From Eubacterium sp. (GTDB lineage Bacteria; Bacillota; Clostridia; Acetivibrionales; DSM-1351), in the NCBI GenBank assembly GCA_029266335.1, contig JAQSXC010000024.1:1-61489 (forward strand): a DNA stretch of 61,489 bases. The letters are read 5' to 3'. Of this stretch, positions 1-61,489 are shown piece by piece; the stretch's first letter is position 1; each line of letters opens with the position of its first letter. The position numbers and the translations under genes were made by a program. The notes under the pieces are model-generated. The model made no database searches. It was given only the letters and a program-made list of their open reading frames with translations, and was not told the DNA's origin.

Positions 1-2058
1 TTTTGTAGTATTTTCCACTGTGCTTGCTGAAGTATTATCTTTTATACCGCCAGCCAATTGAGCAGCTTCTTTTTCTACTACTAAAATACAGGACTGCATT
101 GGAGCAAATTCAATATTGCATTTCAGAATGCTGTTTTCTAAAACATAATCCACATCCTCCAACTGCATATTTTCAAGATATAGTCTGCGTAATTTGCCGG
201 GAACATTAATTTTTATTTCAGCATTATATGCCTGTGCATTATCCTGATTTACTATAAAGAATACCATATTGCCATCTATATCCCTCTGCTGATAGCGAAT
301 TGCTTCTATTTCACTGTGGTTCCGGCAAATACTGATAGAAGGGGTAATTACATTTTTTAAATGGTCATATATTTTGTTTCTATCCATAGCTAAGGATACG
401 GCTTTATTTTTAAGATAATCTATCCTGGTGCTCTTTTCTCCATTAACAAGGTATGGAAAATTGCCGCTGTAAAATATCGTTCCTCCCTGCTCTGCAAACT
501 CAATTAACACCTGCATAGTATTCATATCCAGAGTAATCATTGACGGCAGAATAATTGTCCTGTACTCACACAGCCCAATTTTTAAAATGCCCTCACTGAC
601 ACTTCCATACTTTCGGATTAAACCTTCATCTCCAAAATGATAGTCAATATGCAAGCCTGCTAATGTTTCCGACAATACAATAAATTCTTTATCCAAAATG
701 CTTATGTCCTGATTATTGCTACCATCATATGCAATCCATCCGCTTCTTATAGGATGAATCACAAGAGTGTCCACAACAGCTTTGCCCGAAGAAAGCAAAA
801 ATCCCAGTCTGGCAAGATAATCATTAAATTCTGAGTACTGCTTCCACCATGTCTGCTGTATAAATAATGACGGAGGATAATCCCTTTTTCTTACTCCCCG
901 CAGAGTATATCCCTCAAGATGCTGGCACATGAGATTTACCCCATTGACATACTGCCATTCTGCTATCCACTTAAGTTCCTCGAAGTTTACATTCCATCCG
1001 CACAGAGCGTAGGATTCGGTTATAACACGTCCTTTGCCTAATTGTGCTGCAACTGAGCCTGCCTGTTTTGGAACTATGGGAGTACTTATCATTCGTCTGA
1101 GCCAATCAATTCCCGGCAGCTGCATATATTCGTAGAGAGGCATTACACCGCCACTGCCGGTCATCTGTGAGAAAAGGCTTTCTTCCATCATGATATGGCC
1201 TGTCAGCATGCAATTATGCTCCCGACACCAGTCTCCTATCTGTTTAGCATAAGAGTTGGAAAATAGCTTGCTGACTAACTGCCAAAAATCATACCTTACC
1301 TTCTCATATCCCTCCACAGGAAGGAACAGTCCAAGCAACTTTTCGACGATATCATAGCCATAATCTTTCTGAAACAAGTCTTTTATAGCGTATGACCAGG
1401 GTATATCCCCCTCAAAATCTCCGTATAGACGTGGTTCATCAGTAAAGAATCCCTTCATACCCTTTCCGAATTCCTCTCCAAATAAGGAATAATATTTCTC
1501 ATGAGTTGAATCCAGAAAGGCCCTTACTGCTTCTTTGCTCATTACATCAATGTAATAGGGATTTGAGCAGTTTCGTATTATGTAAGCTGCATGATTTTCT
1601 TCAATATCTATGGTATCTATAGCAGAAATGCAAACTGCACTGTTTTCCAACAGGTTATGGAGGTATATTCCCAGAATACTCTCATCTTTACTTACAGACA
1701 TACCTTTTTTAAGTTTCTCAAGCTTAAGCCATCTGCCATGCACCCTGTCCCCCAACGCAGTTACTTTTCCATCGGCAAATCCGCTTGGCCATCCATTTTC
1801 ATCATATATCCAGGAATGCATTCCGGTCTTGTTGCCTTCCTCGATACAGGTTTCTATGCATTTCATCCACTCTTTACCCAGGTATTCAGTCTCAAGACCG
1901 GCACGGGCATGCATAAAATACCCTCCAAGACCGGCAGAACTCATTTCATTTACCTGCCACCTTAAAAGCTCCGGATCCAGTTTATCATTCCAGGACCAGA
2001 ATGGGATTGGCCTGAATTCTTTATCAGGGTTTTTCATTTTATTTAAAAATTTATCCAT
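1..2058 (-). CDS. GH106-like glycosyl hydrolase, C-terminus cut by window edge
   Basis: The frame is open from an ATG at 2058 (GGAGG about 5 bases upstream) to the left edge, so about 686 residues are visible and the C-terminus is missing. The N-terminus has PFWSWND at residues 19-25, HARAGLETEYLG near 50-61 and YDENGWPSG near 85-93, a pattern I associate with the large alpha-L-rhamnosidase-like (GH106-type) hydrolases of Firmicutes. There is no signal peptide, so it should act in the cytoplasm on imported oligosaccharides. It starts 14 bases after the dehydrogenase gene and is the most distal visible gene of the ABC-transporter operon. Family assignment is by motif memory; substrate (rhamnose, other deoxy sugar or uronic acid) is not determined. 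Confidence 0.75.
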   Translation of the reverse strand, partial: MDKFLNKMKNPDKEFRPIPFWSWNDKLDPELLRWQVNEMSSAGLGGYFMHARAGLETEYLGKEWMKCIETCIEEGNKTGMHSWIYDENGWPSGFADGKVTALGDRVHGRWLKLEKLKKGMSVSKDESILGIYLHNLLENSAVCISAIDTIDIEENHAAYIIRNCSNPYYIDVMSKEAVRAFLDSTHEKYYSLFGEEFGKGMKGFFTDEPRLYGDFEGDIPWSYAIKDLFQKDYGYDIVEKLLGLFLPVEGYEKVRYDFWQLVSKLFSNSYAKQIGDWCREHNCMLTGHIMMEESLFSQMTGSGGVMPLYEYMQLPGIDWLRRMISTPIVPKQAGSVAAQLGKGRVITESYALCGWNVNFEELKWIAEWQYVNGVNLMCQHLEGYTLRGVRKRDYPPSLFIQQTWWKQYSEFNDYLARLGFLLSSGKAVVDTLVIHPIRSGWIAYDGSNNQDISILDKEFIVLSETLAGLHIDYHFGDEGLIRKYGSVSEGILKIGLCEYRTIILPSMITLDMNTMQVLIEFAEQGGTIFYSGNFPYLVNGEKSTRIDYLKNKAVSLAMDRNKIYDHLKNVITPSISICRNHSEIEAIRYQQRDIDGNMVFFIVNQDNAQAYNAEIKINVPGKLRRLYLENMQLEDVDYVLENSILKCNIEFAPMQSCILVVEKEAAQLAGGIKDNTSASTVENTTK

Positions 2059-2072
2059 AATATCCTCCGTAA

Positions 2073-3194
2073 TTAAGGGACAAGTACTACCTTTATTGAC
2101 TCATCGCCCTTTTCCGCAAGCGAGAAAGCTTCCTTGAAGTCTTCAAGTCTGAATTCATGCGTCACAATATCCTCAACCTTTACAATTCCTTTTTCAAGAA
2201 AATCTATAGCAACCTTGTATCCATCTCTCCCACTGATATGAGAGCCTGCAATATTGAGTTCCTTCCTGTCACCGATTATACTCCAGTCTACCGAGGTCTC
2301 TGAAGAAAATACACTGAATTCAACAAATGTGCCGTGTTTACATATCATTTTCAACCCCTGGACCACACCCATGGGATGTCCGGAATTATGAATATAGACG
2401 TCACAACCATATCCTTCGGTTAATTTCTTAACTTCCTCCACTACATCAACTTCAGCCGGATTCAATACAATATCTGCACCAAGTTTTCCGGCCAGTTCAA
2501 GCCTTTTGGGCTTCATGTCTATGCCAATCAACAGTTTCGGATTTTTAAGCTTTGCCAGTTGCAGCTTGCAAAGTCCGATAGGTCCAAGTCCAGCAACCAC
2601 AACTACATCACCGAAATTAATGTTTGCCCGTTCAACAGTGTGTACGGAACACGACAGCGGTTCAATCATAGCAGCATGCTTTGGTTTTAGCGATTTGGAT
2701 ACCTTATGCACAACAGAACGGGAGTTGTATTTCATATATTCAGCCATACCGCCGTCTGCAACAAGTTTCTGGTGGCCGTATATATTCTGTGTCTCACACA
2801 TCCAGTAGTCACCGCGTTTACAAAACCTACAGGTTCCGCAGGGTACAATCTGTTCGGCAATTGCCATATCTCCCAGTCCTAGCTTGTGTTTACGCCCTGC
2901 ATTATCTCCCAGTGCCACAACTTCACCAATAAATTCATGTCCCGGAATTACAGGAGCATCATTCCATGGCGGTAAAACTCCTCCACCCCAAAACATTGCA
3001 GCTCCGTGATAAGATTTTATATCTCCGGCGCAAATGCCACATGCTTTGATTTTTACCAGGATATCATCTTCTCCTATTTCAGGAACTTTTCTCTCTTCAT
3101 ATCTATAGTCGTAGGGACCATAGCATACCACCGATTTCATATATTCAGGAATTTCAAAAGCTTTTTGCAAATCGAATCGCCCTCTTTCTACCAT
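2073..3194 (-). CDS. Zinc-dependent medium-chain alcohol/polyol dehydrogenase
   Basis: A 373-residue MDR-family NAD(P)-dependent dehydrogenase. Visible: CGICAGD (catalytic-zinc Cys55), GHE at 85-87, the structural-zinc cysteines 119, 122, 125 and 133 (CGTCRFC...MC), and the Rossmann turn GLGPIG near 203-208. It resembles sorbitol, threonine and erythritol/threitol dehydrogenases, which oxidise a secondary alcohol of a polyol or sugar. It sits between GH43 and the GH106-like gene in one transcription unit, so it probably oxidises a sugar released by those enzymes. The start at 3194 has only a weak ribosome site; an internal Met19 is possible but less well placed. Exact substrate is not readable. 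Confidence 0.85.
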   Translation of the reverse strand: MVERGRFDLQKAFEIPEYMKSVVCYGPYDYRYEERKVPEIGEDDILVKIKACGICAGDIKSYHGAAMFWGGGVLPPWNDAPVIPGHEFIGEVVALGDNAGRKHKLGLGDMAIAEQIVPCGTCRFCKRGDYWMCETQNIYGHQKLVADGGMAEYMKYNSRSVVHKVSKSLKPKHAAMIEPLSCSVHTVERANINFGDVVVVAGLGPIGLCKLQLAKLKNPKLLIGIDMKPKRLELAGKLGADIVLNPAEVDVVEEVKKLTEGYGCDVYIHNSGHPMGVVQGLKMICKHGTFVEFSVFSSETSVDWSIIGDRKELNIAGSHISGRDGYKVAIDFLEKGIVKVEDIVTHEFRLEDFKEAFSLAEKGDESIKVVLVP

Positions 3195-3243
3195 AAGTTA
3201 AACCTGCATCAGTCCTTGTTCTCAAACCTTAACCTGACAGGTT

Positions 3244-4836
3244 CTATTTATCAAATTCAGTATATTCAAAATAATCAAAGTCAGCATTTATACTCCTGCC
3301 GCTCAGATCCTGACAGCACAAGCCCACAAAAGCGCCGGTAAATCTTTCCTCCTGAACCTCCCAGAAGTATTCATCTGATAAGGTGCTGGCATCAAATACC
3401 GGACCTATTGCCTGCCAGCTGTTATTATCAAGGGAATAGCTGAATTGAAGCCTGTCATACTCAACTTTTACCCTCATAAAGCAGGTATTTGTTTCACCAA
3501 TAGCAATCCCGTCTCCGATTGGATATTTATGAGCTTTATTGTCACAGAGCAAAATATTAATTATTTTTCCAAGAGTTTCATCATGTGATATGTGGAGGTA
3601 ATAGTAATTCATTGTATCGTAAATACATATAAGACCCGCCATTTGCTGAAATGAACCGGGATTGAATTCAAGAGAAGTTTCAGCTATATAACAGAAGCTT
3701 TGCTGTCTCCTGGCAACGAGACTTTGCCTGTGCAGGGAGCTTAAAGATTCCTTCCCTTTTAGCCTGAGGTATCCAGGCCTTTCCTTTAATGACAGCATAT
3801 CGTCCTTCAACGGAATTCTAAGGGTCTGGAAGTGAATGCTCAATACTCCTTTGTCAAAATCATCTCTATCAGGTTCGGGTGGATACTTATATTCCGGAAG
3901 GTCCGGAGCTACAGTATGGGTACTTGGCTGGTTACCTCCCGAGGTTTTCCTCAACCAGCCATCCCCGGTCCACATCATACTTTGGAGAGCAGTTTCTCTG
4001 CCCAGTATACATCTTTTTGTTCCATTCAAAGGTCTGGCACAAAGATGTGCCATATACCACTGACCATCCTGTGTTTCAACTATGCTTCCATGCCCTGCTT
4101 TTTGAAGTATTAAGCTGTCCTTTCCCTTTGAGGTCAGAACCGGGTTTTCGGGATCAACTCCATATGGTCCTTCGATACTTTTGGATCTGGCCATTGTAAC
4201 AGCGTGCTCGTAGGAAGTTCCACCTTCTGCAGTCATCAGGTAATAGGTACCGTTTCTTTTATAAAGATGGGGACCTTCAGTAAAGCCCAGCCCGGTCCCC
4301 TGAAAAATATTTAAACTCCTTCCCACAAGCCTTTTTTCACCGGCTGAATATTCCTGCAGCATAATTCCGCCAAACCTGTTTCTGTTGTTCCTGTGATCCC
4401 ATAACATATTTACAAGCCATTTTCTGCCATCATCATCATGGAACAGGGACGGATCAAAGCCGGAACTGTTTAAATAAACAGGTTCAGACCAATCACCGCA
4501 AATGTTCTCAGCAGTTACCAGATAGTTATGTGTATCTTTAAAAATAGCTGAAAAACTTTTTGTATTTGTATAAACAAGATAGAATATTCCTTCAGCATAT
4601 GATAAGTAGGGTGCCCAGACCCCTGCAGAGCTTGGATTTCCAAGCATATCCAACTGGGAAACTCTGTTTAGAGGCCGTGCAATTAATTTCCAATGTATAA
4701 GATCTTTTGAGTGGTGTATTTGAACTCCCGGAAACCATTCAAAAGTGGAGGTCGCAATATAGTAGTCATCATTAACTCTTAATATTGACGGGTCAGGATT
4801 GAATCCTCTTAAAATCGGATTGTTTATCAATGTCAC
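3244..4836 (-). CDS. GH43 beta-xylosidase / alpha-arabinofuranosidase
   Basis: A 530-residue GH43 enzyme of the beta-xylosidase (XynB) type. The catalytic triad is readable: base Asp15 in FNPDPS, pKa-setting Asp128 in SGFDPS, and acid Glu187 in FTEGPHLY. Residues about 330-530 form the beta-sandwich C-terminal domain typical of this subfamily. No signal peptide, so it should remove xylose or arabinose from imported xylo-oligosaccharides in the cytoplasm. The listed start is GTG and overlaps the upstream stop by 4 bases; GGGGG is better spaced for the TTG two codons later (4830), so either may be used. It is translationally coupled to the trehalase-like gene. Confidence 0.92.
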   Translation of the reverse strand: MTLINNPILRGFNPDPSILRVNDDYYIATSTFEWFPGVQIHHSKDLIHWKLIARPLNRVSQLDMLGNPSSAGVWAPYLSYAEGIFYLVYTNTKSFSAIFKDTHNYLVTAENICGDWSEPVYLNSSGFDPSLFHDDDGRKWLVNMLWDHRNNRNRFGGIMLQEYSAGEKRLVGRSLNIFQGTGLGFTEGPHLYKRNGTYYLMTAEGGTSYEHAVTMARSKSIEGPYGVDPENPVLTSKGKDSLILQKAGHGSIVETQDGQWYMAHLCARPLNGTKRCILGRETALQSMMWTGDGWLRKTSGGNQPSTHTVAPDLPEYKYPPEPDRDDFDKGVLSIHFQTLRIPLKDDMLSLKERPGYLRLKGKESLSSLHRQSLVARRQQSFCYIAETSLEFNPGSFQQMAGLICIYDTMNYYYLHISHDETLGKIINILLCDNKAHKYPIGDGIAIGETNTCFMRVKVEYDRLQFSYSLDNNSWQAIGPVFDASTLSDEYFWEVQEERFTGAFVGLCCQDLSGRSINADFDYFEYTEFDK

Positions 4837-6128
4837 ACCCCCAGAAATCTGTCTATTGACAGCTTACCGTTCAATTCATCTCCCATATTTACTACAAGCA
4901 TGTTCCAGTTCAGAAAACCGCCGTTCATAACAGGCTTTCCTGTTTCAGGTTCATAGTACTCATGAAGGGTACCTGTTTTTTCAAGGTCCTCACCAAGCAG
5001 CTTCACCGTCTTTTCATATAATTCTGCGGCTTCACTTTTGTAGCCGTAATTCATAAGCCCTCTGAAAACAACATAGCTGACTATAATCCAAATGGGTCCC
5101 AGCCAGTTTGACGGATTGTTTGTGGCTGATAAGTCATACATTTTTTCGTCCTTTGATAATGCCCTGATACCCGACAAACTGTTAAAAGTTTCCTCATCAA
5201 GTATATGATTTTTGACAATTAGCTCTGCCTGTTCAGCTGTTGCAAACCCTGCCCACAAAGGTATAAACCCGGTCCATGTTCTTATTTTGATTGGCAGTGT
5301 ATTCCAGAAAACACCAAGTCCTTTATGAAACCAATCATATTGCCTTGTTTTTATATCTACATCCACCGAATAGAAAAATTTATCTCTTTTGTCCCAGCAT
5401 TCTTTTTGAATGCTATTGATAAGTCCTTGAGCTTTTTGTTCATAATGCGCTGCTCTGTCTGTCAGATTTAAATTACTCATGATCAATGCCATTGATTTAA
5501 GCTCGCGAACCATAAAACTGTTCAAAAACATATTGGCTGTTGAAAACCTGGGTCTGCCAAAGGTAGCCGGATCATTATCCATACCGATCATAACGTCATC
5601 GGCCCACACATATAACCCGCATTTTTCATTAAAATAGTACTTATCGTAGCAGCTAAAATAAAGTTCCAATTGCCGGGCATATTTTTCCATCCACATAAAA
5701 TCGCCGGAATACCCGCTTATTATGCATATCTGTAAGCAAAGGAACGGTTTCATCATATTCAGAACAACCCCTTCCTTATGCTTCATTATCAAATATGGCT
5801 CAGGAAGTTCGGATTTCTCGACCATCATTGGAATATATCCGTCATTCAGCTGAAAATCAAAAAAGTTTATTATATTTCCCCGGGCGTGCTTTAATACTTT
5901 ATTTTTCTGTTCAGCCTCTTCAGCGGAAGCATTCTCCTCCTGCTCAACAAGATTGAGCAAGGAATATACCGCCCAGAATGAATCCCAATCCCATAAATTA
6001 CCGTCATATATGGATCCAGGATCTACAAACGGATGCTTAAGACATGAATTTGCATGTTTTAATGCTACAGGTATGTTTTCAATAAAATGTTTTCGCAGTA
6101 ATACCTCGTATTTTTTTATATTATCCAT
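4833..6128 (-). CDS. Trehalase-like (GH37/GH63-type) alpha/alpha-barrel glycosidase
   Basis: A 431-residue protein with features of the (alpha/alpha)6-barrel glycosidases: DGNLWDWDSFW near residues 42-52, SATNNPSNWLGPIWIIVSY in the C-terminal third, and a final HEYYEPETG / GGFLNWN segment. These match the trehalase / mannosylglycerate hydrolase-like group (GH37, GH63), inverting enzymes acting on alpha-linked sugars. AAGGAG precedes the ATG at 6128. The gene lies between the permeases and GH43, so it probably cleaves a terminal sugar from the imported oligosaccharide. No signal peptide. The true substrate is unknown, and trehalose itself is unlikely in this setting. Confidence 0.75.
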   Translation of the reverse strand: MDNIKKYEVLLRKHFIENIPVALKHANSCLKHPFVDPGSIYDGNLWDWDSFWAVYSLLNLVEQEENASAEEAEQKNKVLKHARGNIINFFDFQLNDGYIPMMVEKSELPEPYLIMKHKEGVVLNMMKPFLCLQICIISGYSGDFMWMEKYARQLELYFSCYDKYYFNEKCGLYVWADDVMIGMDNDPATFGRPRFSTANMFLNSFMVRELKSMALIMSNLNLTDRAAHYEQKAQGLINSIQKECWDKRDKFFYSVDVDIKTRQYDWFHKGLGVFWNTLPIKIRTWTGFIPLWAGFATAEQAELIVKNHILDEETFNSLSGIRALSKDEKMYDLSATNNPSNWLGPIWIIVSYVVFRGLMNYGYKSEAAELYEKTVKLLGEDLEKTGTLHEYYEPETGKPVMNGGFLNWNMLVVNMGDELNGKLSIDRFLGV

Positions 6129-6154
6129 TTAACAAAGCTCCTTAGCAAAAATAA

Positions 6155-6979
6155 TTAACCCTTAATAGCTCCTGCAGTCATTCCATCAACGATATGTTTT
6201 TGCAGAATAAAGTAAAGCAAAAGAATAGGTGTTATTACCACAGCAACATCTGCAAATACCAGATTCCACTTTGTTCCGTATTTGCCCACATAGTTATAGA
6301 CTGAAACTGTTACTGTCCATTTTGATGAATCACTTAATAAATAAAATGGCCCCATAAAATCATTCCAGATGTTTATAATTATAATTAGAGATGCAGTAAC
6401 TATTGCAGGTCTTATAATAGGAAATATTATGGAAAAGAAAAGTTTTAAAAAACCTGCTCCATCAATATATGCCGATTCGTCAAGCTCCCTGGGAACAGTT
6501 TTCAGATATCCTGTAAAAAGAAAAATCGTGAACGGAAGCAATATAGCACTATAATAAAGAATCATTCCCAGATAGGTATTGTGGAGTTTAAGATTCACCA
6601 TCATTTTAATCGTTGGAACCAGAGCTACCGGAATTACAAGGCCGATTATGAAGAGATAGTATATTTTATTCGTCAGAGCACTGTCCCTTCGTTGTATTAC
6701 AAATGCAGCAAGTGCTCCTGAAACCATAATAACGAAAACCGCAGCTGCCCCTATTATCATACTGTTTATATAACCGGTCAGTACACTGCCCTCTGTAAAT
6801 ACAACCTTAAAATTATTAAACTGGAATTCATTTGGAAGTCCCAGGCTAAGCATCGCCGCCTCAGGCTCTGTCTTTACAGCATTTATCAGTATCATAAAAA
6901 GAGGGATGATGATTACAAGTGATAGTATAGCCAACACAATCTGAAGTATTATAAGATTTATTCTTTTTTTATTATTCAT
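6155..6979 (-). CDS. Sugar ABC transporter permease (MalG/AraQ type)
   Basis: A 274-residue inner-membrane permease with about six hydrophobic segments and the cytoplasmic EAA loop (ELDESAYIDGAG, then PIIRPA) that docks the ATPase. It belongs to the CUT1 oligosaccharide family. Its ATG overlaps the stop of the partner permease by one base (TAATG) with GAGAGGTGG just upstream, so the two halves are made together. It would form the channel with the 6979-7851 product and receive sugar from the lipoprotein encoded at 8005-9366. No ATPase is encoded in the operon; a shared MsmK/MsiK-type ATPase encoded elsewhere is the usual arrangement. Confidence 0.93.
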   Translation of the reverse strand: MNNKKRINLIILQIVLAILSLVIIIPLFMILINAVKTEPEAAMLSLGLPNEFQFNNFKVVFTEGSVLTGYINSMIIGAAAVFVIMVSGALAAFVIQRRDSALTNKIYYLFIIGLVIPVALVPTIKMMVNLKLHNTYLGMILYYSAILLPFTIFLFTGYLKTVPRELDESAYIDGAGFLKLFFSIIFPIIRPAIVTASLIIIINIWNDFMGPFYLLSDSSKWTVTVSVYNYVGKYGTKWNLVFADVAVVITPILLLYFILQKHIVDGMTAGAIKG

Positions 6980-7851
6980 TACAAGTCCACCTCTCTCTTT
7001 CTCAGGAATCTAAGTACTACAATTGAGATGACACCAATGAATATGGATTGTAAAAAACCTGCTGCAGAAGCATATCCCCAGTTTCCTCCTGCAAATTTTC
7101 TGTAGATAAAAGTATTTATTACTTCAGTATCATATCCCGGCCCACCCTGTGTAAGGATTAATACAGCTTCAAATACCTTGAGCGAACTTATCATGGTAAC
7201 TAATAAGTTTACTGTAAAAGTTGGAGCTATCATTGGAAATATAATGTTTTTACACTTCTGGGAATAACTCGATCCATCTATTTCTGATTGTTCAAGCAGA
7301 TCATTGCTTATTGTTTTTATACCGGCCAGATAAATAATCATACTATAGCCGCTGCTTCTCCAAACTTCAGTACCAATAATGGAGAAAATGGCTATTTTGG
7401 AGTTGCTGAGCCATTCCTGAGCCAGGAAGTCCAGTCCTACGGCATTCAGAAACTGGTTTAAGATACCTGTAGTAGGATTGTAAATAGCAGTAAAAATATA
7501 TCCGACTATTAATGGTGCAATAACTACAGGTACATAATATATTGTTCTAAAAAACCCACCGGTTTTTATCTTCTCATTCAATGCAAGTGCAAGTGCAAGA
7601 CCAACAAAGTTAAGTAAAAAAGTTGTCAGAACAGAATAAATAAGTGTATTTTTAAAGGCCAGCGGGAGAACACCTTCCTGGAACAATTCGATAAAATTTT
7701 GTACACCTACAAAATCAATATTTTCAGCATATGTATTCCAGTTTGTCAGACCATAGTAAAAGCCCTGAATTGTTGGGAATATAAAGAAAACTGAAAAGAT
7801 TAAAAGTGCAGGAAACAAAAAATATATGGGATATCTTTTTGTTTTATGCAT
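6979..7851 (-). CDS. Sugar ABC transporter permease (MalF/UgpA type)
   Basis: A membrane protein of about 290 residues with six predicted transmembrane helices, first partner of the CUT1 permease pair. The EAA loop reads LLEQSEIDGSS followed by a conserved FPMIAP. I place the start at 7851 because AAAGGATGAT just upstream resembles a Shine-Dalgarno sequence; an ATG three codons earlier (7860) lies within that sequence. It follows the binding-protein gene after a 150-base spacer that contains a strong stem-loop, and precedes its partner with a one-base overlap. Confidence 0.92.
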   Translation of the reverse strand: MHKTKRYPIYFLFPALLIFSVFFIFPTIQGFYYGLTNWNTYAENIDFVGVQNFIELFQEGVLPLAFKNTLIYSVLTTFLLNFVGLALALALNEKIKTGGFFRTIYYVPVVIAPLIVGYIFTAIYNPTTGILNQFLNAVGLDFLAQEWLSNSKIAIFSIIGTEVWRSSGYSMIIYLAGIKTISNDLLEQSEIDGSSYSQKCKNIIFPMIAPTFTVNLLVTMISSLKVFEAVLILTQGGPGYDTEVINTFIYRKFAGGNWGYASAAGFLQSIFIGVISIVVLRFLRKREVDL

Positions 7852-7956
7852 ATAAATCATCCTTTAATAGTAAGTGAATATAGTGGGTATAAAATGAAAA
7901 ATGCTATTGGGATTGCCGGAAAGCTGAAATGTTAACAGCAAAAGAAATTTAATGTT

Positions 7957-7993
7957 GTATACAGCATAATATCATCAATATTATGCTGTATAC
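7957..7993 (-). promoter_or_regulatory. Intercistronic stem-loop after the binding-protein gene
   Basis: Perfect 15-base arms at 7957-7971 and 7979-7993 with a 7-base loop lie between the lipoprotein stop (8005) and the first permease. No T-tract follows on the minus strand, so a full terminator is unlikely. Such stems commonly protect the upstream binding-protein message and lower permease expression; that role is inferred. Confidence 0.7.
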
Positions 7994-8004
7994 TGATAAA
8001 TTAT

Positions 8005-9366
8005 TTATTTAAAACCTTCCAACTGCTTATTCTTACCATCCTTGATATAGCCGTCATTCAATGTCTTGACTGCCTTGGCGGCATCGCCTTTCATAATCAA
8101 TTCCTGGCAGATTTTATCAAAGTCAACAAAACCCGCATCAACTCTTAGCTGTATCTGAACGGCACCTTTGTTTGCATTAATGTAGTTCATGATATCTTTT
8201 TGCGGTGCATATTGTGAAGAAGTAGCACTCTTATATACAGGAATACCGGGGTTGTGCTTATACCAGATATTTAGACCTTCAGTAGTTGTCATAAATCTCA
8301 TAAATTCAAGAGCACCTTCAACATTCTTTGAATTCTTGCTGATGAATATCTGCTTGGGAGGATATAAGGAAGCTACACCTTCATCGTTTTCTGAAGGTAA
8401 TGGGAAATACCCCAAGTCATCAGCCTTTTTATACTTGGTATTTATGTCAGGAAGTATCCAGTCTGCCTGGAATGCCATTGCGGCTGTTCCCTCAGCTAAA
8501 GCCTTCTGTTGCTGTTCATATGTTGCAGACGCTAAATCCTTATTCATATAACCAAGTTTATTTAATTCATAATACTTGGTAAAGGTATCCTTCAAGGCTG
8601 GAATATCCTTTAATTGGAGCTGATTTTTCTTAAGCTTGTCAACACCTTCATCTCCGCCTATAGTTGGCAGAATACTGCTCTGGAAAGCACTTAATGTATA
8701 AATCTGAGTAGGCCATACAGTGCCTGCAGCTTCAAATATAGGTGTAATCCCGGCATCCTTTATGGTCTTGCAAATATTTAAAAAGTCACTGTAGTTTTTG
8801 GGTAGACTGAGATTCAACTTGGTAAATACGGTTTTATTGTACATAACACCAAGAGCATTGTATGTACCCCATGGCACTCCATATATTTTTCCGTCTACAG
8901 TCTGATAACTCTTGATTGCATCTGTCAGATCATTTACAAATGGTTCATTTGTCACATCAACAAGCTGTGAATCTGCCTTCATATTTCTGTACTGATTTGC
9001 CCCAGACCAGAAATAGAATATGTCAGGCGGATCATTTGTAGCAAAACGTGTTTTTATTATATTCTCATAGTCGTTGCTGCTTGGGAATTCTTCAAGCTTA
9101 ACCTTTACATCTGATTGTTTCTGAAAGCTTTCAATTATCTCATTAAAAGCAGCAACCTCATTATCGCCCCCATTTATAGCTGTAAAAGTTATTTCACCGC
9201 CAGCTTTTTTTTCAGCTGAAGAAGATGCCGCACTTTCGGTGCCGGTAGCAGCACCTGAAGTACCTGCTGATGAGGAACTTTCAGAACCTGAACCGCCGCA
9301 TGCTGCCACCGACAGCATCATTGAAGCAGATAGAGTTACTGCAAGCAAAAGCTTACCCATTTTCAT
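8005..9366 (-). CDS. Sugar-binding lipoprotein of ABC transporter
   Basis: An extracellular solute-binding protein of family 1, about 453 residues. It begins with a lipoprotein signal peptide (charged MKMGK, hydrophobic core, lipobox SVAAC) followed by a Ser/Ala/Gly-rich linker, so it is anchored outside the membrane by a diacylglyceryl-cysteine. I choose the ATG at 9366 (AAGGAGG at 9-base spacing) over an in-frame TTG at 9372. It captures an oligosaccharide for the two permeases downstream. It is the first gene of its transcript: the promoter region 9373-9640 carries a near-consensus -10 and a palindromic operator. Confidence 0.93.
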   Translation of the reverse strand: MKMGKLLLAVTLSASMMLSVAACGGSGSESSSSAGTSGAATGTESAASSSAEKKAGGEITFTAINGGDNEVAAFNEIIESFQKQSDVKVKLEEFPSSNDYENIIKTRFATNDPPDIFYFWSGANQYRNMKADSQLVDVTNEPFVNDLTDAIKSYQTVDGKIYGVPWGTYNALGVMYNKTVFTKLNLSLPKNYSDFLNICKTIKDAGITPIFEAAGTVWPTQIYTLSAFQSSILPTIGGDEGVDKLKKNQLQLKDIPALKDTFTKYYELNKLGYMNKDLASATYEQQQKALAEGTAAMAFQADWILPDINTKYKKADDLGYFPLPSENDEGVASLYPPKQIFISKNSKNVEGALEFMRFMTTTEGLNIWYKHNPGIPVYKSATSSQYAPQKDIMNYINANKGAVQIQLRVDAGFVDFDKICQELIMKGDAAKAVKTLNDGYIKDGKNKQLEGFK

Positions 9367-9542
9367 AAACAATATCCTCCTTTTTCCTACATGTCATTTG
9401 TATGCCTCAGTCACATTCCAATAATTTGCAAAACCTGTTAATAAGAGTTTTTATTCTTTTTTGGCTTTAAGCGACTGCTATACCTATGACCCTATTAAAT
9501 TATTTTGTTTAGTAATTAAGAATTTTGATTGGTTTGACTTTT

Positions 9543-9565
9543 GAAGCGCTTCTATAATTATTATA
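9543..9565 (-). promoter_or_regulatory. Promoter -10 with cre/LacI-type palindrome at the start site
   Basis: On the minus strand a TATAAT lies at 9565-9560 and is followed directly by GAAGCGCTTC (9552-9543), a 10-base palindrome that resembles a CcpA cre or other LacI-family operator core. Its position over the expected transcription start predicts repression of the sugar transporter operon. No convincing -35 hexamer was found, which would fit a promoter activated by the YesN-type regulator encoded just upstream. Confidence 0.55.
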
Positions 9566-9640
9566 CAATCACATGTTTTTTTACGATTGGAGTATTCCTA
9601 CTAATTTGTATGAAAAAATCCTACTTTTTTTAAAATAATT

Positions 9641-11236
9641 TTATATTTTCGTATTTTTATCCTTAAATTCCCCGGGAGTAAGACCTGTAACTATCTTAAA
9701 CACCTTGCAGAAGTAGCTGTAATCATCATACCCCACACAGGAAGCCACTTCATAATAATGTGTACATATCCCTTTATCTATCAATTCTTTAGCTTTTTCT
9801 ATTCTAATGTTTGTAAGATAATCTACAAAACTTTTTCCGGAAACATTTTTAAACACTCTTCCCAAATAGTCGGGATTAAGGTAATACTGTTTTGCATAGC
9901 TAAAAATTGAGATTGGTTCTGAGTAATCATTATTAATGCTTCTTATAATTTCTTCGACTATTTTTTTGCCACCTTTTTTGCATTTGGCAGCAAAAAAGTC
10001 ACAGGACCTGTTTATTACAGGTTCGAATAATTCCTCTATTTCACAAGTACTGTAAGTGCTCATTATATCCTTAACATAAATAATACTGTTTTTTCCGCAT
10101 TCTATGTCTATGGCAGTATTCATTGCATTAAGCTCTTTTTCGATTTCTCCCAACACAATTACCATACTTTTGTGCAGTAAATATACTGTAACATTATTAA
10201 CCAGTAATTGCTTAATAATGTTTTTAAATATTTTTATGGACTTTTCCTTATCACCTGATCTGATGGAGTTTATTAATAGTTTGCTGTTATAGCTTATAAA
10301 CCCTGTCTCCAGTACTTCTTCCTTTTGAGCATTTTGCCGGTACAAAACTCTTCCCCGCTGAGATAAATCTTTAGTCTTCAATACTCTTATTACCTGTCTG
10401 TAATTATTGCATAGCTCTTCGGGAGAGGCTATGAACTCACCTGCTCCCATACTGACATTAAGTCCTTTTTTATCCTTTATTTTGTTAATAATACTTTGTA
10501 AAATACTTCTGACCTGATTGTCTTTATTGTCCTTCAGGCTAAATAAAGAGACCACTTCTGCTTCAGCCTTGTTTATTATTACTATCTGCTTGTCCCCGGT
10601 GATTTTTTTTAATTCTTCCTCCAGAGTTTCTTTTATCAGACCAAAAAAATCCGTATTGTTATATACAGATCTTGCTTCAGTAATATCATCCATTTTGCTG
10701 ACCGCACATATAACATGGGGAAACTGTAACCTTTCATTCAAAAGTGAGAGGTTTTTATCATACTCTTCTACCTTTGAGACTTCATCAAAAAGCAGCTGTT
10801 TTACAACTATTTCCGTGCTTGTGTCCTTGATTATTTTACTTTCTTCACTTTTTTTCTTATCGTCATTTATTTCAGCAATGCATTTTTCCAATATGTTGTT
10901 AAGCTCATCTTTTTTTACAGGCTTTAACAGATAGTCAAAAGCCTTGTTTATAATAGCCCACCTCGTATATTCAAAATCCGAATAAGCACTGATAACTATT
11001 AATTTTATTGCCGGAATTTTGTTTTTTAATGCTTGTATTAACCCTATTCCATCCATACCCGGCATACGCATATCCATAACAACAATATCCGGCCTTAAAA
11101 TTTCTGCTTTTTCAATGGCTTCATATCCATCCTCTGCCTCCCCGACCAGCTCCAGCCCCAGGTTTGACCATTGTATGGCATTAACAATTCCTTTTCTTAT
11201 AAAAACTTCGTCGTCTACAACTAATGCTTTGTACAT
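9641..11236 (-). CDS. YesN-type response regulator (REC + AraC HTH)
   Basis: A 531-residue two-component response regulator. Residues 1-120 form a receiver domain with acidic pair Asp8/Asp9, phospho-acceptor Asp55 in VVMDMRMPG and the conserved Lys near 107. The middle 300 residues are the variable linker typical of the family. The last 100 residues are an AraC/XylS double helix-turn-helix (YLNPDYLGRVFKN..., then VGYDDYSYFCKVFK). It is coupled to the YesM-like kinase gene (19-base gap, AGGAGG before the ATG) and lies directly upstream of the sugar ABC operon, which is its likely target. Phosphorylation by its partner is inferred. Confidence 0.93.
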   Translation of the reverse strand: MYKALVVDDEVFIRKGIVNAIQWSNLGLELVGEAEDGYEAIEKAEILRPDIVVMDMRMPGMDGIGLIQALKNKIPAIKLIVISAYSDFEYTRWAIINKAFDYLLKPVKKDELNNILEKCIAEINDDKKKSEESKIIKDTSTEIVVKQLLFDEVSKVEEYDKNLSLLNERLQFPHVICAVSKMDDITEARSVYNNTDFFGLIKETLEEELKKITGDKQIVIINKAEAEVVSLFSLKDNKDNQVRSILQSIINKIKDKKGLNVSMGAGEFIASPEELCNNYRQVIRVLKTKDLSQRGRVLYRQNAQKEEVLETGFISYNSKLLINSIRSGDKEKSIKIFKNIIKQLLVNNVTVYLLHKSMVIVLGEIEKELNAMNTAIDIECGKNSIIYVKDIMSTYSTCEIEELFEPVINRSCDFFAAKCKKGGKKIVEEIIRSINNDYSEPISIFSYAKQYYLNPDYLGRVFKNVSGKSFVDYLTNIRIEKAKELIDKGICTHYYEVASCVGYDDYSYFCKVFKIVTGLTPGEFKDKNTKI

Positions 11237-11255
11237 ATAATCCTCCTCTTATCTA

Positions 11256-13076
11256 TCATATGTTGTCAGAATCAATTGGTAATTTAAGTTCGATCATTGT
11301 GCCGTAGTGTCCAGAACTGTATACCTGAATATATTCACCCTCTCCATAGTGCAGTCTGAGCCTGTTGCTGATATTCCGAAGTCCTATGTGGCTGTCAATG
11401 TAATTGAATTCATCAATATTTGAAGAATCTATCATATCTCTTACTTTAAGCAGTATTTCTTCAGACATCCCTGAACCATCATCTTTGATATTAAACTGAA
11501 TATGCCTGTCCAGCATATTGCCGGTGACATTTATAGAGAGTCTGTTCTTTGCTCCTATTCTTCCGTGTCGTATACTGTTCTCAACGATTGGCTGCATTAT
11601 TAATCTGGGTATCCTGAAATCCATGATTTCATCTGCAGCATCAATACAGAAGTCGATCTTATTCCCAAATCTTATGCTGCAAATGGTAAGATACCCTTTT
11701 AAATGAAACAATTCTTCTCTGACAGTTGTCGGTACATTTATATTTTTGACACTGTATCTGAACATATCTGCAAGTAAATTGATCATTTCTGCAACATCAT
11801 ATGCCTTTTGTATGTCGGCCATTCCTCTGATGGTATCCAGGGTATTGTAGAGAAAGTGAGGGTTAATCTGTGCATAAAGTAAATTTAGCTCGTATTCCCT
11901 TTCTTTTATCTGATATATATATTTGTTTTCAATAAGGGAATTGACCTCTTCAATCAAAGCATTAAAGGTTGTGTATATCCTGCCGATTTCATCTCCACCT
12001 TCTTCTTTCATTCTGATTGACAAATCTCCTTTTTTTACACTTTCAATCATTTTATCCAGCTTTGTTAACGGTTTTGAAATCTTAAGAGAGAATATAAATG
12101 AAATAATTGCAGTCAATAACAATGCAATTATTGAAATAACTATTGTTGTTGTTTTGATCTGAATTGATGCATCAAAGATTTCATCCTTTGGAATCAGCGA
12201 TATTATTTCCCATCCTGAAATATTTGATTTTCCGTATGAAACCATATATTCACCATTTGGCGTTTTTGTCCAAAATGTACCGCTGTTACCCTTAATCTTA
12301 CTGTTGATGCTGATATCCATACTACTTTTGTCAACAGCATCACCGGTATTGAAAATTAAGTTCTTATCCTCGTCTACCAGCAGTATCTGTGATCTTTTCC
12401 CGACAACTTTATTAGTGCAGATTTTTGTTATTTCATCAAAATTAAAATCCGCTTTTGCTATGCTGAATTTATTATCAAGGGTTACGTCTTTAATCATAAT
12501 CGCGGTGGAATACACCAGTTTCTCTCTGCCCAGAACGGTCTCATTCCGGACATCTCCGAAATAAATATCACCATTTTTTTTGATTGCTTTTTGAACCCAG
12601 CTTAATTTATCAAATTGCAACGGTTCAACATCCGACATCTTTCCTGTGCTGGAATAAAACATCTTTCCATTATTGGAATAAAGAAAGAAGTTTTCAAGAT
12701 CATTTTTTCTGATTGTATAAAAAGACCGCAAGAAGTAATCGCTCATCTTTGACTGAAATCTTACTCTTTCAAAATCATCCATTTCTGCAAACACATTCAT
12801 GTCAGCGATATAATCAGAGTTATTGTAAGGTATGAGCATAATACTTTTTGCTCGGAGAAAATTCGACTCAAGATTTTTATTTATCTGATCAATAATCTCA
12901 AGATTGTACATTTTAAGTTTTTCTTCAACTGATCTGGAAGAGAAGGTATATGAAAAAGCTCCAATACCGGTAGTCAGGAAAATAATTATTATAAAATATG
13001 TTATAAATAACTTCACACGCAGCTTATTACTTTGATAGATAATAAAATTTATTAACCTTCTTGGTGCCCCCAGCAT
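11256..13076 (-). CDS. YesM-type membrane sensor histidine kinase
   Basis: About 606 residues. A transmembrane helix near the N-terminus, a large extracellular dCache-like sensing region, a second helix near residues 305-325, a HAMP linker, then the LytS/YesM-type His_kinase segment (QINPHFLYNTLDTIRG, phospho-acceptor His in NPHFLYN) and a HATPase domain (ENSIRHG, DDGSGM). I prefer the ATG at 13076, preceded by GGGGGA, to the ATG at 13097, which has no ribosome site. It likely senses an extracellular sugar or the loaded binding protein and phosphorylates the response regulator encoded next. Confidence 0.92.
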   Translation of the reverse strand: MLGAPRRLINFIIYQSNKLRVKLFITYFIIIIFLTTGIGAFSYTFSSRSVEEKLKMYNLEIIDQINKNLESNFLRAKSIMLIPYNNSDYIADMNVFAEMDDFERVRFQSKMSDYFLRSFYTIRKNDLENFFLYSNNGKMFYSSTGKMSDVEPLQFDKLSWVQKAIKKNGDIYFGDVRNETVLGREKLVYSTAIMIKDVTLDNKFSIAKADFNFDEITKICTNKVVGKRSQILLVDEDKNLIFNTGDAVDKSSMDISINSKIKGNSGTFWTKTPNGEYMVSYGKSNISGWEIISLIPKDEIFDASIQIKTTTIVISIIALLLTAIISFIFSLKISKPLTKLDKMIESVKKGDLSIRMKEEGGDEIGRIYTTFNALIEEVNSLIENKYIYQIKEREYELNLLYAQINPHFLYNTLDTIRGMADIQKAYDVAEMINLLADMFRYSVKNINVPTTVREELFHLKGYLTICSIRFGNKIDFCIDAADEIMDFRIPRLIMQPIVENSIRHGRIGAKNRLSINVTGNMLDRHIQFNIKDDGSGMSEEILLKVRDMIDSSNIDEFNYIDSHIGLRNISNRLRLHYGEGEYIQVYSSGHYGTMIELKLPIDSDNI

Positions 13077-13112
13077 AAATTCGTCCCCCATCTGCATATG
13101 TTCGTCTGCGAT

Positions 13113-14156
13113 TTAATATAGATTATTCATATTACATGTACTATTTCGTTCAATAATCCTGGTTCCAACTTGTATATTTATATTTTCATGGGTTTTGCAT
13201 TCAATTATATCTACCAGTCTTTTAAGGGCCAACATTCCCATATTTTGTTTATACACCCTTACAGTCGTAAGGGGAGGTTCTAAGAATTCACAAAGAGGCA
13301 TATCATCAAAGCCCACTACAGATATATCCTCTGGTATAATAAATCCCTTCTCTTTCAAGGCCTTTACAGCACCCGACGCTATGATGTCATTATCTGCAAA
13401 CAAAGCCGAAGGAAATGACTTTTTATCCCTGGGCTTCTTTTGAATAATTTCAAGCATATCACCATAAGCACCTGCCAAAGTAGAATCCAGACTGTATATA
13501 TATTTATTGTCCAGCCTGAGACCGTTGTCTAATAGTGCTTTAATAACACCCTGCTTTCTTTCCTCAAAGTTGGTAATTGATACCGAGCTATGCAAGTACC
13601 CTATTCGGGTATGTCCCGAAGCTATTAAAAAATTCACTACCCGGTAAGCACTATCAAAATTATTTATAACAACCGAATCATAATTTTCATGTGGAAAATG
13701 ATTATCCATTATAACCAGCGGACATTTAATCTCTTTAAATTTTTTGAGATCCGAAGTATCCATCTCAGTAGCCAGTAGAAGGATACCCTCCGGATTGCTT
13801 TCAGACAGGACTTTAAATGCCTCCGCTATATTTTCATCGTTCCGGTTTAAATATAAAACCATCAGATTATAGCCGCTTATTCTAGCCTGCTGCTCAATTC
13901 CCTCTATAAGTGCAGAAAAAAATGGTGTATCGGCTACAACTTTACCGTGTTTTTTATATATTACAAATCTTATGGTTCTATTATGGTTTTGTAATCTTTT
14001 TGAGTGAATATTTGTGGTATAACCCATTTCTTCAACAAAATTTAAAATTTTATTTCTTGTATGTATTCCTATTCCGGGTTTATTATTCAATACCAGGGAC
14101 ACCGTAGACGGTGAAACATTCAAGGTCTTTGCAATATCCTTTACTTTTAAATCCAT
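13113..14156 (-). CDS. LacI-family transcriptional regulator
   Basis: A repressor of about 347 residues. It has a LacI helix-turn-helix at residues 1-25 (MDLKVKDIAKTLNVSPSTVS) with hinge, then a periplasmic-binding-protein-like effector domain with GFDDMPLCEFLEPPLTTV near the C-terminus. The start at 14156 is chosen because GGGAGAGG lies 3-10 bases upstream and the HTH begins there; the open frame extends 17 codons further with no ribosome site. An 18-base palindrome overlaps its leader, implying autoregulation. With a 36-base gap it probably forms one transcript with the kinase and response regulator, giving the sugar locus two layers of control. Confidence 0.92.
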   Translation of the reverse strand: MDLKVKDIAKTLNVSPSTVSLVLNNKPGIGIHTRNKILNFVEEMGYTTNIHSKRLQNHNRTIRFVIYKKHGKVVADTPFFSALIEGIEQQARISGYNLMVLYLNRNDENIAEAFKVLSESNPEGILLLATEMDTSDLKKFKEIKCPLVIMDNHFPHENYDSVVINNFDSAYRVVNFLIASGHTRIGYLHSSVSITNFEERKQGVIKALLDNGLRLDNKYIYSLDSTLAGAYGDMLEIIQKKPRDKKSFPSALFADNDIIASGAVKALKEKGFIIPEDISVVGFDDMPLCEFLEPPLTTVRVYKQNMGMLALKRLVDIIECKTHENINIQVGTRIIERNSTCNMNNLY

Positions 14157-14168
14157 ATACCTCTCCCT

Positions 14169-14186
14169 TTTACTAAATTTAGTAAA
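14169..14186. promoter_or_regulatory. 18-base perfect palindrome, likely LacI operator O1
   Basis: TTTACTAAATTTAGTAAA is a perfect palindrome ending 13 bases before the LacI gene start, between a possible promoter (TTGATA, 18-base spacer, TAATAC on the minus strand) and the ribosome site. Its placement predicts autorepression. Confidence 0.65.
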
Positions 14187-14278
14187 TATTTTTAGTATTA
14201 AAAGCATGACAATGCTTCTATCAATATCTAGTACACGGTTATAATACTATTTTAAACGGGCTTTAGTTTTTATTCAAT

Positions 14279-14308
14279 AAAAATCACTAAATTTATTTAG
14301 TGATTTTT
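14279..14308. promoter_or_regulatory. 14+14 base inverted repeat, possible operator O2
   Basis: Perfect arms at 14279-14292 and 14295-14308 share the ACTAAAT/ATTTAGT core with O1. Centres are 116 bases apart, close to 11 helical turns, which would suit DNA looping by a tetrameric LacI-family repressor. It could instead be part of the terminator region of the shikimate kinase gene, but it is separate from the stem at 14326-14372. Confidence 0.45.
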
Positions 14309-14325
14309 AATAAAATATTAAATAT

Positions 14326-14372
14326 AAAAAGGAGGTCTAAAACCTTTTTATAAGTTTTTAGACCTCCTTTTT
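14326..14372 (-). terminator. Intrinsic terminator downstream of shikimate kinase
   Basis: Perfect 17-base arms at 14326-14342 and 14356-14372 with GC-rich GGAGGTC core and A/T runs at both ends, so it can work in both directions. It separates the sulfatase/aroK transcript from the LacI regulatory block. Confidence 0.85.
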
Positions 14373-14417
14373 AAACTTTATCAATCAATGTAAATTATAT
14401 ACTATTCATTTTTAGTT

Positions 14418-14960
14418 TTATGACAAGGAAGCCAGCTTATTGTGTATTGCTTCCAAGGTCTCTTCTATTGAATTCTCAGAACAGTCCACCTTTATATCTG
14501 CATATTTCTCATAAAGGGGTTTTCTTTTGCGGTATATATCCTCCAGAGTTTGTCCCTTGCTTAATACAACTCCTCTTGTTTTAAGATTCTTAAGCCTTAT
14601 ATTCACAGTTTCCATATCTATGTGTATATAAACTACAATCCCGTTTTTCTTTAAGTGCTCCATTGCCTTTTCACTGTATACCACACTTCCGCCTGTTGCC
14701 ACAACAGTATTCCTGCAGTCCAGTGATAGTATGGCACTCTCTTCCTTTTCAAGAAAGACCTCTGGTCCAACATTATCCAAAATCTCCTGAAGCAGCTTAC
14801 CATGCATGGTCTGTATCAGTACATCAGAATCAATAAAGGACATTCCGAGATTTTTTGCTAAAATTACACCTACAGTACTTTTCCCTGCACTGGGCATCCC
14901 AATCAGAATAAGATTCTTATCCAATTTCTTTACCTTCCTGCCGTTATTGTTTTCATACAT
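14418..14960 (-). CDS. aroK: Shikimate kinase
   Basis: A 180-residue P-loop kinase that phosphorylates shikimate at the 3-hydroxyl with ATP in aromatic amino-acid synthesis. Walker A is GMPSAGKST at residues 21-29, the shikimate-binding DSD follows near 44-46, the ATGGS motif (GG of the substrate site) lies near 90, and the lid region has the expected Arg/Lys residues (KTRGVVL). The length is usual for AroK. Its ATG follows the sulfatase stop directly and the ribosome site is weak, so translation is probably coupled to the upstream gene. The pairing with a cell-envelope sulfatase rather than other aro genes is unusual but harmless. Confidence 0.9.
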   Translation of the reverse strand: MYENNNGRKVKKLDKNLILIGMPSAGKSTVGVILAKNLGMSFIDSDVLIQTMHGKLLQEILDNVGPEVFLEKEESAILSLDCRNTVVATGGSVVYSEKAMEHLKKNGIVVYIHIDMETVNIRLKNLKTRGVVLSKGQTLEDIYRKRKPLYEKYADIKVDCSENSIEETLEAIHNKLASLS

Positions 14961-16841
14961 TTACTTCTTTTTGAAGAAGTCGGATCTTATGGCCATATCC
15001 GCATACTCAAGGCCCATTAAAACTTTAGCCTTTTCAGCCTCATCAATATTACCGCGCAATTCTCCATTTGATAGAAGTACGTAATCTTCCTTTGTATTCA
15101 GAAGATTTCTTCCGAATACAGTGGACTCATATTCTTTTTCATCTATACCAAACAGGTATAACAGTGTAGGCATTAAATCCACCTGCCCGCCTGTGGTATG
15201 AACTGTTTTGGCCTGCTGACCCTTACTGTAAATAATAAGTGGTATCTTTTTATCGTTTTCAAGCCACCAATCCTGTGAAGGTTCGATAGACTGTATTTCA
15301 TCGTTAAAATATTTATGAACTGAATCATGGTCTCCATAAATAACCAGAACTGTATTATCCAAAACTCCCGACTTTTCCAGTTCATCTATAAACTTTCCAA
15401 GATGGGTATCGGTATATCTTATACTTTGGAAATAGCCTCCAAGCTTTGTGTCAGCAAGTGAAGCATCCAGCTTTAACTCTTTATGCCACTCCGGCAATTG
15501 GAAAGGTGAATGGCTTGTCAAAGTAACCATGAAATTATAAAAAGGTGTTTTCTGTTTTATAACTGTGTCCTTTACCTGTCTTAAAAAAGAGCCGTCACTC
15601 AAGCCCAGAAAGATAACCTCATCCATCTTAAAGCTTTTTGAATCTATACATTGCTGAAAGCCCATATTGTCAAGAGCCTCCATCCAGTTCCAATACTCTC
15701 CGTTGTCCGGGTGAATGGCCTTGGTATTATACCCGTGCTTTTCCATTATAGACGGAAGCGAATTATAGGTTGTGTATGGGAATCTGAAGAAAGTACTTCC
15801 CTTTCTGACCGGAAATACCGACGTATTTGTCAGCAGATCGGCATCGGAGCTGGTACCTTCATTTATCTGGGTATAATAATTATCAAAGTATATACTGTTG
15901 GGCAACAATTTATTCAAGGTGGGAGTTATCTCCTGCCCCTCCACTGATTGGCCTATAACAAAGTTTTCAAGAGATTCCACCTGAATTACCAACAGGTTTT
16001 TTCCTTTATAAATCCCTTTGTAATTGTTGGGCGGAAGCTTTTCATTTTTTTCATCAATCCATGCCTGAATTGCGGCTCTGTCCTTTTCCGATATACTATA
16101 TGGCTTAAAATCAGAGAAAAACACCATAACATCATATACATGATAGCCCATGGGAGAGGTGTTGCATATTGTCTGTGCCGGGTTCCAATGGGTATAGAAG
16201 ATATAATCATTTTTGTTATTGCCATAAATATCAATAGCTATATGCAAGCCGGCAATATATCCCACCGAAATGATAAAAATACTTGCAAAAGCAATCAATC
16301 TGGCTTTCAGATCGCTGAACAGCGGTGAAGAATAATACAACCTTCTGGTTACTATCAAGAGTATTGCTATAATAGGAATATCAAAGAAGAAAACAATATC
16401 GCAGGGTCTGAACATAGCAAATATGCTATCCCATAAATTATTCAGATTTCCTGTTTGCCTCAGCAGCTGAGTTGAGAGAAAATTCCCGCTGGCTCTGATA
16501 TACACTGCATCAAAAGCAAATAAAAACGAAACCAGAAAATTTAATATGAGAAGCAGCCAAAGCCTTCCTTTGTTTTTTGCCAGAAAACTGAAGGAAACAA
16601 TCATAAGCAAAAAGGCCACACAGATCGACATATAGGTAATGTTTCCAACGCCCCTGGCCATGTCAATTACCGACTGATTGTGACTATAAATAAATCCCAT
16701 CAGGACAATGGATTTAACAAGCAGCATTGCAAAGGTCAGAAATGACAGCCACTCCTGAGCCAGGCATCCTAAAAATCCATCCCCCCGGTTCAGGCCTCTT
16801 CTATGAGCAACAGTAATACCATACGATGTTCTAGCCAACAT
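14961..16841 (-). CDS. LTA synthase (LtaS)-type membrane sulfatase
   Basis: A 626-residue polytopic membrane protein: about five N-terminal helices (residues 30-205), then an extracellular sulfatase-fold domain from about 280. The nucleophile Thr330 is in NEGTSSDAD, metal-binding Glu289 in IQVES, and the later YGDHD motif completes the site. The family transfers glycerol-phosphate from phosphatidylglycerol to build lipoteichoic acid, or acts as primase or a related phosphoglycerol transferase. GGGAG lies 9 bases before the ATG. It is the first gene of a transcript with a sigma-A-like promoter at 16934-16963. Which polymer is made is not determined. Confidence 0.9.
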   Translation of the reverse strand: MLARTSYGITVAHRRGLNRGDGFLGCLAQEWLSFLTFAMLLVKSIVLMGFIYSHNQSVIDMARGVGNITYMSICVAFLLMIVSFSFLAKNKGRLWLLLILNFLVSFLFAFDAVYIRASGNFLSTQLLRQTGNLNNLWDSIFAMFRPCDIVFFFDIPIIAILLIVTRRLYYSSPLFSDLKARLIAFASIFIISVGYIAGLHIAIDIYGNNKNDYIFYTHWNPAQTICNTSPMGYHVYDVMVFFSDFKPYSISEKDRAAIQAWIDEKNEKLPPNNYKGIYKGKNLLVIQVESLENFVIGQSVEGQEITPTLNKLLPNSIYFDNYYTQINEGTSSDADLLTNTSVFPVRKGSTFFRFPYTTYNSLPSIMEKHGYNTKAIHPDNGEYWNWMEALDNMGFQQCIDSKSFKMDEVIFLGLSDGSFLRQVKDTVIKQKTPFYNFMVTLTSHSPFQLPEWHKELKLDASLADTKLGGYFQSIRYTDTHLGKFIDELEKSGVLDNTVLVIYGDHDSVHKYFNDEIQSIEPSQDWWLENDKKIPLIIYSKGQQAKTVHTTGGQVDLMPTLLYLFGIDEKEYESTVFGRNLLNTKEDYVLLSNGELRGNIDEAEKAKVLMGLEYADMAIRSDFFKKK

Positions 16842-16933
16842 ATTTTATTTTCTCCCACAGAAATACATTATTTAAATACAAAGTTGCAAAGTCATTGACT
16901 ATTTGCTAAAAGCTCACAGTAACTGACTTTGTA

Positions 16934-16963
16934 ATTATATTACTTTAGTGAATAAAAAGTCAA
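16934..16963 (-). promoter_or_regulatory. Sigma-A-type promoter of the LtaS-like gene
   Basis: On the minus strand TTGACT (16963-16958), an 18-base spacer, and TATAAT (16939-16934). It lies about 95 bases upstream of the sulfatase start. Confidence 0.65.
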
Positions 16964-17096
16964 TTACTGTAGGTTTAAATGCTTGTTTCAACTTTGCAAC
17001 GATTGTATGATAACTTCCCGTTTTTCAAAGGCTATTTCAAAGAAATACAGTGTTGCGAGATGTTTTCAGCCCGGGCATTGTGAAACAATTTTACTT

Positions 17097-18047
17097 TTAT
17101 TCCCGTAACATGGCAGCACCGACAATCCCGGCATCGTTTCCCATTTCCGCTACTTTTAGTTCAGCTATTTTAATGTCATAGGCGGGTGCAAAGGTGTTTT
17201 CAACCATATATTTTCTGAGAGGCCCCAACAGGAATTCTCCTTCCTTGCAGACTCCACCGCCGATTACGATAACCTCGGGCTGAAAGCTGTTTACAATATT
17301 CGCCAGACCTTCCCCTATATATGCGATATAACGGTTAACTAAAGCAATTGCAGTTTCATCTCCCTGCTTTGCAGCGTCAAAGGCAGTTTTGGCATCTATT
17401 TTCTCGGGATCTCCACCTGTAAGTTTGTTAATGAGAGAGTCAGGGTTTTGAGCAGCTGCCTCCCTTGTCTGACGGATGCAGGCAGTTGCTGATGCGTACC
17501 TTTCCCAGCAGCCTTTTCTTCCACAGTTGCATTGGTCGCCATCCATATGAATAACCATATGCCCAAGTTCGGCTGCAGCATTATTGAAACCGCTGAATAT
17601 TTTACCGTCAATGATTAATCCGCTGCCAATACCGGTACCTATAGTAACAGTAACCGAACACTTGTAACCTTTTGCAGCTCCGGCTACACTTTCTGCATAT
17701 GCTGCAATATTTGCATCATTATTAACATATACAGGCAGACCAATATACTTTTGAAGTTCTTCTCTTAAAGGTACATTTTTAAATTTTATATTACTTGCAT
17801 ATACAATCTTACCTGCCTTGCAGTCCGGCACTCCCGGGCTTCCAACACCAATGCTTTCAAAATCCTTTATACTCAGGCCCTGTCCCTTTATCAAATCCTG
17901 TATAAGGACTGCCATATCTTTTATGATTTCAGGGTATTCCCTCTCCCGCTTAGTAGGAACCGAGCCTTTTGCAAAAATCTTTCCATTCCCGTCAACAAGC
18001 CCAATTGCAATATTGGTTCCGCCCAAATCTACACCGATATAATACAT
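17097..18047 (-). CDS. ROK-family glucokinase
   Basis: About 316 residues. It carries the ATP phosphate-binding motif GVDLGGTNIAIG at the N-terminus, the second motif VTIGTGIGSGLI, and the ROK zinc signature CNCGRKGCWERYASA with the preceding ELGHM histidine. It phosphorylates glucose (possibly other hexoses) at C6 for glycolysis in the cytoplasm. I choose the ATG at 18047 because GGAGG lies 5 bases upstream; the frame stays open 16 codons further. No HTH is present, so it is the kinase rather than a NagC/XylR repressor. Confidence 0.93.
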   Translation of the reverse strand: MYYIGVDLGGTNIAIGLVDGNGKIFAKGSVPTKREREYPEIIKDMAVLIQDLIKGQGLSIKDFESIGVGSPGVPDCKAGKIVYASNIKFKNVPLREELQKYIGLPVYVNNDANIAAYAESVAGAAKGYKCSVTVTIGTGIGSGLIIDGKIFSGFNNAAAELGHMVIHMDGDQCNCGRKGCWERYASATACIRQTREAAAQNPDSLINKLTGGDPEKIDAKTAFDAAKQGDETAIALVNRYIAYIGEGLANIVNSFQPEVIVIGGGVCKEGEFLLGPLRKYMVENTFAPAYDIKIAELKVAEMGNDAGIVGAAMLRE

Positions 18048-18169
18048 TTTTTCCTCCATAGCTGCCGGCGCAGCAAAATAATGAAATAAAATCAAGCCTT
18101 TCTTTTTTTATTATAAAGTAAAAAAATCAGCTTGTATTTGTAAAATATATTAATTTTTTTATAAATTTT

Positions 18170-18201
18170 AAAAGGATTGCCTTTTAAGAGGCAATCCTTT
18201 T
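18170..18201 (-). terminator. Intrinsic terminator after hpf
   Basis: 13-base arms at 18170-18182 and 18189-18201 with AAAA/TTTT ends, 18 bases beyond the hpf stop. Confidence 0.85.
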
Positions 18202-18218
18202 AAGAAAATTCAATTACT

Positions 18219-18749
18219 TTAGAATTCAGGCTCAATCAATCCGTAGTTACCGTCTTTACGTTTGTAAACTACATTTACCTGTTTGGTATCTGCGTTGTAA
18301 AACATAAAGAATTCATGTCCGAGCAGGTTCATCTGTAATACGGCTTCTTCAACATCCATTGGCTTTACGGCAAATCTCTTTGATCTGACAATTTTAAAAT
18401 CTTTTTCTTCAGGAACCTCTTCTGTGAATTTCACGTTTTCAAATCTGAAATCATGTTCATGAAGTCTTCTTTCCAGCCTTGTTCTATTCTTTCTGATCTG
18501 CCTTTCAAGGAGATCTACGGTTTTATCTATTGAAGAATACATATCATCATTTGATTCTTCAGCCCTTAATACTATTCCATTAAAAGGTATTGTGACTTCT
18601 ACAATCTGTCTGTTTCTTTGAACACTTAAAGTAACGTGTGCTTCAGTTTCATTGCTGAAAAACTTGTCCAGCTTGCTTATTTTCTTCGTTGCCCTTTCCT
18701 TAAGGCCTTCGGTAACGTCAATATTTTTTCCTGTAATGATAATTTTCAT
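18219..18749 (-). CDS. hpf: Long-form ribosome hibernation promoting factor
   Basis: A 176-residue HPF/RaiA protein. The first 95 residues form the S30AE (beta-alpha-beta) ribosome-binding domain with the basic RKNRTRLERRLH stretch; residues about 115-176 are the C-terminal dimerisation domain (RSKRFAVKPMDVEEAVLQM, GHEFFMFYNADT) that pairs two 70S ribosomes into 100S particles in resting cells. The length fits the long form of Firmicutes. GAGGGG precedes the ATG. The upstream gap holds two DnaA-box sequences and an 18-base palindrome, described separately. Confidence 0.95.
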   Translation of the reverse strand: MKIIITGKNIDVTEGLKERATKKISKLDKFFSNETEAHVTLSVQRNRQIVEVTIPFNGIVLRAEESNDDMYSSIDKTVDLLERQIRKNRTRLERRLHEHDFRFENVKFTEEVPEEKDFKIVRSKRFAVKPMDVEEAVLQMNLLGHEFFMFYNADTKQVNVVYKRKDGNYGLIEPEF

Positions 18750-19168
18750 AAATAACAGCCCCTCTCTAGTTTTGTATGCAAGTATTAATAGTGCTAATTT
18801 CCAACAGTGGTACTTGTTATGAGATTATAATTCTACACCACCCGGACAAAATCCTTCAATATTTTGCAATCATTTTTCTGTTATTTCCATGTTAATTTTT
18901 AAACAGTCTCAAATAAAGTATTAACAATAATTACAAAAGTTTTGCACAAATATTCAACAAAACACGTGTTTTGTGTATAGTTTTCTGTGGATAATGTGAA
19001 TAATCCTGTTTATAAGTGTTATATAGAGGAATTTAGCCTGTGGATAACCTCTTTTAGCCTACTTGCAGTAATTTTCAATAATTAGTATTAACACTTTTGT
19101 GTAAATTTTATAATTAATAAATTATATGAAAGTTAATTTTTTTACAGAACATCAGAAAAGGTATAATA
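18750..19168. other. 419-base intergenic region upstream of hpf
   Basis: AT-rich region with no credible gene. It contains the palindrome ACAAAACACGTGTTTTGT (18957-18974) and two exact DnaA-box sequences TGTGGATAA (18986-18994 and 19039-19047), on the same strand and 53 bases apart. It must hold the hpf promoter; no convincing sigma-A pair was found. Confidence 0.6.
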
Positions 19169-19798
19169 CTACTGCTCAAATTCCAACTCAACAAAGGCGG
19201 ACGGAATATGGAAATTAGCTTTATAGGTAGGTGATAAAGCCGAATATTCAACAAGTCCATTTAGCATCCTGTCAATTCTGTATAAATTGAAGTGCCATCT
19301 GTCCTTATTTTGAGGAGGCATATTTTCAGTTGATGAAAATTCATTCAAGGGAATTGCCAGTTCCACGGAAAAAGTCTTATTCTCTTCATCGCATATTACC
19401 GATGAATTAATAACCTTTTCTGTTCTGGCAAAAGTAAGCGTTTTACCTTGTAAATCATTATGTATGCAATAGTGTAAAACAGCATTCAGCGGATTTACCT
19501 CTATCTCGATATAAGTTCTGCTATCTCTGTCATCGTCAATAAATAACTCTACCACATCTTCATTGTAAAGCTTGTCATTATATTCTGTCATGGTAGCACA
19601 TAATGTTTCATACCTGCATTGGAAGCCTGCATATAAATAATCGTTATTCCACAGGAGCCTGGCATAGGTATCCAATTTTGAAGCATGACCTGTAATATTA
19701 TCCAACAGTTTGACTTCCATAGCCTTTTGCCATTCAGGTTTATTAAGATTGCCATTTATGTCCAGATCATTTGGTATTTTTCTACATATATATTTCAA
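19169..19798 (-). CDS. CBM9-like carbohydrate-binding protein without secretion signal
   Basis: A 209-residue protein resembling the CBM9 (family 9 carbohydrate-binding) fold seen in xylanases: DINGNLNKPEWQKA near the N-terminus, ARLLWNNDYLYAGF, NEDVVELFIDDD and a C-terminal HFNLYRI. It has no signal peptide or anchor, so it is probably cytoplasmic. The start is TTG at 19798 with GGGAG 8 bases upstream. It lies 122 bases beyond the sugar-binding lipoprotein, separated by a terminator, so read-through or a separate promoter is needed. A role in handling imported sugar is only a guess from context. Confidence 0.65.
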   Translation of the reverse strand: MKYICRKIPNDLDINGNLNKPEWQKAMEVKLLDNITGHASKLDTYARLLWNNDYLYAGFQCRYETLCATMTEYNDKLYNEDVVELFIDDDRDSRTYIEIEVNPLNAVLHYCIHNDLQGKTLTFARTEKVINSSVICDEENKTFSVELAIPLNEFSSTENMPPQNKDRWHFNLYRIDRMLNGLVEYSALSPTYKANFHIPSAFVELEFEQ

Positions 19799-19876
19799 AG
19801 CTCAATCTCCCTTAATTAGTTATAATGTAATATAATAGTGCAAAGCTCCATTAATTTCAAGGCTTCAGAGAATCAG

Positions 19877-19907
19877 AAAAGGAGGGAAATAAAAATCCCC
19901 TCCTTTT
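19877..19907 (-). terminator. Intrinsic terminator after the second binding-protein gene
   Basis: Arms AAAAGGAGGG (19877-19886) and CCCTCCTTTT (19898-19907), 14 bases past the lipoprotein stop. Confidence 0.75.
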
Positions 19908-19920
19908 ATATCATTTTCGT

Positions 19921-21330
19921 CTATTTATCATCAAGAATTTGTTGTACTGCTTCATCCATCTTCTTTAAGCCTTCATCAACAGATATTTTATTCTTCATAA
20001 CATATTCAGAAATTTCACCGATTTTGGTATTTGCATCTCCTGCCTTTACAGTCTGCCATAATGGACAAGGATTCTGAAGTGCATCCAGATAAACCTGCTT
20101 GGTATTCTTGGGACCAAAATTAGCTGTCAGGAATAATTCCTTATTTATCGAATCTATAGGCGATAAACCGGCACCTGTTGAAACCACTGACTTATAGCTT
20201 TCTTCACTGGCTATAAACTTCACAAACTCCCAAGCTGCAGGAATATTTTTAGAGGATGGAGAAATACATATACCCTTTGATTGAACAGGGTTAAAGTTTT
20301 TACCTGTAGTACCCTGCGGCATCTGCATTACGTCATAGTTGATATTTATCCCCTTTGATGCATCTGCATAACCGTATAGAAGATAGGATGCCAACGGATA
20401 AATTGCACATTTTCCCTGGGCAAAAATATCAGTCCATGCCGGAACTGTATCAAAATCAGGTGCTACATGGTATTTCCAAATTGCATCGTTTAAAAACTGG
20501 AATGTCTTTTTTGATGAGTCGTTTAAGAGATTTGATTTTGAACCGTCTACCGATACCAGTCCTTCACCGTAGGAATTAGCCATAGGATCAACAAAACCGT
20601 CTATCCAGGTTGAATAATTAGCCAGCCCCCACTGTACTATGTTCTTTGAATCAAATGCAGGATCTTCTGCATTCTTTCCGTTTTTGTCCAGAGTCAGTTT
20701 CTTTGCCATTGCCAGTATATCATCCCAGGTTGCATTTGCTGCCGGTGCGGATAAACCTGCTTTTGCAAGCATATCTGTGTTATACGCCAGAATTATTGTA
20801 TTGATATCCTGTGGAAGACCGTAAACTTTTCCGTTATATGATGACAGATCCAATGCTGCTTTATAATATTTGTTCAAATCAAAATTATCTTTCTTTGCAA
20901 GCTCGCCCACGTCAACCAGGTAGCCTTTTTCAGCATAATCCGCAAGATAGAGGGTTGTAGACATTGCAAATACGTCAGGCGCACTTCCTGCCGCACTTTG
21001 AGTAGCCAGCTTGGTCCAGTAGTTTCCCCAGTCTGCAAAATCAAGATTAACCTTTATACCTGGATTCTTTGAGGTAAAAGTATCAATTTGAGCCTGAATA
21101 GCTTTTGCCTGGTCAGCATTTCCCCAGAAATTATATTTGATCTCTCCGGAAACAGGTTCGGCAGCAGTTGATCCACCGCTTGCAGCCGTTGTATCCTGAG
21201 ATGCCTGACTGTCTGCCGAGGATGTGGAGCCTGAAGTTTCACCGTTACCTCCACAAGCTGCAAATAGTAAAGTCATCATTGTTATGCAGAGTACTAATGA
21301 TATAGCTTTAAATAATTTAAGATTTTTCAT
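19921..21330 (-). CDS. Sugar-binding lipoprotein of second ABC transporter
   Basis: A 469-residue family 1 extracellular solute-binding protein. The signal peptide ends in the lipobox LFAAC near residue 26, followed by a Ser/Thr/Gly/Ala linker, so it is a membrane-anchored receptor. The mature part has the usual two-lobe features (NFWGNADQ region, AYNTDMLAKAGL, ASEESYKSVVSTGAGLSP). AGGGGG precedes the ATG. It follows its two permease genes after a 263-base spacer, the reverse of the order in the first sugar locus. Ligand unknown. Confidence 0.92.
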   Translation of the reverse strand: MKNLKLFKAISLVLCITMMTLLFAACGGNGETSGSTSSADSQASQDTTAASGGSTAAEPVSGEIKYNFWGNADQAKAIQAQIDTFTSKNPGIKVNLDFADWGNYWTKLATQSAAGSAPDVFAMSTTLYLADYAEKGYLVDVGELAKKDNFDLNKYYKAALDLSSYNGKVYGLPQDINTIILAYNTDMLAKAGLSAPAANATWDDILAMAKKLTLDKNGKNAEDPAFDSKNIVQWGLANYSTWIDGFVDPMANSYGEGLVSVDGSKSNLLNDSSKKTFQFLNDAIWKYHVAPDFDTVPAWTDIFAQGKCAIYPLASYLLYGYADASKGININYDVMQMPQGTTGKNFNPVQSKGICISPSSKNIPAAWEFVKFIASEESYKSVVSTGAGLSPIDSINKELFLTANFGPKNTKQVYLDALQNPCPLWQTVKAGDANTKIGEISEYVMKNKISVDEGLKKMDEAVQQILDDK

Positions 21331-21593
21331 TTAAAAATCCCCCTTAGATTTAAACTCTTCGACATTTTAACCTTCTTAACTATCCTGCTTAATTGCTGTA
21401 TTGAAAGTTTTTTTCATAAGCAGTAAAATTATAGATGACATTTAAACTTTGGTTATCTATTATTGCCTGCAGGTTATACCGCGTTGGCATATATGATAAC
21501 CTTTTTTTATTCCAATCCGTATATAAACAGCCCGGTATCACCACCCTTTTTCACATATTTGTATGAACCATCCCTCCATTTCCTTAAAAGTCA

Positions 21594-22457
21594 CTAACCC
21601 TTTACAGCCCCTAATGTTAATCCGCTGACAAAGTACTTCTGTGCAGCGAAGAAAATTATTAAACTCGGAAGTGTTACAACAGTGATGACACACGCTATTA
21701 AATGTGTATCAGTCAGGTTCATTCTCATCTGGCTCTGCATTATACTTACTCCAACCGATATAGTATACTTCTTTATATCGCTTAAGAAGATCAGCGGAGT
21801 GAAAAAGTCTCCCCATGCTGCTATAAAACACATAACTCCTACAGCAATTATTGATGGTTTTGCAAGGGGAACAATTATCTTAAATAGAATCCCTACTGGT
21901 GATGCCCCGTCAATTGTAGCCGCCTCGTCAAGTTCTTTCGGGATTCCCATTATAAACTGTCTTAACAGGAATATGTATACCGCAAAACCGAAGAAAGGCG
22001 GAACTATTATAGGTAAAAAGGTGTTGTACCAGTTCAATTGCTTATATACCATAAACAGCGGAACCAGAGTGCTGTGAACAGGTATGAGCATTGTAGATAT
22101 TATAAGCATAAACCAGATGTTTTTACCTCTTCCGTTGAATCTTGCAAACCCATAGGCAATGAATAAACCCGAAAGTACGTTTCCTATAACTACCATCAAT
22201 GTGGTAAATACAGTGTTTTTAAGCCATAAAGCAACCGGCCATATATCGGCATTTTTCACAAAAGCAAAATAATAATTCTTCCACTGCGGATCCTTTGGGA
22301 AAAATTTCTGCGGATACTCAGTTGTCTCTAAAAAAGTTTTCAGAGATGTAGATATTATTTGCCAGAAAGGTAAAATAAATAAAAAGGAAATTATTATCAG
22401 AGCCAGATAAACTAATGACTTACCCAGTATCTTTTTGAAGTTATTTTGTTTATTCAT
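21594..22457 (-). CDS. Sugar ABC transporter permease (MalG type), second locus
   Basis: A 287-residue permease with six predicted helices and an EAA loop reading ELDEAATIDGASPVG followed by IVPLAKP. GGAGGGG lies before the ATG, and the gene begins 3 bases after the partner permease stops. It would form the heterodimeric channel with the 22461-23348 product for sugar delivered by the lipoprotein encoded downstream. As in the first locus, no ATPase gene is present. Confidence 0.93.
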   Translation of the reverse strand: MNKQNNFKKILGKSLVYLALIIISFLFILPFWQIISTSLKTFLETTEYPQKFFPKDPQWKNYYFAFVKNADIWPVALWLKNTVFTTLMVVIGNVLSGLFIAYGFARFNGRGKNIWFMLIISTMLIPVHSTLVPLFMVYKQLNWYNTFLPIIVPPFFGFAVYIFLLRQFIMGIPKELDEAATIDGASPVGILFKIIVPLAKPSIIAVGVMCFIAAWGDFFTPLIFLSDIKKYTISVGVSIMQSQMRMNLTDTHLIACVITVVTLPSLIIFFAAQKYFVSGLTLGAVKG

Positions 22458-22460
22458 ATT

Positions 22461-23348
22461 CTACTCCCCTCCTTCATAATGCACCCAGGAATTAGATGAT
22501 TTCATTACCAGGAAGGTAAGTACCAATGTTATAAGGAATAAAACCACCGATTGAGCTGAAGCATAGCCAAACTTTCCAAACTGAAAGGCATCTCTGTAAA
22601 GCTTGTATACATAAAAATAAGTAGACTGATCAGGGCCTCCGTTAGTAATAACATATGCCGGTGTGAATATCTGCATCTGGGCAATGGCTTGTAAAATGAA
22701 ATTGTACAGAATTGTGGGAGTAAGCATCGGAAGGGTAACCGACTTAAATCTCTGTAAAATATTAGCTCCATCAACATATGCAGCCTCATAATAAGTTTCG
22801 GAAATACCCTGCAGCCCCATAAGGAATATGATCATGGTCTGGCCTACACCCCACGCTCCTATTATTATGAAAGACAGTTTGGCCAGGCCGGGCTCCCCGA
22901 GCCAGTCAATTCCGTTAATGCCTATCAGACTTAATACTCTGTTAAGCAGGCCATATTTTGTGTTGAATATGAAAAACATTGAAACTGCTGTTGCAACTCC
23001 GGGTAATATTGTAGGAATGTAAAAAACAGTTCTGAAAAGCCCCAGAGCTTTTATCTTCGAATTGAGCAAAAGAGCCAACAGTAGTGCGATAAGCATATTT
23101 ACAGGTACTCCAAGTATTACCATGTACAGGGTGTTAAAAATGGCTTTTCTGTATTCCTTATCTCCAAAGAGCTTAATATAGTTCTCAAATCCGACAAATA
23201 TATTGTTCATACCATTTGTCTTAAATGTACTCAATACAAATGTATATACAATCGGAATCAGCCAAAATAACAGAAATCCCAAAATCCCGGGAAGAATAAA
23301 TAAGTACATGTACATTTCATTTCTTTTTTCCTGTTTCATTTTAATCAA
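22461..23348 (-). CDS. Sugar ABC transporter permease (MalF type), second locus
   Basis: About 295 residues, six predicted helices, EAA loop YYEAAYVDGAN followed by VTLPMLTP. The listed start is TTG at 23348, which has GGGGGG at 7-base spacing; an ATG three codons later (23339) is further from it. It is the first transporter gene after the oxidoreductase, 36 bases downstream, so all four genes to 19921 are probably one transcript. Confidence 0.92.
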   Translation of the reverse strand: MIKMKQEKRNEMYMYLFILPGILGFLLFWLIPIVYTFVLSTFKTNGMNNIFVGFENYIKLFGDKEYRKAIFNTLYMVILGVPVNMLIALLLALLLNSKIKALGLFRTVFYIPTILPGVATAVSMFFIFNTKYGLLNRVLSLIGINGIDWLGEPGLAKLSFIIIGAWGVGQTMIIFLMGLQGISETYYEAAYVDGANILQRFKSVTLPMLTPTILYNFILQAIAQMQIFTPAYVITNGGPDQSTYFYVYKLYRDAFQFGKFGYASAQSVVLFLITLVLTFLVMKSSNSWVHYEGGE

Positions 23349-23384
23349 ATGTTATCCCCCCTCTTTGATCCAACCTTATCAAAT

Positions 23385-24485
23385 TTATTTGAACTCGGAT
23401 ATGGACACAATTCTATTTTCTTTAATGGATTTTTCAGCAGCCAAAGCAATTAACAGTGCATCCTCAGTTTGCTCCAAGTTGGCAACCGGCTCTCTCTTAA
23501 GAGAAATACATTCAATAAATTCAAGCCTTTGAGTTTGACAGCCTATGTGGCCAAAACCATTGTTATCTGATACTATGTCAGGATTATATTCAACCTTGTC
23601 GTTATATTCACCGCCATATATTCCGAAGCATTCGTCACGCCGTGCTATCAACTGTTTGCCATTGTCACCGATAAAGCCTATCTCCAGTCCGTCACCGGAA
23701 TTGTTCTGGGGTTTCAGGTACATGCATAATCCCAGTTGGGCTTTAGCACCATTTTCATACTCAATTGATATTACCGCATGATCTACAGTATTTATATTTC
23801 TGATTATTTTTGGCTCTTTTATGGAATAGCTGCAATCAATCAGATTGTCCTGACCATTTTTGTAAACATGCTGTCCGCCCATTGCAAAAACACTTTTGGG
23901 TTTCGAGCCAATCATCCAGTTAAAGATATCAAAATGATGACAGTCCTTCTCCACTATAGTTCCTCCGGATTTTGTCTCATCATAAAACCAATCCTCCTGC
24001 GGGAAGCATTGACGGAACTCTTTACACCATGCCATCATTACGTTTCCAAGCTCTTTTTGCTCATTTATTTTTTTACCGATAGTTCTGTATAAATTTGAAT
24101 ATCGGTACACAAGTCCAATCTGCAAAATTGATTTACTGCTTTTTTTAGCTTCAAGAATACGCTTGTAGCCTTCGTAGTTAATAGCAACAGGTTTTTCAAG
24201 AAATATGTTCTTTTGACGTTTCATACATTCTATAGCAAGCTCTTCATGAAGGAACCCCGGTACTGCTATAACAACCCCATCCACGTCTTCCTTATCCAGC
24301 ATTTCCATATAATCGGTATATTGTCTTGCAGTGCTCCCTTTAACAGCATCCAGTGCCCTGTCTATAGCTGTCTGATCCTTGTCGCATACAGCTGTTACCT
24401 GCGCTTCTTTTAATGCACTGAAGCCATTAAAGTGACCCATACCCATATCACCTAAGCCGATAATTGCAATTTTAGCCTTTTCCAT
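23385..24485 (-). CDS. Gfo/Idh/MocA-family sugar dehydrogenase
   Basis: A 366-residue oxidoreductase. The N-terminal Rossmann fold has IGLGDMGMGHF (residues 9-19) and the family motif EKPVA near 98-102, whose Lys is in the active site; the C-terminal domain has DCHHFDIFNWM, containing the usual catalytic His. These enzymes oxidise or reduce sugars, inositols or sugar-phosphates with NAD(P). As first gene of the second ABC operon it probably acts on the imported sugar. GGGGG lies upstream of the ATG, and the promoter region faces the divergent LacI gene. Substrate unknown. Confidence 0.9.
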   Translation of the reverse strand: MEKAKIAIIGLGDMGMGHFNGFSALKEAQVTAVCDKDQTAIDRALDAVKGSTARQYTDYMEMLDKEDVDGVVIAVPGFLHEELAIECMKRQKNIFLEKPVAINYEGYKRILEAKKSSKSILQIGLVYRYSNLYRTIGKKINEQKELGNVMMAWCKEFRQCFPQEDWFYDETKSGGTIVEKDCHHFDIFNWMIGSKPKSVFAMGGQHVYKNGQDNLIDCSYSIKEPKIIRNINTVDHAVISIEYENGAKAQLGLCMYLKPQNNSGDGLEIGFIGDNGKQLIARRDECFGIYGGEYNDKVEYNPDIVSDNNGFGHIGCQTQRLEFIECISLKREPVANLEQTEDALLIALAAEKSIKENRIVSISEFK

Positions 24486-24993
24486 TAATAATCCCCCACA
24501 TGTAATAATAAGTCATTTTGCTTTCCTGTATTTGAGAAACATTTCATTACGTAATTTTTAAGTGTTTTAGTAAATTTCACATTTATATTTATCTGATCAG
24601 AATAGGTAAGAAACCAATATTTTGTACAACTATTACAAAAATAGCCATAGTCAATCATGTATTTTTTATTAATACTTTAGACTATATGCTATAACTCTTA
24701 TAACAGTTGAACGTAAACATCATGTTTTGTTTACTAAACATATTATGAATTTATTTTACCACCGGCATAACCTTTTGTAAATACTTAAATGCTTTTTAAA
24801 AAAGTTTTTTGTTCCAGCACAAAATTATCCCTTTGTACCATCAGTTTGTGTTAATTAGTTCCCTATAAAGGATTATTGCAAATGGTTTAGTAAATGGCAA
24901 CGTAACAAATAGTTTGTTTATTAATTTGTTTACTAACGTTTACTGCCATGATATACTATATTCAAATTGAGTTTACGAATTTTGGAGGTTTAT
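24486..24993. promoter_or_regulatory. Divergent promoter region with repeated TTTAGTAAA operators
   Basis: This gap separates the dehydrogenase/ABC operon (minus) from the LacI gene (plus). Sites with the core TTTAGTAAA or its complement lie at 24566-24574, 24728-24740 (TGTTTACTAAACA, a perfect 13-base palindrome) and 24886-24894, with a variant TTTACTAAC at 24929-24937 followed by GTTTACT. A further imperfect palindrome AACAAATAGTTTGTT is at 24904-24918. Repression of both directions by the LacI product is inferred. Confidence 0.6.
24929..24957 (+). promoter_or_regulatory. Promoter of the second LacI gene, overlapped by an operator
   Basis: TTTACT (24929-24934), a 17-base spacer and TATACT (24952-24957) form a sigma-A-like promoter. 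The -35 lies inside the operator-like TTTACTAAC, so the regulator probably represses its own gene. Confidence 0.55.
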
Positions 24994-26016
24994 ATGGCTA
25001 CAATAAGAGATGTTGCAAAAATGGCCAATGTATCAACTGCCACTGTTTCCAGAATATTAAATGCCGATAAGACATATAAGGTAACAAATGAAACCAGGGA
25101 GAGAGTCTGGCAGGCAGTAAAAACACTGAACTATGTTAGAAATCAAGTAAAAGAATCTGTAAATAAAGTCGATATAAAAAATTCAACAGTCAGCAAGGTA
25201 AAAATAGGATGTATCTTGTGTGTTACCCGGGAAAAGTATACCGATCCTTATTTTATGTCCATTTTATCGGGAGTTGAAGCCAAACTTATAGAGAATGGTT
25301 ATAGCTTATCAGTCATCAGAACTATAAATGAACTTCAGGATCCCACCATATTATTTAATACATTGAGCGAATCACTGACAGGACTTATTGTAATGGAAAC
25401 CCTGAGTGATGAGATTTATTCACAGTTGAAGGACAAGGTTGAGTTTATAGTCGGTATCGACACAAAACATCAGGATATAGACAATGTATGTTATGACCAG
25501 TTCGCAGCTGCCGAAAAGGCAGTTCAGCACCTGATTGACAAAGGTCACAGAAGGATAGGCTTTATCGGTGGGACAGACGGAATCGACCCCATCAGAAAAG
25601 AGCAGCGTTACAGGGGATATCTCAGTGTCCTTGAGGATAACAACATAAAAGAAGATTTTGATATTGTAAAAAACTGTGAATGGGATTCTAAAATGTGTTA
25701 TTCAAAGACCATTGAAATATTAAATGTTCAAGACAGGCCCACTGCTATTTTTGCAGCAAGTGACCTCATGGCCATGATAGCTGTAAATGCAATATACGAA
25801 CAGGGCCTTAAAGTACCAGATGATATCGCCGTTATCGGCTTAAGTAATATTGATATGTCCAAATATTCAAATCCCCCTCTAAGTACCATTGACGTGCCTA
25901 AAACACAAATGGGGGAAATAGCTGCTGAAATACTAATTACGCTAATAAAGGGAGAACGCTCTCTGCCGAAAAAAATAATTTTGCCCACAAGTTTGGTTGT
26001 AAGAAACTCAACATAA
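24994..26016 (+). CDS. LacI-family transcriptional regulator (second locus)
   Basis: About 340 residues. HTH ATIRDVAKMANVSTATVSRIL at the start, hinge, then an effector domain with GFIGGTDGIDPIRKEQRYRGY and a C-terminal IGLSNIDMSKYSNPPLSTIDVP. The ATG at 24994 has GGAGG 5 bases upstream and begins directly before the HTH; nine extra in-frame codons upstream are ignored. Divergent from the second sugar ABC operon and flanked by repeated operator-like sequences, it is the probable local repressor relieved by a sugar. Confidence 0.93.
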   Translation: MATIRDVAKMANVSTATVSRILNADKTYKVTNETRERVWQAVKTLNYVRNQVKESVNKVDIKNSTVSKVKIGCILCVTREKYTDPYFMSILSGVEAKLIENGYSLSVIRTINELQDPTILFNTLSESLTGLIVMETLSDEIYSQLKDKVEFIVGIDTKHQDIDNVCYDQFAAAEKAVQHLIDKGHRRIGFIGGTDGIDPIRKEQRYRGYLSVLEDNNIKEDFDIVKNCEWDSKMCYSKTIEILNVQDRPTAIFAASDLMAMIAVNAIYEQGLKVPDDIAVIGLSNIDMSKYSNPPLSTIDVPKTQMGEIAAEILITLIKGERSLPKKIILPTSLVVRNST

Positions 26017-26017
26017 T

Positions 26018-26064
26018 AAAAGCAGGCTGACTTCAATAAATTTATCAAAAGTCAGCCTGCTTTT
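26018..26064 (+). terminator. Intrinsic terminator between convergent genes
   Basis: 16-base perfect arms at 26018-26033 and 26049-26064, AAAA/TTTT at the ends, directly after the LacI stop. It can serve both the LacI gene and the convergent zinc-ribbon gene. Confidence 0.85.
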
Positions 26065-26094
26065 ATCATTATCATATTTATTCAGCATCGTTAT

Positions 26095-26358
26095 TTATTT
26101 TTGATTTGAAAAACATTTACTGCAGTAAACAGGCTTGTCCAAATGTGGTTTAAACGGAACCCTTGTTGTTTGCCCGCATTCTGCACATACAGCATCATAT
26201 AGTTCTTTTTTGGTTGAATGGTCCCTCTTGCTTCTACAAGCTTTGCATCTTGTAGGTTCGTTCTGGAAGCCTTTTTCAGCATAGAACTCCTGTTCTCCTG
26301 CAGAAAAAATAAATTCCTCTCCACATTCTTTGCAAACCAAGGTCTTGTCATTATACAT
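26095..26358 (-). CDS. Zinc-ribbon protein with four CxxC motifs
   Basis: An 87-residue protein with four CxxC pairs: CKEC, CKAC, CAEC and CSKC, which can form two zinc ribbons. The middle has EEFIFSAGEQEFYAEKGFQNEPTRC, a segment typical of the small CxxC-x17-CxxC-type bacterial zinc-ribbon family. I choose the ATG at 26358 (AGGGG 8 bases upstream) rather than GTG at 26373. Zinc binding is a firm inference from the motifs; nucleic-acid or protein binding is possible. No operon partner is evident. Confidence 0.8.
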   Translation of the reverse strand: MYNDKTLVCKECGEEFIFSAGEQEFYAEKGFQNEPTRCKACRSKRDHSTKKELYDAVCAECGQTTRVPFKPHLDKPVYCSKCFSNQK

Positions 26359-26466
26359 TGTATCGCCCCTCACTTAACAGGTATTTATTAATATTTTACA
26401 TTATATTACAAACTTTACCATTATTCAATATGCAATTTTAAACCCTGAAGGAGCACTTAAGTTCTG

Positions 26467-27579
26467 TTACCTGTATTTCTCAACTATCTCTTTCATTTCC
26501 ACCCATTTGTTTTCAATGTCTTCAACCATTTTAAACTGAGTTCTGCACCTGTCCAGATTATGACCGTCCCTATGTATTTTGAAATAAACATCGCCATTCA
26601 GGTAATCAGTTAAAAATCTGATACCGCATTCCAAAGTCATCAGCTTTGCGCCTAAGGGCAAAAGATCAATTTCCAATGGCGTCAATACATTTCTGGTTGC
26701 ATCCAGATAACCCCTGGTGTAATTCTCAAAAAGTCTCAAATCCATACATACTTTGGACAGCTCTTTTTCATCTTCATCAGCCGGATTTGTACCTGAACGA
26801 ATAGCATCACCAAAATCGTATAAGGACGAGCCGGGCATTACGGTATCAAGGTCAACCACACAAATTCCTTCTCCGGTAACATCATCAATCATTACATTAT
26901 TAAATTTGGTATCATTATGTGTTACTCTGACAGGCAGCTTGTTATTTTCAAGCAGCTCTGTTATTTTTACAGTTTCCTGTGCTCTTTTATTGACAAAATC
27001 AATTTCTGCCTTCACTCCGGAAGCCCTATTGCAACTATCGGCGTTGACTGCATCCATAAATGCAGAATATCTTTTTCCAGTGTTGTGAAAATCCGGTATT
27101 ACTTCATAAAGTGAGCCGGCTTCAAAGTCACTTAAAAGATTTTGAAACTTTCCGAACGCATTTCCGGCATTGTACAGGTGATTTTCATTTTCTACTATTT
27201 GATAGGTCCTGGCGCCTTCAATAAATACATAGGCTCTCCAGTATTTGTCTTCATTCGTTTTGAAATAACTTTTACCCGAATTGGTATATATAATGTTCAG
27301 GGTCTGTCTGCTATAGTCTGCACCTTTGGAGGCAAACTTCTGTTTAATATGTCCTGTAACCAGTTCAATATTATTCATCAGCTGCTCGGGATTCTTAAAA
27401 ATATTGTTATTTATTCTTTGCAGAATATATCTGTGGCTTGAGCCGTCAGCTTTCTTAAAACTCGCGGCATAGGTGTCATTTATATGTCCGAAGCCATAAG
27501 GAACTGCCCCAATAAATTCACCCTCAAACCTGAAGTTGCCAACCAGCTGTAAAAAGTCAATATCGGTATAATTCGTCAT
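26467..27579 (-). CDS. APH-family sugar kinase, NahK-like
   Basis: About 370 residues, aminoglycoside-phosphotransferase fold. It shows GFGHINDTYAA near the N-terminus, the catalytic-loop THNDTKFNNVMID and metal-binding VVDLDTVMPG. This combination, with long N-terminal extension, matches N-acetylhexosamine 1-kinase (NahK/LnpB) relatives, which make GlcNAc-1-P or GalNAc-1-P from ATP. GGGAGG precedes the ATG at 27579, and the gene overlaps the upstream nucleotidyltransferase by 4 bases. With that enzyme and galE upstream it could form a salvage route for N-acetylhexosamines. Substrate is inferred, not proven. Confidence 0.75.
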   Translation of the reverse strand: MTNYTDIDFLQLVGNFRFEGEFIGAVPYGFGHINDTYAASFKKADGSSHRYILQRINNNIFKNPEQLMNNIELVTGHIKQKFASKGADYSRQTLNIIYTNSGKSYFKTNEDKYWRAYVFIEGARTYQIVENENHLYNAGNAFGKFQNLLSDFEAGSLYEVIPDFHNTGKRYSAFMDAVNADSCNRASGVKAEIDFVNKRAQETVKITELLENNKLPVRVTHNDTKFNNVMIDDVTGEGICVVDLDTVMPGSSLYDFGDAIRSGTNPADEDEKELSKVCMDLRLFENYTRGYLDATRNVLTPLEIDLLPLGAKLMTLECGIRFLTDYLNGDVYFKIHRDGHNLDRCRTQFKMVEDIENKWVEMKEIVEKYR

Positions 27580-28508
27580 TTTTTCAATTCCTCCCAAAGT
27601 CTCTCGGGATATTTACCGGCAGCAACCATATCCCCGATGGATTTCTTAACTACAGGCTTATCCTCCTGATAGGTTACTCCATACCATTTATCGGATGTGG
27701 ACAATACTTTGACATCGGATTTTCCGGCTTTAATCAAATCATCAACAACCGTAGGAAGGAAAAATTCCGCTTTCAGGATATTGTTTTTATTGTTCTCAAG
27801 GAAAACAGGAAACCTCTCTTCAAGTTCATTAAAAAAACTTGGGTTGAAGCCCCAGGTATTCATTGAAACAATATTGCCCTCAGGTATAATAATCCAGTTT
27901 TGATCGTCCTCGGTATATTTGGTCTCCTGGCCCAATTTCATTATTTTTGTTCTTTCATGAATGTCAATAAGGTTTCCGGCATTATCTACATTACACACTC
28001 CTCTGGCCACATGTCCGTTTTCGGTCAATGTGTTTTCAAGTATGAAACCAACCATGCAGTAATTGTATTTATCTTTTGAATCAGCATTATTTGAAAGAAA
28101 ATGATTTAAAAGCCTGTAAGTATTTGCACCATAGAAGTCATCCGCATTTATAACTGCGAAAGGAGTATTTACTGCAGATTTGGCACTCAGAACCGCATGT
28201 CCTGTTCCCCATGGCTTTACTCTTCCCTCTGGTACGGTGAATCCGGAGGGTACATTTTCAATTGTCTGATAAACATATTCAACGTCTATCAGCCCCTCTG
28301 CCTTTTTCCCTATAACCTCTCTGAAGGTTTCCTCAATTTCTTTTTTTATAATGAATACTACTTTGCCGAAGCCGGCCTTTATTGCGTCATATATGGAGTA
28401 TTCCATTATAATCTCACCATTGGGGCCAACAGGATCAATTTGTTTCAGACCGCCGTATCTGCTTCCCATACCTGCTGCCATAATTACTAAAGTAGTTTTA
28501 TTGTTCAC
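27576..28508 (-). CDS. Sugar-1-phosphate nucleotidyltransferase
   Basis: A 310-residue NTP-transferase. MAAGMGSRYGGLKQIDP at residues 10-26 is the nucleotide-binding loop with signature Lys, and NADDFYG near 122-128 gives the metal-binding Asp. It would join a sugar-1-phosphate to UTP (or another NTP). GTG start with AAAGGAG upstream. It is translationally coupled to the NahK-like kinase and lies 110 bases below galE, suggesting that the kinase product is its substrate and the UDP-sugar is then epimerised. Distinct from GalU in sequence; exact sugar unknown. Confidence 0.82.
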   Translation of the reverse strand: MNNKTTLVIMAAGMGSRYGGLKQIDPVGPNGEIIMEYSIYDAIKAGFGKVVFIIKKEIEETFREVIGKKAEGLIDVEYVYQTIENVPSGFTVPEGRVKPWGTGHAVLSAKSAVNTPFAVINADDFYGANTYRLLNHFLSNNADSKDKYNYCMVGFILENTLTENGHVARGVCNVDNAGNLIDIHERTKIMKLGQETKYTEDDQNWIIIPEGNIVSMNTWGFNPSFFNELEERFPVFLENNKNNILKAEFFLPTVVDDLIKAGKSDVKVLSTSDKWYGVTYQEDKPVVKKSIGDMVAAGKYPERLWEELKK

Positions 28509-28618
28509 TGTTACATCTCCTTTAATCTGTTATTATTGTTTATAGTCTGCAATATTTTCTTAAACTACAATAAAAGATATACTATATTTTTTGAATCCTA
28601 TTTAGCTGCTCCTGTCAC

Positions 28619-29632
28619 TTATTTGTAGCCTTGAGGATTCTGGGACTGCCATCTCCAGGAGTCTGCGCACATTTCATCAATCCCTTTTTCTGCTGTCCAT
28701 CCAAGTTCTTTTCCGGCTCTTTCTGTGCTTGCATAGCATGTAGCTATATCTCCAGGTCTCCTGTCTGTTATTTTGTACGGAATCTGTATACCGCATGCCT
28801 TTGAGAAAGCCTCTATCATTTGGAGCACACTGTACCCTCTGCCGGTTCCAAGGTTGTATTCCCTGACACCTATGGCGTCTTTTGCAAGCTTCTCCACTGC
28901 CTTTACATGGCCTTTTGCCAGGTCTACAACATGGATGTAGTCCCTGATACCCGTGCCATCCGGTGTATTATAATCATTGCCCGTTACTTTCAAATATTCC
29001 AGTTTTCCTACTGCTACCTGCGAAATATATGGAACAAGGTTATTTGGTAATCCATTGGGATCTTCACCAATGGTACCGCTAATGTGGGCACCTACGGGAT
29101 TAAAATATCTTAAAAGAGCAATATTCCAGCTTTTATCCGCATTGTGTATATCTCTTAATATATCTTCAATCATAAGTTTCGTTCTTCCGTACGGATTTGG
29201 TGCACATACCGGAAAATCCTCATAAATAGGTACGCTTGCCGGTTCCCCGTAAACCGCCGCAGACGAGCTGAATACAAGATTCTTCACACCGTATTTTTGC
29301 ATCAGTTCACATAAATTGAAGGTACCCGTCAAATTGTTATGATAATATTTTAATGGTGCTGAGACGGACTGGGTAGGTGACTTTAATGCTGCAAAATGTA
29401 TTACGCAATCTATGTTTTCATTTATAAATACATTTTCAAGGGCCTCCCGGTCCAAAAGATCAATCCTGTAAAACTTAAGTTTTCTGCCTGTTATGTCATT
29501 TACTCTCTCAACAGCGATTTCCTTGCTGTTGCATAAATTATCCACAATTACAACCTCATAGCCTGCCGACACCAGTTCGACACATGTATGAGTTCCAATA
29601 TAACCGGCTCCCCCGGTAACCAATACTGCCAT
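28619..29632 (-). CDS. galE: UDP-glucose 4-epimerase
   Basis: A 337-residue short-chain dehydrogenase-type epimerase. The N-terminus has the NAD motif TGGAGYIGTHT, the catalytic SSAAVYG serine and YGRTK tyrosine/lysine pair, and the usual RYFNPVGAH and GTGRGYSVLQ motifs. It interconverts UDP-glucose and UDP-galactose, often also the N-acetyl forms. The ATG at 29632 has AGGAGG upstream; the open frame continues 21 codons further without a ribosome site. It is first in a probable operon with the nucleotidyltransferase and kinase. Confidence 0.96.
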   Translation of the reverse strand: MAVLVTGGAGYIGTHTCVELVSAGYEVVIVDNLCNSKEIAVERVNDITGRKLKFYRIDLLDREALENVFINENIDCVIHFAALKSPTQSVSAPLKYYHNNLTGTFNLCELMQKYGVKNLVFSSSAAVYGEPASVPIYEDFPVCAPNPYGRTKLMIEDILRDIHNADKSWNIALLRYFNPVGAHISGTIGEDPNGLPNNLVPYISQVAVGKLEYLKVTGNDYNTPDGTGIRDYIHVVDLAKGHVKAVEKLAKDAIGVREYNLGTGRGYSVLQMIEAFSKACGIQIPYKITDRRPGDIATCYASTERAGKELGWTAEKGIDEMCADSWRWQSQNPQGYK

Positions 29633-29855
29633 AGTAACCTCCTGAACGTTTACTTTTATAGTATGTAAAAATGTGCATCTATGTTTTAACTTCATATATA
29701 GTGTATAATTATTTGCGTATAAAGTATTTATAATTTTTGATTAAATATTTATAAAAATAAATTCTTTTATGCAGCAAAATGGATAGCACTGTAAATATTT
29801 TATACAAATTGCTTCAATAAAACAACCTATAGTAATTTCTCACAGGATGGTGCAA

Positions 29856-31037
29856 ATGAACCTAATAGAAAATATCAACTACACCAGCATATTAAAATAC
29901 GGACTGATTGAACATGATGGCTTCCAGGACGCTCTGAAGAAATATTCCGGAGATGGCGGCTTAACCGCAGAGTATTCCGTCAATGTTAAGGAAGTTGAAA
30001 CTTTATACAGCTATGATCACGCAGTAGTGCTGGATCCCTTAAGCGGTCTGTGTCTCCTGTATCTCACCGGCTCTGCGGAAGAGAACGGTTGTTTCTATTT
30101 ACTTGATAAAACAGTTGTTATAAATCCAGATATATTCTTTAACGTAATTTCGTTATATGGGAACTGCAGTTACAAACTGGGGTACCTGCATCCCGGAAGA
30201 AGCGTCAGATTACCTATCCCTGCCGAAGGCCCCTTAGGCATGTCCTCAAAAATCAATATAATAAAAATACACACTCTTTTTTATCAGGAAAAGGAAAAAG
30301 GCTTTGCCTTTAAAGGGGAAGCACATGATTTTCTTGAGCTGACCTATATTGATAAAGGAAAAATGTATACTGAAATTGATAATAAAACTATTCTTCTGGA
30401 ACAGGGTGATGTAATTTTTTATAACCTCAATCAATTTCACACACAATGGTGTGACAGCAACCAGTCAGTATCTTTTATAACGCTGACTTTTGATATGGAT
30501 ATTGATCCTGCTGTACTTTTCGGCAGAAGTCATGCCGTAGACAACGAAATAAAAGCTCTGCTGCAAAAAATCATATTTGAAAAGGAAAATAATTCTCTTT
30601 ACTCTGAGGATCTTATTCTCTGCTATCTAAAGGAATTTATAATAAAGCTTGTAAGAAATCTTTTGCTGGAGAAAACCATAGTGCAGCAGGACAGCGAAGT
30701 CAGAACCAGAATTGACGATACTATCATTGAAAAATGCATTGATTTTATTGAAAAAAATATTGAAAACAAAATATCGGTACCTGAAGTAGCCCGAAGTATT
30801 CCCATCAGTCCCTCGTACCTTACCTTGATATTCAGAAAAAAAACCGGAGTTACCGTGGTTGATTATATAAATAACTTCAGACTTGAAAAAAGCAAGGAAT
30901 TGATAAATACCAGCAGCCTCAATTTTTCTCAGATTTCAGAGAAGCTGGGGTATTCATCCATTCACTACTTTTCAAGGCAATTCAAGTTAAAATACGGTAT
31001 AAGCCCTTCAGAATACTCGAGAGCTATAAAAAGGTAG
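29856..31037 (+). CDS. AraC-family regulator with cupin sensor domain
   Basis: About 393 residues. The first 120 residues form a domain I do not recognise (LIEHDGFQDAL, GCFYLLDKTVVINPDIFF), the middle is a cupin-like sensor (HDFLELTYIDKGKMYTEID...ILLEQGDVIFYN), and the last 100 residues are the AraC double HTH (ISVPEVARSIPISPSYLTLIFRKKTG, then YSSIHYFSRQFKLKYG). AGGATGGTG suits the ATG at 29856; an ATG three codons earlier (29847) lies inside that site. Divergent from galE, so it may regulate the galE cluster, probably in response to a sugar. Confidence 0.88.
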   Translation: MNLIENINYTSILKYGLIEHDGFQDALKKYSGDGGLTAEYSVNVKEVETLYSYDHAVVLDPLSGLCLLYLTGSAEENGCFYLLDKTVVINPDIFFNVISLYGNCSYKLGYLHPGRSVRLPIPAEGPLGMSSKINIIKIHTLFYQEKEKGFAFKGEAHDFLELTYIDKGKMYTEIDNKTILLEQGDVIFYNLNQFHTQWCDSNQSVSFITLTFDMDIDPAVLFGRSHAVDNEIKALLQKIIFEKENNSLYSEDLILCYLKEFIIKLVRNLLLEKTIVQQDSEVRTRIDDTIIEKCIDFIEKNIENKISVPEVARSIPISPSYLTLIFRKKTGVTVVDYINNFRLEKSKELINTSSLNFSQISEKLGYSSIHYFSRQFKLKYGISPSEYSRAIKR

Positions 31038-31075
31038 TCCCGGTATTGCGCTATTTTATATAACTCAGATTGCAT

Positions 31076-31987
31076 TTATTTATGCGATTTGTTCAGCTGC
31101 TTCAGTATTTCATCCAATTGGTTTTTATTGTCACACTTAAGCATGGGTTCAAACAAATCGCCCTTCTGTTCCAGCCGCGCTGCAATATTTTTCAGTGTGA
31201 ACATTTCAGGACGTATTCTCCCCAATTCACTCCACTCTATAGGAGTTGAGACTGCAGCGCTTTTTACTGCTCTGGCTGAATATGCAGTTATCATGCTTTT
31301 TCCGGTCCACATCTGCAGCCAGTCAAAATAGAGTTTTCCTTCCCTGTTTTTTTTCATCCTCTCAATTGTGACCTTGTTGCTGTGCTTATGGGTAAAATAC
31401 TCTGCAAAGAATTCATTGAGCATTCTTGCGGTCTCATAATTGTATCTTGCACCTGTTGGTATAAAAATCTGAAGTCCCGTGGCTCCCGAGGTTTTGATAA
31501 AAGCTTGTATTCCAAGAGCTTTCAGTGTTTCATAAATACTGGCAGCTATTTCGGACACATCCTCAAAGGTATTTCCCTCATCGGGGTCAAGATCAAAAAC
31601 AAGACTTGAGGGATGGTCTGGCTTTTCATGAACATTGAAGCTGGTATGCAGTTCCAGAGCTGCCTGGGTACAAAGCCATACCAATGTTGCAGCAGAATTA
31701 AGCGCAATATAGTTCTTGCCGTTAAACATTACGGTTTTAATCCAATCCGGTGTATTAACAGGTTTCTCCTTCTGATAAAAGCTTTTGTCCCCTATACCAT
31801 GCGGATACCGTATGGAAGTCAGCATCCTGTTTTTGGCGTATCTGACAACAAAGGGAGCGAGCTTTGTCATAGTTTCGATATATTCAAGCTTTGTAACGTT
31901 AGCCTCAGGCCAAAATGGCTTGTCGGGATTTGTCACATTGATAATTTTGTTTTCGATTTCAACCTTTATACCTACAATTGTATTCAC
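31076..31987 (-). CDS. ligD: LigD-type NHEJ polymerase (primase-polymerase domain)
   Basis: A 303-residue stand-alone LigD polymerase domain: KPFWPEANVTKLEYI at the start, the 5'-phosphate-binding basic residues, metal-binding FDLDPDEG near residues 131-138, and the SGATGLQIFIP motif. It adds nucleotides, often ribonucleotides, at double-strand breaks during Ku-dependent end joining. The start is GTG, its G being the final base of the ligase stop, so translation is coupled. Here polymerase and ligase are separate proteins, and the phosphoesterase domain of full LigD is absent from the operon. Confidence 0.92.
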   Translation of the reverse strand: MNTIVGIKVEIENKIINVTNPDKPFWPEANVTKLEYIETMTKLAPFVVRYAKNRMLTSIRYPHGIGDKSFYQKEKPVNTPDWIKTVMFNGKNYIALNSAATLVWLCTQAALELHTSFNVHEKPDHPSSLVFDLDPDEGNTFEDVSEIAASIYETLKALGIQAFIKTSGATGLQIFIPTGARYNYETARMLNEFFAEYFTHKHSNKVTIERMKKNREGKLYFDWLQMWTGKSMITAYSARAVKSAAVSTPIEWSELGRIRPEMFTLKNIAARLEQKGDLFEPMLKCDNKNQLDEILKQLNKSHK

Positions 31988-32961
31988 TAATCCGTCAACA
32001 CCTTTCCATCGGCCTCTTCCAGAGGTAAATTTGAAAATCCCAGTATTTTGGGATGCCTGAAATGACCGTCATTTGATAATTCCAAAAAACTTATCCAACA
32101 GGTTATTGCCGGCCTGACCCAGGTCAGCCCGGTGCCGGTGCTATCCATATCATCTATGCTGTTCAGTTCGAAGGGACACTCCGTCTGTATCAGCTCATTT
32201 TTATATTGTTTAAGCAGCTGGAGGTCCGAACCTTTCAAACCAAGTGAGGCTTTCCCCATATAGAGCAGCTTTGAGCTTTCGTGGTTTTTTATGCCCATTA
32301 TCAGTGAATTGGGAAGCGCTCCCTTCCACTGAATACCCCCAATTATGCAAAGCATTTTTTTTGTAAACTTTGTCTTAAACCATTCCTCATGTTTTTTACC
32401 AGGTAAATAAATACTGTTTAATTTTTTAGATACGATACCTTCCATATCTTTTTGTTTCATACTTTCATAGAGTTCATTCCCATCCACAAAGGTTTTTGAT
32501 AAAAATACAGTGTCACTGTTTTTCAGTATGGGAGCTACCGTTTGCTCCAGGATCTGCTTTCTATCCTTTAATGGAGTTCCGGTCAGAAGCCGGCCTTCAT
32601 TGAACAGTATGTCAAAAAGCATATATTTTGTGGGATAATTCTTTAAATAATACTGGAGGTTGCGTTTGCTTTTCACTGTTTCCCGGACTAAAACATTGTG
32701 AAAGCTTGGTTTCCCCGAACTATCCATAACTATAATCTCACCGTCCAGAACTATATTCCGGCCTCTCAGAGCGGCCTCAATAATATCTAGTTCCGGATAA
32801 AAATCAGTCCTCTCATTGCCCTTCTTGGTGTACATTTTCAAACCGTTCGAACCAAGATAGATCATACCCCTGATTCCATCCCATTTTATTTCATGAATGA
32901 AGTCAGAACCCTGTTTTACACCCGGGCTGCTTACAGGCTCCATGGGAGGAATCCAGTTCAT
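31987..32961 (-). CDS. ligD: ATP-dependent DNA ligase of the NHEJ system
   Basis: A 324-residue ATP-dependent ligase. The nucleotidylated Lys26 lies in EIKWDGIRG (motif I); DGEIIVMD is motif III; EGIVSKKLNS and WFKTKF are motifs IV and V; an OB-fold follows. It seals breaks held by Ku. The gene overlaps Ku by 4 bases (ATGA) and the polymerase by one, so all three are one unit. The family normally occurs fused to the polymerase in LigD. Confidence 0.94.
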   Translation of the reverse strand: MNWIPPMEPVSSPGVKQGSDFIHEIKWDGIRGMIYLGSNGLKMYTKKGNERTDFYPELDIIEAALRGRNIVLDGEIIVMDSSGKPSFHNVLVRETVKSKRNLQYYLKNYPTKYMLFDILFNEGRLLTGTPLKDRKQILEQTVAPILKNSDTVFLSKTFVDGNELYESMKQKDMEGIVSKKLNSIYLPGKKHEEWFKTKFTKKMLCIIGGIQWKGALPNSLIMGIKNHESSKLLYMGKASLGLKGSDLQLLKQYKNELIQTECPFELNSIDDMDSTGTGLTWVRPAITCWISFLELSNDGHFRHPKILGFSNLPLEEADGKVLTD

Positions 32962-33935
32962 GATTTAACCGTTTCCCTGGCTTTTCTTGTTTTTCTTTTT
33001 GGTTTTTCTTCATCATTCTCAGCAACTTCAGCTTTTGGTTTTATTTGTTCTCCCTTCCCGGTATTTTCTACCGCGTCGGTTTTTGCAGAAGCTTTCTTTC
33101 CAGCCCTGGGAGTGGCTTTTATACTTTCATCTGTAGTCTCTCCGGAAATTTCCGACTTTTCCGGTTTCCCTTTGGACATCTGAATGCTCTGCTTTAAGGC
33201 TTCCATCAAGCTGACAATATTCTCCTTGTCAGTTTCTTTCTTGACAACAAAGTCTTTACCTTCAACTTTTGCATTGATTTTCTCAAGCAATCTTTGACGG
33301 TAGGTGTCACTGTATTTATCAGGATTAAATTCTGTTGTCAGATTATCAATGAGCTGAGTTGCCATATCCAGCTCAGCATTGCTGGTCTGCAGATTTTCAG
33401 GTACTCCCGGCACCTGCTTTGAATCCCTGACCTCATCGGGGTAGAAAATGGTTTCCAACACCAAAACATTTCTGTATACTCTGATAACAGCCAGGGATTC
33501 CCTGTCCCTGATGGTTATTTTTGCAACTGCTATTCTCTGCTTTCCGTTCAGCGCTTCTCTTAATAATGTGTATGCTTTACCCCCGGTTTCCTGAGGACCC
33601 AAAAAATAGGTTTTGTCAAAATAAATTGGATCAACCTCCTCAAGCTTGACAAAATCCAGTATTTCAACCGTTTTTTCGCTTTTCACTTCAATGGAGTCAA
33701 AATCCTCTTCAGTGAGAATTACAAATCTACCCGGCTCATATTCATATCCCCTGACAATATCCTCCGGTTGAACATCCTTGTTGCAATTAGGACAGGTTTT
33801 TTTATATTTAACCGGTGTGTGACATTCCTTGTGAATATATTTGAACCTGATATCCTTATCCTCAGTGGCGGTAAACATTTTTACAGGAATGTTTACCAGT
33901 CCGAAACTGATGGAGCCCTTCCAAACTGTATGCAT
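32958..33935 (-). CDS. ku: Ku DNA end-binding protein
   Basis: A 325-residue bacterial Ku. The N-terminal MHTVWKGSISFGLVNIPVKMF is highly characteristic, with a CxxC pair region (TCPNCNKD), the bridge region and the conserved core up to about 230. The last 70 residues are a Lys/Arg/Glu-rich low-complexity tail ending KRKTRKARETVKS, similar to lysine-rich tails that aid DNA binding in other Ku proteins. GGAGG precedes the ATG. First gene of the operon Ku-ligase-polymerase, giving a non-homologous end joining system, perhaps used on spore outgrowth. Confidence 0.96.
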   Translation of the reverse strand: MHTVWKGSISFGLVNIPVKMFTATEDKDIRFKYIHKECHTPVKYKKTCPNCNKDVQPEDIVRGYEYEPGRFVILTEEDFDSIEVKSEKTVEILDFVKLEEVDPIYFDKTYFLGPQETGGKAYTLLREALNGKQRIAVAKITIRDRESLAVIRVYRNVLVLETIFYPDEVRDSKQVPGVPENLQTSNAELDMATQLIDNLTTEFNPDKYSDTYRQRLLEKINAKVEGKDFVVKKETDKENIVSLMEALKQSIQMSKGKPEKSEISGETTDESIKATPRAGKKASAKTDAVENTGKGEQIKPKAEVAENDEEKPKRKTRKARETVKS

Positions 33936-34125
33936 ATATCCTCCATATCCCTATGTTTGAAGCCAAATTTCACTTACCGTATTTAATGGTGTTATAAGTA
34001 TTTTCCGTATAAAAAAATTAATTATTCACTGTTCAATACTCGGCAGTATTTTACTGCTTATTTTTGGATGTGTTATAATAGTTGCAATTAAGTAAAAATT
34101 ATCTTTCAGGAGAGGAAATACAGAT

Positions 34126-34341
34126 ATGCCTTTTTATGATCTTAAATGCCCCGGGTGCGGTAATGAATTCAATATTATGGCCAAAATGAGCGAGCGTGAA
34201 AATAATCAGATAAATTGTCCCCAATGCGGTAACAATAAATTAGAAACAGTATTTAAGAATGTTAATATCATACAATCCAGAAAATCCAACGGCAGTGACT
34301 GTCCAAACAAACATGTCTGCGGAGGCTGCTGTAATCATTAA
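34126..34341 (+). CDS. FmdB-like zinc-ribbon protein
   Basis: A 71-residue protein. MPFYDLKCPGCGNEF and INCPQCG give two CxxC pairs of the FmdB/CxxC-CxxC-SSSS regulator-type ribbon, and the tail has four more cysteines (CPNKHVCGGCCNH). AGGAGAGG precedes the ATG. Family members are widespread with little known function. It is divergent from the Ku operon; nothing links them functionally. Confidence 0.85.
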   Translation: MPFYDLKCPGCGNEFNIMAKMSERENNQINCPQCGNNKLETVFKNVNIIQSRKSNGSDCPNKHVCGGCCNH

Positions 34342-34485
34342 GTTGTGCAGTGTCCATATGGAAGCAGCATAAAATCAGGTAAATATGATTGAAGCCGGGA
34401 AAAAAAATTGATTTTATGGAGTGGAATAATAATTTACCGTAAATCGACACCCTTAAACATCCGGTATTCTGCTTTCCCCAACCAT

Positions 34486-34553
34486 AAAAACAAGGTATCT
34501 TATATGATCCTCCGGCAAGCTGCCGGAGGATAAAATCTTAATAAGATACCTTG
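34486..34553 (-). terminator. Nested-hairpin intrinsic terminator of the candidate RNA
   Basis: Outer perfect arms CAAGGTATCTTAT (34491-34503) and ATAAGATACCTTG (34541-34553) enclose an inner 11-base GC-rich hairpin (34507-34517 with 34521-34531). On the minus strand TTTTT follows at 34490-34486. Confidence 0.85.
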
Positions 34554-34733
34554 GTATTATAACGCACAGGTTAAAAAGAACGTTCACGTTCTTTGAAAAT
34601 TTTCCGGCTATAGAAAAATTTTCTTACCTAAAGCGCATTTCAACAAGGAAAAGGTGCCCTAAGGGACACCATGGATATGTTCACCACCTGGCAACCAGGT
34701 GAACCCGCCACCTGTAAAGGGTGTAAACATCTT
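34486..34733 (-). ncRNA. Candidate structured non-coding RNA, about 248 nt
   Basis: The region has no credible ORF but dense base-pairing. A sigma-A-like promoter sits immediately upstream (34740-34768) and a terminator closes the unit. Helices on the minus strand: CACC/GGTG near 34709-34723; a stem of GTTC plus ACCTGG with its complement at about 34680-34704; GGTGTCCC/GGGCACC; and a two-part helix 34561-34571 with 34626-34639 (AACGCAC and AGGT against GCGCATT and ACCT, with G-U pairs) that encloses two hairpins, 34575-34594 and 34595-34623. I do not recognise it as 6S, SRP, tmRNA, RNase P or a common riboswitch. The raiA motif is worth testing but I cannot confirm it. Confidence 0.65.
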
Positions 34734-34739
34734 CGCCTC

Positions 34740-34768
34740 GTTATAATTATAATACGAAACTATTCCAA
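34740..34768 (-). promoter_or_regulatory. Promoter of the candidate RNA
   Basis: Minus strand TTGGAA (34768-34763), a 17-base spacer and TATAAC (34745-34740), giving a start near 34733. It overlaps the end of the upstream lipoprotein gene in its tail frame. Confidence 0.6.
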
Positions 34769-35565
34769 TATTTCAGCATCAGTTTCTACATCAGCATTAG
34801 TTTTCTGATCTTTAGCAGGATCTTCTTTTGTCTGATTGTTCAGGTCCTTCTGAATATTATCTTTTGTATTGTCCTTATCTGTGTTATCTTTATTTGTGTC
34901 ATCCTTATTCGTGTCATTCTTGTTCGTGTATTCTTTGAAGCATTATCTTCATCAAGCTTAATAACATCCTGTTCTCCCGACTGTACCGAGTTAAGATATG
35001 CTGATCTCGGGAATGCCATGTCTAGCTGATAGCTGCCTTTGAATTCCTTTTTGACCTTACCGTCAACCTTGAATTGAACTGATTTTATATCCTTAAGTTC
35101 AGTTAATGTATTAACTATGGAATATAATGTAAGCTGTTCATTTTTCTTTCCGCCCTGATGTTTTTCTACAAATTCCTTGGTAAGATCAACTGTAGCCACG
35201 CCCTCTTTGATTTTAACATCGGAATGAACTTTAGTCTCCTTTGGGATTGCAGCCTGGAATAAGCTGCCTTTTGCAGGACCGCTTATAAGCTCCTTAACAA
35301 GTACTGTTGCAAGATACTCATTACCCTTTTCTACATCTGTATTGCTTATATATCTTGTTTCGGGTGAAAGTTTACCCTGTTCATTTATAAAATAAAGCTT
35401 AAAGGGAGTTTTATCCTTTATTTCACTGGCTTGATTTTCACCCAGCGAAACACTGCTTGCAGGGGTTAATTCATCAATACTTCCGCTATCACCAGCTGAC
35501 CCGCAACCAGAAAAAATAGTCATTGTAATTAAACACACTAAAATAAAACTTATTATTTTTCGCAT
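34760..35565 (-). pseudogene. GerMN-type lipoprotein gene with a probable frameshift
   Basis: A lipoprotein (lipobox IFSGC) with a GerMN domain near residues 60-170: PFKLYFINEQGKL, KELISGPAKGSLFQAAIPKETKVHSDVKIKEGVATVDLTKEFV. Such domains occur in germination and sporulation proteins (GerM) and LpqB-like lipoproteins. The start ATG at 35565 follows GAGGTG. The unbroken frame ends at 34840 in an odd Arg/Ile/Thr-rich tail, while one extra A in the run at 34934-34936 would give an acidic repeat tail (KEYTNKNDTNKDDTNKDNTD...) ending in TAG at 34760. A one-base deletion, real or from sequencing, is the simplest explanation. Confidence 0.7.
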
Positions 35566-35733
35566 CTCTTGACACCTCACATTAAAATGTTAAAAGCAGA
35601 TAATATGAATATTCATCCTTACACAACTATTTCTATGCCCAAGCATTATTAAGTATTCTAACTTGTCAGTTTTTTTTATTACTTTTTGGTAACAACAAAA
35701 ACGGAAATTATCAGCAGCAAAATTTTTACCTTC

Positions 35734-35777
35734 CTGGAAAAGCACAAAGGTGACAAAGCCACTTTTGTCCTTTTCCA
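35734..35777. repeat. Imperfect inverted repeat downstream of the kinase gene
   Basis: TGGAAAAG-containing arms pair over about 19 positions with a few mismatches (about 35734-35752 with 35759-35777). It lies next to the terminator at 35784-35816. Confidence 0.5.
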
Positions 35778-35783
35778 GACAAT

Positions 35784-35816
35784 AAAAAAACCATGCCTGA
35801 AAGCATGGCTTTTTTT
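35784..35816 (-). terminator. Intrinsic terminator after the histidine kinase gene
   Basis: AAAAAAACCATGC (35784-35796), 6-base loop and GCATGGCTTTTTTT (35803-35816); 10 bases beyond the kinase stop, with T-tract on the minus strand. Confidence 0.85.
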
Positions 35817-35825
35817 CATCATAAT

Positions 35826-37208
35826 TTACTGTGTGGCTTTATTTGATACTTTCAATACCCTTTCCAGCGGAAACAACAGAGACATTGTAGTTCCCTTGTT
35901 AACTGCACTGTTGATTTTAAGATTTCCGTTGTGAGAACTCATAACCTTGTAACAATAACTTAAACCCAGGCCGAAATTATTTTTTCCTTTTTTTGTAGAA
36001 TAGAACGGAGTCATAACTTTTTCCAAGGCTTCTCTTTGAATTCCTACTCCGTTATCCACTATTGATATACAGAATTTTTGATCCTTTATTTCAGAATATA
36101 CATAAATCAACCCTTCGTTTTCTATAGCTTCGATAGCATTTATTAAAAGATTTCTAATTACTTCCGATATATGTATGGCATCAATCATAATGGTAGCATC
36201 ATCTTTGATTTTATTGACAATTTCAATTTTCTTTCCGTAAGTTAATGGAAGCACCTGTTCTACGGCTTTTTCCACTAAAATTTTGAGAAAATATGGTTCA
36301 ATATCCATCTCCATGGTTCTGAATTTATTAATTTTATGTGTAAATTCAGTGAGATTTTTACAGGACTCTTTAATTATGGACAGTTTTCGTTCAGTACCGG
36401 GACTGGCAGCCTCAACAGATCGGATTGTATCAACACAGAGGTTTATGGTTGAGGCTTCATTTTTTATTGCATGAGAAACCATACTCATACCATTTATCAT
36501 TGTATCTATAGTCTCATCCAGATTAACTCTTTCAACCTTGAACCTTACACCCAGAATTCCATGCTTTACAGCCAGATATACAAACACAACAAACTGGAAC
36601 AGGATAATCCAGATATTCAAATACCATACTTCATGGTAACCTACCGCTACAGATAAATAACTTGTCCACATAATACCAAGTGTTGTGGGTATTGCAAAAA
36701 CACTGGTAACAATCTTATTATACTTTTTTTGAGAATCATTTTCCTTTAAAATACTGATCACTAGTATTATTATGGATGCCAGCGTGTAAAGAACCACCCA
36801 GGCCGAAAGTATTTTATAATCTGGTTCAAAATATGGAGTGAGCGGGTAAAGAATAAACATTAGAATACTAGGGATGGAAAGTAATATAACAATAATTCCT
36901 TTAATATTATTTTGAATCTTTAAATCCAGGAAATTGGTAAGAAACAGTACAAAGCATATCAAAGCATATGTAGCCAAATAATGTTGTAATATATCTGCGG
37001 CGCCCTTGCCCAGCAGGCAAAGTAAATAAAGTTTATCATTATTATATTGTTCAGCGAATGGAATTATATCATCCTTGAAAATAACTGCAACACCGCCAAA
37101 ACCATTCAAAATCAAGCAACCGCTTCCCCACCACGCCCACGGTGTCTTGGGATTGGCATATATCAGCAGTATTGCAATAAGCCATAATAATATAAAAATT
37201 ACAAACAT
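35826..37208 (-). CDS. Orphan sensor histidine kinase with multi-helix membrane domain
   Basis: About 460 residues. The first 225 residues hold about seven hydrophobic helices, a 7TM-like sensing module. A dimerisation helix follows (MVSHAIKNEASTI, phospho-acceptor His), then a HATPase domain with EVIRNLLINAIEAIE (N box), DNGVGI (G1) and FGLGLSYC (G2). GGGAG lies 8 bases before the ATG at 37208; a GTG two codons earlier is less likely. No response regulator is adjacent, so it is an orphan kinase; clostridial orphan kinases often feed Spo0A, which would be one test. Confidence 0.87.
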   Translation of the reverse strand: MFVIFILLWLIAILLIYANPKTPWAWWGSGCLILNGFGGVAVIFKDDIIPFAEQYNNDKLYLLCLLGKGAADILQHYLATYALICFVLFLTNFLDLKIQNNIKGIIVILLSIPSILMFILYPLTPYFEPDYKILSAWVVLYTLASIIILVISILKENDSQKKYNKIVTSVFAIPTTLGIMWTSYLSVAVGYHEVWYLNIWIILFQFVVFVYLAVKHGILGVRFKVERVNLDETIDTMINGMSMVSHAIKNEASTINLCVDTIRSVEAASPGTERKLSIIKESCKNLTEFTHKINKFRTMEMDIEPYFLKILVEKAVEQVLPLTYGKKIEIVNKIKDDATIMIDAIHISEVIRNLLINAIEAIENEGLIYVYSEIKDQKFCISIVDNGVGIQREALEKVMTPFYSTKKGKNNFGLGLSYCYKVMSSHNGNLKINSAVNKGTTMSLLFPLERVLKVSNKATQ

Positions 37209-37331
37209 GACCACTTCTCCCGTTTAGATTTTAAGCTACGGTAACCGATCATATTTTACCATAATTTATAATTTTATTCAACTCGCAGGATAATCAAGGT
37301 TTAGTCATAAATTCAGTAATTATTTGTACAA

Positions 37332-38210
37332 TTATTTATTTAAGTTTCTTACGTATTCAATTATTTGCCTGGCTGCCAGTGCCCCCTGCCCTACTGCTGT
37401 TGAAATCTGTTTCAGTCCTCCGGTACAATCCCCGGCTGCAAACAGGCCGCTCATGTTTGTTTTTTGTTTGTCATCAACAACAATAGCATTCTTATTTGTA
37501 ATAACTCCTAATTTTCTGGCAAAATCAACACTTGATGCCGAATCGTATGCTATAAATAAGCCATCGAGCTTTTCCCTGGTACCGTCTTCAAAAACAAGAC
37601 ATTCAAGGGCGTCATTACCATCAACACTTTTAATGACATCTTTATTGATTTTAAAACCTGCCGCTATATTTTTATATTTATCTGATAACTCCAGCTCTTT
37701 ACCATTGGTATAAATAGTTATATCTTTGGACAACGGCTCCAATTCCATAGCTTCATGTATCGCAAAGTCCTTATAGCCCAGCAGTCCCACCTTTAATCCC
37801 CTGTAAAAAAAGCCGTCACAAGTTGTACAGTAACTGATACCATTGCCTTCAAAATCTGCAATTCTTTCAATCCTGACCCTTGCTATCTGTTGTCCTGTTG
37901 CCAGCAGCAATGCCTTACTGGAATAGTTTTCACCGGTGGTATAAACCTCAAAGAATTCTCCTTTTTCAAGAGCTATAACTTCACTATTTTCGAACTTAAC
38001 ACCTAATTTTGAGGCCTGTTTCTCCCCCTGTTCCAGTAGATATTTCCCGGAGACGGGTTCGGCAAAGCCAAAATAGTTTTCTATTCTGTCAGCCTTTAGA
38101 AGAACACTCTTATCCTGGCCTATCACCAGAGTTCTCAAACCGGCCCGAACGGTATATATAGCTGCAGATAGTCCGGCAGGGCCTTTACCGATAATAATTA
38201 CATCAAACAT
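37332..38210 (-). CDS. Thioredoxin reductase-like flavoprotein lacking NADPH motifs
   Basis: A 292-residue flavoprotein. FAD motifs are intact: IIGKGPAGLSAA (residues 7-18), the ATG element, and GLFAAGDCTGG near the C-terminus. The redox-active pair is present as CTTCDG (Cys128, Cys131). The second Rossmann motif, normally GGGxSAxEEA, reads GLLGYKDFAIHEA, and the HRR arginine motif is replaced by YTNGKE. Clostridial ferredoxin-dependent flavin thioredoxin reductases and related deeply rooted reductases show this loss. So it is a dithiol reductase whose electron donor may not be NADPH. GGAGG precedes the ATG. Confidence 0.85.
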   Translation of the reverse strand: MFDVIIIGKGPAGLSAAIYTVRAGLRTLVIGQDKSVLLKADRIENYFGFAEPVSGKYLLEQGEKQASKLGVKFENSEVIALEKGEFFEVYTTGENYSSKALLLATGQQIARVRIERIADFEGNGISYCTTCDGFFYRGLKVGLLGYKDFAIHEAMELEPLSKDITIYTNGKELELSDKYKNIAAGFKINKDVIKSVDGNDALECLVFEDGTREKLDGLFIAYDSASSVDFARKLGVITNKNAIVVDDKQKTNMSGLFAAGDCTGGLKQISTAVGQGALAARQIIEYVRNLNK

Positions 38211-38377
38211 ATTTCCTCCGATATACTACATATTCATGTAGAATTATAAAATTGAAAAGCTTATTTATATAATATACCAACAATATGTTTTTATAAAAAT
38301 AATTTTTGCAGGTGTAACAACTTATTTCGAAACATCATAGTATGCATTATCTTAAATATTTTATTGGAGGTAAAGTT

Positions 38378-38575
38378 ATGGGATGTTTTGGTGGATCAAA
38401 TAATTGTTTTGGAGGCACGGGAATTATATTCATAATAATCTTTTTATTCCTCTTCTGTAACAACGGATCCGGTATCTTCTCAGACCTGTTTGAAGATTGC
38501 ACATTAGTTTGGATTGCAATAATTCTTTTGTTATTGTTCCTCTGCAACAGCGACAATTGCAGCGATAATTGCTAA
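38378..38575 (+). CDS. Small Cys-rich membrane protein
   Basis: A 65-residue protein starting MGCFGGSNNCFGG, then a hydrophobic helix (IIFIIIFLFLFC), a short acidic loop (DLFEDC) and a second helix, ending in CNSDNCSDNC. Six or more cysteines lie on the outsides of the two helices. GGAGG is 7 bases before the ATG at 38378; the open frame continues 12 codons upstream without support. I do not recognise the family; short glycine/cysteine-rich membrane proteins of this style are common in clostridial spores. Function unknown. Confidence 0.7.
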   Translation: MGCFGGSNNCFGGTGIIFIIIFLFLFCNNGSGIFSDLFEDCTLVWIAIILLLLFLCNSDNCSDNC

Positions 38576-38585
38576 TCTAATTGTG

Positions 38586-38760
38586 CCGGTCCATAGAGTT
38601 TCTAAAAGGAGTACCATAAATATGACAGTGACTTTCAGAAACTCGATGCGTTTTATAACGCAGATGTGCTATTGACACAAGAGATCATCGGTACATCAAA
38701 GTAAGTATTTGAATAGAAGCTTGAGTTATACAACCAGGCTTCTATTCAAATTAACAAAAT
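38586..38760 (+). other. Structured intergenic segment with possible leader peptide
   Basis: GAGTTTCT (38596-38603) pairs with AGAAACTC (38637-38644), enclosing AAAAGGAG and an ATG at 38622 that opens a 17-codon ORF (MTVTFRNSMRFITQMCY). Further hairpins follow at TGCGTT/AACGCA (38647-38662) and TGTG/CACA. A 13-base-arm stem (38708-38720 with 38738-38750) and a later TTTTT resemble a weak terminator. It could be an attenuator or a small RNA upstream of the 38839 gene. Confidence 0.4.
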
Positions 38761-38838
38761 TAGTTTTTACATAATAGGCTTGTCAGGCAGCATACAATGT
38801 AGTAACAATTAAATTTATACATAAACCGGAGGTTATTT

Positions 38839-39156
38839 ATGAGTGAATCTTCATTGAGCAAAAAGTTACAGGAACTATTGGCGGATAAAATGGTTCAATC
38901 CAAATTAAATCAGGCTATTGAAATGTTAAAAAAGGATAATACCGATGATTTGGCTAAGAAGCTTGATAAGGTTGATAAGAATGAATTAATGAACAAAATA
39001 AATGAATATGACGAGGAAAAAATAAAAAATATTAAGATTGATAAGGAAGAAATCAAGAAAAAAATCACCAAAACCGATCTGGATAAATTGGAAAAAATTC
39101 TTGGAAAAGACAGTGAAGCAATAATGAAAAAAGTGAATGATTACTTAAATTCCTAA
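38839..39156 (+). CDS. Small charged helical protein, function unknown
   Basis: A 105-residue protein rich in Lys, Asp and Glu, with regular heptad-like helices and repeats such as KKLDKVDKNEL and DKEEIKKKITKTDLDKLEKIL. No signal peptide or membrane segment. GGAGG lies before the ATG. It begins a plus-strand trio of small genes with short gaps (32 and 35 bases) that look co-transcribed. I do not recognise the family; a sporulation-linked role is suggested only by the company it keeps. Confidence 0.75.
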   Translation: MSESSLSKKLQELLADKMVQSKLNQAIEMLKKDNTDDLAKKLDKVDKNELMNKINEYDEEKIKNIKIDKEEIKKKITKTDLDKLEKILGKDSEAIMKKVNDYLNS

Positions 39157-39188
39157 AGCTATAAGGAAGCTCTTATGGAGGTATTCAA

Positions 39189-39587
39189 ATGAGTGACGAC
39201 ATGGGTGACAAAATTAAGCAAATAGCAGATATGCTGGGACAAAACTCAAATCCCAATATTCCTGACAATGTCAAGGGATTATTAAGCATGCTCATGTCCA
39301 ATACCGGTACAAAAGATGAAACCGCTGAGGAGGAGCCACAACAAACATCCAGAGCTCACGAAAAAACAAATAATAACGACTCCGACGACTTTGCCGATAT
39401 GGCCAGAAAGATGAAAAAAGCAATGGGTATGTTGAATACAGGAAATGACCCCAGAGTAAACCTTTTAAACGCCATAAGGCCCTATTTAAATAAAAATAGG
39501 CAAAGAAAGCTTCAAACCTGTATAAAACTTATGCGAATCGGCAGTTTGACTCAATTGCTGGATGATTCGGAAGAGCGGCCTGTATAA
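39189..39587 (+). CDS. Small protein with NDPRVNLLNAIRPYL motif
   Basis: A 132-residue protein. The N-terminal third is a small helical segment (DMGDKIKQIADMLG), the middle is acidic and disordered, and the C-terminal part DPRVNLLNAIRPYLNKNRQRKLQTCIKLMRIGSL resembles a motif I associate with small proteins of sporulating clostridia. GGAGG precedes the ATG. Second gene of the trio. Function unknown. Confidence 0.75.
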   Translation: MSDDMGDKIKQIADMLGQNSNPNIPDNVKGLLSMLMSNTGTKDETAEEEPQQTSRAHEKTNNNDSDDFADMARKMKKAMGMLNTGNDPRVNLLNAIRPYLNKNRQRKLQTCIKLMRIGSLTQLLDDSEERPV

Positions 39588-39622
39588 GGAACATGTGAAT
39601 AACTGGAATTGGAGTGAATGAA

Positions 39623-39988
39623 ATGGCTTACAGGAAGCGTGCTTCAAAATCTCGAAGGTATAAAAGAGCACATTCTAATGTGACTTCTCATAATGAAGAG
39701 CATGCTATGGTGGAGGAAAAAGTCCCACAGGAAGAAATACCGGCATCAAAGGCTGACGAGGCACCATCTCAGGAAAGAAAAAAATCCCAGCCTCTTGGTT
39801 TTCTCTCCTCACTTTTTGGTGGAGATAAAGCGGAAAGGTCGGGAAATCCTCTTATTAACATATTTGATTTTGATATTTATATTGACGACTTAATTCTTGC
39901 CGGATTGATTATACTTATACTTACCGACAAAGCTCAGGATGAAATACTTCTTATCGTCCTCGTGTATTTATTGTTGGACATTTTTTAA
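39623..39988 (+). CDS. Small protein with basic N-terminus and hydrophobic C-terminus
   Basis: About 121 residues. It begins with a basic segment (YRKRASKSRRYKRAH), has a Glu/Pro/Lys linker, GFLSSLFGG, and ends in FDFDIYIDDLILAGLIILIL...LLIVLVYLLLDIF, a C-terminal hairpin-like hydrophobic region. GGAG lies 8-11 bases before the ATG at 39623; GTG at 39614 is less likely. Its last 4 bases overlap the convergent membrane-protein gene. This C-terminal pattern recurs in clostridial sporulation-locus proteins in my recollection, but no function is known. Confidence 0.75.
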   Translation: MAYRKRASKSRRYKRAHSNVTSHNEEHAMVEEKVPQEEIPASKADEAPSQERKKSQPLGFLSSLFGGDKAERSGNPLINIFDFDIYIDDLILAGLIILILTDKAQDEILLIVLVYLLLDIF

Positions 39989-40872
39989 GCATTGGATTTT
40001 TTAAACTGGCCTTTGTCGCTGAGTTTTTTAAAGGCCGAAAATACAAAGCATACCGTCACTGCAATATATATTGTTTTGAATACAATGTTAACAATCAATA
40101 ATATATTGCTGGTAAAACCAGATACCACCTGGGCATTAGCCATTGAGAAATTAGCGATAACATATATTGCATCAAAAAGTATAAGCAAAATATCAAAAAC
40201 AATAAATTTGGTCAGTAATGTCCAAAAATTATTGTCTGATATTTTTTTTGCTATTTTAAAATGATTTTTGCTATTTATAAAAGCGGACGGATACCAGAAA
40301 ACAATATATTGCCTGAAAAAAGCATAACTGAAAAACAGTACTATGATGGTTACTATAAATAATAGTACTCCAGCTATTATATTCACATCCCCGCTTAAGG
40401 CATTATCTATAAAGATAGCAGCCGGCACAGAGGCAATTATCACGTATATAACAAATATAATTACAGTGCTTAAAGTCCATAAATTTACCGAAACCATTCT
40501 GAGGAAGTATTTTCTTATACCTGAAAGAAATTCGCTTCCGGTCTTCTTGGGTTTCCCCTCTACTGCGTTTGTCAGAATATAAAAATATCCGGAAAGAAGT
40601 ACTCCAAAAACCAAAGCGGCGGCTATAACCAGAATTATAAGGGCAAGTATGATTTTCACAGCAGTCTGTGGAATCAGTACGGTATCAATCAGGAATTGTA
40701 TAATATTTATATAGTCATCAAAGGGGCTGCCTGTCTTAAACATTGTTATGCCGTAAAAAAGTGTCATCAGCAGGTTCTCAATAAAGCATAGCAATGTACT
40801 TATTATTATGGTCAAAATTAGTATTGATGGCCTTTTTGCAAGTAAACGGACAGCGTTATTAATTGTTTCCAT
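39985..40872 (-). CDS. Polytopic membrane protein, six helices
   Basis: A 295-residue integral membrane protein with about six hydrophobic helices, an N-terminal amphipathic NNAVRLLAKRPSILIL and conserved small residues. The layout (helix pair, loop with KYFLRMVSVNLW, then four helices) resembles the membrane domain family found in glycerophosphodiester phosphodiesterase-type and DUF-labelled clostridial proteins. GAAGGA precedes the ATG. No catalytic residues are obvious. Confidence 0.75.
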   Translation of the reverse strand: METINNAVRLLAKRPSILILTIIISTLLCFIENLLMTLFYGITMFKTGSPFDDYINIIQFLIDTVLIPQTAVKIILALIILVIAAALVFGVLLSGYFYILTNAVEGKPKKTGSEFLSGIRKYFLRMVSVNLWTLSTVIIFVIYVIIASVPAAIFIDNALSGDVNIIAGVLLFIVTIIVLFFSYAFFRQYIVFWYPSAFINSKNHFKIAKKISDNNFWTLLTKFIVFDILLILFDAIYVIANFSMANAQVVSGFTSNILLIVNIVFKTIYIAVTVCFVFSAFKKLSDKGQFKKSNA

Positions 40873-41008
40873 TAGTTGGTCCTTCTTTCATCTTTCTCTA
40901 TAAAATGTATGGCATGCCTGCCACATATCGAAATTCATAACATAGCCCGGCATGAGCCGCAACCAAACTGCAAGGCGGCGAAATGCAGCACTATTATCTT
41001 CCTCTGTC

Positions 41009-41061
41009 ATTATTATCCTCAAAAAGTTTTTTGTTTTTACATACTTTTTGAGGATAATAAT
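41009..41061. repeat. 19-base perfect inverted repeat
   Basis: Arms 41009-41027 and 41043-41061, TTATTATCCTCAAAAAGT type, with a 15-base T-rich loop. It lies 53 bases below the tex stop on the minus strand. It may be a terminator for tex, but no T-tract follows the stem on that strand. Confidence 0.6.
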
Positions 41062-41113
41062 TTAAATAATACCATAATTAATTCTTCAAATAAAGCCTGT
41101 AGGCAGGATTAAA

Positions 41114-43267
41114 CTAGTTTATTTCCCTCATGCTCAGGGAGATTCGCTTTCTGTCGGCATCTACCTCCATTACCCTGACTTTTACAATATCTCCTACTGC
41201 TACAACCTCCATGGGATTTTTAACAAATCGATCGGCCAGTTGTGATATGTGAACAAGGCCATCCTGATGTACACCTATATCCACAAAAGCACCAAAATCA
41301 GCAACATTTCTGACTGTACCGGTTAAAATCATTCCCGGCTTAAGGTCCTCCAAATGAAGAACATCTGTATGGAGTATTGGCTTTGGAAGTTCATCTCTGG
41401 GATCTCTTCCCGGCTTAAGAAGCTCATTTATTATATCTTTTAGAGTAGGCAGTCCGATTCCCAGTTCTTCTGAAACTTTTCCCCTTCCGGCCTGTTCTAC
41501 CTTCTTATCCAGATCAATCAGATTTTTATGGCTGACATCCGCCAAATTATACCCCAGCTTTTTCAGCAGCTTTTCGGCAGCGGAATAGGATTCGGGATGT
41601 ACCGAGGTATTGTCCAGTATATTGTCACCATCGGTAATACGGAGAAAACCTGCGCATTGCTCAAAGGTCTTACCCCCGAGCTTCTTAACTTTTTTTATCT
41701 CACTTCTGCTTTTAAACTTGCCGTTTTCCTCTCTATACTCAACAACATTTTTTGCTACAGCTGAAGAAATTCCGGAAATATAGGATAATAGGGGCGCAGA
41801 AGCAGTATTAAGATCAACTCCCACATTATTAACGCAATCCTCTACTACTCCACCCAGAGATTCATCCAGTCTTTTCTGGTTCATATCATGCTGATACTGT
41901 CCTACCCCGATAGCTTTAGGATCAATCTTAACCAATTCGGCCAAAGGATCCTGAAGTCTTCTGGCTATGGATACGGCACTTCTTAAGGCAACATCAAATT
42001 CAGGAAATTCTTCGGCACCCAGCTTGGAGGCAGAATATACAGAAGCTCCGGCTTCACTGACTACCATATAATAAACCTTTCTGTCAATTTCCTTTAAAAG
42101 CTCTACTACAAAAAGCTCGGATTCTTTTGAAGCCGTACCGTTTCCGATAGATATAATATCCACCTTGTGTTTTTCGATAAGCTGCCTGAGTTTTACTTTT
42201 GCCTCTTCAATTTTGTTTTGAGGCGGTGTAGGGTAAATAACTGTTGTAGTCAATACTTTTCCGATTTCATCTACCACTGCAATTTTACAGCCTGTTCTGT
42301 AGGCCGGGTCAAGACCTAAAACCACCCGGTCTTTAACCGGAGGCTGAAGCAGAAGATTTCTCAAATTTTCCGCAAACACTTTCATGGCCTGCTCCTGTGC
42401 ATTCTCAGACAGCTGATTTCTTATATCCCTCTCCAGTGAAGGGAAAATAAGCCTGCTATAAGAATCTTCAATAGCATCTTCAACATATCCGGCCATTTCC
42501 GAATTGGTCCCTTTTATATTCTTCCCCTTCAGATATGCAATACACAAGGCGCTGTCAATATCTATCTTTACCTGCAGAAAATCTTCCTTTTCCCCTCTAT
42601 TCAAAGCCAAAACTCTGTGGTTTGCTATCTTTGATACCGGTTCTTTAAAATCATAATACATTCTGTAAACAGAATCTTCCTCTTTTTTGGCTGTAGAAAT
42701 AATCATTCCATTACGGAAAATTGTCTCACGTAATACCTTTCTGTATTCAGCATTATCAGAAACCTCTTCGGCAATTATGTCCATGGCTCCGGCCAAGGCC
42801 TCCTCAACCGTATTTACTCCCTTTTCAGCATCAATATAGCCTGAGGCAATCTGGCTGACAGGAGTCTTTGACGGCATTTGTGCAAAAATTATTGCTGCCA
42901 GCGGTTCAAGCCCTTTCTCCTTTGCTACCGAAGCTCTTGTCTTTCTTTTTAGCTTATATGGCCTGTAAAGGTCTTCTATTTCCTGAAGGGTTACCGCTCT
43001 GTCCAGTGAAAGGGAAAGTTCTTCTGTCAGCTTTCCCTGCTCTTCTATGAGTCTTCTTACATCCTCACGCCTTTCATCAAGATTCCTCAGGTATACCAGA
43101 CGTTCATGTAGTTCTCTGAGTACCTGATCATTCAATTCGCCGGTAACTTCTTTTCTGTAACGTGCAATAAAGGGTATGGTATTTCCTTCATCTATAAGTT
43201 TAACTGTGTTTTGTACCTGAAAAGGCTTCAGGTTGAACTCTTTTATCAATTGTTCAATAATGTTCAT
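41114..43267 (-). CDS. tex: Tex-family S1 RNA-binding protein
   Basis: A 717-residue Tex protein. Order: N-terminal helical domain (IPFIARYRKEVTGELND near 32-48), central YqgF/RuvC-like domain with VLGLDPAYRTGCKIAVVD near 320-337, helix-hairpin-helix region (YREENGKFKSRSEIKKVKKLGGKTFEQCAGFLRI), and a C-terminal S1 domain (GMILTGTVRNVADFGAFVDIGVHQDGLVHISQL). Tex binds nucleic acid and affects transcription and translation. Full length for the family. GGAGG precedes the ATG. Confidence 0.95.
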   Translation of the reverse strand: MNIIEQLIKEFNLKPFQVQNTVKLIDEGNTIPFIARYRKEVTGELNDQVLRELHERLVYLRNLDERREDVRRLIEEQGKLTEELSLSLDRAVTLQEIEDLYRPYKLKRKTRASVAKEKGLEPLAAIIFAQMPSKTPVSQIASGYIDAEKGVNTVEEALAGAMDIIAEEVSDNAEYRKVLRETIFRNGMIISTAKKEEDSVYRMYYDFKEPVSKIANHRVLALNRGEKEDFLQVKIDIDSALCIAYLKGKNIKGTNSEMAGYVEDAIEDSYSRLIFPSLERDIRNQLSENAQEQAMKVFAENLRNLLLQPPVKDRVVLGLDPAYRTGCKIAVVDEIGKVLTTTVIYPTPPQNKIEEAKVKLRQLIEKHKVDIISIGNGTASKESELFVVELLKEIDRKVYYMVVSEAGASVYSASKLGAEEFPEFDVALRSAVSIARRLQDPLAELVKIDPKAIGVGQYQHDMNQKRLDESLGGVVEDCVNNVGVDLNTASAPLLSYISGISSAVAKNVVEYREENGKFKSRSEIKKVKKLGGKTFEQCAGFLRITDGDNILDNTSVHPESYSAAEKLLKKLGYNLADVSHKNLIDLDKKVEQAGRGKVSEELGIGLPTLKDIINELLKPGRDPRDELPKPILHTDVLHLEDLKPGMILTGTVRNVADFGAFVDIGVHQDGLVHISQLADRFVKNPMEVVAVGDIVKVRVMEVDADRKRISLSMREIN

Positions 43268-43312
43268 TTGTATCCTCCATTCCGCTGCTGTGCAGCGACA
43301 TATAAGTAATGA

Positions 43313-43341
43313 AAACCCGCTTGAGGGTTTTTAATGCGTGA
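43313..43341. repeat. Short hairpin upstream of tex
   Basis: AAAACCC-GCTTGA-GGGTTTTT near 43313-43333 forms a small stem with T-tract on the plus strand. It lies between the PfkB-type kinase (ending 43445) and tex. Further inverted pairing GCGTGAAAA / TTTTTCACGC spans 43333-43376. Confidence 0.45.
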
Positions 43342-43444
43342 AAATAGTTATGACGCAGTAAATTAATTTTTCACGCTAGCCTCCCGGATTTTTAATTTAT
43401 CTGTATTATTGTATCTGTCCAACAATGCTCCAAAAAGCTCGAAA

Positions 43445-44377
43445 TTATCCAATACTTTCTATTATCAAGCTCTGCTGTAATTTGTCCACCCTTGCAGTAT
43501 CAATAAGTCCTATGCCAAAGAATTCGGTATTTGATGCCCCACAAGCACAGCCTAACCGGAAACTATCAATTACAGACAGCCCTTCTGCCAGCCCTCTGGC
43601 CATCCCGGCAACCATTGAATCTCCCGAACCTATTGTGTTTAACACTTCAACCTTCAGGGGGAAGGCTTTCCAGGCTCCTTCCCCGGTGACAAGCAGTGCA
43701 CCTTTTTCTCCAAGAGAGGTAACTACAACCTTTACTCCGCGCTTTATGAGAGTTCTGCAAGCTGTAACAATCTGGTCATCATTTTCAAAGTTTGTATTAA
43801 AATGCATTGAAAGCTCCCTCAAATTCGGCTTTATCAGATATGGGCAAGCATTTATACCCTGTTTTAATACATCTCCGCTGGAATCAAGCATGGTTTTAAT
43901 CCCAATTTTTTTGGCTTCGGCTATGAGTTTTGCATAAGTATCGGGTCCAAGACCTTTTGGAAGCCCACCAGAGCAGACTAAGACACTGCTTTCAGCGACA
44001 CTTTCCATAAAGCTCGCCATAAACGCTTCCCAGGCCTGTCCGCTTATTGTCGGACCCTCCTCAAGGATCTCAGTTTCCCTGTTATTTACTTTATCAATTA
44101 TGTTGTTATTTGTTCTGGATTGCCCCTCCACTGCGACAAATCCGGTTCGGACACCAAGGTCAAGCAGGCATTTTTCCAGCCACTGTCCTGTACTTCCGGC
44201 TTTAAACCCCAGGGTCCTGACATCGACACCCAGCATTTTAGCAACTCTTGAGACATTTATTCCTTTGCCTCCTGCCGACTGAAGACAATTACCTACTCTA
44301 TATAAACCGCCTGCTGCAAAATTATCTATAATGTATATCTTATCTACAGCAGGGCTTAAAGATAATACGGTTATCAT
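43445..44377 (-). CDS. fruK: PfkB-family hexose kinase, 1-phosphofructokinase-like
   Basis: About 310 residues. SLSPAVDKIYIIDNF at the start, GGKGINVSRVAKMLG near residue 35 (substrate site), PKGLGPDTYAKLI, and GSGDSMVAGMARGL with catalytic Asp of GxGD. The set fits 1-phosphofructokinase and tagatose-6-phosphate kinase (LacC) type enzymes, which make fructose- or tagatose-1,6-bisphosphate. Start at 44377 (or the ATG at 44380) is chosen because GGGG lies 6 bases upstream; the frame continues about 35 codons further. No PTS or regulator is adjacent, so the sugar is uncertain. Confidence 0.85.
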   Translation of the reverse strand: MITVLSLSPAVDKIYIIDNFAAGGLYRVGNCLQSAGGKGINVSRVAKMLGVDVRTLGFKAGSTGQWLEKCLLDLGVRTGFVAVEGQSRTNNNIIDKVNNRETEILEEGPTISGQAWEAFMASFMESVAESSVLVCSGGLPKGLGPDTYAKLIAEAKKIGIKTMLDSSGDVLKQGINACPYLIKPNLRELSMHFNTNFENDDQIVTACRTLIKRGVKVVVTSLGEKGALLVTGEGAWKAFPLKVEVLNTIGSGDSMVAGMARGLAEGLSVIDSFRLGCACGASNTEFFGIGLIDTARVDKLQQSLIIESIG

Positions 44378-44539
44378 CATATACCCCATATTTCCAAATT
44401 GGTAAATCAGATTTATTATATCATTAAAATTCGGACCTGTGAAAGAAAGTACAAGAAAATTCGAAGGGAACTTTACCTTCAATTGGAACCCCGGATTACC
44501 TCAATAAAATACATTGAATAATTTATATATTTCAATAAG

Positions 44540-44583
44540 TACAAAAATAAGAATTGAGGTTGTCCCCAATTCTTATTTTTGTA
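44540..44583 (-). terminator. Inverted repeat / intrinsic terminator
   Basis: 17-base perfect arms, 44540-44556 and 44567-44583, with AAAAA/TTTTT. It lies 14 bases beyond the small ORF stop at 44597. Confidence 0.75.
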
Positions 44584-44596
44584 AAATTAATTCCTT

Positions 44597-44734
44597 TTAC
44601 ATAATCCTATTGGTAGGCTTGGGTTTTCCGGTGCCGCCCTTCTTTCCCCCGCCATTATTGTTTTTGTTTTCTCCCAGCTGGTCATTGTCAAAGGAAACAT
44701 CATTGTTACTGTCCTTGTTCTTATTCTTATCCAT
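44597..44734 (-). CDS. Small Asn/Lys/Gly-rich protein, 45 residues
   Basis: ATG at 44734 preceded by AGGAGAGG at suitable spacing opens a 45-codon frame ending in TAA at 44597, followed by a terminator. It encodes a hydrophilic protein, MDKNKNKDSNND at the start, GGGKKGGTGKPKPTNRIM at the end. Strong ribosome site and terminator support it as real. Composition suggests a disordered or small spore protein; family unknown. Confidence 0.65.
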   Translation of the reverse strand: MDKNKNKDSNNDVSFDNDQLGENKNNNGGGKKGGTGKPKPTNRIM

Positions 44735-44772
44735 TAAAAACATCCTCTCCTAAATATAAATAGTTTGTACCC

Positions 44773-44835
44773 TTAGGTATAATTAAATAATAACTTCCCA
44801 TTTCTTGAGCGGTTTTACTATTTAATCATTCCTTA
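44773..44835. repeat. MITE-like element, short copy
   Basis: Left end AGGTATAATTAAATAATAAC and right end, read inverted, AGGAATGATTAAATAGTAAA form imperfect terminal inverted repeats about 20 bases long. It resembles the longer copy at 46701-46860. Confidence 0.5.
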
Positions 44836-44890
44836 GCAGGTAGTCAAATATATTCTTAACCTTTTCAAACAAAAATATTATGAACCGGAG

Positions 44891-45853
44891 TTAAATCCTA
44901 AAGGCAGCTGTATTGAGCCGGACAAGCCCCTCGGCATCCTTTAGCTTTTCAACCAGTTCCAGAAGGGCCTTGTCCTTCATTTTGGCCTCAAGCATGATAT
45001 CTATATCACGATTAACTTCCTTCGTTATATTAAGAAATTCAATAAAATCGTTAAAAGCAATATAATCTGCATGACTCCGGAATTCCTTCTCACTTTTCGG
45101 ACTGGAAAAATGGACCTTTGGAGGAAAGGGCTCCAAATCCCAGGTTTTATATATTTCAGGTAGAAGCTCCCTCAGGTTTTCTCCCTTGTTTGCACATTTA
45201 TGATGGTGCACATCCAGCACCATCGGTATGGCCAGCTCCTTGCACAATTGCAGTACATCTGCAGCAGTAAAGCATTTGTCATCATTTTCAACTATTATTC
45301 GTTTTCGAATTCTGTCAGGCAGCTTAACAAAATTCTCTTTAAACCGTTGGAGTGAACTATGCTTGTCCCCATATAAGCCGCCTACATGAAGTACAAGCTT
45401 GTATCTATAATCCTCAAGGCCCATGGCTTCATAAAGCTTGACATGATAGTCAAGATCATTTATTGACGCCCGAAGCACCTCCTCTTTTACAGGATTCAGC
45501 AGTGTAAAGTGATCCGGATGAGCACTTACTCGAAAATTATTTTCTTTTATATAGTCTCCAACCTGCTTCAGTTCATTTTTAAACTGCATATGATAATCCC
45601 AGCCAGCAAGCTCCCTATGGGTGGCAAGGGGTATAATTTTAGATGTAAGCCTGTACACATCAATACTCATTGCACGGTTATATTTCAGTATTCTTAAGGT
45701 ATTTTCTATATTACTTCTGGATACCCTCTCCAATCTTACCCTTTTAGCCAGCTCATCCTGGAGCTTACTGTAGACTGCATAGGTAACAGTACCTGATGGT
45801 GAACAATTTTCAAGACTTAAAGTCATGGCAACATAGCCTAATCTGAATATCAA
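44891..45853 (-). CDS. uvsE: UV damage endonuclease
   Basis: A 320-residue UVDE (Uve1/UvsE) TIM-barrel endonuclease that nicks 5' to UV photoproducts. Visible: RLGYVAM at the start, VSAHPDHFTLL, LVLHVGGLYGDK, IIVENDDKCF and LDVHHHKC, which supply the metal-binding His, Glu and Asp residues, then HFSSPKSEKEFRSHADYI. The start is a TTG at 45853 with AAAAGGGGGAT upstream; an ATG 4 bases away is out of frame. Length matches the family. An expected repair gene for spore-formers. Confidence 0.92.
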   Translation of the reverse strand: MIFRLGYVAMTLSLENCSPSGTVTYAVYSKLQDELAKRVRLERVSRSNIENTLRILKYNRAMSIDVYRLTSKIIPLATHRELAGWDYHMQFKNELKQVGDYIKENNFRVSAHPDHFTLLNPVKEEVLRASINDLDYHVKLYEAMGLEDYRYKLVLHVGGLYGDKHSSLQRFKENFVKLPDRIRKRIIVENDDKCFTAADVLQLCKELAIPMVLDVHHHKCANKGENLRELLPEIYKTWDLEPFPPKVHFSSPKSEKEFRSHADYIAFNDFIEFLNITKEVNRDIDIMLEAKMKDKALLELVEKLKDAEGLVRLNTAAFRI

Positions 45854-45933
45854 ACATATCCCCCTTTTAAAATTATTGGTTCAAGCTATGTTTATTATTC
45901 CCAGGCTTATTGATTAAAAACATATGCAAATAA

Positions 45934-46620
45934 TTAATTATTTCGATATCTTACCATATGTATCCTATGATTTTTTCTTATTTTTACAAAAATACAATTG
46001 CCCATATTGATCAATGCTCCCAGAAGTCCCATGCCTATATCTTTTTGGGAATCCCACATCGCACTCTGTCCTGTCGGGAAACCGCTTGTCTGCTGTAATC
46101 TGACAAATTGACTTATGTACATTTCAGACAACGAATTTATAGCGCAGAGAGCAACAATTAAAAAAACAGCTAATATGCAAGCTTCAATATATCTCAGTCT
46201 GAACCTCCGATACAGCAGTTCCATCACAGGCATGGATACAAGCAAACCGAACGCCAATCCAACCAGCCTGTCATAATTATTTCTACTGAAGCCGAACCAG
46301 CTTTTCATCCATTCTCCCACCGGACAAAGTGAATATGTATAGTGCGCTCCGATGGAATGCAAAATGAGAAATATCATAATACAGGCATAGGATAAATTTG
46401 TCAGCCTGCTCTTCTTATAAAAAACTGCTATAACAGCTATCAAAACAGCCGATGCAATATTCTCACACCACCATTCATAATAACTGACAGGCCTAAGGGA
46501 TAGGAAAAAAAATATAAGCAGGTATATAATAAGCATAAACTGAAGAATTCTATCCTTTTTAAAGGGTATGGCATATTTAGATGAATATACTAGGGAATAT
46601 TTCCTTTTTTTAATGGACAT
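45934..46620 (-). CDS. YjdF-like (DUF2238) membrane protein
   Basis: A 228-residue inner-membrane protein with about six helices. The NNYDRLVGLAFGLL motif near 115-128 and FPTGQSAMWDSQKDIGMGLLGALI near 181-204 match the YjdF / DUF2238 family, whose role is unknown. GGGAG precedes the ATG. It starts 80 bases after UvsE ends in the same orientation, though a shared transcript is not certain. Confidence 0.75.
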   Translation of the reverse strand: MSIKKRKYSLVYSSKYAIPFKKDRILQFMLIIYLLIFFFLSLRPVSYYEWWCENIASAVLIAVIAVFYKKSRLTNLSYACIMIFLILHSIGAHYTYSLCPVGEWMKSWFGFSRNNYDRLVGLAFGLLVSMPVMELLYRRFRLRYIEACILAVFLIVALCAINSLSEMYISQFVRLQQTSGFPTGQSAMWDSQKDIGMGLLGALINMGNCIFVKIRKNHRIHMVRYRNN

Positions 46621-46700
46621 CTTATTCTCCCAACTTTATTTATAGGATATGTCACCTATTAAAACAGCTTATGGTAAAATTTTATATAATTATATATACT

Positions 46701-46860
46701 AAAGGTACAGTTAAATAATAACTGCCCATTTTTCAATGGGCTATTTTCCGAAATACTGTGGTGTAGTCAGCTCAATAAAGCAGTTATTGATCCCTCCTCC
46801 GCCTTGTTTTTTCGAAAACTATCTCCTTTAAAAATGGTGTTTTATAATTTAACTATTCCT
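46701..46860. repeat. MITE-like element, long copy
   Basis: Left end AGGTACAGTTAAATAATAAC from 46703 and right end at 46839-46860, which read inverted is AGGAATAGTTAAATTATAAA, form terminal inverted repeats. A GCCCATT/AATGGGC hairpin lies inside at 46734-46751. About 158 bases, no ORF. Confidence 0.55.
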
Positions 46861-46913
46861 GAAAGGATATAAATATGTCAAATATGATAAGCGGTGAACC
46901 ATATCATCTTATA

Positions 46914-46978
46914 AGTGCCTGTTTAATCTCTGCTTGTGCTTGGCATATAACGATTGCAATAAGATATTAGACAGCCTC
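46914..46978. repeat. REP-like hairpin repeat, copy A
   Basis: Shares GCTTGTGCxTGGCA, GCAAT and TATTAGACAG with the element at 51569-51644. It can fold with its own ends and lies just before the ribosome site of the GtrA gene. Confidence 0.5.
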
Positions 46979-46994
46979 AAAGGGGAGAAAAACC

Positions 46995-47402
46995 ATGAAA
47001 AAGCTAAAGCAGTTATTTGACAGGTTAATGAGTACAAGCATTGTAAAATACGGTCTGGTCGGAGTAATAAACACCCTCATTACAGGTATAATAATATTTA
47101 CTTTAATGAATGTATTCTCTGTCTCCTTGAGATTGTCAAACGCAGCAGGTTATGTAGCCGGCTTTATAAACAGTTTTGTTCTTAACAAGCTATGGACCTT
47201 TAATGCCAAAGAAACATCAACTCTGAAACAATTCCTTCGATTTACGGCAGTTTTTGCAGTATGCTTCCTTCTTCAGCACAGTCTGGTAGTTGTACTTGTT
47301 GAAAAACTGTCTATGGATAAAAATATATCTACTCTGATAGGTATGGTTTTTTATACAATAATCGGATATTTCTTCAATAAAATGTTTACCTTTAAAAAAT
47401 AA
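46995..47402 (+). CDS. GtrA-family membrane protein
   Basis: A 135-residue protein with four transmembrane helices. IVKYGLVGVINTLITGIIIF near residues 16-35 and YVAGFINSFVLNKLWTF near 54-70 are classic GtrA motifs. GtrA-type proteins are thought to move lipid-linked sugars across the membrane, often with a glycosyltransferase, but no transferase is adjacent here. AAAGGGGAG precedes the ATG. Confidence 0.92.
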   Translation: MKKLKQLFDRLMSTSIVKYGLVGVINTLITGIIIFTLMNVFSVSLRLSNAAGYVAGFINSFVLNKLWTFNAKETSTLKQFLRFTAVFAVCFLLQHSLVVVLVEKLSMDKNISTLIGMVFYTIIGYFFNKMFTFKK

Positions 47403-47494
47403 TTAAATACAAAGCTTATTTCTATTAATTTATGCAAATACTAACTTTGAGAAACCTCACTGCTGGTATCTATTAACTTATGGAGGTAAGCATA

Positions 47495-47758
47495 ATGAAT
47501 GAGAAAATAACTGCACTTTATACAAACCTTTACGATGCAAAAAGCGCTATTGGAACATTAAGAACCAACGGAATCAGCAAGGCTTGCTTGAATACTTCAG
47601 AGTGCGGACTTCATTTTGGCATTAATCCAAGACAAAGATTGAATAAATTTCCTGGTGCAGTACCATCAACTATGGTTAAACTGGAAATAGACGTCGATCA
47701 GAGTAACAGAACAAATGCGCTTACAGTATTGGAGGGAAGCTTCGGAGTTATTGAATAG
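47495..47758 (+). CDS. Small conserved-looking protein, function unknown
   Basis: An 87-residue protein, MNEKITALYTNLYDAKSAIGTLRTNGISKACLN then LEIDVDQSNRTNALTVLEGSFGVIE. The pattern of a small alpha/beta domain with an internal helix after a beta strand loosely resembles YflT/general-stress-type domains, but the match is weak. GGAGG lies 7 bases before the ATG at 47495. Two cysteines are present. Function not assigned. Confidence 0.7.
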   Translation: MNEKITALYTNLYDAKSAIGTLRTNGISKACLNTSECGLHFGINPRQRLNKFPGAVPSTMVKLEIDVDQSNRTNALTVLEGSFGVIE

Positions 47759-47927
47759 ACCCGTCCTATGAAATAAGAGGATTATTAAAGTAAATATGGA
47801 ATATAATATTATAGGTTTTTAAATACCAGCATTGTGGGGTTAAGTGTCTTTTCATTACTATTTGCCGACGTATCCGTGCCCTTGGACGTAATTATCCGGC
47901 ATGTTGATACGTAGATGGGAGGTCAGT

Positions 47928-50408
47928 GTGAAAGCTATTATAATGGCAGGTGGAGAAGGTTCCCGACTCAGGCCGCTTACATGTGATTTACCAAAACCAA
48001 TGGTCCCTGTTTTAAACAAACCGGTTCTCGAACACACTATTGAGTTATTGAAGCAGTATGGTATTACCGAAATTGGCATTACTCTGATGTATCACCCTCA
48101 AATAATTAAAGATTATTTTGGACGCGGCAAGAATTTAGGAGTAAATATTACATACTTTCTTGAGGAAACACCCCTGGGAACTGCAGGAGGAATAAAAAAC
48201 GCAGAAAGCTTTCTTGATGAACCGTTTATTGTCATAAGCGGGGATTCCATTACCGATCTGAATATCGCAAAGGCCGTAGAATTTCATAATCGGAAGAGCT
48301 CCCTTGCTACAATAATTCTTTCAAAAGTAGATGTTCCCCTTGACTATGGTGTTGTGCTTACAAATGAAAAGGGCGGTATTACCGGCTTTCTCGAAAAACC
48401 CAGCTGGGGTGAAATTTTCAGTGATACTGTAAATACAGGTACATATATTCTGGAACCGGAAGTTTTAAAATATATTGAGCCACATAAAAATACCGACTTC
48501 AGCAGAGATATTTTTCCAGTGCTTCTGAACCTGGAAAAAAGAATGTTTGGATACGTAATGCCGGAATATTGGTGTGATATGGGAGATATACGTTCCTATA
48601 TCAAAGTTCACTGTGATATTCTTGACAAAAAGATAAACCTGAATTTTGACGGTTTTTTATTGAAAGAAAATGTATGGGTGGGCTCAGGTACCCTAATAGA
48701 ACCCAGTGCAGAAATTAACGGTCCTTGCATCATTGGTTCAAACTGCAAAATAGGAAATGGGACTCTCATTGACAACTATACCATTATCGGGAATAATACA
48801 ATCATCGAAGACGATGTTTCCATAGTTCGCAGTATAATCTGGGACAACAGTTATATTGAATATGGAAGCGAATTGAGAGGGGCAATACTCTGTAATAAAG
48901 TAAATTTGAAACACTACGTATCAGTATTTGAAAATGCTGTTGTTGGTGAGGGTTGTAAAATTAACGAAAGAGTTATAGTCAAACCCAACATTAAAATATG
49001 GCCTGAAAAAACTATTCAACCCTTTGCAGTAATAGACAGAAATATGATCTGGGGTTCAAAGCACTCAAACAAAATATTTGGTGATAATGGTATTTCGGGC
49101 ATAGTTAATGTTGATATATCCCCTGAATTCGCCACAAGACTGGGAGCCGCATACGGATCACAATTTAAAATAGGCTCAAGGGTGGTAGTCAGTTCTACAA
49201 ACTCAAACTCTGCAAGAATGTTCAAGCACGCTTTTATATCCGGAATTCTGTCTGTAGGTGTTGAGGTGTATAATATGAGCAGCCTGCTCACCCCCATAGC
49301 CAGAACAGCAATTGGATTTCTTGCTGTAGAGGGCGGCATACACATAAAGAATGATATTAATAATGTTAATAAAATCAGAGTAGATTTCATGGACATCAGA
49401 GGGGCGTCCATCAGCCGGCTGGCAGAAAGAAAAATTGAAAATTCCTTTTTCAAGGAGGATTTTAAAAGGTGTTCTTCACAACAAATAAGCAGACTTAATA
49501 ACATAACCGACTTTAGCAACTACTATACCCGTAATTTGAACAATACAACAAATATGTCCGTAATTAAGGAAAAGAACCCAAGAATATGTGTATACTCGGT
49601 GTCTGAATTCGTTCTTTCCATAGTAGTCCCTTTGCTTACCGGACTTGGCTGCAGTATTTCCTGCTCAGCAAATTATGACAGCTTTGAGACTGTTACGAAA
49701 AGTATTGATGATACTTCCTCCGATTTTGCAGTAATCATTGATAAAAATGCAGAAGAACTTGTATTGGTGGACAAATCCGGAAAAGTTGTCAAAGATAATC
49801 TATTCCAGGCATTTATTGCATTGATTATATTCAAGTCAGTGCCAGGAGCAACGTTCTTTGTTCCAATTACAAGCTCTGAAGTCATAGAAAAACTGGCAGT
49901 TAAGTATAACGGTACTGTAAAGCGTACAAAAAATTGTTCGCAGGCTATAATGGATGAGATTCTTGCTCATAAAACAAGGAGCGAAAAAGCAAAGGAAATC
50001 AGTACCATCCCTGCTTCAGAGACATTTGCGCCAAATCAGTTAACCCTGAGTTATGATGCTATAGAAGGTCTGGTTAGGATTATTGAATACATGTGCTACT
50101 CTAATACCACACTTGGAGAAATCTTGTCAGAGATTCCTGAATTCTTTGTGGTGAAGAGAAGTATAAAGTGCCCCTGGGAATTAAAAGGAACCGTTATGAG
50201 AACAATTATCTTTGAGCATAAAGATAAAAAGCTGGAATTGTTGGATGGTATTAAACTATATTGTGAATCAGGTTGGGTCTTAATTGTACCGGATGCGGAT
50301 AAGCCCGTTTTTAAAATAATGGCGGAAAGCAGCTCCGGCGTTGAGGCAGAAGTCCTTTGTAATAAATACTATAACCTTTTGGAAGGAATTATAAACCGGT
50401 CTTATTAA
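47928..50408 (+). CDS. NDP-sugar pyrophosphorylase fused to degenerate phosphomannomutase domain
   Basis: About 826 residues. Residues 1-230 are a nucleotidyltransferase ([17 protein letters not shown], signature Lys in [14 protein letters not shown] metal Asp). Residues about 250-370 are a left-handed beta-helix of hexapeptide repeats. The remaining 450 residues have phosphoglucomutase/phosphomannomutase order, but the active-site loop, normally TASHNP, reads [13 protein letters not shown], so the phosphoserine is missing. Mannose-1-phosphate guanylyltransferase-like proteins with such tails are known. The GTG at 47928 follows GGGAGG; an upstream ATG at 47901 is not supported. Likely makes an NDP-sugar for cell-surface glycans. 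Confidence 0.88.
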
Positions 50409-50501
50409 TATATTTATTTGACGTTAAGGAATAGATATTACATAATCGATTTATTAGCAATAATAAATTTTATTTAACAGACCTACAGGATATGGAGATA
50501 A

Positions 50502-51401
50502 ATGAGAACAGTATTTGCAAAAGAAAAACATGATGGGAAAAGAATAGAAAAAGTAATAAGGGATTTTTATCCCAACCTTTCTTCAGGAATGCTCTTTAAG
50601 GCGCTCAGAAAAAAAGATATCAAGGTAAATGGTGTTCGCATCAAAGAGGATTACTCGGTATCAGAAGGAGATAAAATTGAAATATATATTATAGACGATT
50701 TTCTTCTGGGAAAGGTTGATGAGGGATATTCAACAGTTTTTGAAGATTCAAATATTCTGATAGTCAACAAGGCACAGGGAATACCTGTACACCCTGATAA
50801 CAACCAGACCGAAGCAACACTTATTGACAGGCTCCAAAAAATCCACGGCCCCCAATTATCGTTATGCCACAGGCTTGACCGTAATACCGGCGGACTTGTT
50901 ATCCTGGCAAAAAACCATTCATCTCTAGAAATAATGCTTGAGAAAATAAAAGACAGAGAAATACAAAAATACTATACCTGCATAGTTTCAGGTATCATGG
51001 AAAAAAAACAGGCAGAACTGGTTGACTATCTGGAAAAGAATGATAAAATAAGCAAAGTTTTTATATCTGATAAAAGATCAAGAGATTCACTGGAAATTGT
51101 AACCCGTTACAGGGTAATTAAGGCTTTGGAAAATTTGAGCCTGCTTGAGGTTGAACTTGTAACAGGCCGTACACATCAGATACGCGCACATCTTGCACAT
51201 TATGGGCATCCCATCATAGGTGACGGAAAATACGGCAGAAATATTGAAAACAGGAAGTTCAATGCCAAATACCAAATGCTGTGTGCAAGTAAGCTCATAT
51301 TTGATTTTAAAACACCTTCCGGCCATCTGGATTACCTGAAGGGTAGAACTGTTTCAATAGCTCCCCCCTTTGAGCTTGAACAAATTTTAACAAGGCAATA
51401 G
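50502..51401 (+). CDS. RluA-family pseudouridine synthase
   Basis: A 299-residue protein: an N-terminal S4 domain (residues 12-70, SGMLFKALRKKDIKVNG) and the RluA catalytic domain with HRLDRNTGGLVILAK, whose Asp is the catalytic residue, then VTGRTHQIRAHLAHYGHPIIGDGKYG. It isomerises uridines in large-subunit rRNA or tRNA. GGAG precedes the ATG. Length and domains fit RluC/RluD-type enzymes; the target base is not known. Confidence 0.93.
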   Translation: MRTVFAKEKHDGKRIEKVIRDFYPNLSSGMLFKALRKKDIKVNGVRIKEDYSVSEGDKIEIYIIDDFLLGKVDEGYSTVFEDSNILIVNKAQGIPVHPDNNQTEATLIDRLQKIHGPQLSLCHRLDRNTGGLVILAKNHSSLEIMLEKIKDREIQKYYTCIVSGIMEKKQAELVDYLEKNDKISKVFISDKRSRDSLEIVTRYRVIKALENLSLLEVELVTGRTHQIRAHLAHYGHPIIGDGKYGRNIENRKFNAKYQMLCASKLIFDFKTPSGHLDYLKGRTVSIAPPFELEQILTRQ

Positions 51402-51523
51402 ATGTCCACCTCTGCAAGTGGCAGGTACGGCTCCGGTTTTCAATCGTTGAGCAAGTATCTCCCACCTCTATGTGTTATAAAAAAAAATTAAACCCTGAAA
51501 TTACAAATACAGCCTTAAAAAAG

Positions 51524-51560
51524 ATAAAACGCTGCAGCCAATTAAACTGCAGCGTTTTAT
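51524..51560 (+). terminator. Intrinsic terminator after the pseudouridine synthase
   Basis: AAAACGCTGCAG and CTGCAGCGTTTT form 12-base perfect arms about 51526-51559, between convergent genes. Confidence 0.8.
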
Positions 51561-51568
51561 CCTTTTTA

Positions 51569-51644
51569 GAGCTTATCCAATATCTGCTTGTGCCTGGCAC
51601 AAATCCGTCAAAATGACGAGCGCAATGAGGTATTAGACAGGCTC
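51569..51644. repeat. REP-like hairpin repeat, copy B
   Basis: Ends GAGCTTATCCAATATC and, inverted, GAGCCTGTCTAATACC pair with several G-U positions; inner TTGTGC/GCGCAA and GTCA/TGAC stems complete a long hairpin. Related to the element at 46914-46978. Confidence 0.55.
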
Positions 51645-51651
51645 ATTTATG

Positions 51652-52509
51652 CTACTTCTTAATGAACAACTGAACAAATAACTTTCCATAGGTGGGACTA
51701 TCAACAATCCCAATACCTGTGTAAGTAAATTTGTCATTGTATATGTTGTTGCTATTCTCCTTCACCCAAGCCTTAACAACCTTTTCAACAGACTGGTTTC
51801 CGGCAATATTTTCACCTGCAGTACTAAACTTCACTCCATTTTTTTTCATCATGTCAAATGGTGTACCATAATACTTTGAAGTGTGGCTGAAATAATTGTT
51901 TTCCTTCATGTCCTTTGCTTTAAGCCTTGCTATTTTAACCAGTTGAGCATCAAACTGAAGAGCTTTCAGTCCCTGCTCTTTTCTGAATTTATTGACCATA
52001 TCCAATAATGACTGCTCATCAGCAGAGATATCCTTAATCTGTTCTATGGCTGTGGACGCAGCATTTGTACCCGTCTTTGCATTCGATGCCGGAGTTTTAG
52101 AGCCTGTCTGGGTATTTTTCTTTTCAACAGTATTGGCAGTATTCTTATCCGGTTTGGCAGTTGTGGTCTGCTTGGTAGTTGAAGCATTTTTTATCTTATC
52201 AAGCTTAAGATAACGTGATGATACCGAACCTACATTTCCGCTTCCACCGGCATATATTGCATACCAGTCACCCAGCTTACCCATGACAGTGACCTTCTGG
52301 TCCTTCTTCAGCTTGCATATTATATCAAAAGTAGTTGCAGGACCTGTACGCAAATTCACCTCATTGGCTGTAATTATACCGGAGTTATTTTCCACATTCT
52401 GATAAGCCTCCGATGCATCTGCCATATACGGTGCCGTTCCGGCAGGTACAAAGGTAAAAACAAAAACCGATAAAACTAATGTTATTGTAAATAATTTTTT
52501 CCTAGTCAT
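51652..52509 (-). CDS. Secreted CAP-domain protein with SH3 domain
   Basis: About 285 residues. A signal peptide (KKLFTITLVLSVFVFTFVPAG) leads, followed by a bacterial SH3 domain (NEVNLRTGPATTFDIICKLKKDQKVTVMGKLGDWYAIY), a Thr/Lys-rich linker, and a C-terminal CAP/SCP domain (LLDMVNKFRKEQGLKALQFDAQLVKIARLKAKDM, ENNYFSHTSKYYGTPFDMM, TAGENIAGN). It resembles YkwD-type exported proteins of spore-formers, and the SH3 part may hold the wall. GGAGGGG precedes the ATG at 52509. Enzymatic role unknown. Confidence 0.92.
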   Translation of the reverse strand: MTRKKLFTITLVLSVFVFTFVPAGTAPYMADASEAYQNVENNSGIITANEVNLRTGPATTFDIICKLKKDQKVTVMGKLGDWYAIYAGGSGNVGSVSSRYLKLDKIKNASTTKQTTTAKPDKNTANTVEKKNTQTGSKTPASNAKTGTNAASTAIEQIKDISADEQSLLDMVNKFRKEQGLKALQFDAQLVKIARLKAKDMKENNYFSHTSKYYGTPFDMMKKNGVKFSTAGENIAGNQSVEKVVKAWVKENSNNIYNDKFTYTGIGIVDSPTYGKLFVQLFIKK

Positions 52510-52640
52510 AAAACCCCTCCTACATAGAAAATAGACGTTGTTTATACTCTCCCGATTCATTCATTTATCTGGTAAACAACCCACATGCTATTAGTATTGA
52601 CAGGTTTTACATATTTATTTACATTTTTTGAGAAAATTTT

Positions 52641-52670
52641 AAAAAGCCCGTGAAATCACACGGGCTTTTT
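52641..52670 (-). terminator. Intrinsic terminator after proS
   Basis: AAAAAGCCCGTG (52641-52652) and CACGGGCTTTTT (52659-52670), with A/T runs on both ends, 67 bases beyond the proS stop. Confidence 0.85.
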
Positions 52671-52736
52671 ACGAATTATACCTTATTCAAATTTATAACT
52701 TTCAGTTCAAGGGATGTGGCTTCCATACCCTTATAA

Positions 52737-54173
52737 TTAATACGCTTTTCCCCAGTAAACCATTGTTTTGGCAGGTTTTCCGCAGCACATGCACTTGTCC
52801 GACAGCTCTTCCTGTTCGAAAGGCATACATCTTGCAGTTGCACCGGTCTTTTCCTTAACCTGATCCTCACAAGCCTGTTCACCGCACCACATAGCTTTTA
52901 CAAACCCCGGAGTACTGTTTATAATCTGTTCAAATTCATCTATAGCAGTTGCAGTATAAGTCTTTTTGTCTCTCATTTCTCTTGCTCTTTCAAGAAGTGA
53001 TTTCTGGATATCTGCAAGCAGTTTTTCTACAGTTTCCTCGAGGCTGTCAATTGGTGTAAATACTTTCTCTCTGGTATCTCTTCTCACAAGAACTACCTGG
53101 TTTTTTTCAATATCCTTCGGACCAATTTCCAAACGAAGAGGAATACCCTTCATCTCATATTCAGCAAATTTCCAGCCGGGCATCTTGTCACTGTCATCAA
53201 TTTTCACTCTGAATTTAGTTGACAGACCCTTTAAAAGTTCATTTGCTTTTTCAAGTACCCCCTCTTTATGCTGGGATACAGGAATGATTACAAGCTGTGT
53301 AGGTGCAACAGCAGGCGGTAATACCAAACCGCTGTCATCTCCGTGTACCATAATTATGGCACCTATCAGTCGTGTAGTTACGCCCCATGAGGTCTGATGA
53401 ACGTACTGAAGCTGATTGTTGCTATCTGTATACTGAATTTCAAAAGCTTTTGCGAAACCATCACCGAAATTATGTGATGTTCCCGACTGCAGCGCCTTTC
53501 CGTCATGCATAAGGCTTTCAATAGTGTAGGTTGCTTTTGCCCCTGCAAACTTTTCCTTGTCGGTTTTTCTCCCCTTTATTACAGGAATCGCGAGGACATT
53601 TTCACATACGTCGGCATATACGTTAAGCATCTTTATTGTTTCTTCCTGAGCCTCTTCAGCCGTAGCATGTGCAGTATGGCCTTCCTGCCATAAAAATTCC
53701 AAAGTTCTGAGGAATGGTCTTGTTGTCTTTTCCCATCTTACTACAGAACACCATTGATTATACAATTTGGGTAAGTCCCTGTAAGAATGTACTATATTAG
53801 CATAGTGCTCACAGAATAAAGTTTCGGAAGTTGGTCTTACACACAATCTTTCAGTAAGCTTTTCATCTCCTCCGTGTGTAACCCATGCTACTTCAGGAGC
53901 AAACCCTTCAACATGTTCTTTTTCCTTCAACAACAAGCTTTCAGGAATAAACATCGGCATATAGACATTTTCATGTCCTGTTGCTTTAAACCTGGAATCA
54001 AGCGCCTTCTGAAGATTCTCCCATATTGCATAGCCATAGGGTTTTATAATCATACATCCTCTGACACTTGAGTAATCGACGAGTTCAGCTTTTTTAATAA
54101 CATCGGTATACCATTGTGCAAAGTCATCATTCATAGATGTTATTGCTTCAACTAATTTTTTATCCTTGGACAT
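52737..54173 (-). CDS. proS: Prolyl-tRNA synthetase, archaeal/eukaryotic type
   Basis: A 478-residue class II synthetase of the short, ProS type 3 class found in clostridia. Motifs: [10 protein letters not shown] and [26 protein letters not shown] (motif 2 region), then the anticodon domain and a C-terminal zinc-binding segment with CGEQAC and CMCCGKPA. It charges tRNA-Pro. AAAGGAG precedes the ATG. A stem-forming repeat lies in its leader (54195-54247), but no T-box features are visible. Confidence 0.96.
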
Positions 54174-54528
54174 TTTAAGCTCCTTTTCCGCTTAGTGCAA
54201 AATGAATTTTCCCAAAGTAAAGAGGCTTAAAATTCATTTTATTGCACGCTCTAAAACTATATTTAATATGTTAATTATTACCTGTCAAGAAAATTTGTTT
54301 TTGATTAAGCTTTTAGTAAATAGTATTTTATATAATATATAATTTCTATATGATCAAAAAGTACCACCTAATATTATATAATATATGTAACTGGTAATGT
54401 CAATACACTTGAAGGGGTAATAGTGGGTATAATATAATGTGAGTTGTTGATTGACTTATTAATTTTGAGCTCAAAGATCAAAAAGATCTGGCAGAATAAA
54501 AATTATATGTTTTAGAGGGAGAATTGTT
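54174..54528. other. 355-base divergent intergenic region with inverted repeat
   Basis: Contains an inverted repeat in the proS leader: GTGCAAAATGAATTTT (54195-54210) against AAAATTCATTTT-ATT-GCAC (54229-54247, 3-base bulge). The rest is AT-rich and holds promoters for proS and ispF; no ORF or clear riboswitch is seen. Confidence 0.55.
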
Positions 54529-54999
54529 ATGAAGGTTGGAATCGGTCAGGATAGTCATAAATTTGACTTTGAAAATAAAAGTAAGAAATTCATTTTAGGA
54601 GGAGTTGTCTATGAAGGAGTAGCTCCTCTCGCAGGAAACAGTGACGCAGATGTTGTTTTGCATGCAATTACAAATGCTGTTTCGGGTGTAACCTGTGTCA
54701 ATATTCTCGGAAAAATTGCCGACGATATGTGTTCGAAAAGAGGAATTACCGACAGCTCGGAATACCTTAAGGAAGCTCTTAAATATCTTGTGGATGTAAA
54801 AATAGTTCACGTATCCATATCAATAGAATGCTCATATCCAAAGATCACACCAAAAATACCTGAAATGAGAAAAGTCATATCCAATCTTTTAAGTATTCCG
54901 GAAAATAGTGTTGGAATAACTGCAACTACCGGGGAAGGCCTGACCCAGTTTGGCCAGGGCCAGGGTATACAGGCATTTTGTATTGTTACTGCGCTGTAG
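54529..54999 (+). CDS. ispF: Divergent IspF-like 2-C-methylerythritol cyclodiphosphate synthase
   Basis: A 156-residue protein, usual IspF length. The metal ligands are kept: Asp8, His10 (QDSHKF) and His45 (DADVVLHAI). The C-terminal catalytic-loop region TATTGEGLTQFGQGQGI is recognisable. But the His usually preceding SDAD is Asn37, and the conserved GDIGxxFPDxD segment is replaced by ILGKIADDMCSKRGITD. So it is a divergent member; activity may be altered. GGGAG precedes the ATG. It lies on the opposite strand from ispD, which is separated from it by the GH26 gene. Confidence 0.8.
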   Translation: MKVGIGQDSHKFDFENKSKKFILGGVVYEGVAPLAGNSDADVVLHAITNAVSGVTCVNILGKIADDMCSKRGITDSSEYLKEALKYLVDVKIVHVSISIECSYPKITPKIPEMRKVISNLLSIPENSVGITATTGEGLTQFGQGQGIQAFCIVTAL

Positions 55000-55121
55000 G
55001 CTGTGACACCGGTACTGCTATATAAGAGGTGTGACCCGGCAAACAGTCAATGCTTTACAGTCATTGCCACCAGCCTTATCATTCCATTATTAAAAAACTA
55101 TGTATATTGATGCAATAGAAA

Positions 55122-55156
55122 AGGGACTGCAAATCTACAAATAGACTGCAGTCCCT
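55122..55156. terminator. Inverted repeat between convergent genes
   Basis: 10-base perfect arms AGGGACTGCA (55122-55131) and TGCAGTCCCT (55147-55156), between ispF and the GH26 gene. Weak T-tract. Confidence 0.55.
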
Positions 55157-55197
55157 GAGTTTATAAGCTAAATTTCATAGTACGAAAAGTATTATGT

Positions 55198-56169
55198 TTA
55201 CCAAATCTTATTTTTTATGTCATCCAAAGTAACAGCAATATTGCTTTTATAGGTATTGCAAAGATGATCATTGGCAGTCCACTTTTCGGTACTCCCAAAA
55301 TCATTGCTCCAGGTCATAAACCACAGCCAGTGCGCGCCCTCCTCAATAGCCCTTTCCAGATCGGGAATAGTTCCGTTTTCAGTATAAGCCACCATTTTAT
55401 TACCTGCAGCAGGGAGATTGGTCATGTCAAATTTTTCTTTTAGAGGGTTATAATCATAAGGTTCGGAATAATGGTCACAGCTCATAATATCAACACAATC
55501 ATCACCTGGATACCATTCTAAGGAAATACTGTTCCAGATCCAGATCAGATTGTTTAAAGCATGATAGTTTGTAAATCTGTCATACATAATTCTCCACAGC
55601 TTTTTACAAGCTTCCGGTCCTTTTGCTCCCCACCAGAACCATCCCCCTTCCGCTTCATGAAGTGGTCTCCAAAGAATCGGAATATTTTTTTCCTTAAAAA
55701 GCTTAAGTTTTCCTGCTATGTAATCAATATCAGAAATTATTGCTGCAAATTCTTCAGATTTTTCATCCATAACTTTACTGATATCAAACTCAGTATGCTC
55801 TGTATAGAAGCTTTTATGCTTTCCATACATTGGAGAAAACCAGTGCCAGCAGTAGGTTACTATTCCACCGGATTTTTCAGCCCACTCCAACGCTGTCTCA
55901 ATGGTATTCTGATTTTCATAAACTTCATTCAAGCACTCCTCATCTGACTCGGCATAATTAACATTCGGTGAATATCCCAGCAGCTCAAAGCCGCAGACAG
56001 CAGGAAGTTTCCCGGTTTTCTCCCTTATGTAACGGAGTTCTTTCTGTTCTGCAGTTTGAGTATGTTGTCCCGTAAGAATATGTTTTCCGTAAATACTGCC
56101 CAAATACTCCATTAATTTTTTTGCTTCATTGCTGGCATTTGGATTACATAATGTCGTTTTAATAATCAT
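55198..56169 (-). CDS. GH26-family beta-mannanase-like hydrolase, cytosolic
   Basis: A 323-residue GH26 enzyme. Visible: GKHILTGQHTQ, VTYCWHWFSPM, acid Glu in RPLHEAEGGWFWWG near residue 172, and nucleophile Glu in VAYTENGTIPD near 268. GH26 enzymes act on mannan or, in some members, xylan beta-1,3 and other links. No signal peptide and no dockerin or CBM, so it should act on imported mannooligosaccharides. It sits alone between isoprenoid genes, with AAGGAG upstream of the ATG. Substrate within GH26 is inferred. Confidence 0.9.
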   Translation of the reverse strand: MIIKTTLCNPNASNEAKKLMEYLGSIYGKHILTGQHTQTAEQKELRYIREKTGKLPAVCGFELLGYSPNVNYAESDEECLNEVYENQNTIETALEWAEKSGGIVTYCWHWFSPMYGKHKSFYTEHTEFDISKVMDEKSEEFAAIISDIDYIAGKLKLFKEKNIPILWRPLHEAEGGWFWWGAKGPEACKKLWRIMYDRFTNYHALNNLIWIWNSISLEWYPGDDCVDIMSCDHYSEPYDYNPLKEKFDMTNLPAAGNKMVAYTENGTIPDLERAIEEGAHWLWFMTWSNDFGSTEKWTANDHLCNTYKSNIAVTLDDIKNKIW

Positions 56170-56417
56170 AATTACATATGCTCCTTAATTTAAAAATAAA
56201 ATTTATAAATTTAGTCAGGTTACATCAAGATTATATCACATTATTTTTTTAAATAAATAATATTATTTTTGTTTCCTGTAATTATATTAATAACAATTCA
56301 GTAAGATTTTAATTTTTTGTAATCCACTTCAGGTATTAATATCAGGAGCTAGAAATATACAAGAAAAGGACCGGGGAATTTTTATTTTCCTTCGATCCTT
56401 TTTGTTGTTAGCAACCT

Positions 56418-57152
56418 TTAAAGTTTTGTTAAAATGGACTCACCTATTATAATATCCTCCGGGGTAGTTATTTTAATATTCTGATAACTTCCTTCAATAA
56501 TCTTGACGGGAATACCCTGTCTTTCTACCAGAACCATATCATCTGTTCCGGTATAACAATCCTTAACCGCCTGCTCATGCGCCTCCATAATGACATTTAA
56601 TTCAAAGCCCTGAGGAGTTTGTATACTCCAAAGCTTACCTCTGTCAGGTGTGGATACAACAAAACCGTCCGGGTCTGATATTTTTACAGTATCTTTCAGT
56701 CTTACACCTATTCCGCAAGCACTGTGGTTTCTGGCACCTTCTATACAGTCGACTATGTTTTTATCAGTCACAAACGGTCTGGCGCCGTCATGAATCAGCA
56801 CTATCCCGCAGTGAGTTCCTGCTGCGCAGAGTCCTTTGTACACCGAATTCTGGCGCTCTGCACCTCCGCTTACCAGTGATCTTACTTTTGTAAGGCTAAA
56901 CTTATCAACAATTGCTTTTCTGCAATGGCTTATATCTTCTTCATTTACAACCACTATAATATCATCTATTTCCTGGCACTGCTGAAATACAGTTATTGTC
57001 CTGGCAAGAACAGGAACTCCTCCAATTTCCATATACTGCTTGTTTACACTGGAATTCATCCTGGTCCCTTTTCCCGCCGCAGTTATTACTGCTGCAACTC
57101 TCCCTGTAACCCTTTTGTTGTCTATATCCAAATTTTTATTTGCCTCCATCAT
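56418..57152 (-). CDS. ispD: 2-C-methylerythritol 4-phosphate cytidylyltransferase
   Basis: About 240 residues. VAAVITAAGKGTRMNS gives the nucleotide loop, NKQYMEIGG the signature Lys, VLIHDGARPFV the Asp-containing motif, and TTPEDIIIGE the C-terminus. It adds CMP to methylerythritol phosphate in the MEP isoprenoid pathway. Start at 57152 lies 3 bases beyond the PIN/TRAM gene; the ribosome site is weak, suggesting coupling. Its pathway partner ispF is not directly downstream. Confidence 0.95.
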   Translation of the reverse strand: MMEANKNLDIDNKRVTGRVAAVITAAGKGTRMNSSVNKQYMEIGGVPVLARTITVFQQCQEIDDIIVVVNEEDISHCRKAIVDKFSLTKVRSLVSGGAERQNSVYKGLCAAGTHCGIVLIHDGARPFVTDKNIVDCIEGARNHSACGIGVRLKDTVKISDPDGFVVSTPDRGKLWSIQTPQGFELNVIMEAHEQAVKDCYTGTDDMVLVERQGIPVKIIEGSYQNIKITTPEDIIIGESILTKL

Positions 57153-57154
57153 GT

Positions 57155-58192
57155 TTACTTATTAGGCTTTGCAAAAACCATCCTTCCGGCTGAAGTCTGC
57201 AGAACACTAGTAACCATAACCTGTATTGTCTCTCCCAGGTATTTCTTGCCGCCTTCAACAACAATCATCGTACCATCGTCGAGAAAACCCACACCCTGTC
57301 CATTTTCCTTACCGTCTTTTACTACCTGAATACTCATTTCCTCACCAGGCAGAGCAATGGGCTTTACAGCATTTGCAAGTTCATTGATATTCAGTACATG
57401 TATACCCTTCAATGCCGCCACCTTGCTGAGATTATAGTCTATTGTGACAAGTTTCCCCTTTAATTTGGCAGAAGCTTTCATTAACATCTCATCTGCTTCA
57501 ATGTTATGAAAATCGAATTCCTCAATCTTTACGTGGTAATTGCTATCCTTTTGAAGCAGATTCAGAATATCCAAACCTCTTCTTCCTCTGGCCCGTCTCA
57601 GATTATCCTGTGAATCGGCTATATGCCTGAGTTCCTCCAAAACAAAAGAGGGTACTATTATATCTCCGTCTATAAAACCGGCAGTGCAAATATCAAGAAT
57701 CCTGCCATCTATTATAGTACTTGTATCCAAAAGCTTTGGGGCATTCAGGCTTCCCTTTGAATCTCTAAAAAGATCAATAAAATTCTCATTTCTTTTTCTC
57801 AGTGAAAGGCCCACTCCTGTAAAACCGAACAGTATATTGATAATTACGGCAAAAGGTACTCCAATTATTTGAATTTTAATTATGGGGATGCTGATAAGAT
57901 TTGCTACCACCAGACCAACGATCAGACCGATAGCACCAAGAAATAATTCAGATAAAGTTATGTTTTGTATTCTGCTTTCGATTTTGTCAATAAAACCACC
58001 CACCAATTCAATGATTTTGGCAGCCATAAAATAAAATAATGCACAAAATACCAATACAAACAGAACGAAAATAGAAATACGGAAATTTTCGCTTATTTTA
58101 ATGTTGTTGCTTATAAAAATTGTACGCAGTATTGTAAAACCGGTGACAGCACCTAGAATAGCAAAAGAAATCTTAATAATCCTGTTTAACAC
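57155..58192 (-). CDS. PIN/TRAM-domain membrane protein
   Basis: A 345-residue protein with four N-terminal hydrophobic helices (residues 5-135), a PIN-like domain (LDTSTIIDGRILDICTAGFIDGDIIVPSFVLEELRHIAD, acidic Asp residues) and a C-terminal TRAM domain. It resembles the YacL/PilT N-terminal-type proteins near carD in clostridia and bacilli. GTG start with AAGGAG upstream. PIN domains often cut RNA; activity here is not shown. Lies between carD and ispD in one operon. Confidence 0.9.
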   Translation of the reverse strand: MLNRIIKISFAILGAVTGFTILRTIFISNNIKISENFRISIFVLFVLVFCALFYFMAAKIIELVGGFIDKIESRIQNITLSELFLGAIGLIVGLVVANLISIPIIKIQIIGVPFAVIINILFGFTGVGLSLRKRNENFIDLFRDSKGSLNAPKLLDTSTIIDGRILDICTAGFIDGDIIVPSFVLEELRHIADSQDNLRRARGRRGLDILNLLQKDSNYHVKIEEFDFHNIEADEMLMKASAKLKGKLVTIDYNLSKVAALKGIHVLNINELANAVKPIALPGEEMSIQVVKDGKENGQGVGFLDDGTMIVVEGGKKYLGETIQVMVTSVLQTSAGRMVFAKPNK

Positions 58193-58221
58193 ATTAAATC
58201 TCCTTCAAAAGGTATTTTTAC

Positions 58222-58701
58222 TCAGCCGTAAAGGTATTCATGAATTTTGGTTTCCACTTCATGCTGATTTAAACCTTTTGCAAGAACCAGTTCACTTATT
58301 AATATTTGTTTAGCACTATTTAACATTTTTCTCTCACCGGTGGAAAGTCCTCTTTCTCTTTCCCTCTGCATAAGAGATCTGACAACCTCGGCAACTTCAA
58401 AAATGTCACCACTCTTGATTTTAACCATATTTTCCCTGTAACGCTTGTTCCAGTTTGCACAAAAATCATGCTGTACGTTTCCCAGAACACTAAACACCTT
58501 ATCTGCTTCAGATATGCTAATTACATCCCGGATTCCAATATCATCCACATTATTTGTTGGAATCATTACCTTTAAATCGCCGATTGGAATTTTCATAACA
58601 TAATAACTGCATTTCTTACCCAGTATTTCCCGTTCTTCAATAGACTCAATAACTCCTGCACCATGCATTGGATATACAATTTTGTCTCCTACGTTATACA
58701 T
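58222..58701 (-). CDS. carD: CarD-family transcriptional regulator
   Basis: About 159 residues. The N-terminal CarD/TRCF RNA-polymerase-interacting domain has VGDKIVYPMHGAGVIESIEEREILGKKCSYYVMKI, and the C-terminal helical part (AEVVRSLMQRERERGLSTGERKMLNSAKQILISELVLA) contacts promoter DNA. It stabilises open complexes at rRNA and other promoters. GGAGG lies before the ATG at 58701. First gene of carD / PIN-TRAM / ispD, a conserved order in Firmicutes. Confidence 0.94.
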   Translation of the reverse strand: MYNVGDKIVYPMHGAGVIESIEEREILGKKCSYYVMKIPIGDLKVMIPTNNVDDIGIRDVISISEADKVFSVLGNVQHDFCANWNKRYRENMVKIKSGDIFEVAEVVRSLMQRERERGLSTGERKMLNSAKQILISELVLAKGLNQHEVETKIHEYLYG

Positions 58702-58886
58702 AGTAACCTCCAAATAACCATTGCAAATAATACTTGTCTTTTGTATATCCAGCTTAGCAAATAAAGCTCAGGATCGGATGGAGTCTTACTTATACCAACT
58801 CCCGGTATTGTTTTTGGAAATTCCTTTATGTTAAGCTATGTACTAAATTCGGACAATACTGTCCAAATTTTTAATGGTAAAATACT

Positions 58887-58917
58887 AAAAACGCACCATT
58901 GTATGTTGAGTGCGTTT
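58887..58917 (-). terminator. Terminator-like hairpin in the carD upstream region
   Basis: AAACGCAC (58889-58896) pairs with GTGCGTTT (58910-58917); on the minus strand TTTTT follows. Because no gene ends here, it may be a carD leader attenuator or the end of a small RNA. Confidence 0.55.
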
Positions 58918-59041
58918 GATTGTCTCTTTCGGTATTAATTTCTCATAGGACAAGTATACTACAAACAATAAGCCTTTGTCAAAAGGACAAGGGAATAAAA
59001 TTTAAAATTTTCCAATTTTATAGTAAAATATTTGTTTTTGT

Positions 59042-59071
59042 TTGACTTTATATTATTTTTGAAAGTATAAT
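59042..59071 (+). promoter_or_regulatory. Sigma-A-type promoter
   Basis: TTGACT (59042-59047), an 18-base spacer and TATAAT (59066-59071), 33 bases before the gene at 59105. Confidence 0.6.
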
Positions 59072-59104
59072 TAAAATAGACATCCAAATACTGAGGTGAA
59101 TCAC

Positions 59105-59500
59105 ATGAAAGATATTCTTATTGATGATTTTCAATATACTGCGCAGGAATTATTAGTTAGAAATAAAAGTATTCTTGATCTCATTACAAAGTATCAAGAT
59201 TCCAATTCCAGAGTGAACAGGGCTATTATTAAGTCAGTCACTCAATGTGGCTGTTTGACTATATCGGCTCATAAGCAGGAAATTCCTGAAGACGCCAGTT
59301 TTGACCAAATGAAAAGTTCAGCAGATGCTCACGTGGGTGGTACTCTATGTGATAATTGCCGTGACGCCATTGAACGCGATATGGGTAGAAATGTGTTCTA
59401 TCTTGCATCCTTGTGCAATGCTCTTGATTTAAACCTCTATGATATTATTTTAAAAGAAAACGATAGAATTCGCATGTTGGGAAAATACAATCTGAGATGA
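59105..59500 (+). CDS. Conserved clostridial protein with four cysteines
   Basis: A 131-residue protein. Segments KSVTQCGCLTISAHKQEIPEDASFDQMKSS, HVGGTLCDNCRDAIERDMGRN and FYLASLCNALDLNLYDIILKENDRIRMLGKYNL form a pattern I recall in clostridial proteins of unknown function (DUF1573-labelled relatives in some databases). The CGC and CDNC cysteines could bind a metal. ATG at 59105 chosen because GAGGTGA lies 6 bases upstream; GTG at 59096 is less likely. A promoter and terminator flank it, so it is monocistronic. Confidence 0.8.
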   Translation: MKDILIDDFQYTAQELLVRNKSILDLITKYQDSNSRVNRAIIKSVTQCGCLTISAHKQEIPEDASFDQMKSSADAHVGGTLCDNCRDAIERDMGRNVFYLASLCNALDLNLYDIILKENDRIRMLGKYNLR

Positions 59501-59503
59501 TTG

Positions 59504-59531
59504 AAGGCTGGCCTTTTTGCCAGCCTTTTTT
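59504..59531 (+). terminator. Intrinsic terminator
   Basis: AAGGCTGGC (59504-59512) and GCCAGCCTT (59519-59527) followed by TTTT, directly after the gene ending at 59500. Confidence 0.9.
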
Positions 59532-59565
59532 ATTAATGGCTTAATCTCTTTACTTAATCTCACTG

Positions 59566-60105
59566 TTACTGCCCGGCTCTTGAGAGCTGTTCCAGAATCT
59601 CTTGGGTGGTTTTCAGAGTAGCTATTCCTTTTAAAACACTGTTATGATGGTTGACAATTTGTTCAGCAGATAAAATGGGACTATCAAAGGTAGTATGTGC
59701 GTCCTGTACCAGCGTCAGCTCATAATCTGACGAATATGCCGCTCTGCAGGTTGTATCAACACAAAATTCAGTCTGCATGCCCATAACAATTAATTTATCG
59801 ATACCCAGCTCCTGAAGGAGGTCTCTAAGGTTTGTCCTGTAAAAGGAATCTCTTTGAGTTTTCCGGATGACCGGTTCACCTTCCACAGGTGCTATTTCAG
59901 GGCATATCTGCCAGGTTGCGGTATCTTTTTGAAACTCATCTTCAGCCGTGTGCTGAACAAATATTACCGGTATGTTGTTTTCCCTGGACTTGAAAAGCAT
60001 TTCCCTGATATTTTTAAGAACCGTATCGCCGTTATAGGGATACTCATTCTTATAGGAGAACATGGCTACCTGGACATCTATTACAAGCAGTGCTGTTTTA
60101 TTCAT
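59566..60105 (-). CDS. Isochorismatase-family cysteine hydrolase
   Basis: A 179-residue protein with LLVIDVQVAMF (Asp10), conserved Lys near residue 83 (IRKTQRDSF) and the Cys nucleophile in GMQTEFCVDTTCRAA, the triad of isochorismatase/nicotinamidase-type hydrolases. It hydrolyses an amide or ether of a small metabolite. GGGGGGAG precedes the ATG. Not assignable to nicotinamidase, since the metal-site residues are not visible. Confidence 0.9.
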   Translation of the reverse strand: MNKTALLVIDVQVAMFSYKNEYPYNGDTVLKNIREMLFKSRENNIPVIFVQHTAEDEFQKDTATWQICPEIAPVEGEPVIRKTQRDSFYRTNLRDLLQELGIDKLIVMGMQTEFCVDTTCRAAYSSDYELTLVQDAHTTFDSPILSAEQIVNHHNSVLKGIATLKTTQEILEQLSRAGQ

Positions 60106-60170
60106 ATTTCTCCCCCCGTCTTAATGGCTTTTAGCTGACTATTTCTAAGAAACCGACACTAATTTGAGTC

Positions 60171-60641
60171 TTAAAGTTCTTTTTTCATACAGATGCTGTT
60201 TTCCATCCCTATATAGGGACCATAATTATCTATTGTTTCATGCCCGTGGTTTTTGTACAACCCAATTGCTTCATGCTGCTTAACACCTGTCTCAAGCACA
60301 CAGTATTTATAGCCCTTGTTTTGTGCCTGCTGCTCAAGATTATTCAGAACTTTTCGGGCCAGTCCCTGCTTTCTATACTCATTCATAACAAAAACCCGCT
60401 TTATTTCAACCGTGCTGCTGTCATATTCCTTAAAGGCTCCACAGGCTACCGCTGAACTGTCTGAATATATTAAAACAACATCCTTTATGTAGTCAACCTT
60501 GTTATGTTTTTTATACTGCTGCTGTATGGCTCCATACCGCTGTTCAAGATCTGCATCCAATAAAGCTATCAAATTAAGAAAATCCTTATTCTTGCTATCG
60601 ACTATCGCAATTCTATACCCTTTGCTGCTATCTTCCAACAT
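60171..60641 (-). CDS. GNAT-family N-acetyltransferase
   Basis: A 156-residue GNAT fold protein. VACGAFKEYDSSTVEIKRVFVMNEYRKQGLARKVLNNLEQQAQ includes the acetyl-CoA-binding RKQGLA motif, and CVLETGVKQHEAIGLYKNHG the C-terminal part. It moves an acetyl group to an unknown amine. Typical full length. GGGGG precedes the ATG; 65 bases separate it from the isochorismatase gene. Confidence 0.9.
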   Translation of the reverse strand: MLEDSSKGYRIAIVDSKNKDFLNLIALLDADLEQRYGAIQQQYKKHNKVDYIKDVVLIYSDSSAVACGAFKEYDSSTVEIKRVFVMNEYRKQGLARKVLNNLEQQAQNKGYKYCVLETGVKQHEAIGLYKNHGHETIDNYGPYIGMENSICMKKEL

Positions 60642-60710
60642 TTTTTAACCCCCGTTTCCCCCAATTGCGGGATGGTGCAAAGTAAATAAATCTACTGCAT
60701 TCATCCGTTC

Positions 60711-61469
60711 TTACAAGCTCAGACATGCCTCTACCGCCAGCTCCAAAATAGCTTTCCTTACATCAGTCTGACCATTCCAGCATCTTGAGTCCCACCCATT
60801 GCAGCTGACATCATCTCCGCCATATAAAAGTTGTCCGAAAACAACCTTTCTGAACTCAGCAACCGCACAGAAAGCTGAACATTCCATTTCAACTGTAAGG
60901 CAGCCCTCCTGCTTTCTCAGGTTTACCCTGTCCGGTGTTTCTCTATAAAATGCGTCGGTGGTCCAGGTCTTTGACAAAATATATTTACACCCGTGTTTTT
61001 TTAGAACCGACTCAATAGCTTTTACAGCCTTCCTATTGACCTGGACCTCCCTGCTTGGCGGCAGATAGTGATATGAAGTACCCTCATCTCTCACCGCTGT
61101 CACAGGTACCAGTATATGACCTACCGCAATGCTGCTGTCCAGAACCCCTGCCCCGCCGCAGGCAATGAATTTCCTGCCGCCAAGCGCAATCACTTCCTCC
61201 AGCATCCCGGCGCACAAAGGCGCTCCAACTCCGGGATGAAAAACCGTCACGGCTTTATCGCCCGCCTGAAGCCGGTATATGGGATGCTCACCAATTTCTG
61301 ATTTCATACAGGTTATGACTTCAAGCTTTCCTTCATTTTTCAGACTGGTTATACCCTCTATTAACAATGTACAATACGTTTTTGAGTGGCGAATTTGCCC
61401 TGCGGCTGCGTTGAAGCCGCTTGCAAGGCACAAAGCCTTTCTGCGCGTCTTCGCCTTGTCGCAAGCCAA
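60711..61469 (-). pseudogene. Nucleoside phosphorylase gene with 5' end interrupted by repeat element
   Basis: From residue about 31 onward the protein matches the PNP/UDP family: KTYCTLLIEGITSL, GVGAPLCAGMLEEVIALGGRKFIACGGAGVL, RDEGTSYHYLPPS, TTDAFYRE and VEMECSAFCAVAEFR with the conserved Glu. The first 30 residues are unrelated and come from an inverted-repeat element (61379-61486). The only in-frame start before this is a TTG at 61469 without a good ribosome site, preceded by TGA. The original N-terminus lies beyond or was destroyed by the insertion. It may be inactive. Confidence 0.75.
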
Positions 61470-61486
61470 ATTCTCTCACTCAAAAA
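61379..61486. repeat. Inverted-repeat element at the window edge
   Basis: TTTTTGAGTGGCGAATTTGCC at one end and, inverted, TTTTTGAGTGAGAGAATTTG at the other form imperfect terminal repeats of about 20 bases. The inner part is more GC-rich than its surroundings and has nested hairpins. No ORF of its own is seen. Confidence 0.65.
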
Positions 61487-61489
61487 TCA

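Follow-up and report, generated by a model that had tools for sequence, protein, structure and literature searches.

The minus strand at positions 34486-34768 of the analysed window, a 61,489-nucleotide stretch of DNA from a Eubacterium sp. genome, raises the question of whether it holds an RNA gene of its own. The first-pass annotation had read it as an independently transcribed structured RNA, and the letters behind that reading are present on the minus strand: a promoter-like TTGGAA (34768-34763) placed 17 nt from TATAAC (34745-34740), several hairpins together with a helix joining 34561-34571 to 34626-34639, and a GC-rich long hairpin followed by a T-run ending near 34486. A credible ORF was also lacking, with only short mechanical ORFs in the region (e.g. 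44 aa at 34453-34587, minus). The predicted fold of 34486-34745 (minus) reached -100.2 kcal/mol, against -62.1 (sd 4.9) for shuffled sequences (z -7.9; 0/200 shuffles as low). Folded alone, the element described below (34556-34753, minus) gave a z of -4.5, again with 0/200 shuffles as low, and its opposite strand gave -4.0.

Composition of the claimed RNA unit

No Rfam family matched the window at the gathering threshold, and with E values up to 10 the claimed region returned eight chance-level matches, the best with an E of 0.51. The structured unit thus had no match to a known RNA class, nor had the loci of eight other copies of the element, where the sole match was an adjoining THF riboswitch (RF01831, above the gathering score) at L035:1-121, about 2.4 kb upstream of the repeat copy. 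The raiA motif RNA (RF03072) of clostridia is about 200 nt long and, like the unit, compact and structured; RF03072, for which the first-pass annotation had proposed a search, had no match in the window's genome. Among 21 genomes searched, the sole raiA RNA was found in the Ruminiclostridium cellobioparum genome G009 (L001), on a different contig from the empty site of that genome described below. Searches of phage and plasmid collections yielded no match to the element.

The claim that the unit has a promoter and terminator of its own did not hold. The TTGGAA/TATAAC pair was absent from the list of a promoter scan, and the region contained two promoter-like sites compared with 2.1 in shuffles, which is the chance level. 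The -35-like TTGGAA (34763-34768) is formed by the two final codons of the gene upstream (TTG GAA, then the stop TAG), at a place equivalent to the end of the ortholog, and the -10-like TATAAC is the left end of a repeat. A terminator scan listed a single terminator-like site, the inner hairpin at 34670-34653, which lies inside this repeat. The long hairpin and T-run at 34555-34486 were not listed by the scan and were assigned as a terminator from their fold, the T-run and their presence in relatives. The claimed unit is two things, a repeat (34746-34557) and the adjoining terminator of a host gene.

The host gene encodes a GerMN (Germane) sporulation/germination lipoprotein on the minus strand (34760-35580; PF10646, E 7.3e-28 for 34843-35562). 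Its called ORF spans 34840-35580, and its likely original stop codon, based on the ORF list and an ortholog alignment, is the TAG at 34762-34760. Within 34760-34930 (minus), the called ORF ends at 34840, out of frame with this TAG, and the acidic repeat-like tail of the protein seemingly lies in another frame, which may reflect a frameshift or an assembly error. The neighbours of the window copy are convergent, with the GerMN gene on the minus strand and a zinc-ribbon gene on the plus strand.

The orthologous site was repeat-free in two Ruminiclostridium cellobioparum genomes (G001 and G009; loci L052 and L053). Their GerMN ortholog was 82% identical at the DNA level, and the terminator stretch (34486-34555, minus, outside the repeat) was found there about 20 nt past the stop codon with 76% identity (57/75). 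Since the same terminator occurs at sites that have no repeat, it belongs to the GerMN gene. Elsewhere, these two genomes carried 15 and 14 matches to R1, a covariance model of the right domain of the repeat built from 72 copies, and none of these was on the empty-site contigs. About 20 nt between the stop codon and the terminator differed between the filled and empty sites, so the junction is approximate. A second filled/empty pair was found on contigs of one metagenome bin (L059/L066): the empty site has one TATAG and the filled site has one at each end, with a T/AG change adjoining the junction in the empty site. No clean empty site was obtained for L042 in G009 or for L051 in G001.

Anatomy, spread and fold of the repeat family

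The window copy of the repeat is 190 nt long (34557-34746, minus; TTATAACGAGGC...GTGCGTTATAA), as delimited by alignment with other copies. R1 matched it at 34557-34644 with 66.1 bits, the only significant copy within the window. Its left end, TTATAA (34741-34746, minus), is also the source of the -10-like TATAAC (34745-34740), and TATAACG is kept in the 67 copies with both ends recognised, as is the right end, TTATAA (34557-34562, minus). The left domain (34642-34742, minus) is closed by a helix of AACGAGG (34742-34736) with CCTTGTT (34648-34642) and has hairpins inside, according to the fold and an alignment of 35 copies, in which 94.3% of the cells of the closing helix were paired. It includes an optional module, the hairpin GGTGTCCCTTAGGGCACC (34653-34670, minus), which is the terminator-like site of the scan and is present in some copies only. 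The right domain (34557-34644, minus), delimited from an alignment of 72 copies, has a G+C content of 0.33 and comprises basal helices, among them the two-part helix of the first-pass annotation, and an A+T-rich hairpin (34624-34595). A further optional hairpin within it, AAGAACGTGAACGTTCTT (34574-34594, minus), occurs in a few copies (alignment rows L002, L026, L034, L129 and L033).

Rather than being a single-locus RNA, the unit belongs to a dispersed family. Aligned copies share the ends TTATAACGAGGC (left) and GCGTTATAA (right) and have unrelated flanks. A DNA search with a 260-base stretch gave 14 matches in the window's own genome, including the query itself and a palindromic terminator match, and matched 23 of 60 genomes, own included, with a few of the short matches outside the repeat. 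A pattern for the right hairpin (the core) found 62 sites in the own genome, and the reversed pattern found 0. The 73 stretches fetched from this genome held 75 R1 matches, corresponding to 64 distinct sites after removal of eight both-strand hits at near-palindromic sites and three overlaps between stretches. Genome-wide, R1 scored 86 candidates and gave at least 85 matches, which include both-strand hits. Across the order, 28 of 58 genomes, own included, had R1 matches under strict filters, with 34 in G007 (a complete genome of the same genus), 33 in G041 and 29 in G053 (three both-strand), and 0 in the same-genus genomes G003, G005, G006 and G010. Across the class, 15 of 291 genomes matched at 1e-5 when 17 candidates were scored per genome. 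In genome contigs, 28 bases of the window copy used as an exact pattern had 0 matches, and a consensus pattern of the repeat was found in 16 stretches.

Two sets of loci contained what may be the same copy in different genomes. L016, L017 and L018 carry one copy in three genera, with right flanks 99.5-99.75% identical and left flanks about 93% identical, and from these identities the shared stretch looks like a recent transfer. In L112, L114 and L170, from two R. cellobioparum genomes and the window's genome, a copy is followed by the flank ATAGGGATTGGC, which forms a near-perfect long hairpin in L112 and L114; judged by sequence, this copy is possibly conserved in place.

The fold is conserved among the copies. 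In an alignment of 72 right domains (A1; from 76 copies with a recognisable GTTGAAAC), 91.0% of the cells were paired and a compensatory change was seen in 15 of 22 pairs, where shuffles gave 7.0 and slid controls no more than 12. In an alignment of 35 full-length copies (A3; from 43 of the 140-200 nt class), 86.6% of the cells were paired over 50 named pairs, of which 27 showed a compensatory change (shuffles 14.9; slid controls up to 19). Both counts exceeded all 500 shuffles and every slid control, the named structure having been read off the alignment, which favours it over its slid versions. On its own, RNAalifold proposed only six pairs for A1. Closed by AACGAGGC/GCCTCGTT, the left domain forms a three-way junction in which several inner helices are weak (54-82% paired). 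The copies, mostly about 70-220 nt in length, differ by optional hairpin modules. A strand test comparing G.U with A.C favoured the sense strand in the G-C pairs of A1 (47 to 15); in A3 the G-C pairs gave 71 to 48, and the A-U pairs leaned the other way (14 to 33). The structure and the lack of an Rfam match claimed by the first-pass annotation therefore stood, and the covariation it had proposed to look for in relatives was found, as compensatory changes among copies; what fell away were the promoter and terminator of its own and the single locus.

Ends, arrays and orientation of the copies

Of 117 core matches, the 67 in which both ends could be recognised were used to analyse the ends of the family, with orthologous pairs left in. 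All 67 keep the terminal inverted repeats TTATAACG/CGTTATAA, which are short (about 8-9 bp), and have constant ends between unrelated flanks, the left outer bases being more variable than the right. No target duplication longer than 2 bp stood out in these copies, and a TA duplication would be indistinguishable from the constant ends, so the usual insertion signature is either missing or hidden in the invariant TA.

Candidate mobility enzymes did not follow the family. The IS630-type transposase PF13358 was absent from all 10 genomes searched, and Y1_Tnp (PF01797) was present in 13 of 15 without tracking copy number: G041 lacks any PF01797 match despite its 33 copies, and G002 combines 13 PF01797 hits with one copy. 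A longer, Y1-bearing version was sought among 16 Y1 loci and rejected, as just one of them, L309 (G014), contains a copy, which is complete and separate, about 0.7 kb past the Y1 domain. By paired ends, no transposase-bearing longer version was recognised in the fetched loci; the one candidate, L098, with ends spaced 1069 bp apart, was discarded, since the ORF enclosed there resembles an ABC-transporter ATPase by sequence and no transposase-like ORF was recognised.

In G007, three arrays of copies run head to tail and share one TTATAA or TTATAG, and a fourth shares TTTTAA. The loci L261, L264, L265 and L277 of this genome are such tandem head-to-tail arrays, with a spacing of about 150-165 bp and one shared end sequence at the joins. 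L007 and L055 also contain head-to-tail neighbours joined through a shared end, the second unit being truncated in L007 and without a right end in L055; L019 and L157 contain direct neighbours without a shared end. A head-to-tail junction pattern gave 14 hits, with a recognisable right hairpin just before it in seven, and a head-to-head pattern gave 0. An inverted junction pattern gave three hits; one is the right end of the window copy next to a flank that matched by chance, and the others, read by sequence, appear to be single ends beside chance flanks. Applied across the order with two mismatches, the junction pattern was too noisy for counting arrays.

The copies are strongly oriented with respect to replication. 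In G007, the replication strands were set from dnaA, identified by eye at base 1, and from the GC skew, which changes sign between samples taken at 2.16 and 2.40 Mb. Of the 34 copies in this genome, 33 run along the leading strand; for the sampled ORFs the figure is 131 of 164 (p 0.005; 0.015 after merging close clusters by hand; Fisher 0.012). In G041, 11 of 13 examined copies (of 33) have this orientation. The exceptions are the copy at 1270595 in G007 and L288 in G041, both antisense to the genes beside them, and L294, which is flanked by convergent genes.

The gene context was determined for 91 copies, obtained from 108 candidates by removing reverse-strand duplicates of the near-palindromic core (leaving 97) and then near-identical copies; doubtful long candidates such as L063, L209 and L123 were kept among the 91, and two of the 91 (L022) are G007 copies that also count in the G007 tally. 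ORFs for the context and orientation counts came from a simple script and not a gene caller. The flanking genes were (+,+) for 45 copies, (-,-) for 12, (-,+) for 19 and (+,-) for three, with one side unknown for 12, and the corresponding classes in G007 numbered 21, 1, 9 and 3. With this crude ORF call, 18 of the 91 copies overlapped an ORF of at least 80 aa, and 45 of 68 same-direction ORFs started within 100 nt of the copy, these starts being equally crude. Leading-strand orientation alone would yield much of the sense bias, because genes share the leading-strand bias. That divergent sites outnumber convergent ones (19 to 3, p 0.0009; G007 alone 9 to 3, p 0.15) calls for another cause. Downstream genes, taken from 122 copies with a same-strand ORF at most 350 nt away, comprised 82 proteins with 164 Pfam families, none of which occurred in more than two proteins; the idea of a regulon was rejected on this mixed content.

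Known systems and readings of the element

Elements derived from IS200/IS605 and the REP/RAYT repeats have hairpins, an orientation that follows replication and no target duplication. The repeat resembles them in all three respects, but it has short terminal inverted repeats and no Y1 transposase that tracks it, as seen from the 33 copies in G041 without PF01797. ERIC and Correia elements, compared here by description, live in other hosts and, so far as is known, have ends that differ from those of the repeat. As described in PMC10969869, they are short folded intergenic elements of very variable copy number that exert effects through mRNA processing, and Correia elements map predominantly just upstream of genes, as do many copies of the repeat. 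The pneumococcal BOX, RUP and SPRITE repeats, according to PMC3049150, are likewise small, interspersed and modular (BOX A-B-C, with variable B) and have folded transcripts; they insert into one another and are co-transcribed with 5' or 3' gene regions. That description has them over-represented between convergent genes, where the repeat, unlike them, is rare (3/91; 3/34 in G007). The features given for MITEs in PMC3049150 are terminal inverted repeats, strong base pairing, target site duplication and A+T-richness. The repeat has terminal inverted repeats, a highly base-paired structure and dispersed copies with empty sites in relatives; no transposase-bearing element with the same ends was found in the fetched loci, and the IS630 type was absent from 10/10 genomes. 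The strong orientation bias is unusual for a plain MITE.

We therefore consider it very probable that 34746-34557 (minus) belongs to a family of small interspersed repeats, structured, MITE-like and non-autonomous, that occurs in Ruminiclostridium and the order around it, and that this copy inserted between the GerMN stop codon and terminator. Copies of the family are dispersed, their ends and folding are conserved, and an orthologous site is empty. By Rfam release 15 and a literature search, which found no description of it mostly at the level of titles and abstract openings, the family is apparently undescribed. Its unit is modular and mostly about 70-220 nt long, bounded by TTATAACG...CGTTATAA, and its sense strand can fold into two domains, the three-way junction (AACGAGGC/GCCTCGTT) and the A+T-rich right hairpin. 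Copies would have spread to mostly intergenic sites, probably by means of an enzyme acting in trans. With its insertion between the stop codon of the GerMN-domain gene and that gene's terminator, the window copy would most likely be co-transcribed and form a folded 3' UTR in the GerMN mRNA. By analogy with ERIC and Correia elements, such a 3' UTR could alter the processing or stability of the transcript 3' end.

An independently transcribed sRNA gene, the original reading, would account for the strong folding, the promoter-like pair with its 17-nt spacing, the terminator and the lack of an Rfam match, but the -35 falls within the coding sequence upstream, the -10 belongs to a conserved repeat end, the terminator occurs without the repeat in two relatives and the own genome has 64 distinct sites in the fetched stretches. 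A promoter and terminator kept with the element were not found, and we regard this reading as highly improbable. The same-sense orientation ((+,+) 45 vs (-,-) 12, and divergent 19 vs convergent 3, of 91), the fold with its compensatory changes and the 45/68 same-direction ORFs with (crude) starts at most 100 nt away could instead point to a multicopy cis-regulatory RNA, riboswitch-like or an attenuator, acting in 5' leaders. Such a role is improbable for the family: the downstream genes are functionally mixed, which makes a dedicated riboswitch unlikely, close relatives are patchy for the repeat, its build is modular with variable length and the window copy lies in a 3' region between convergent genes.

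One mechanism for the same family, and not a rival to the interspersed-repeat reading, is a replication-coupled single-strand element modelled on IS200/IS605- or REP/RAYT-like logic, in which the folded strand is the substrate and the left flank WTATAA is a retained target repeated by the right end. The leading-strand orientation (33/34 copies vs 131/164 ORFs in G007; 11/13 examined in G041), the single TTATAA or TTATAG shared by head-to-tail neighbours (three G007 arrays, L007 and L055) and the greater variation of the left outer bases argue for it. Against it, no Y1 transposase tracks the family, the leading-strand bias is partly common to genes, G041 has two exceptions among 13, the G.U versus A.C test favours the sense strand in A1 and not in A3, and the neighbours in L019 and L157 share no end. 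On balance this mechanism is tentative and somewhat unlikely; single-strand mobility coupled to replication would explain much of the orientation, the bias towards sites upstream of genes and the shared-end arrays. More speculatively, and with less likelihood, the repeat may represent a new transposase-less structured class whose members travel either as circles or, at the replication fork, as folded single strands. TTATAA would then double as the target and the right end, which would produce the leading-strand orientation and the head-to-tail arrays with shared ends, and copies would come to lie mostly upstream of genes and in sense with them, where the fold may act in the mRNA.

The apparent orphan RNA gene is thus explained away and replaced by a high-copy repeat family that has no match in Rfam release 15. 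Screens for structured RNAs in Ruminiclostridium and its order will meet this family repeatedly, and its compensatory changes, together with its leading-strand bias, make the movement of such small repeats a directly testable question.
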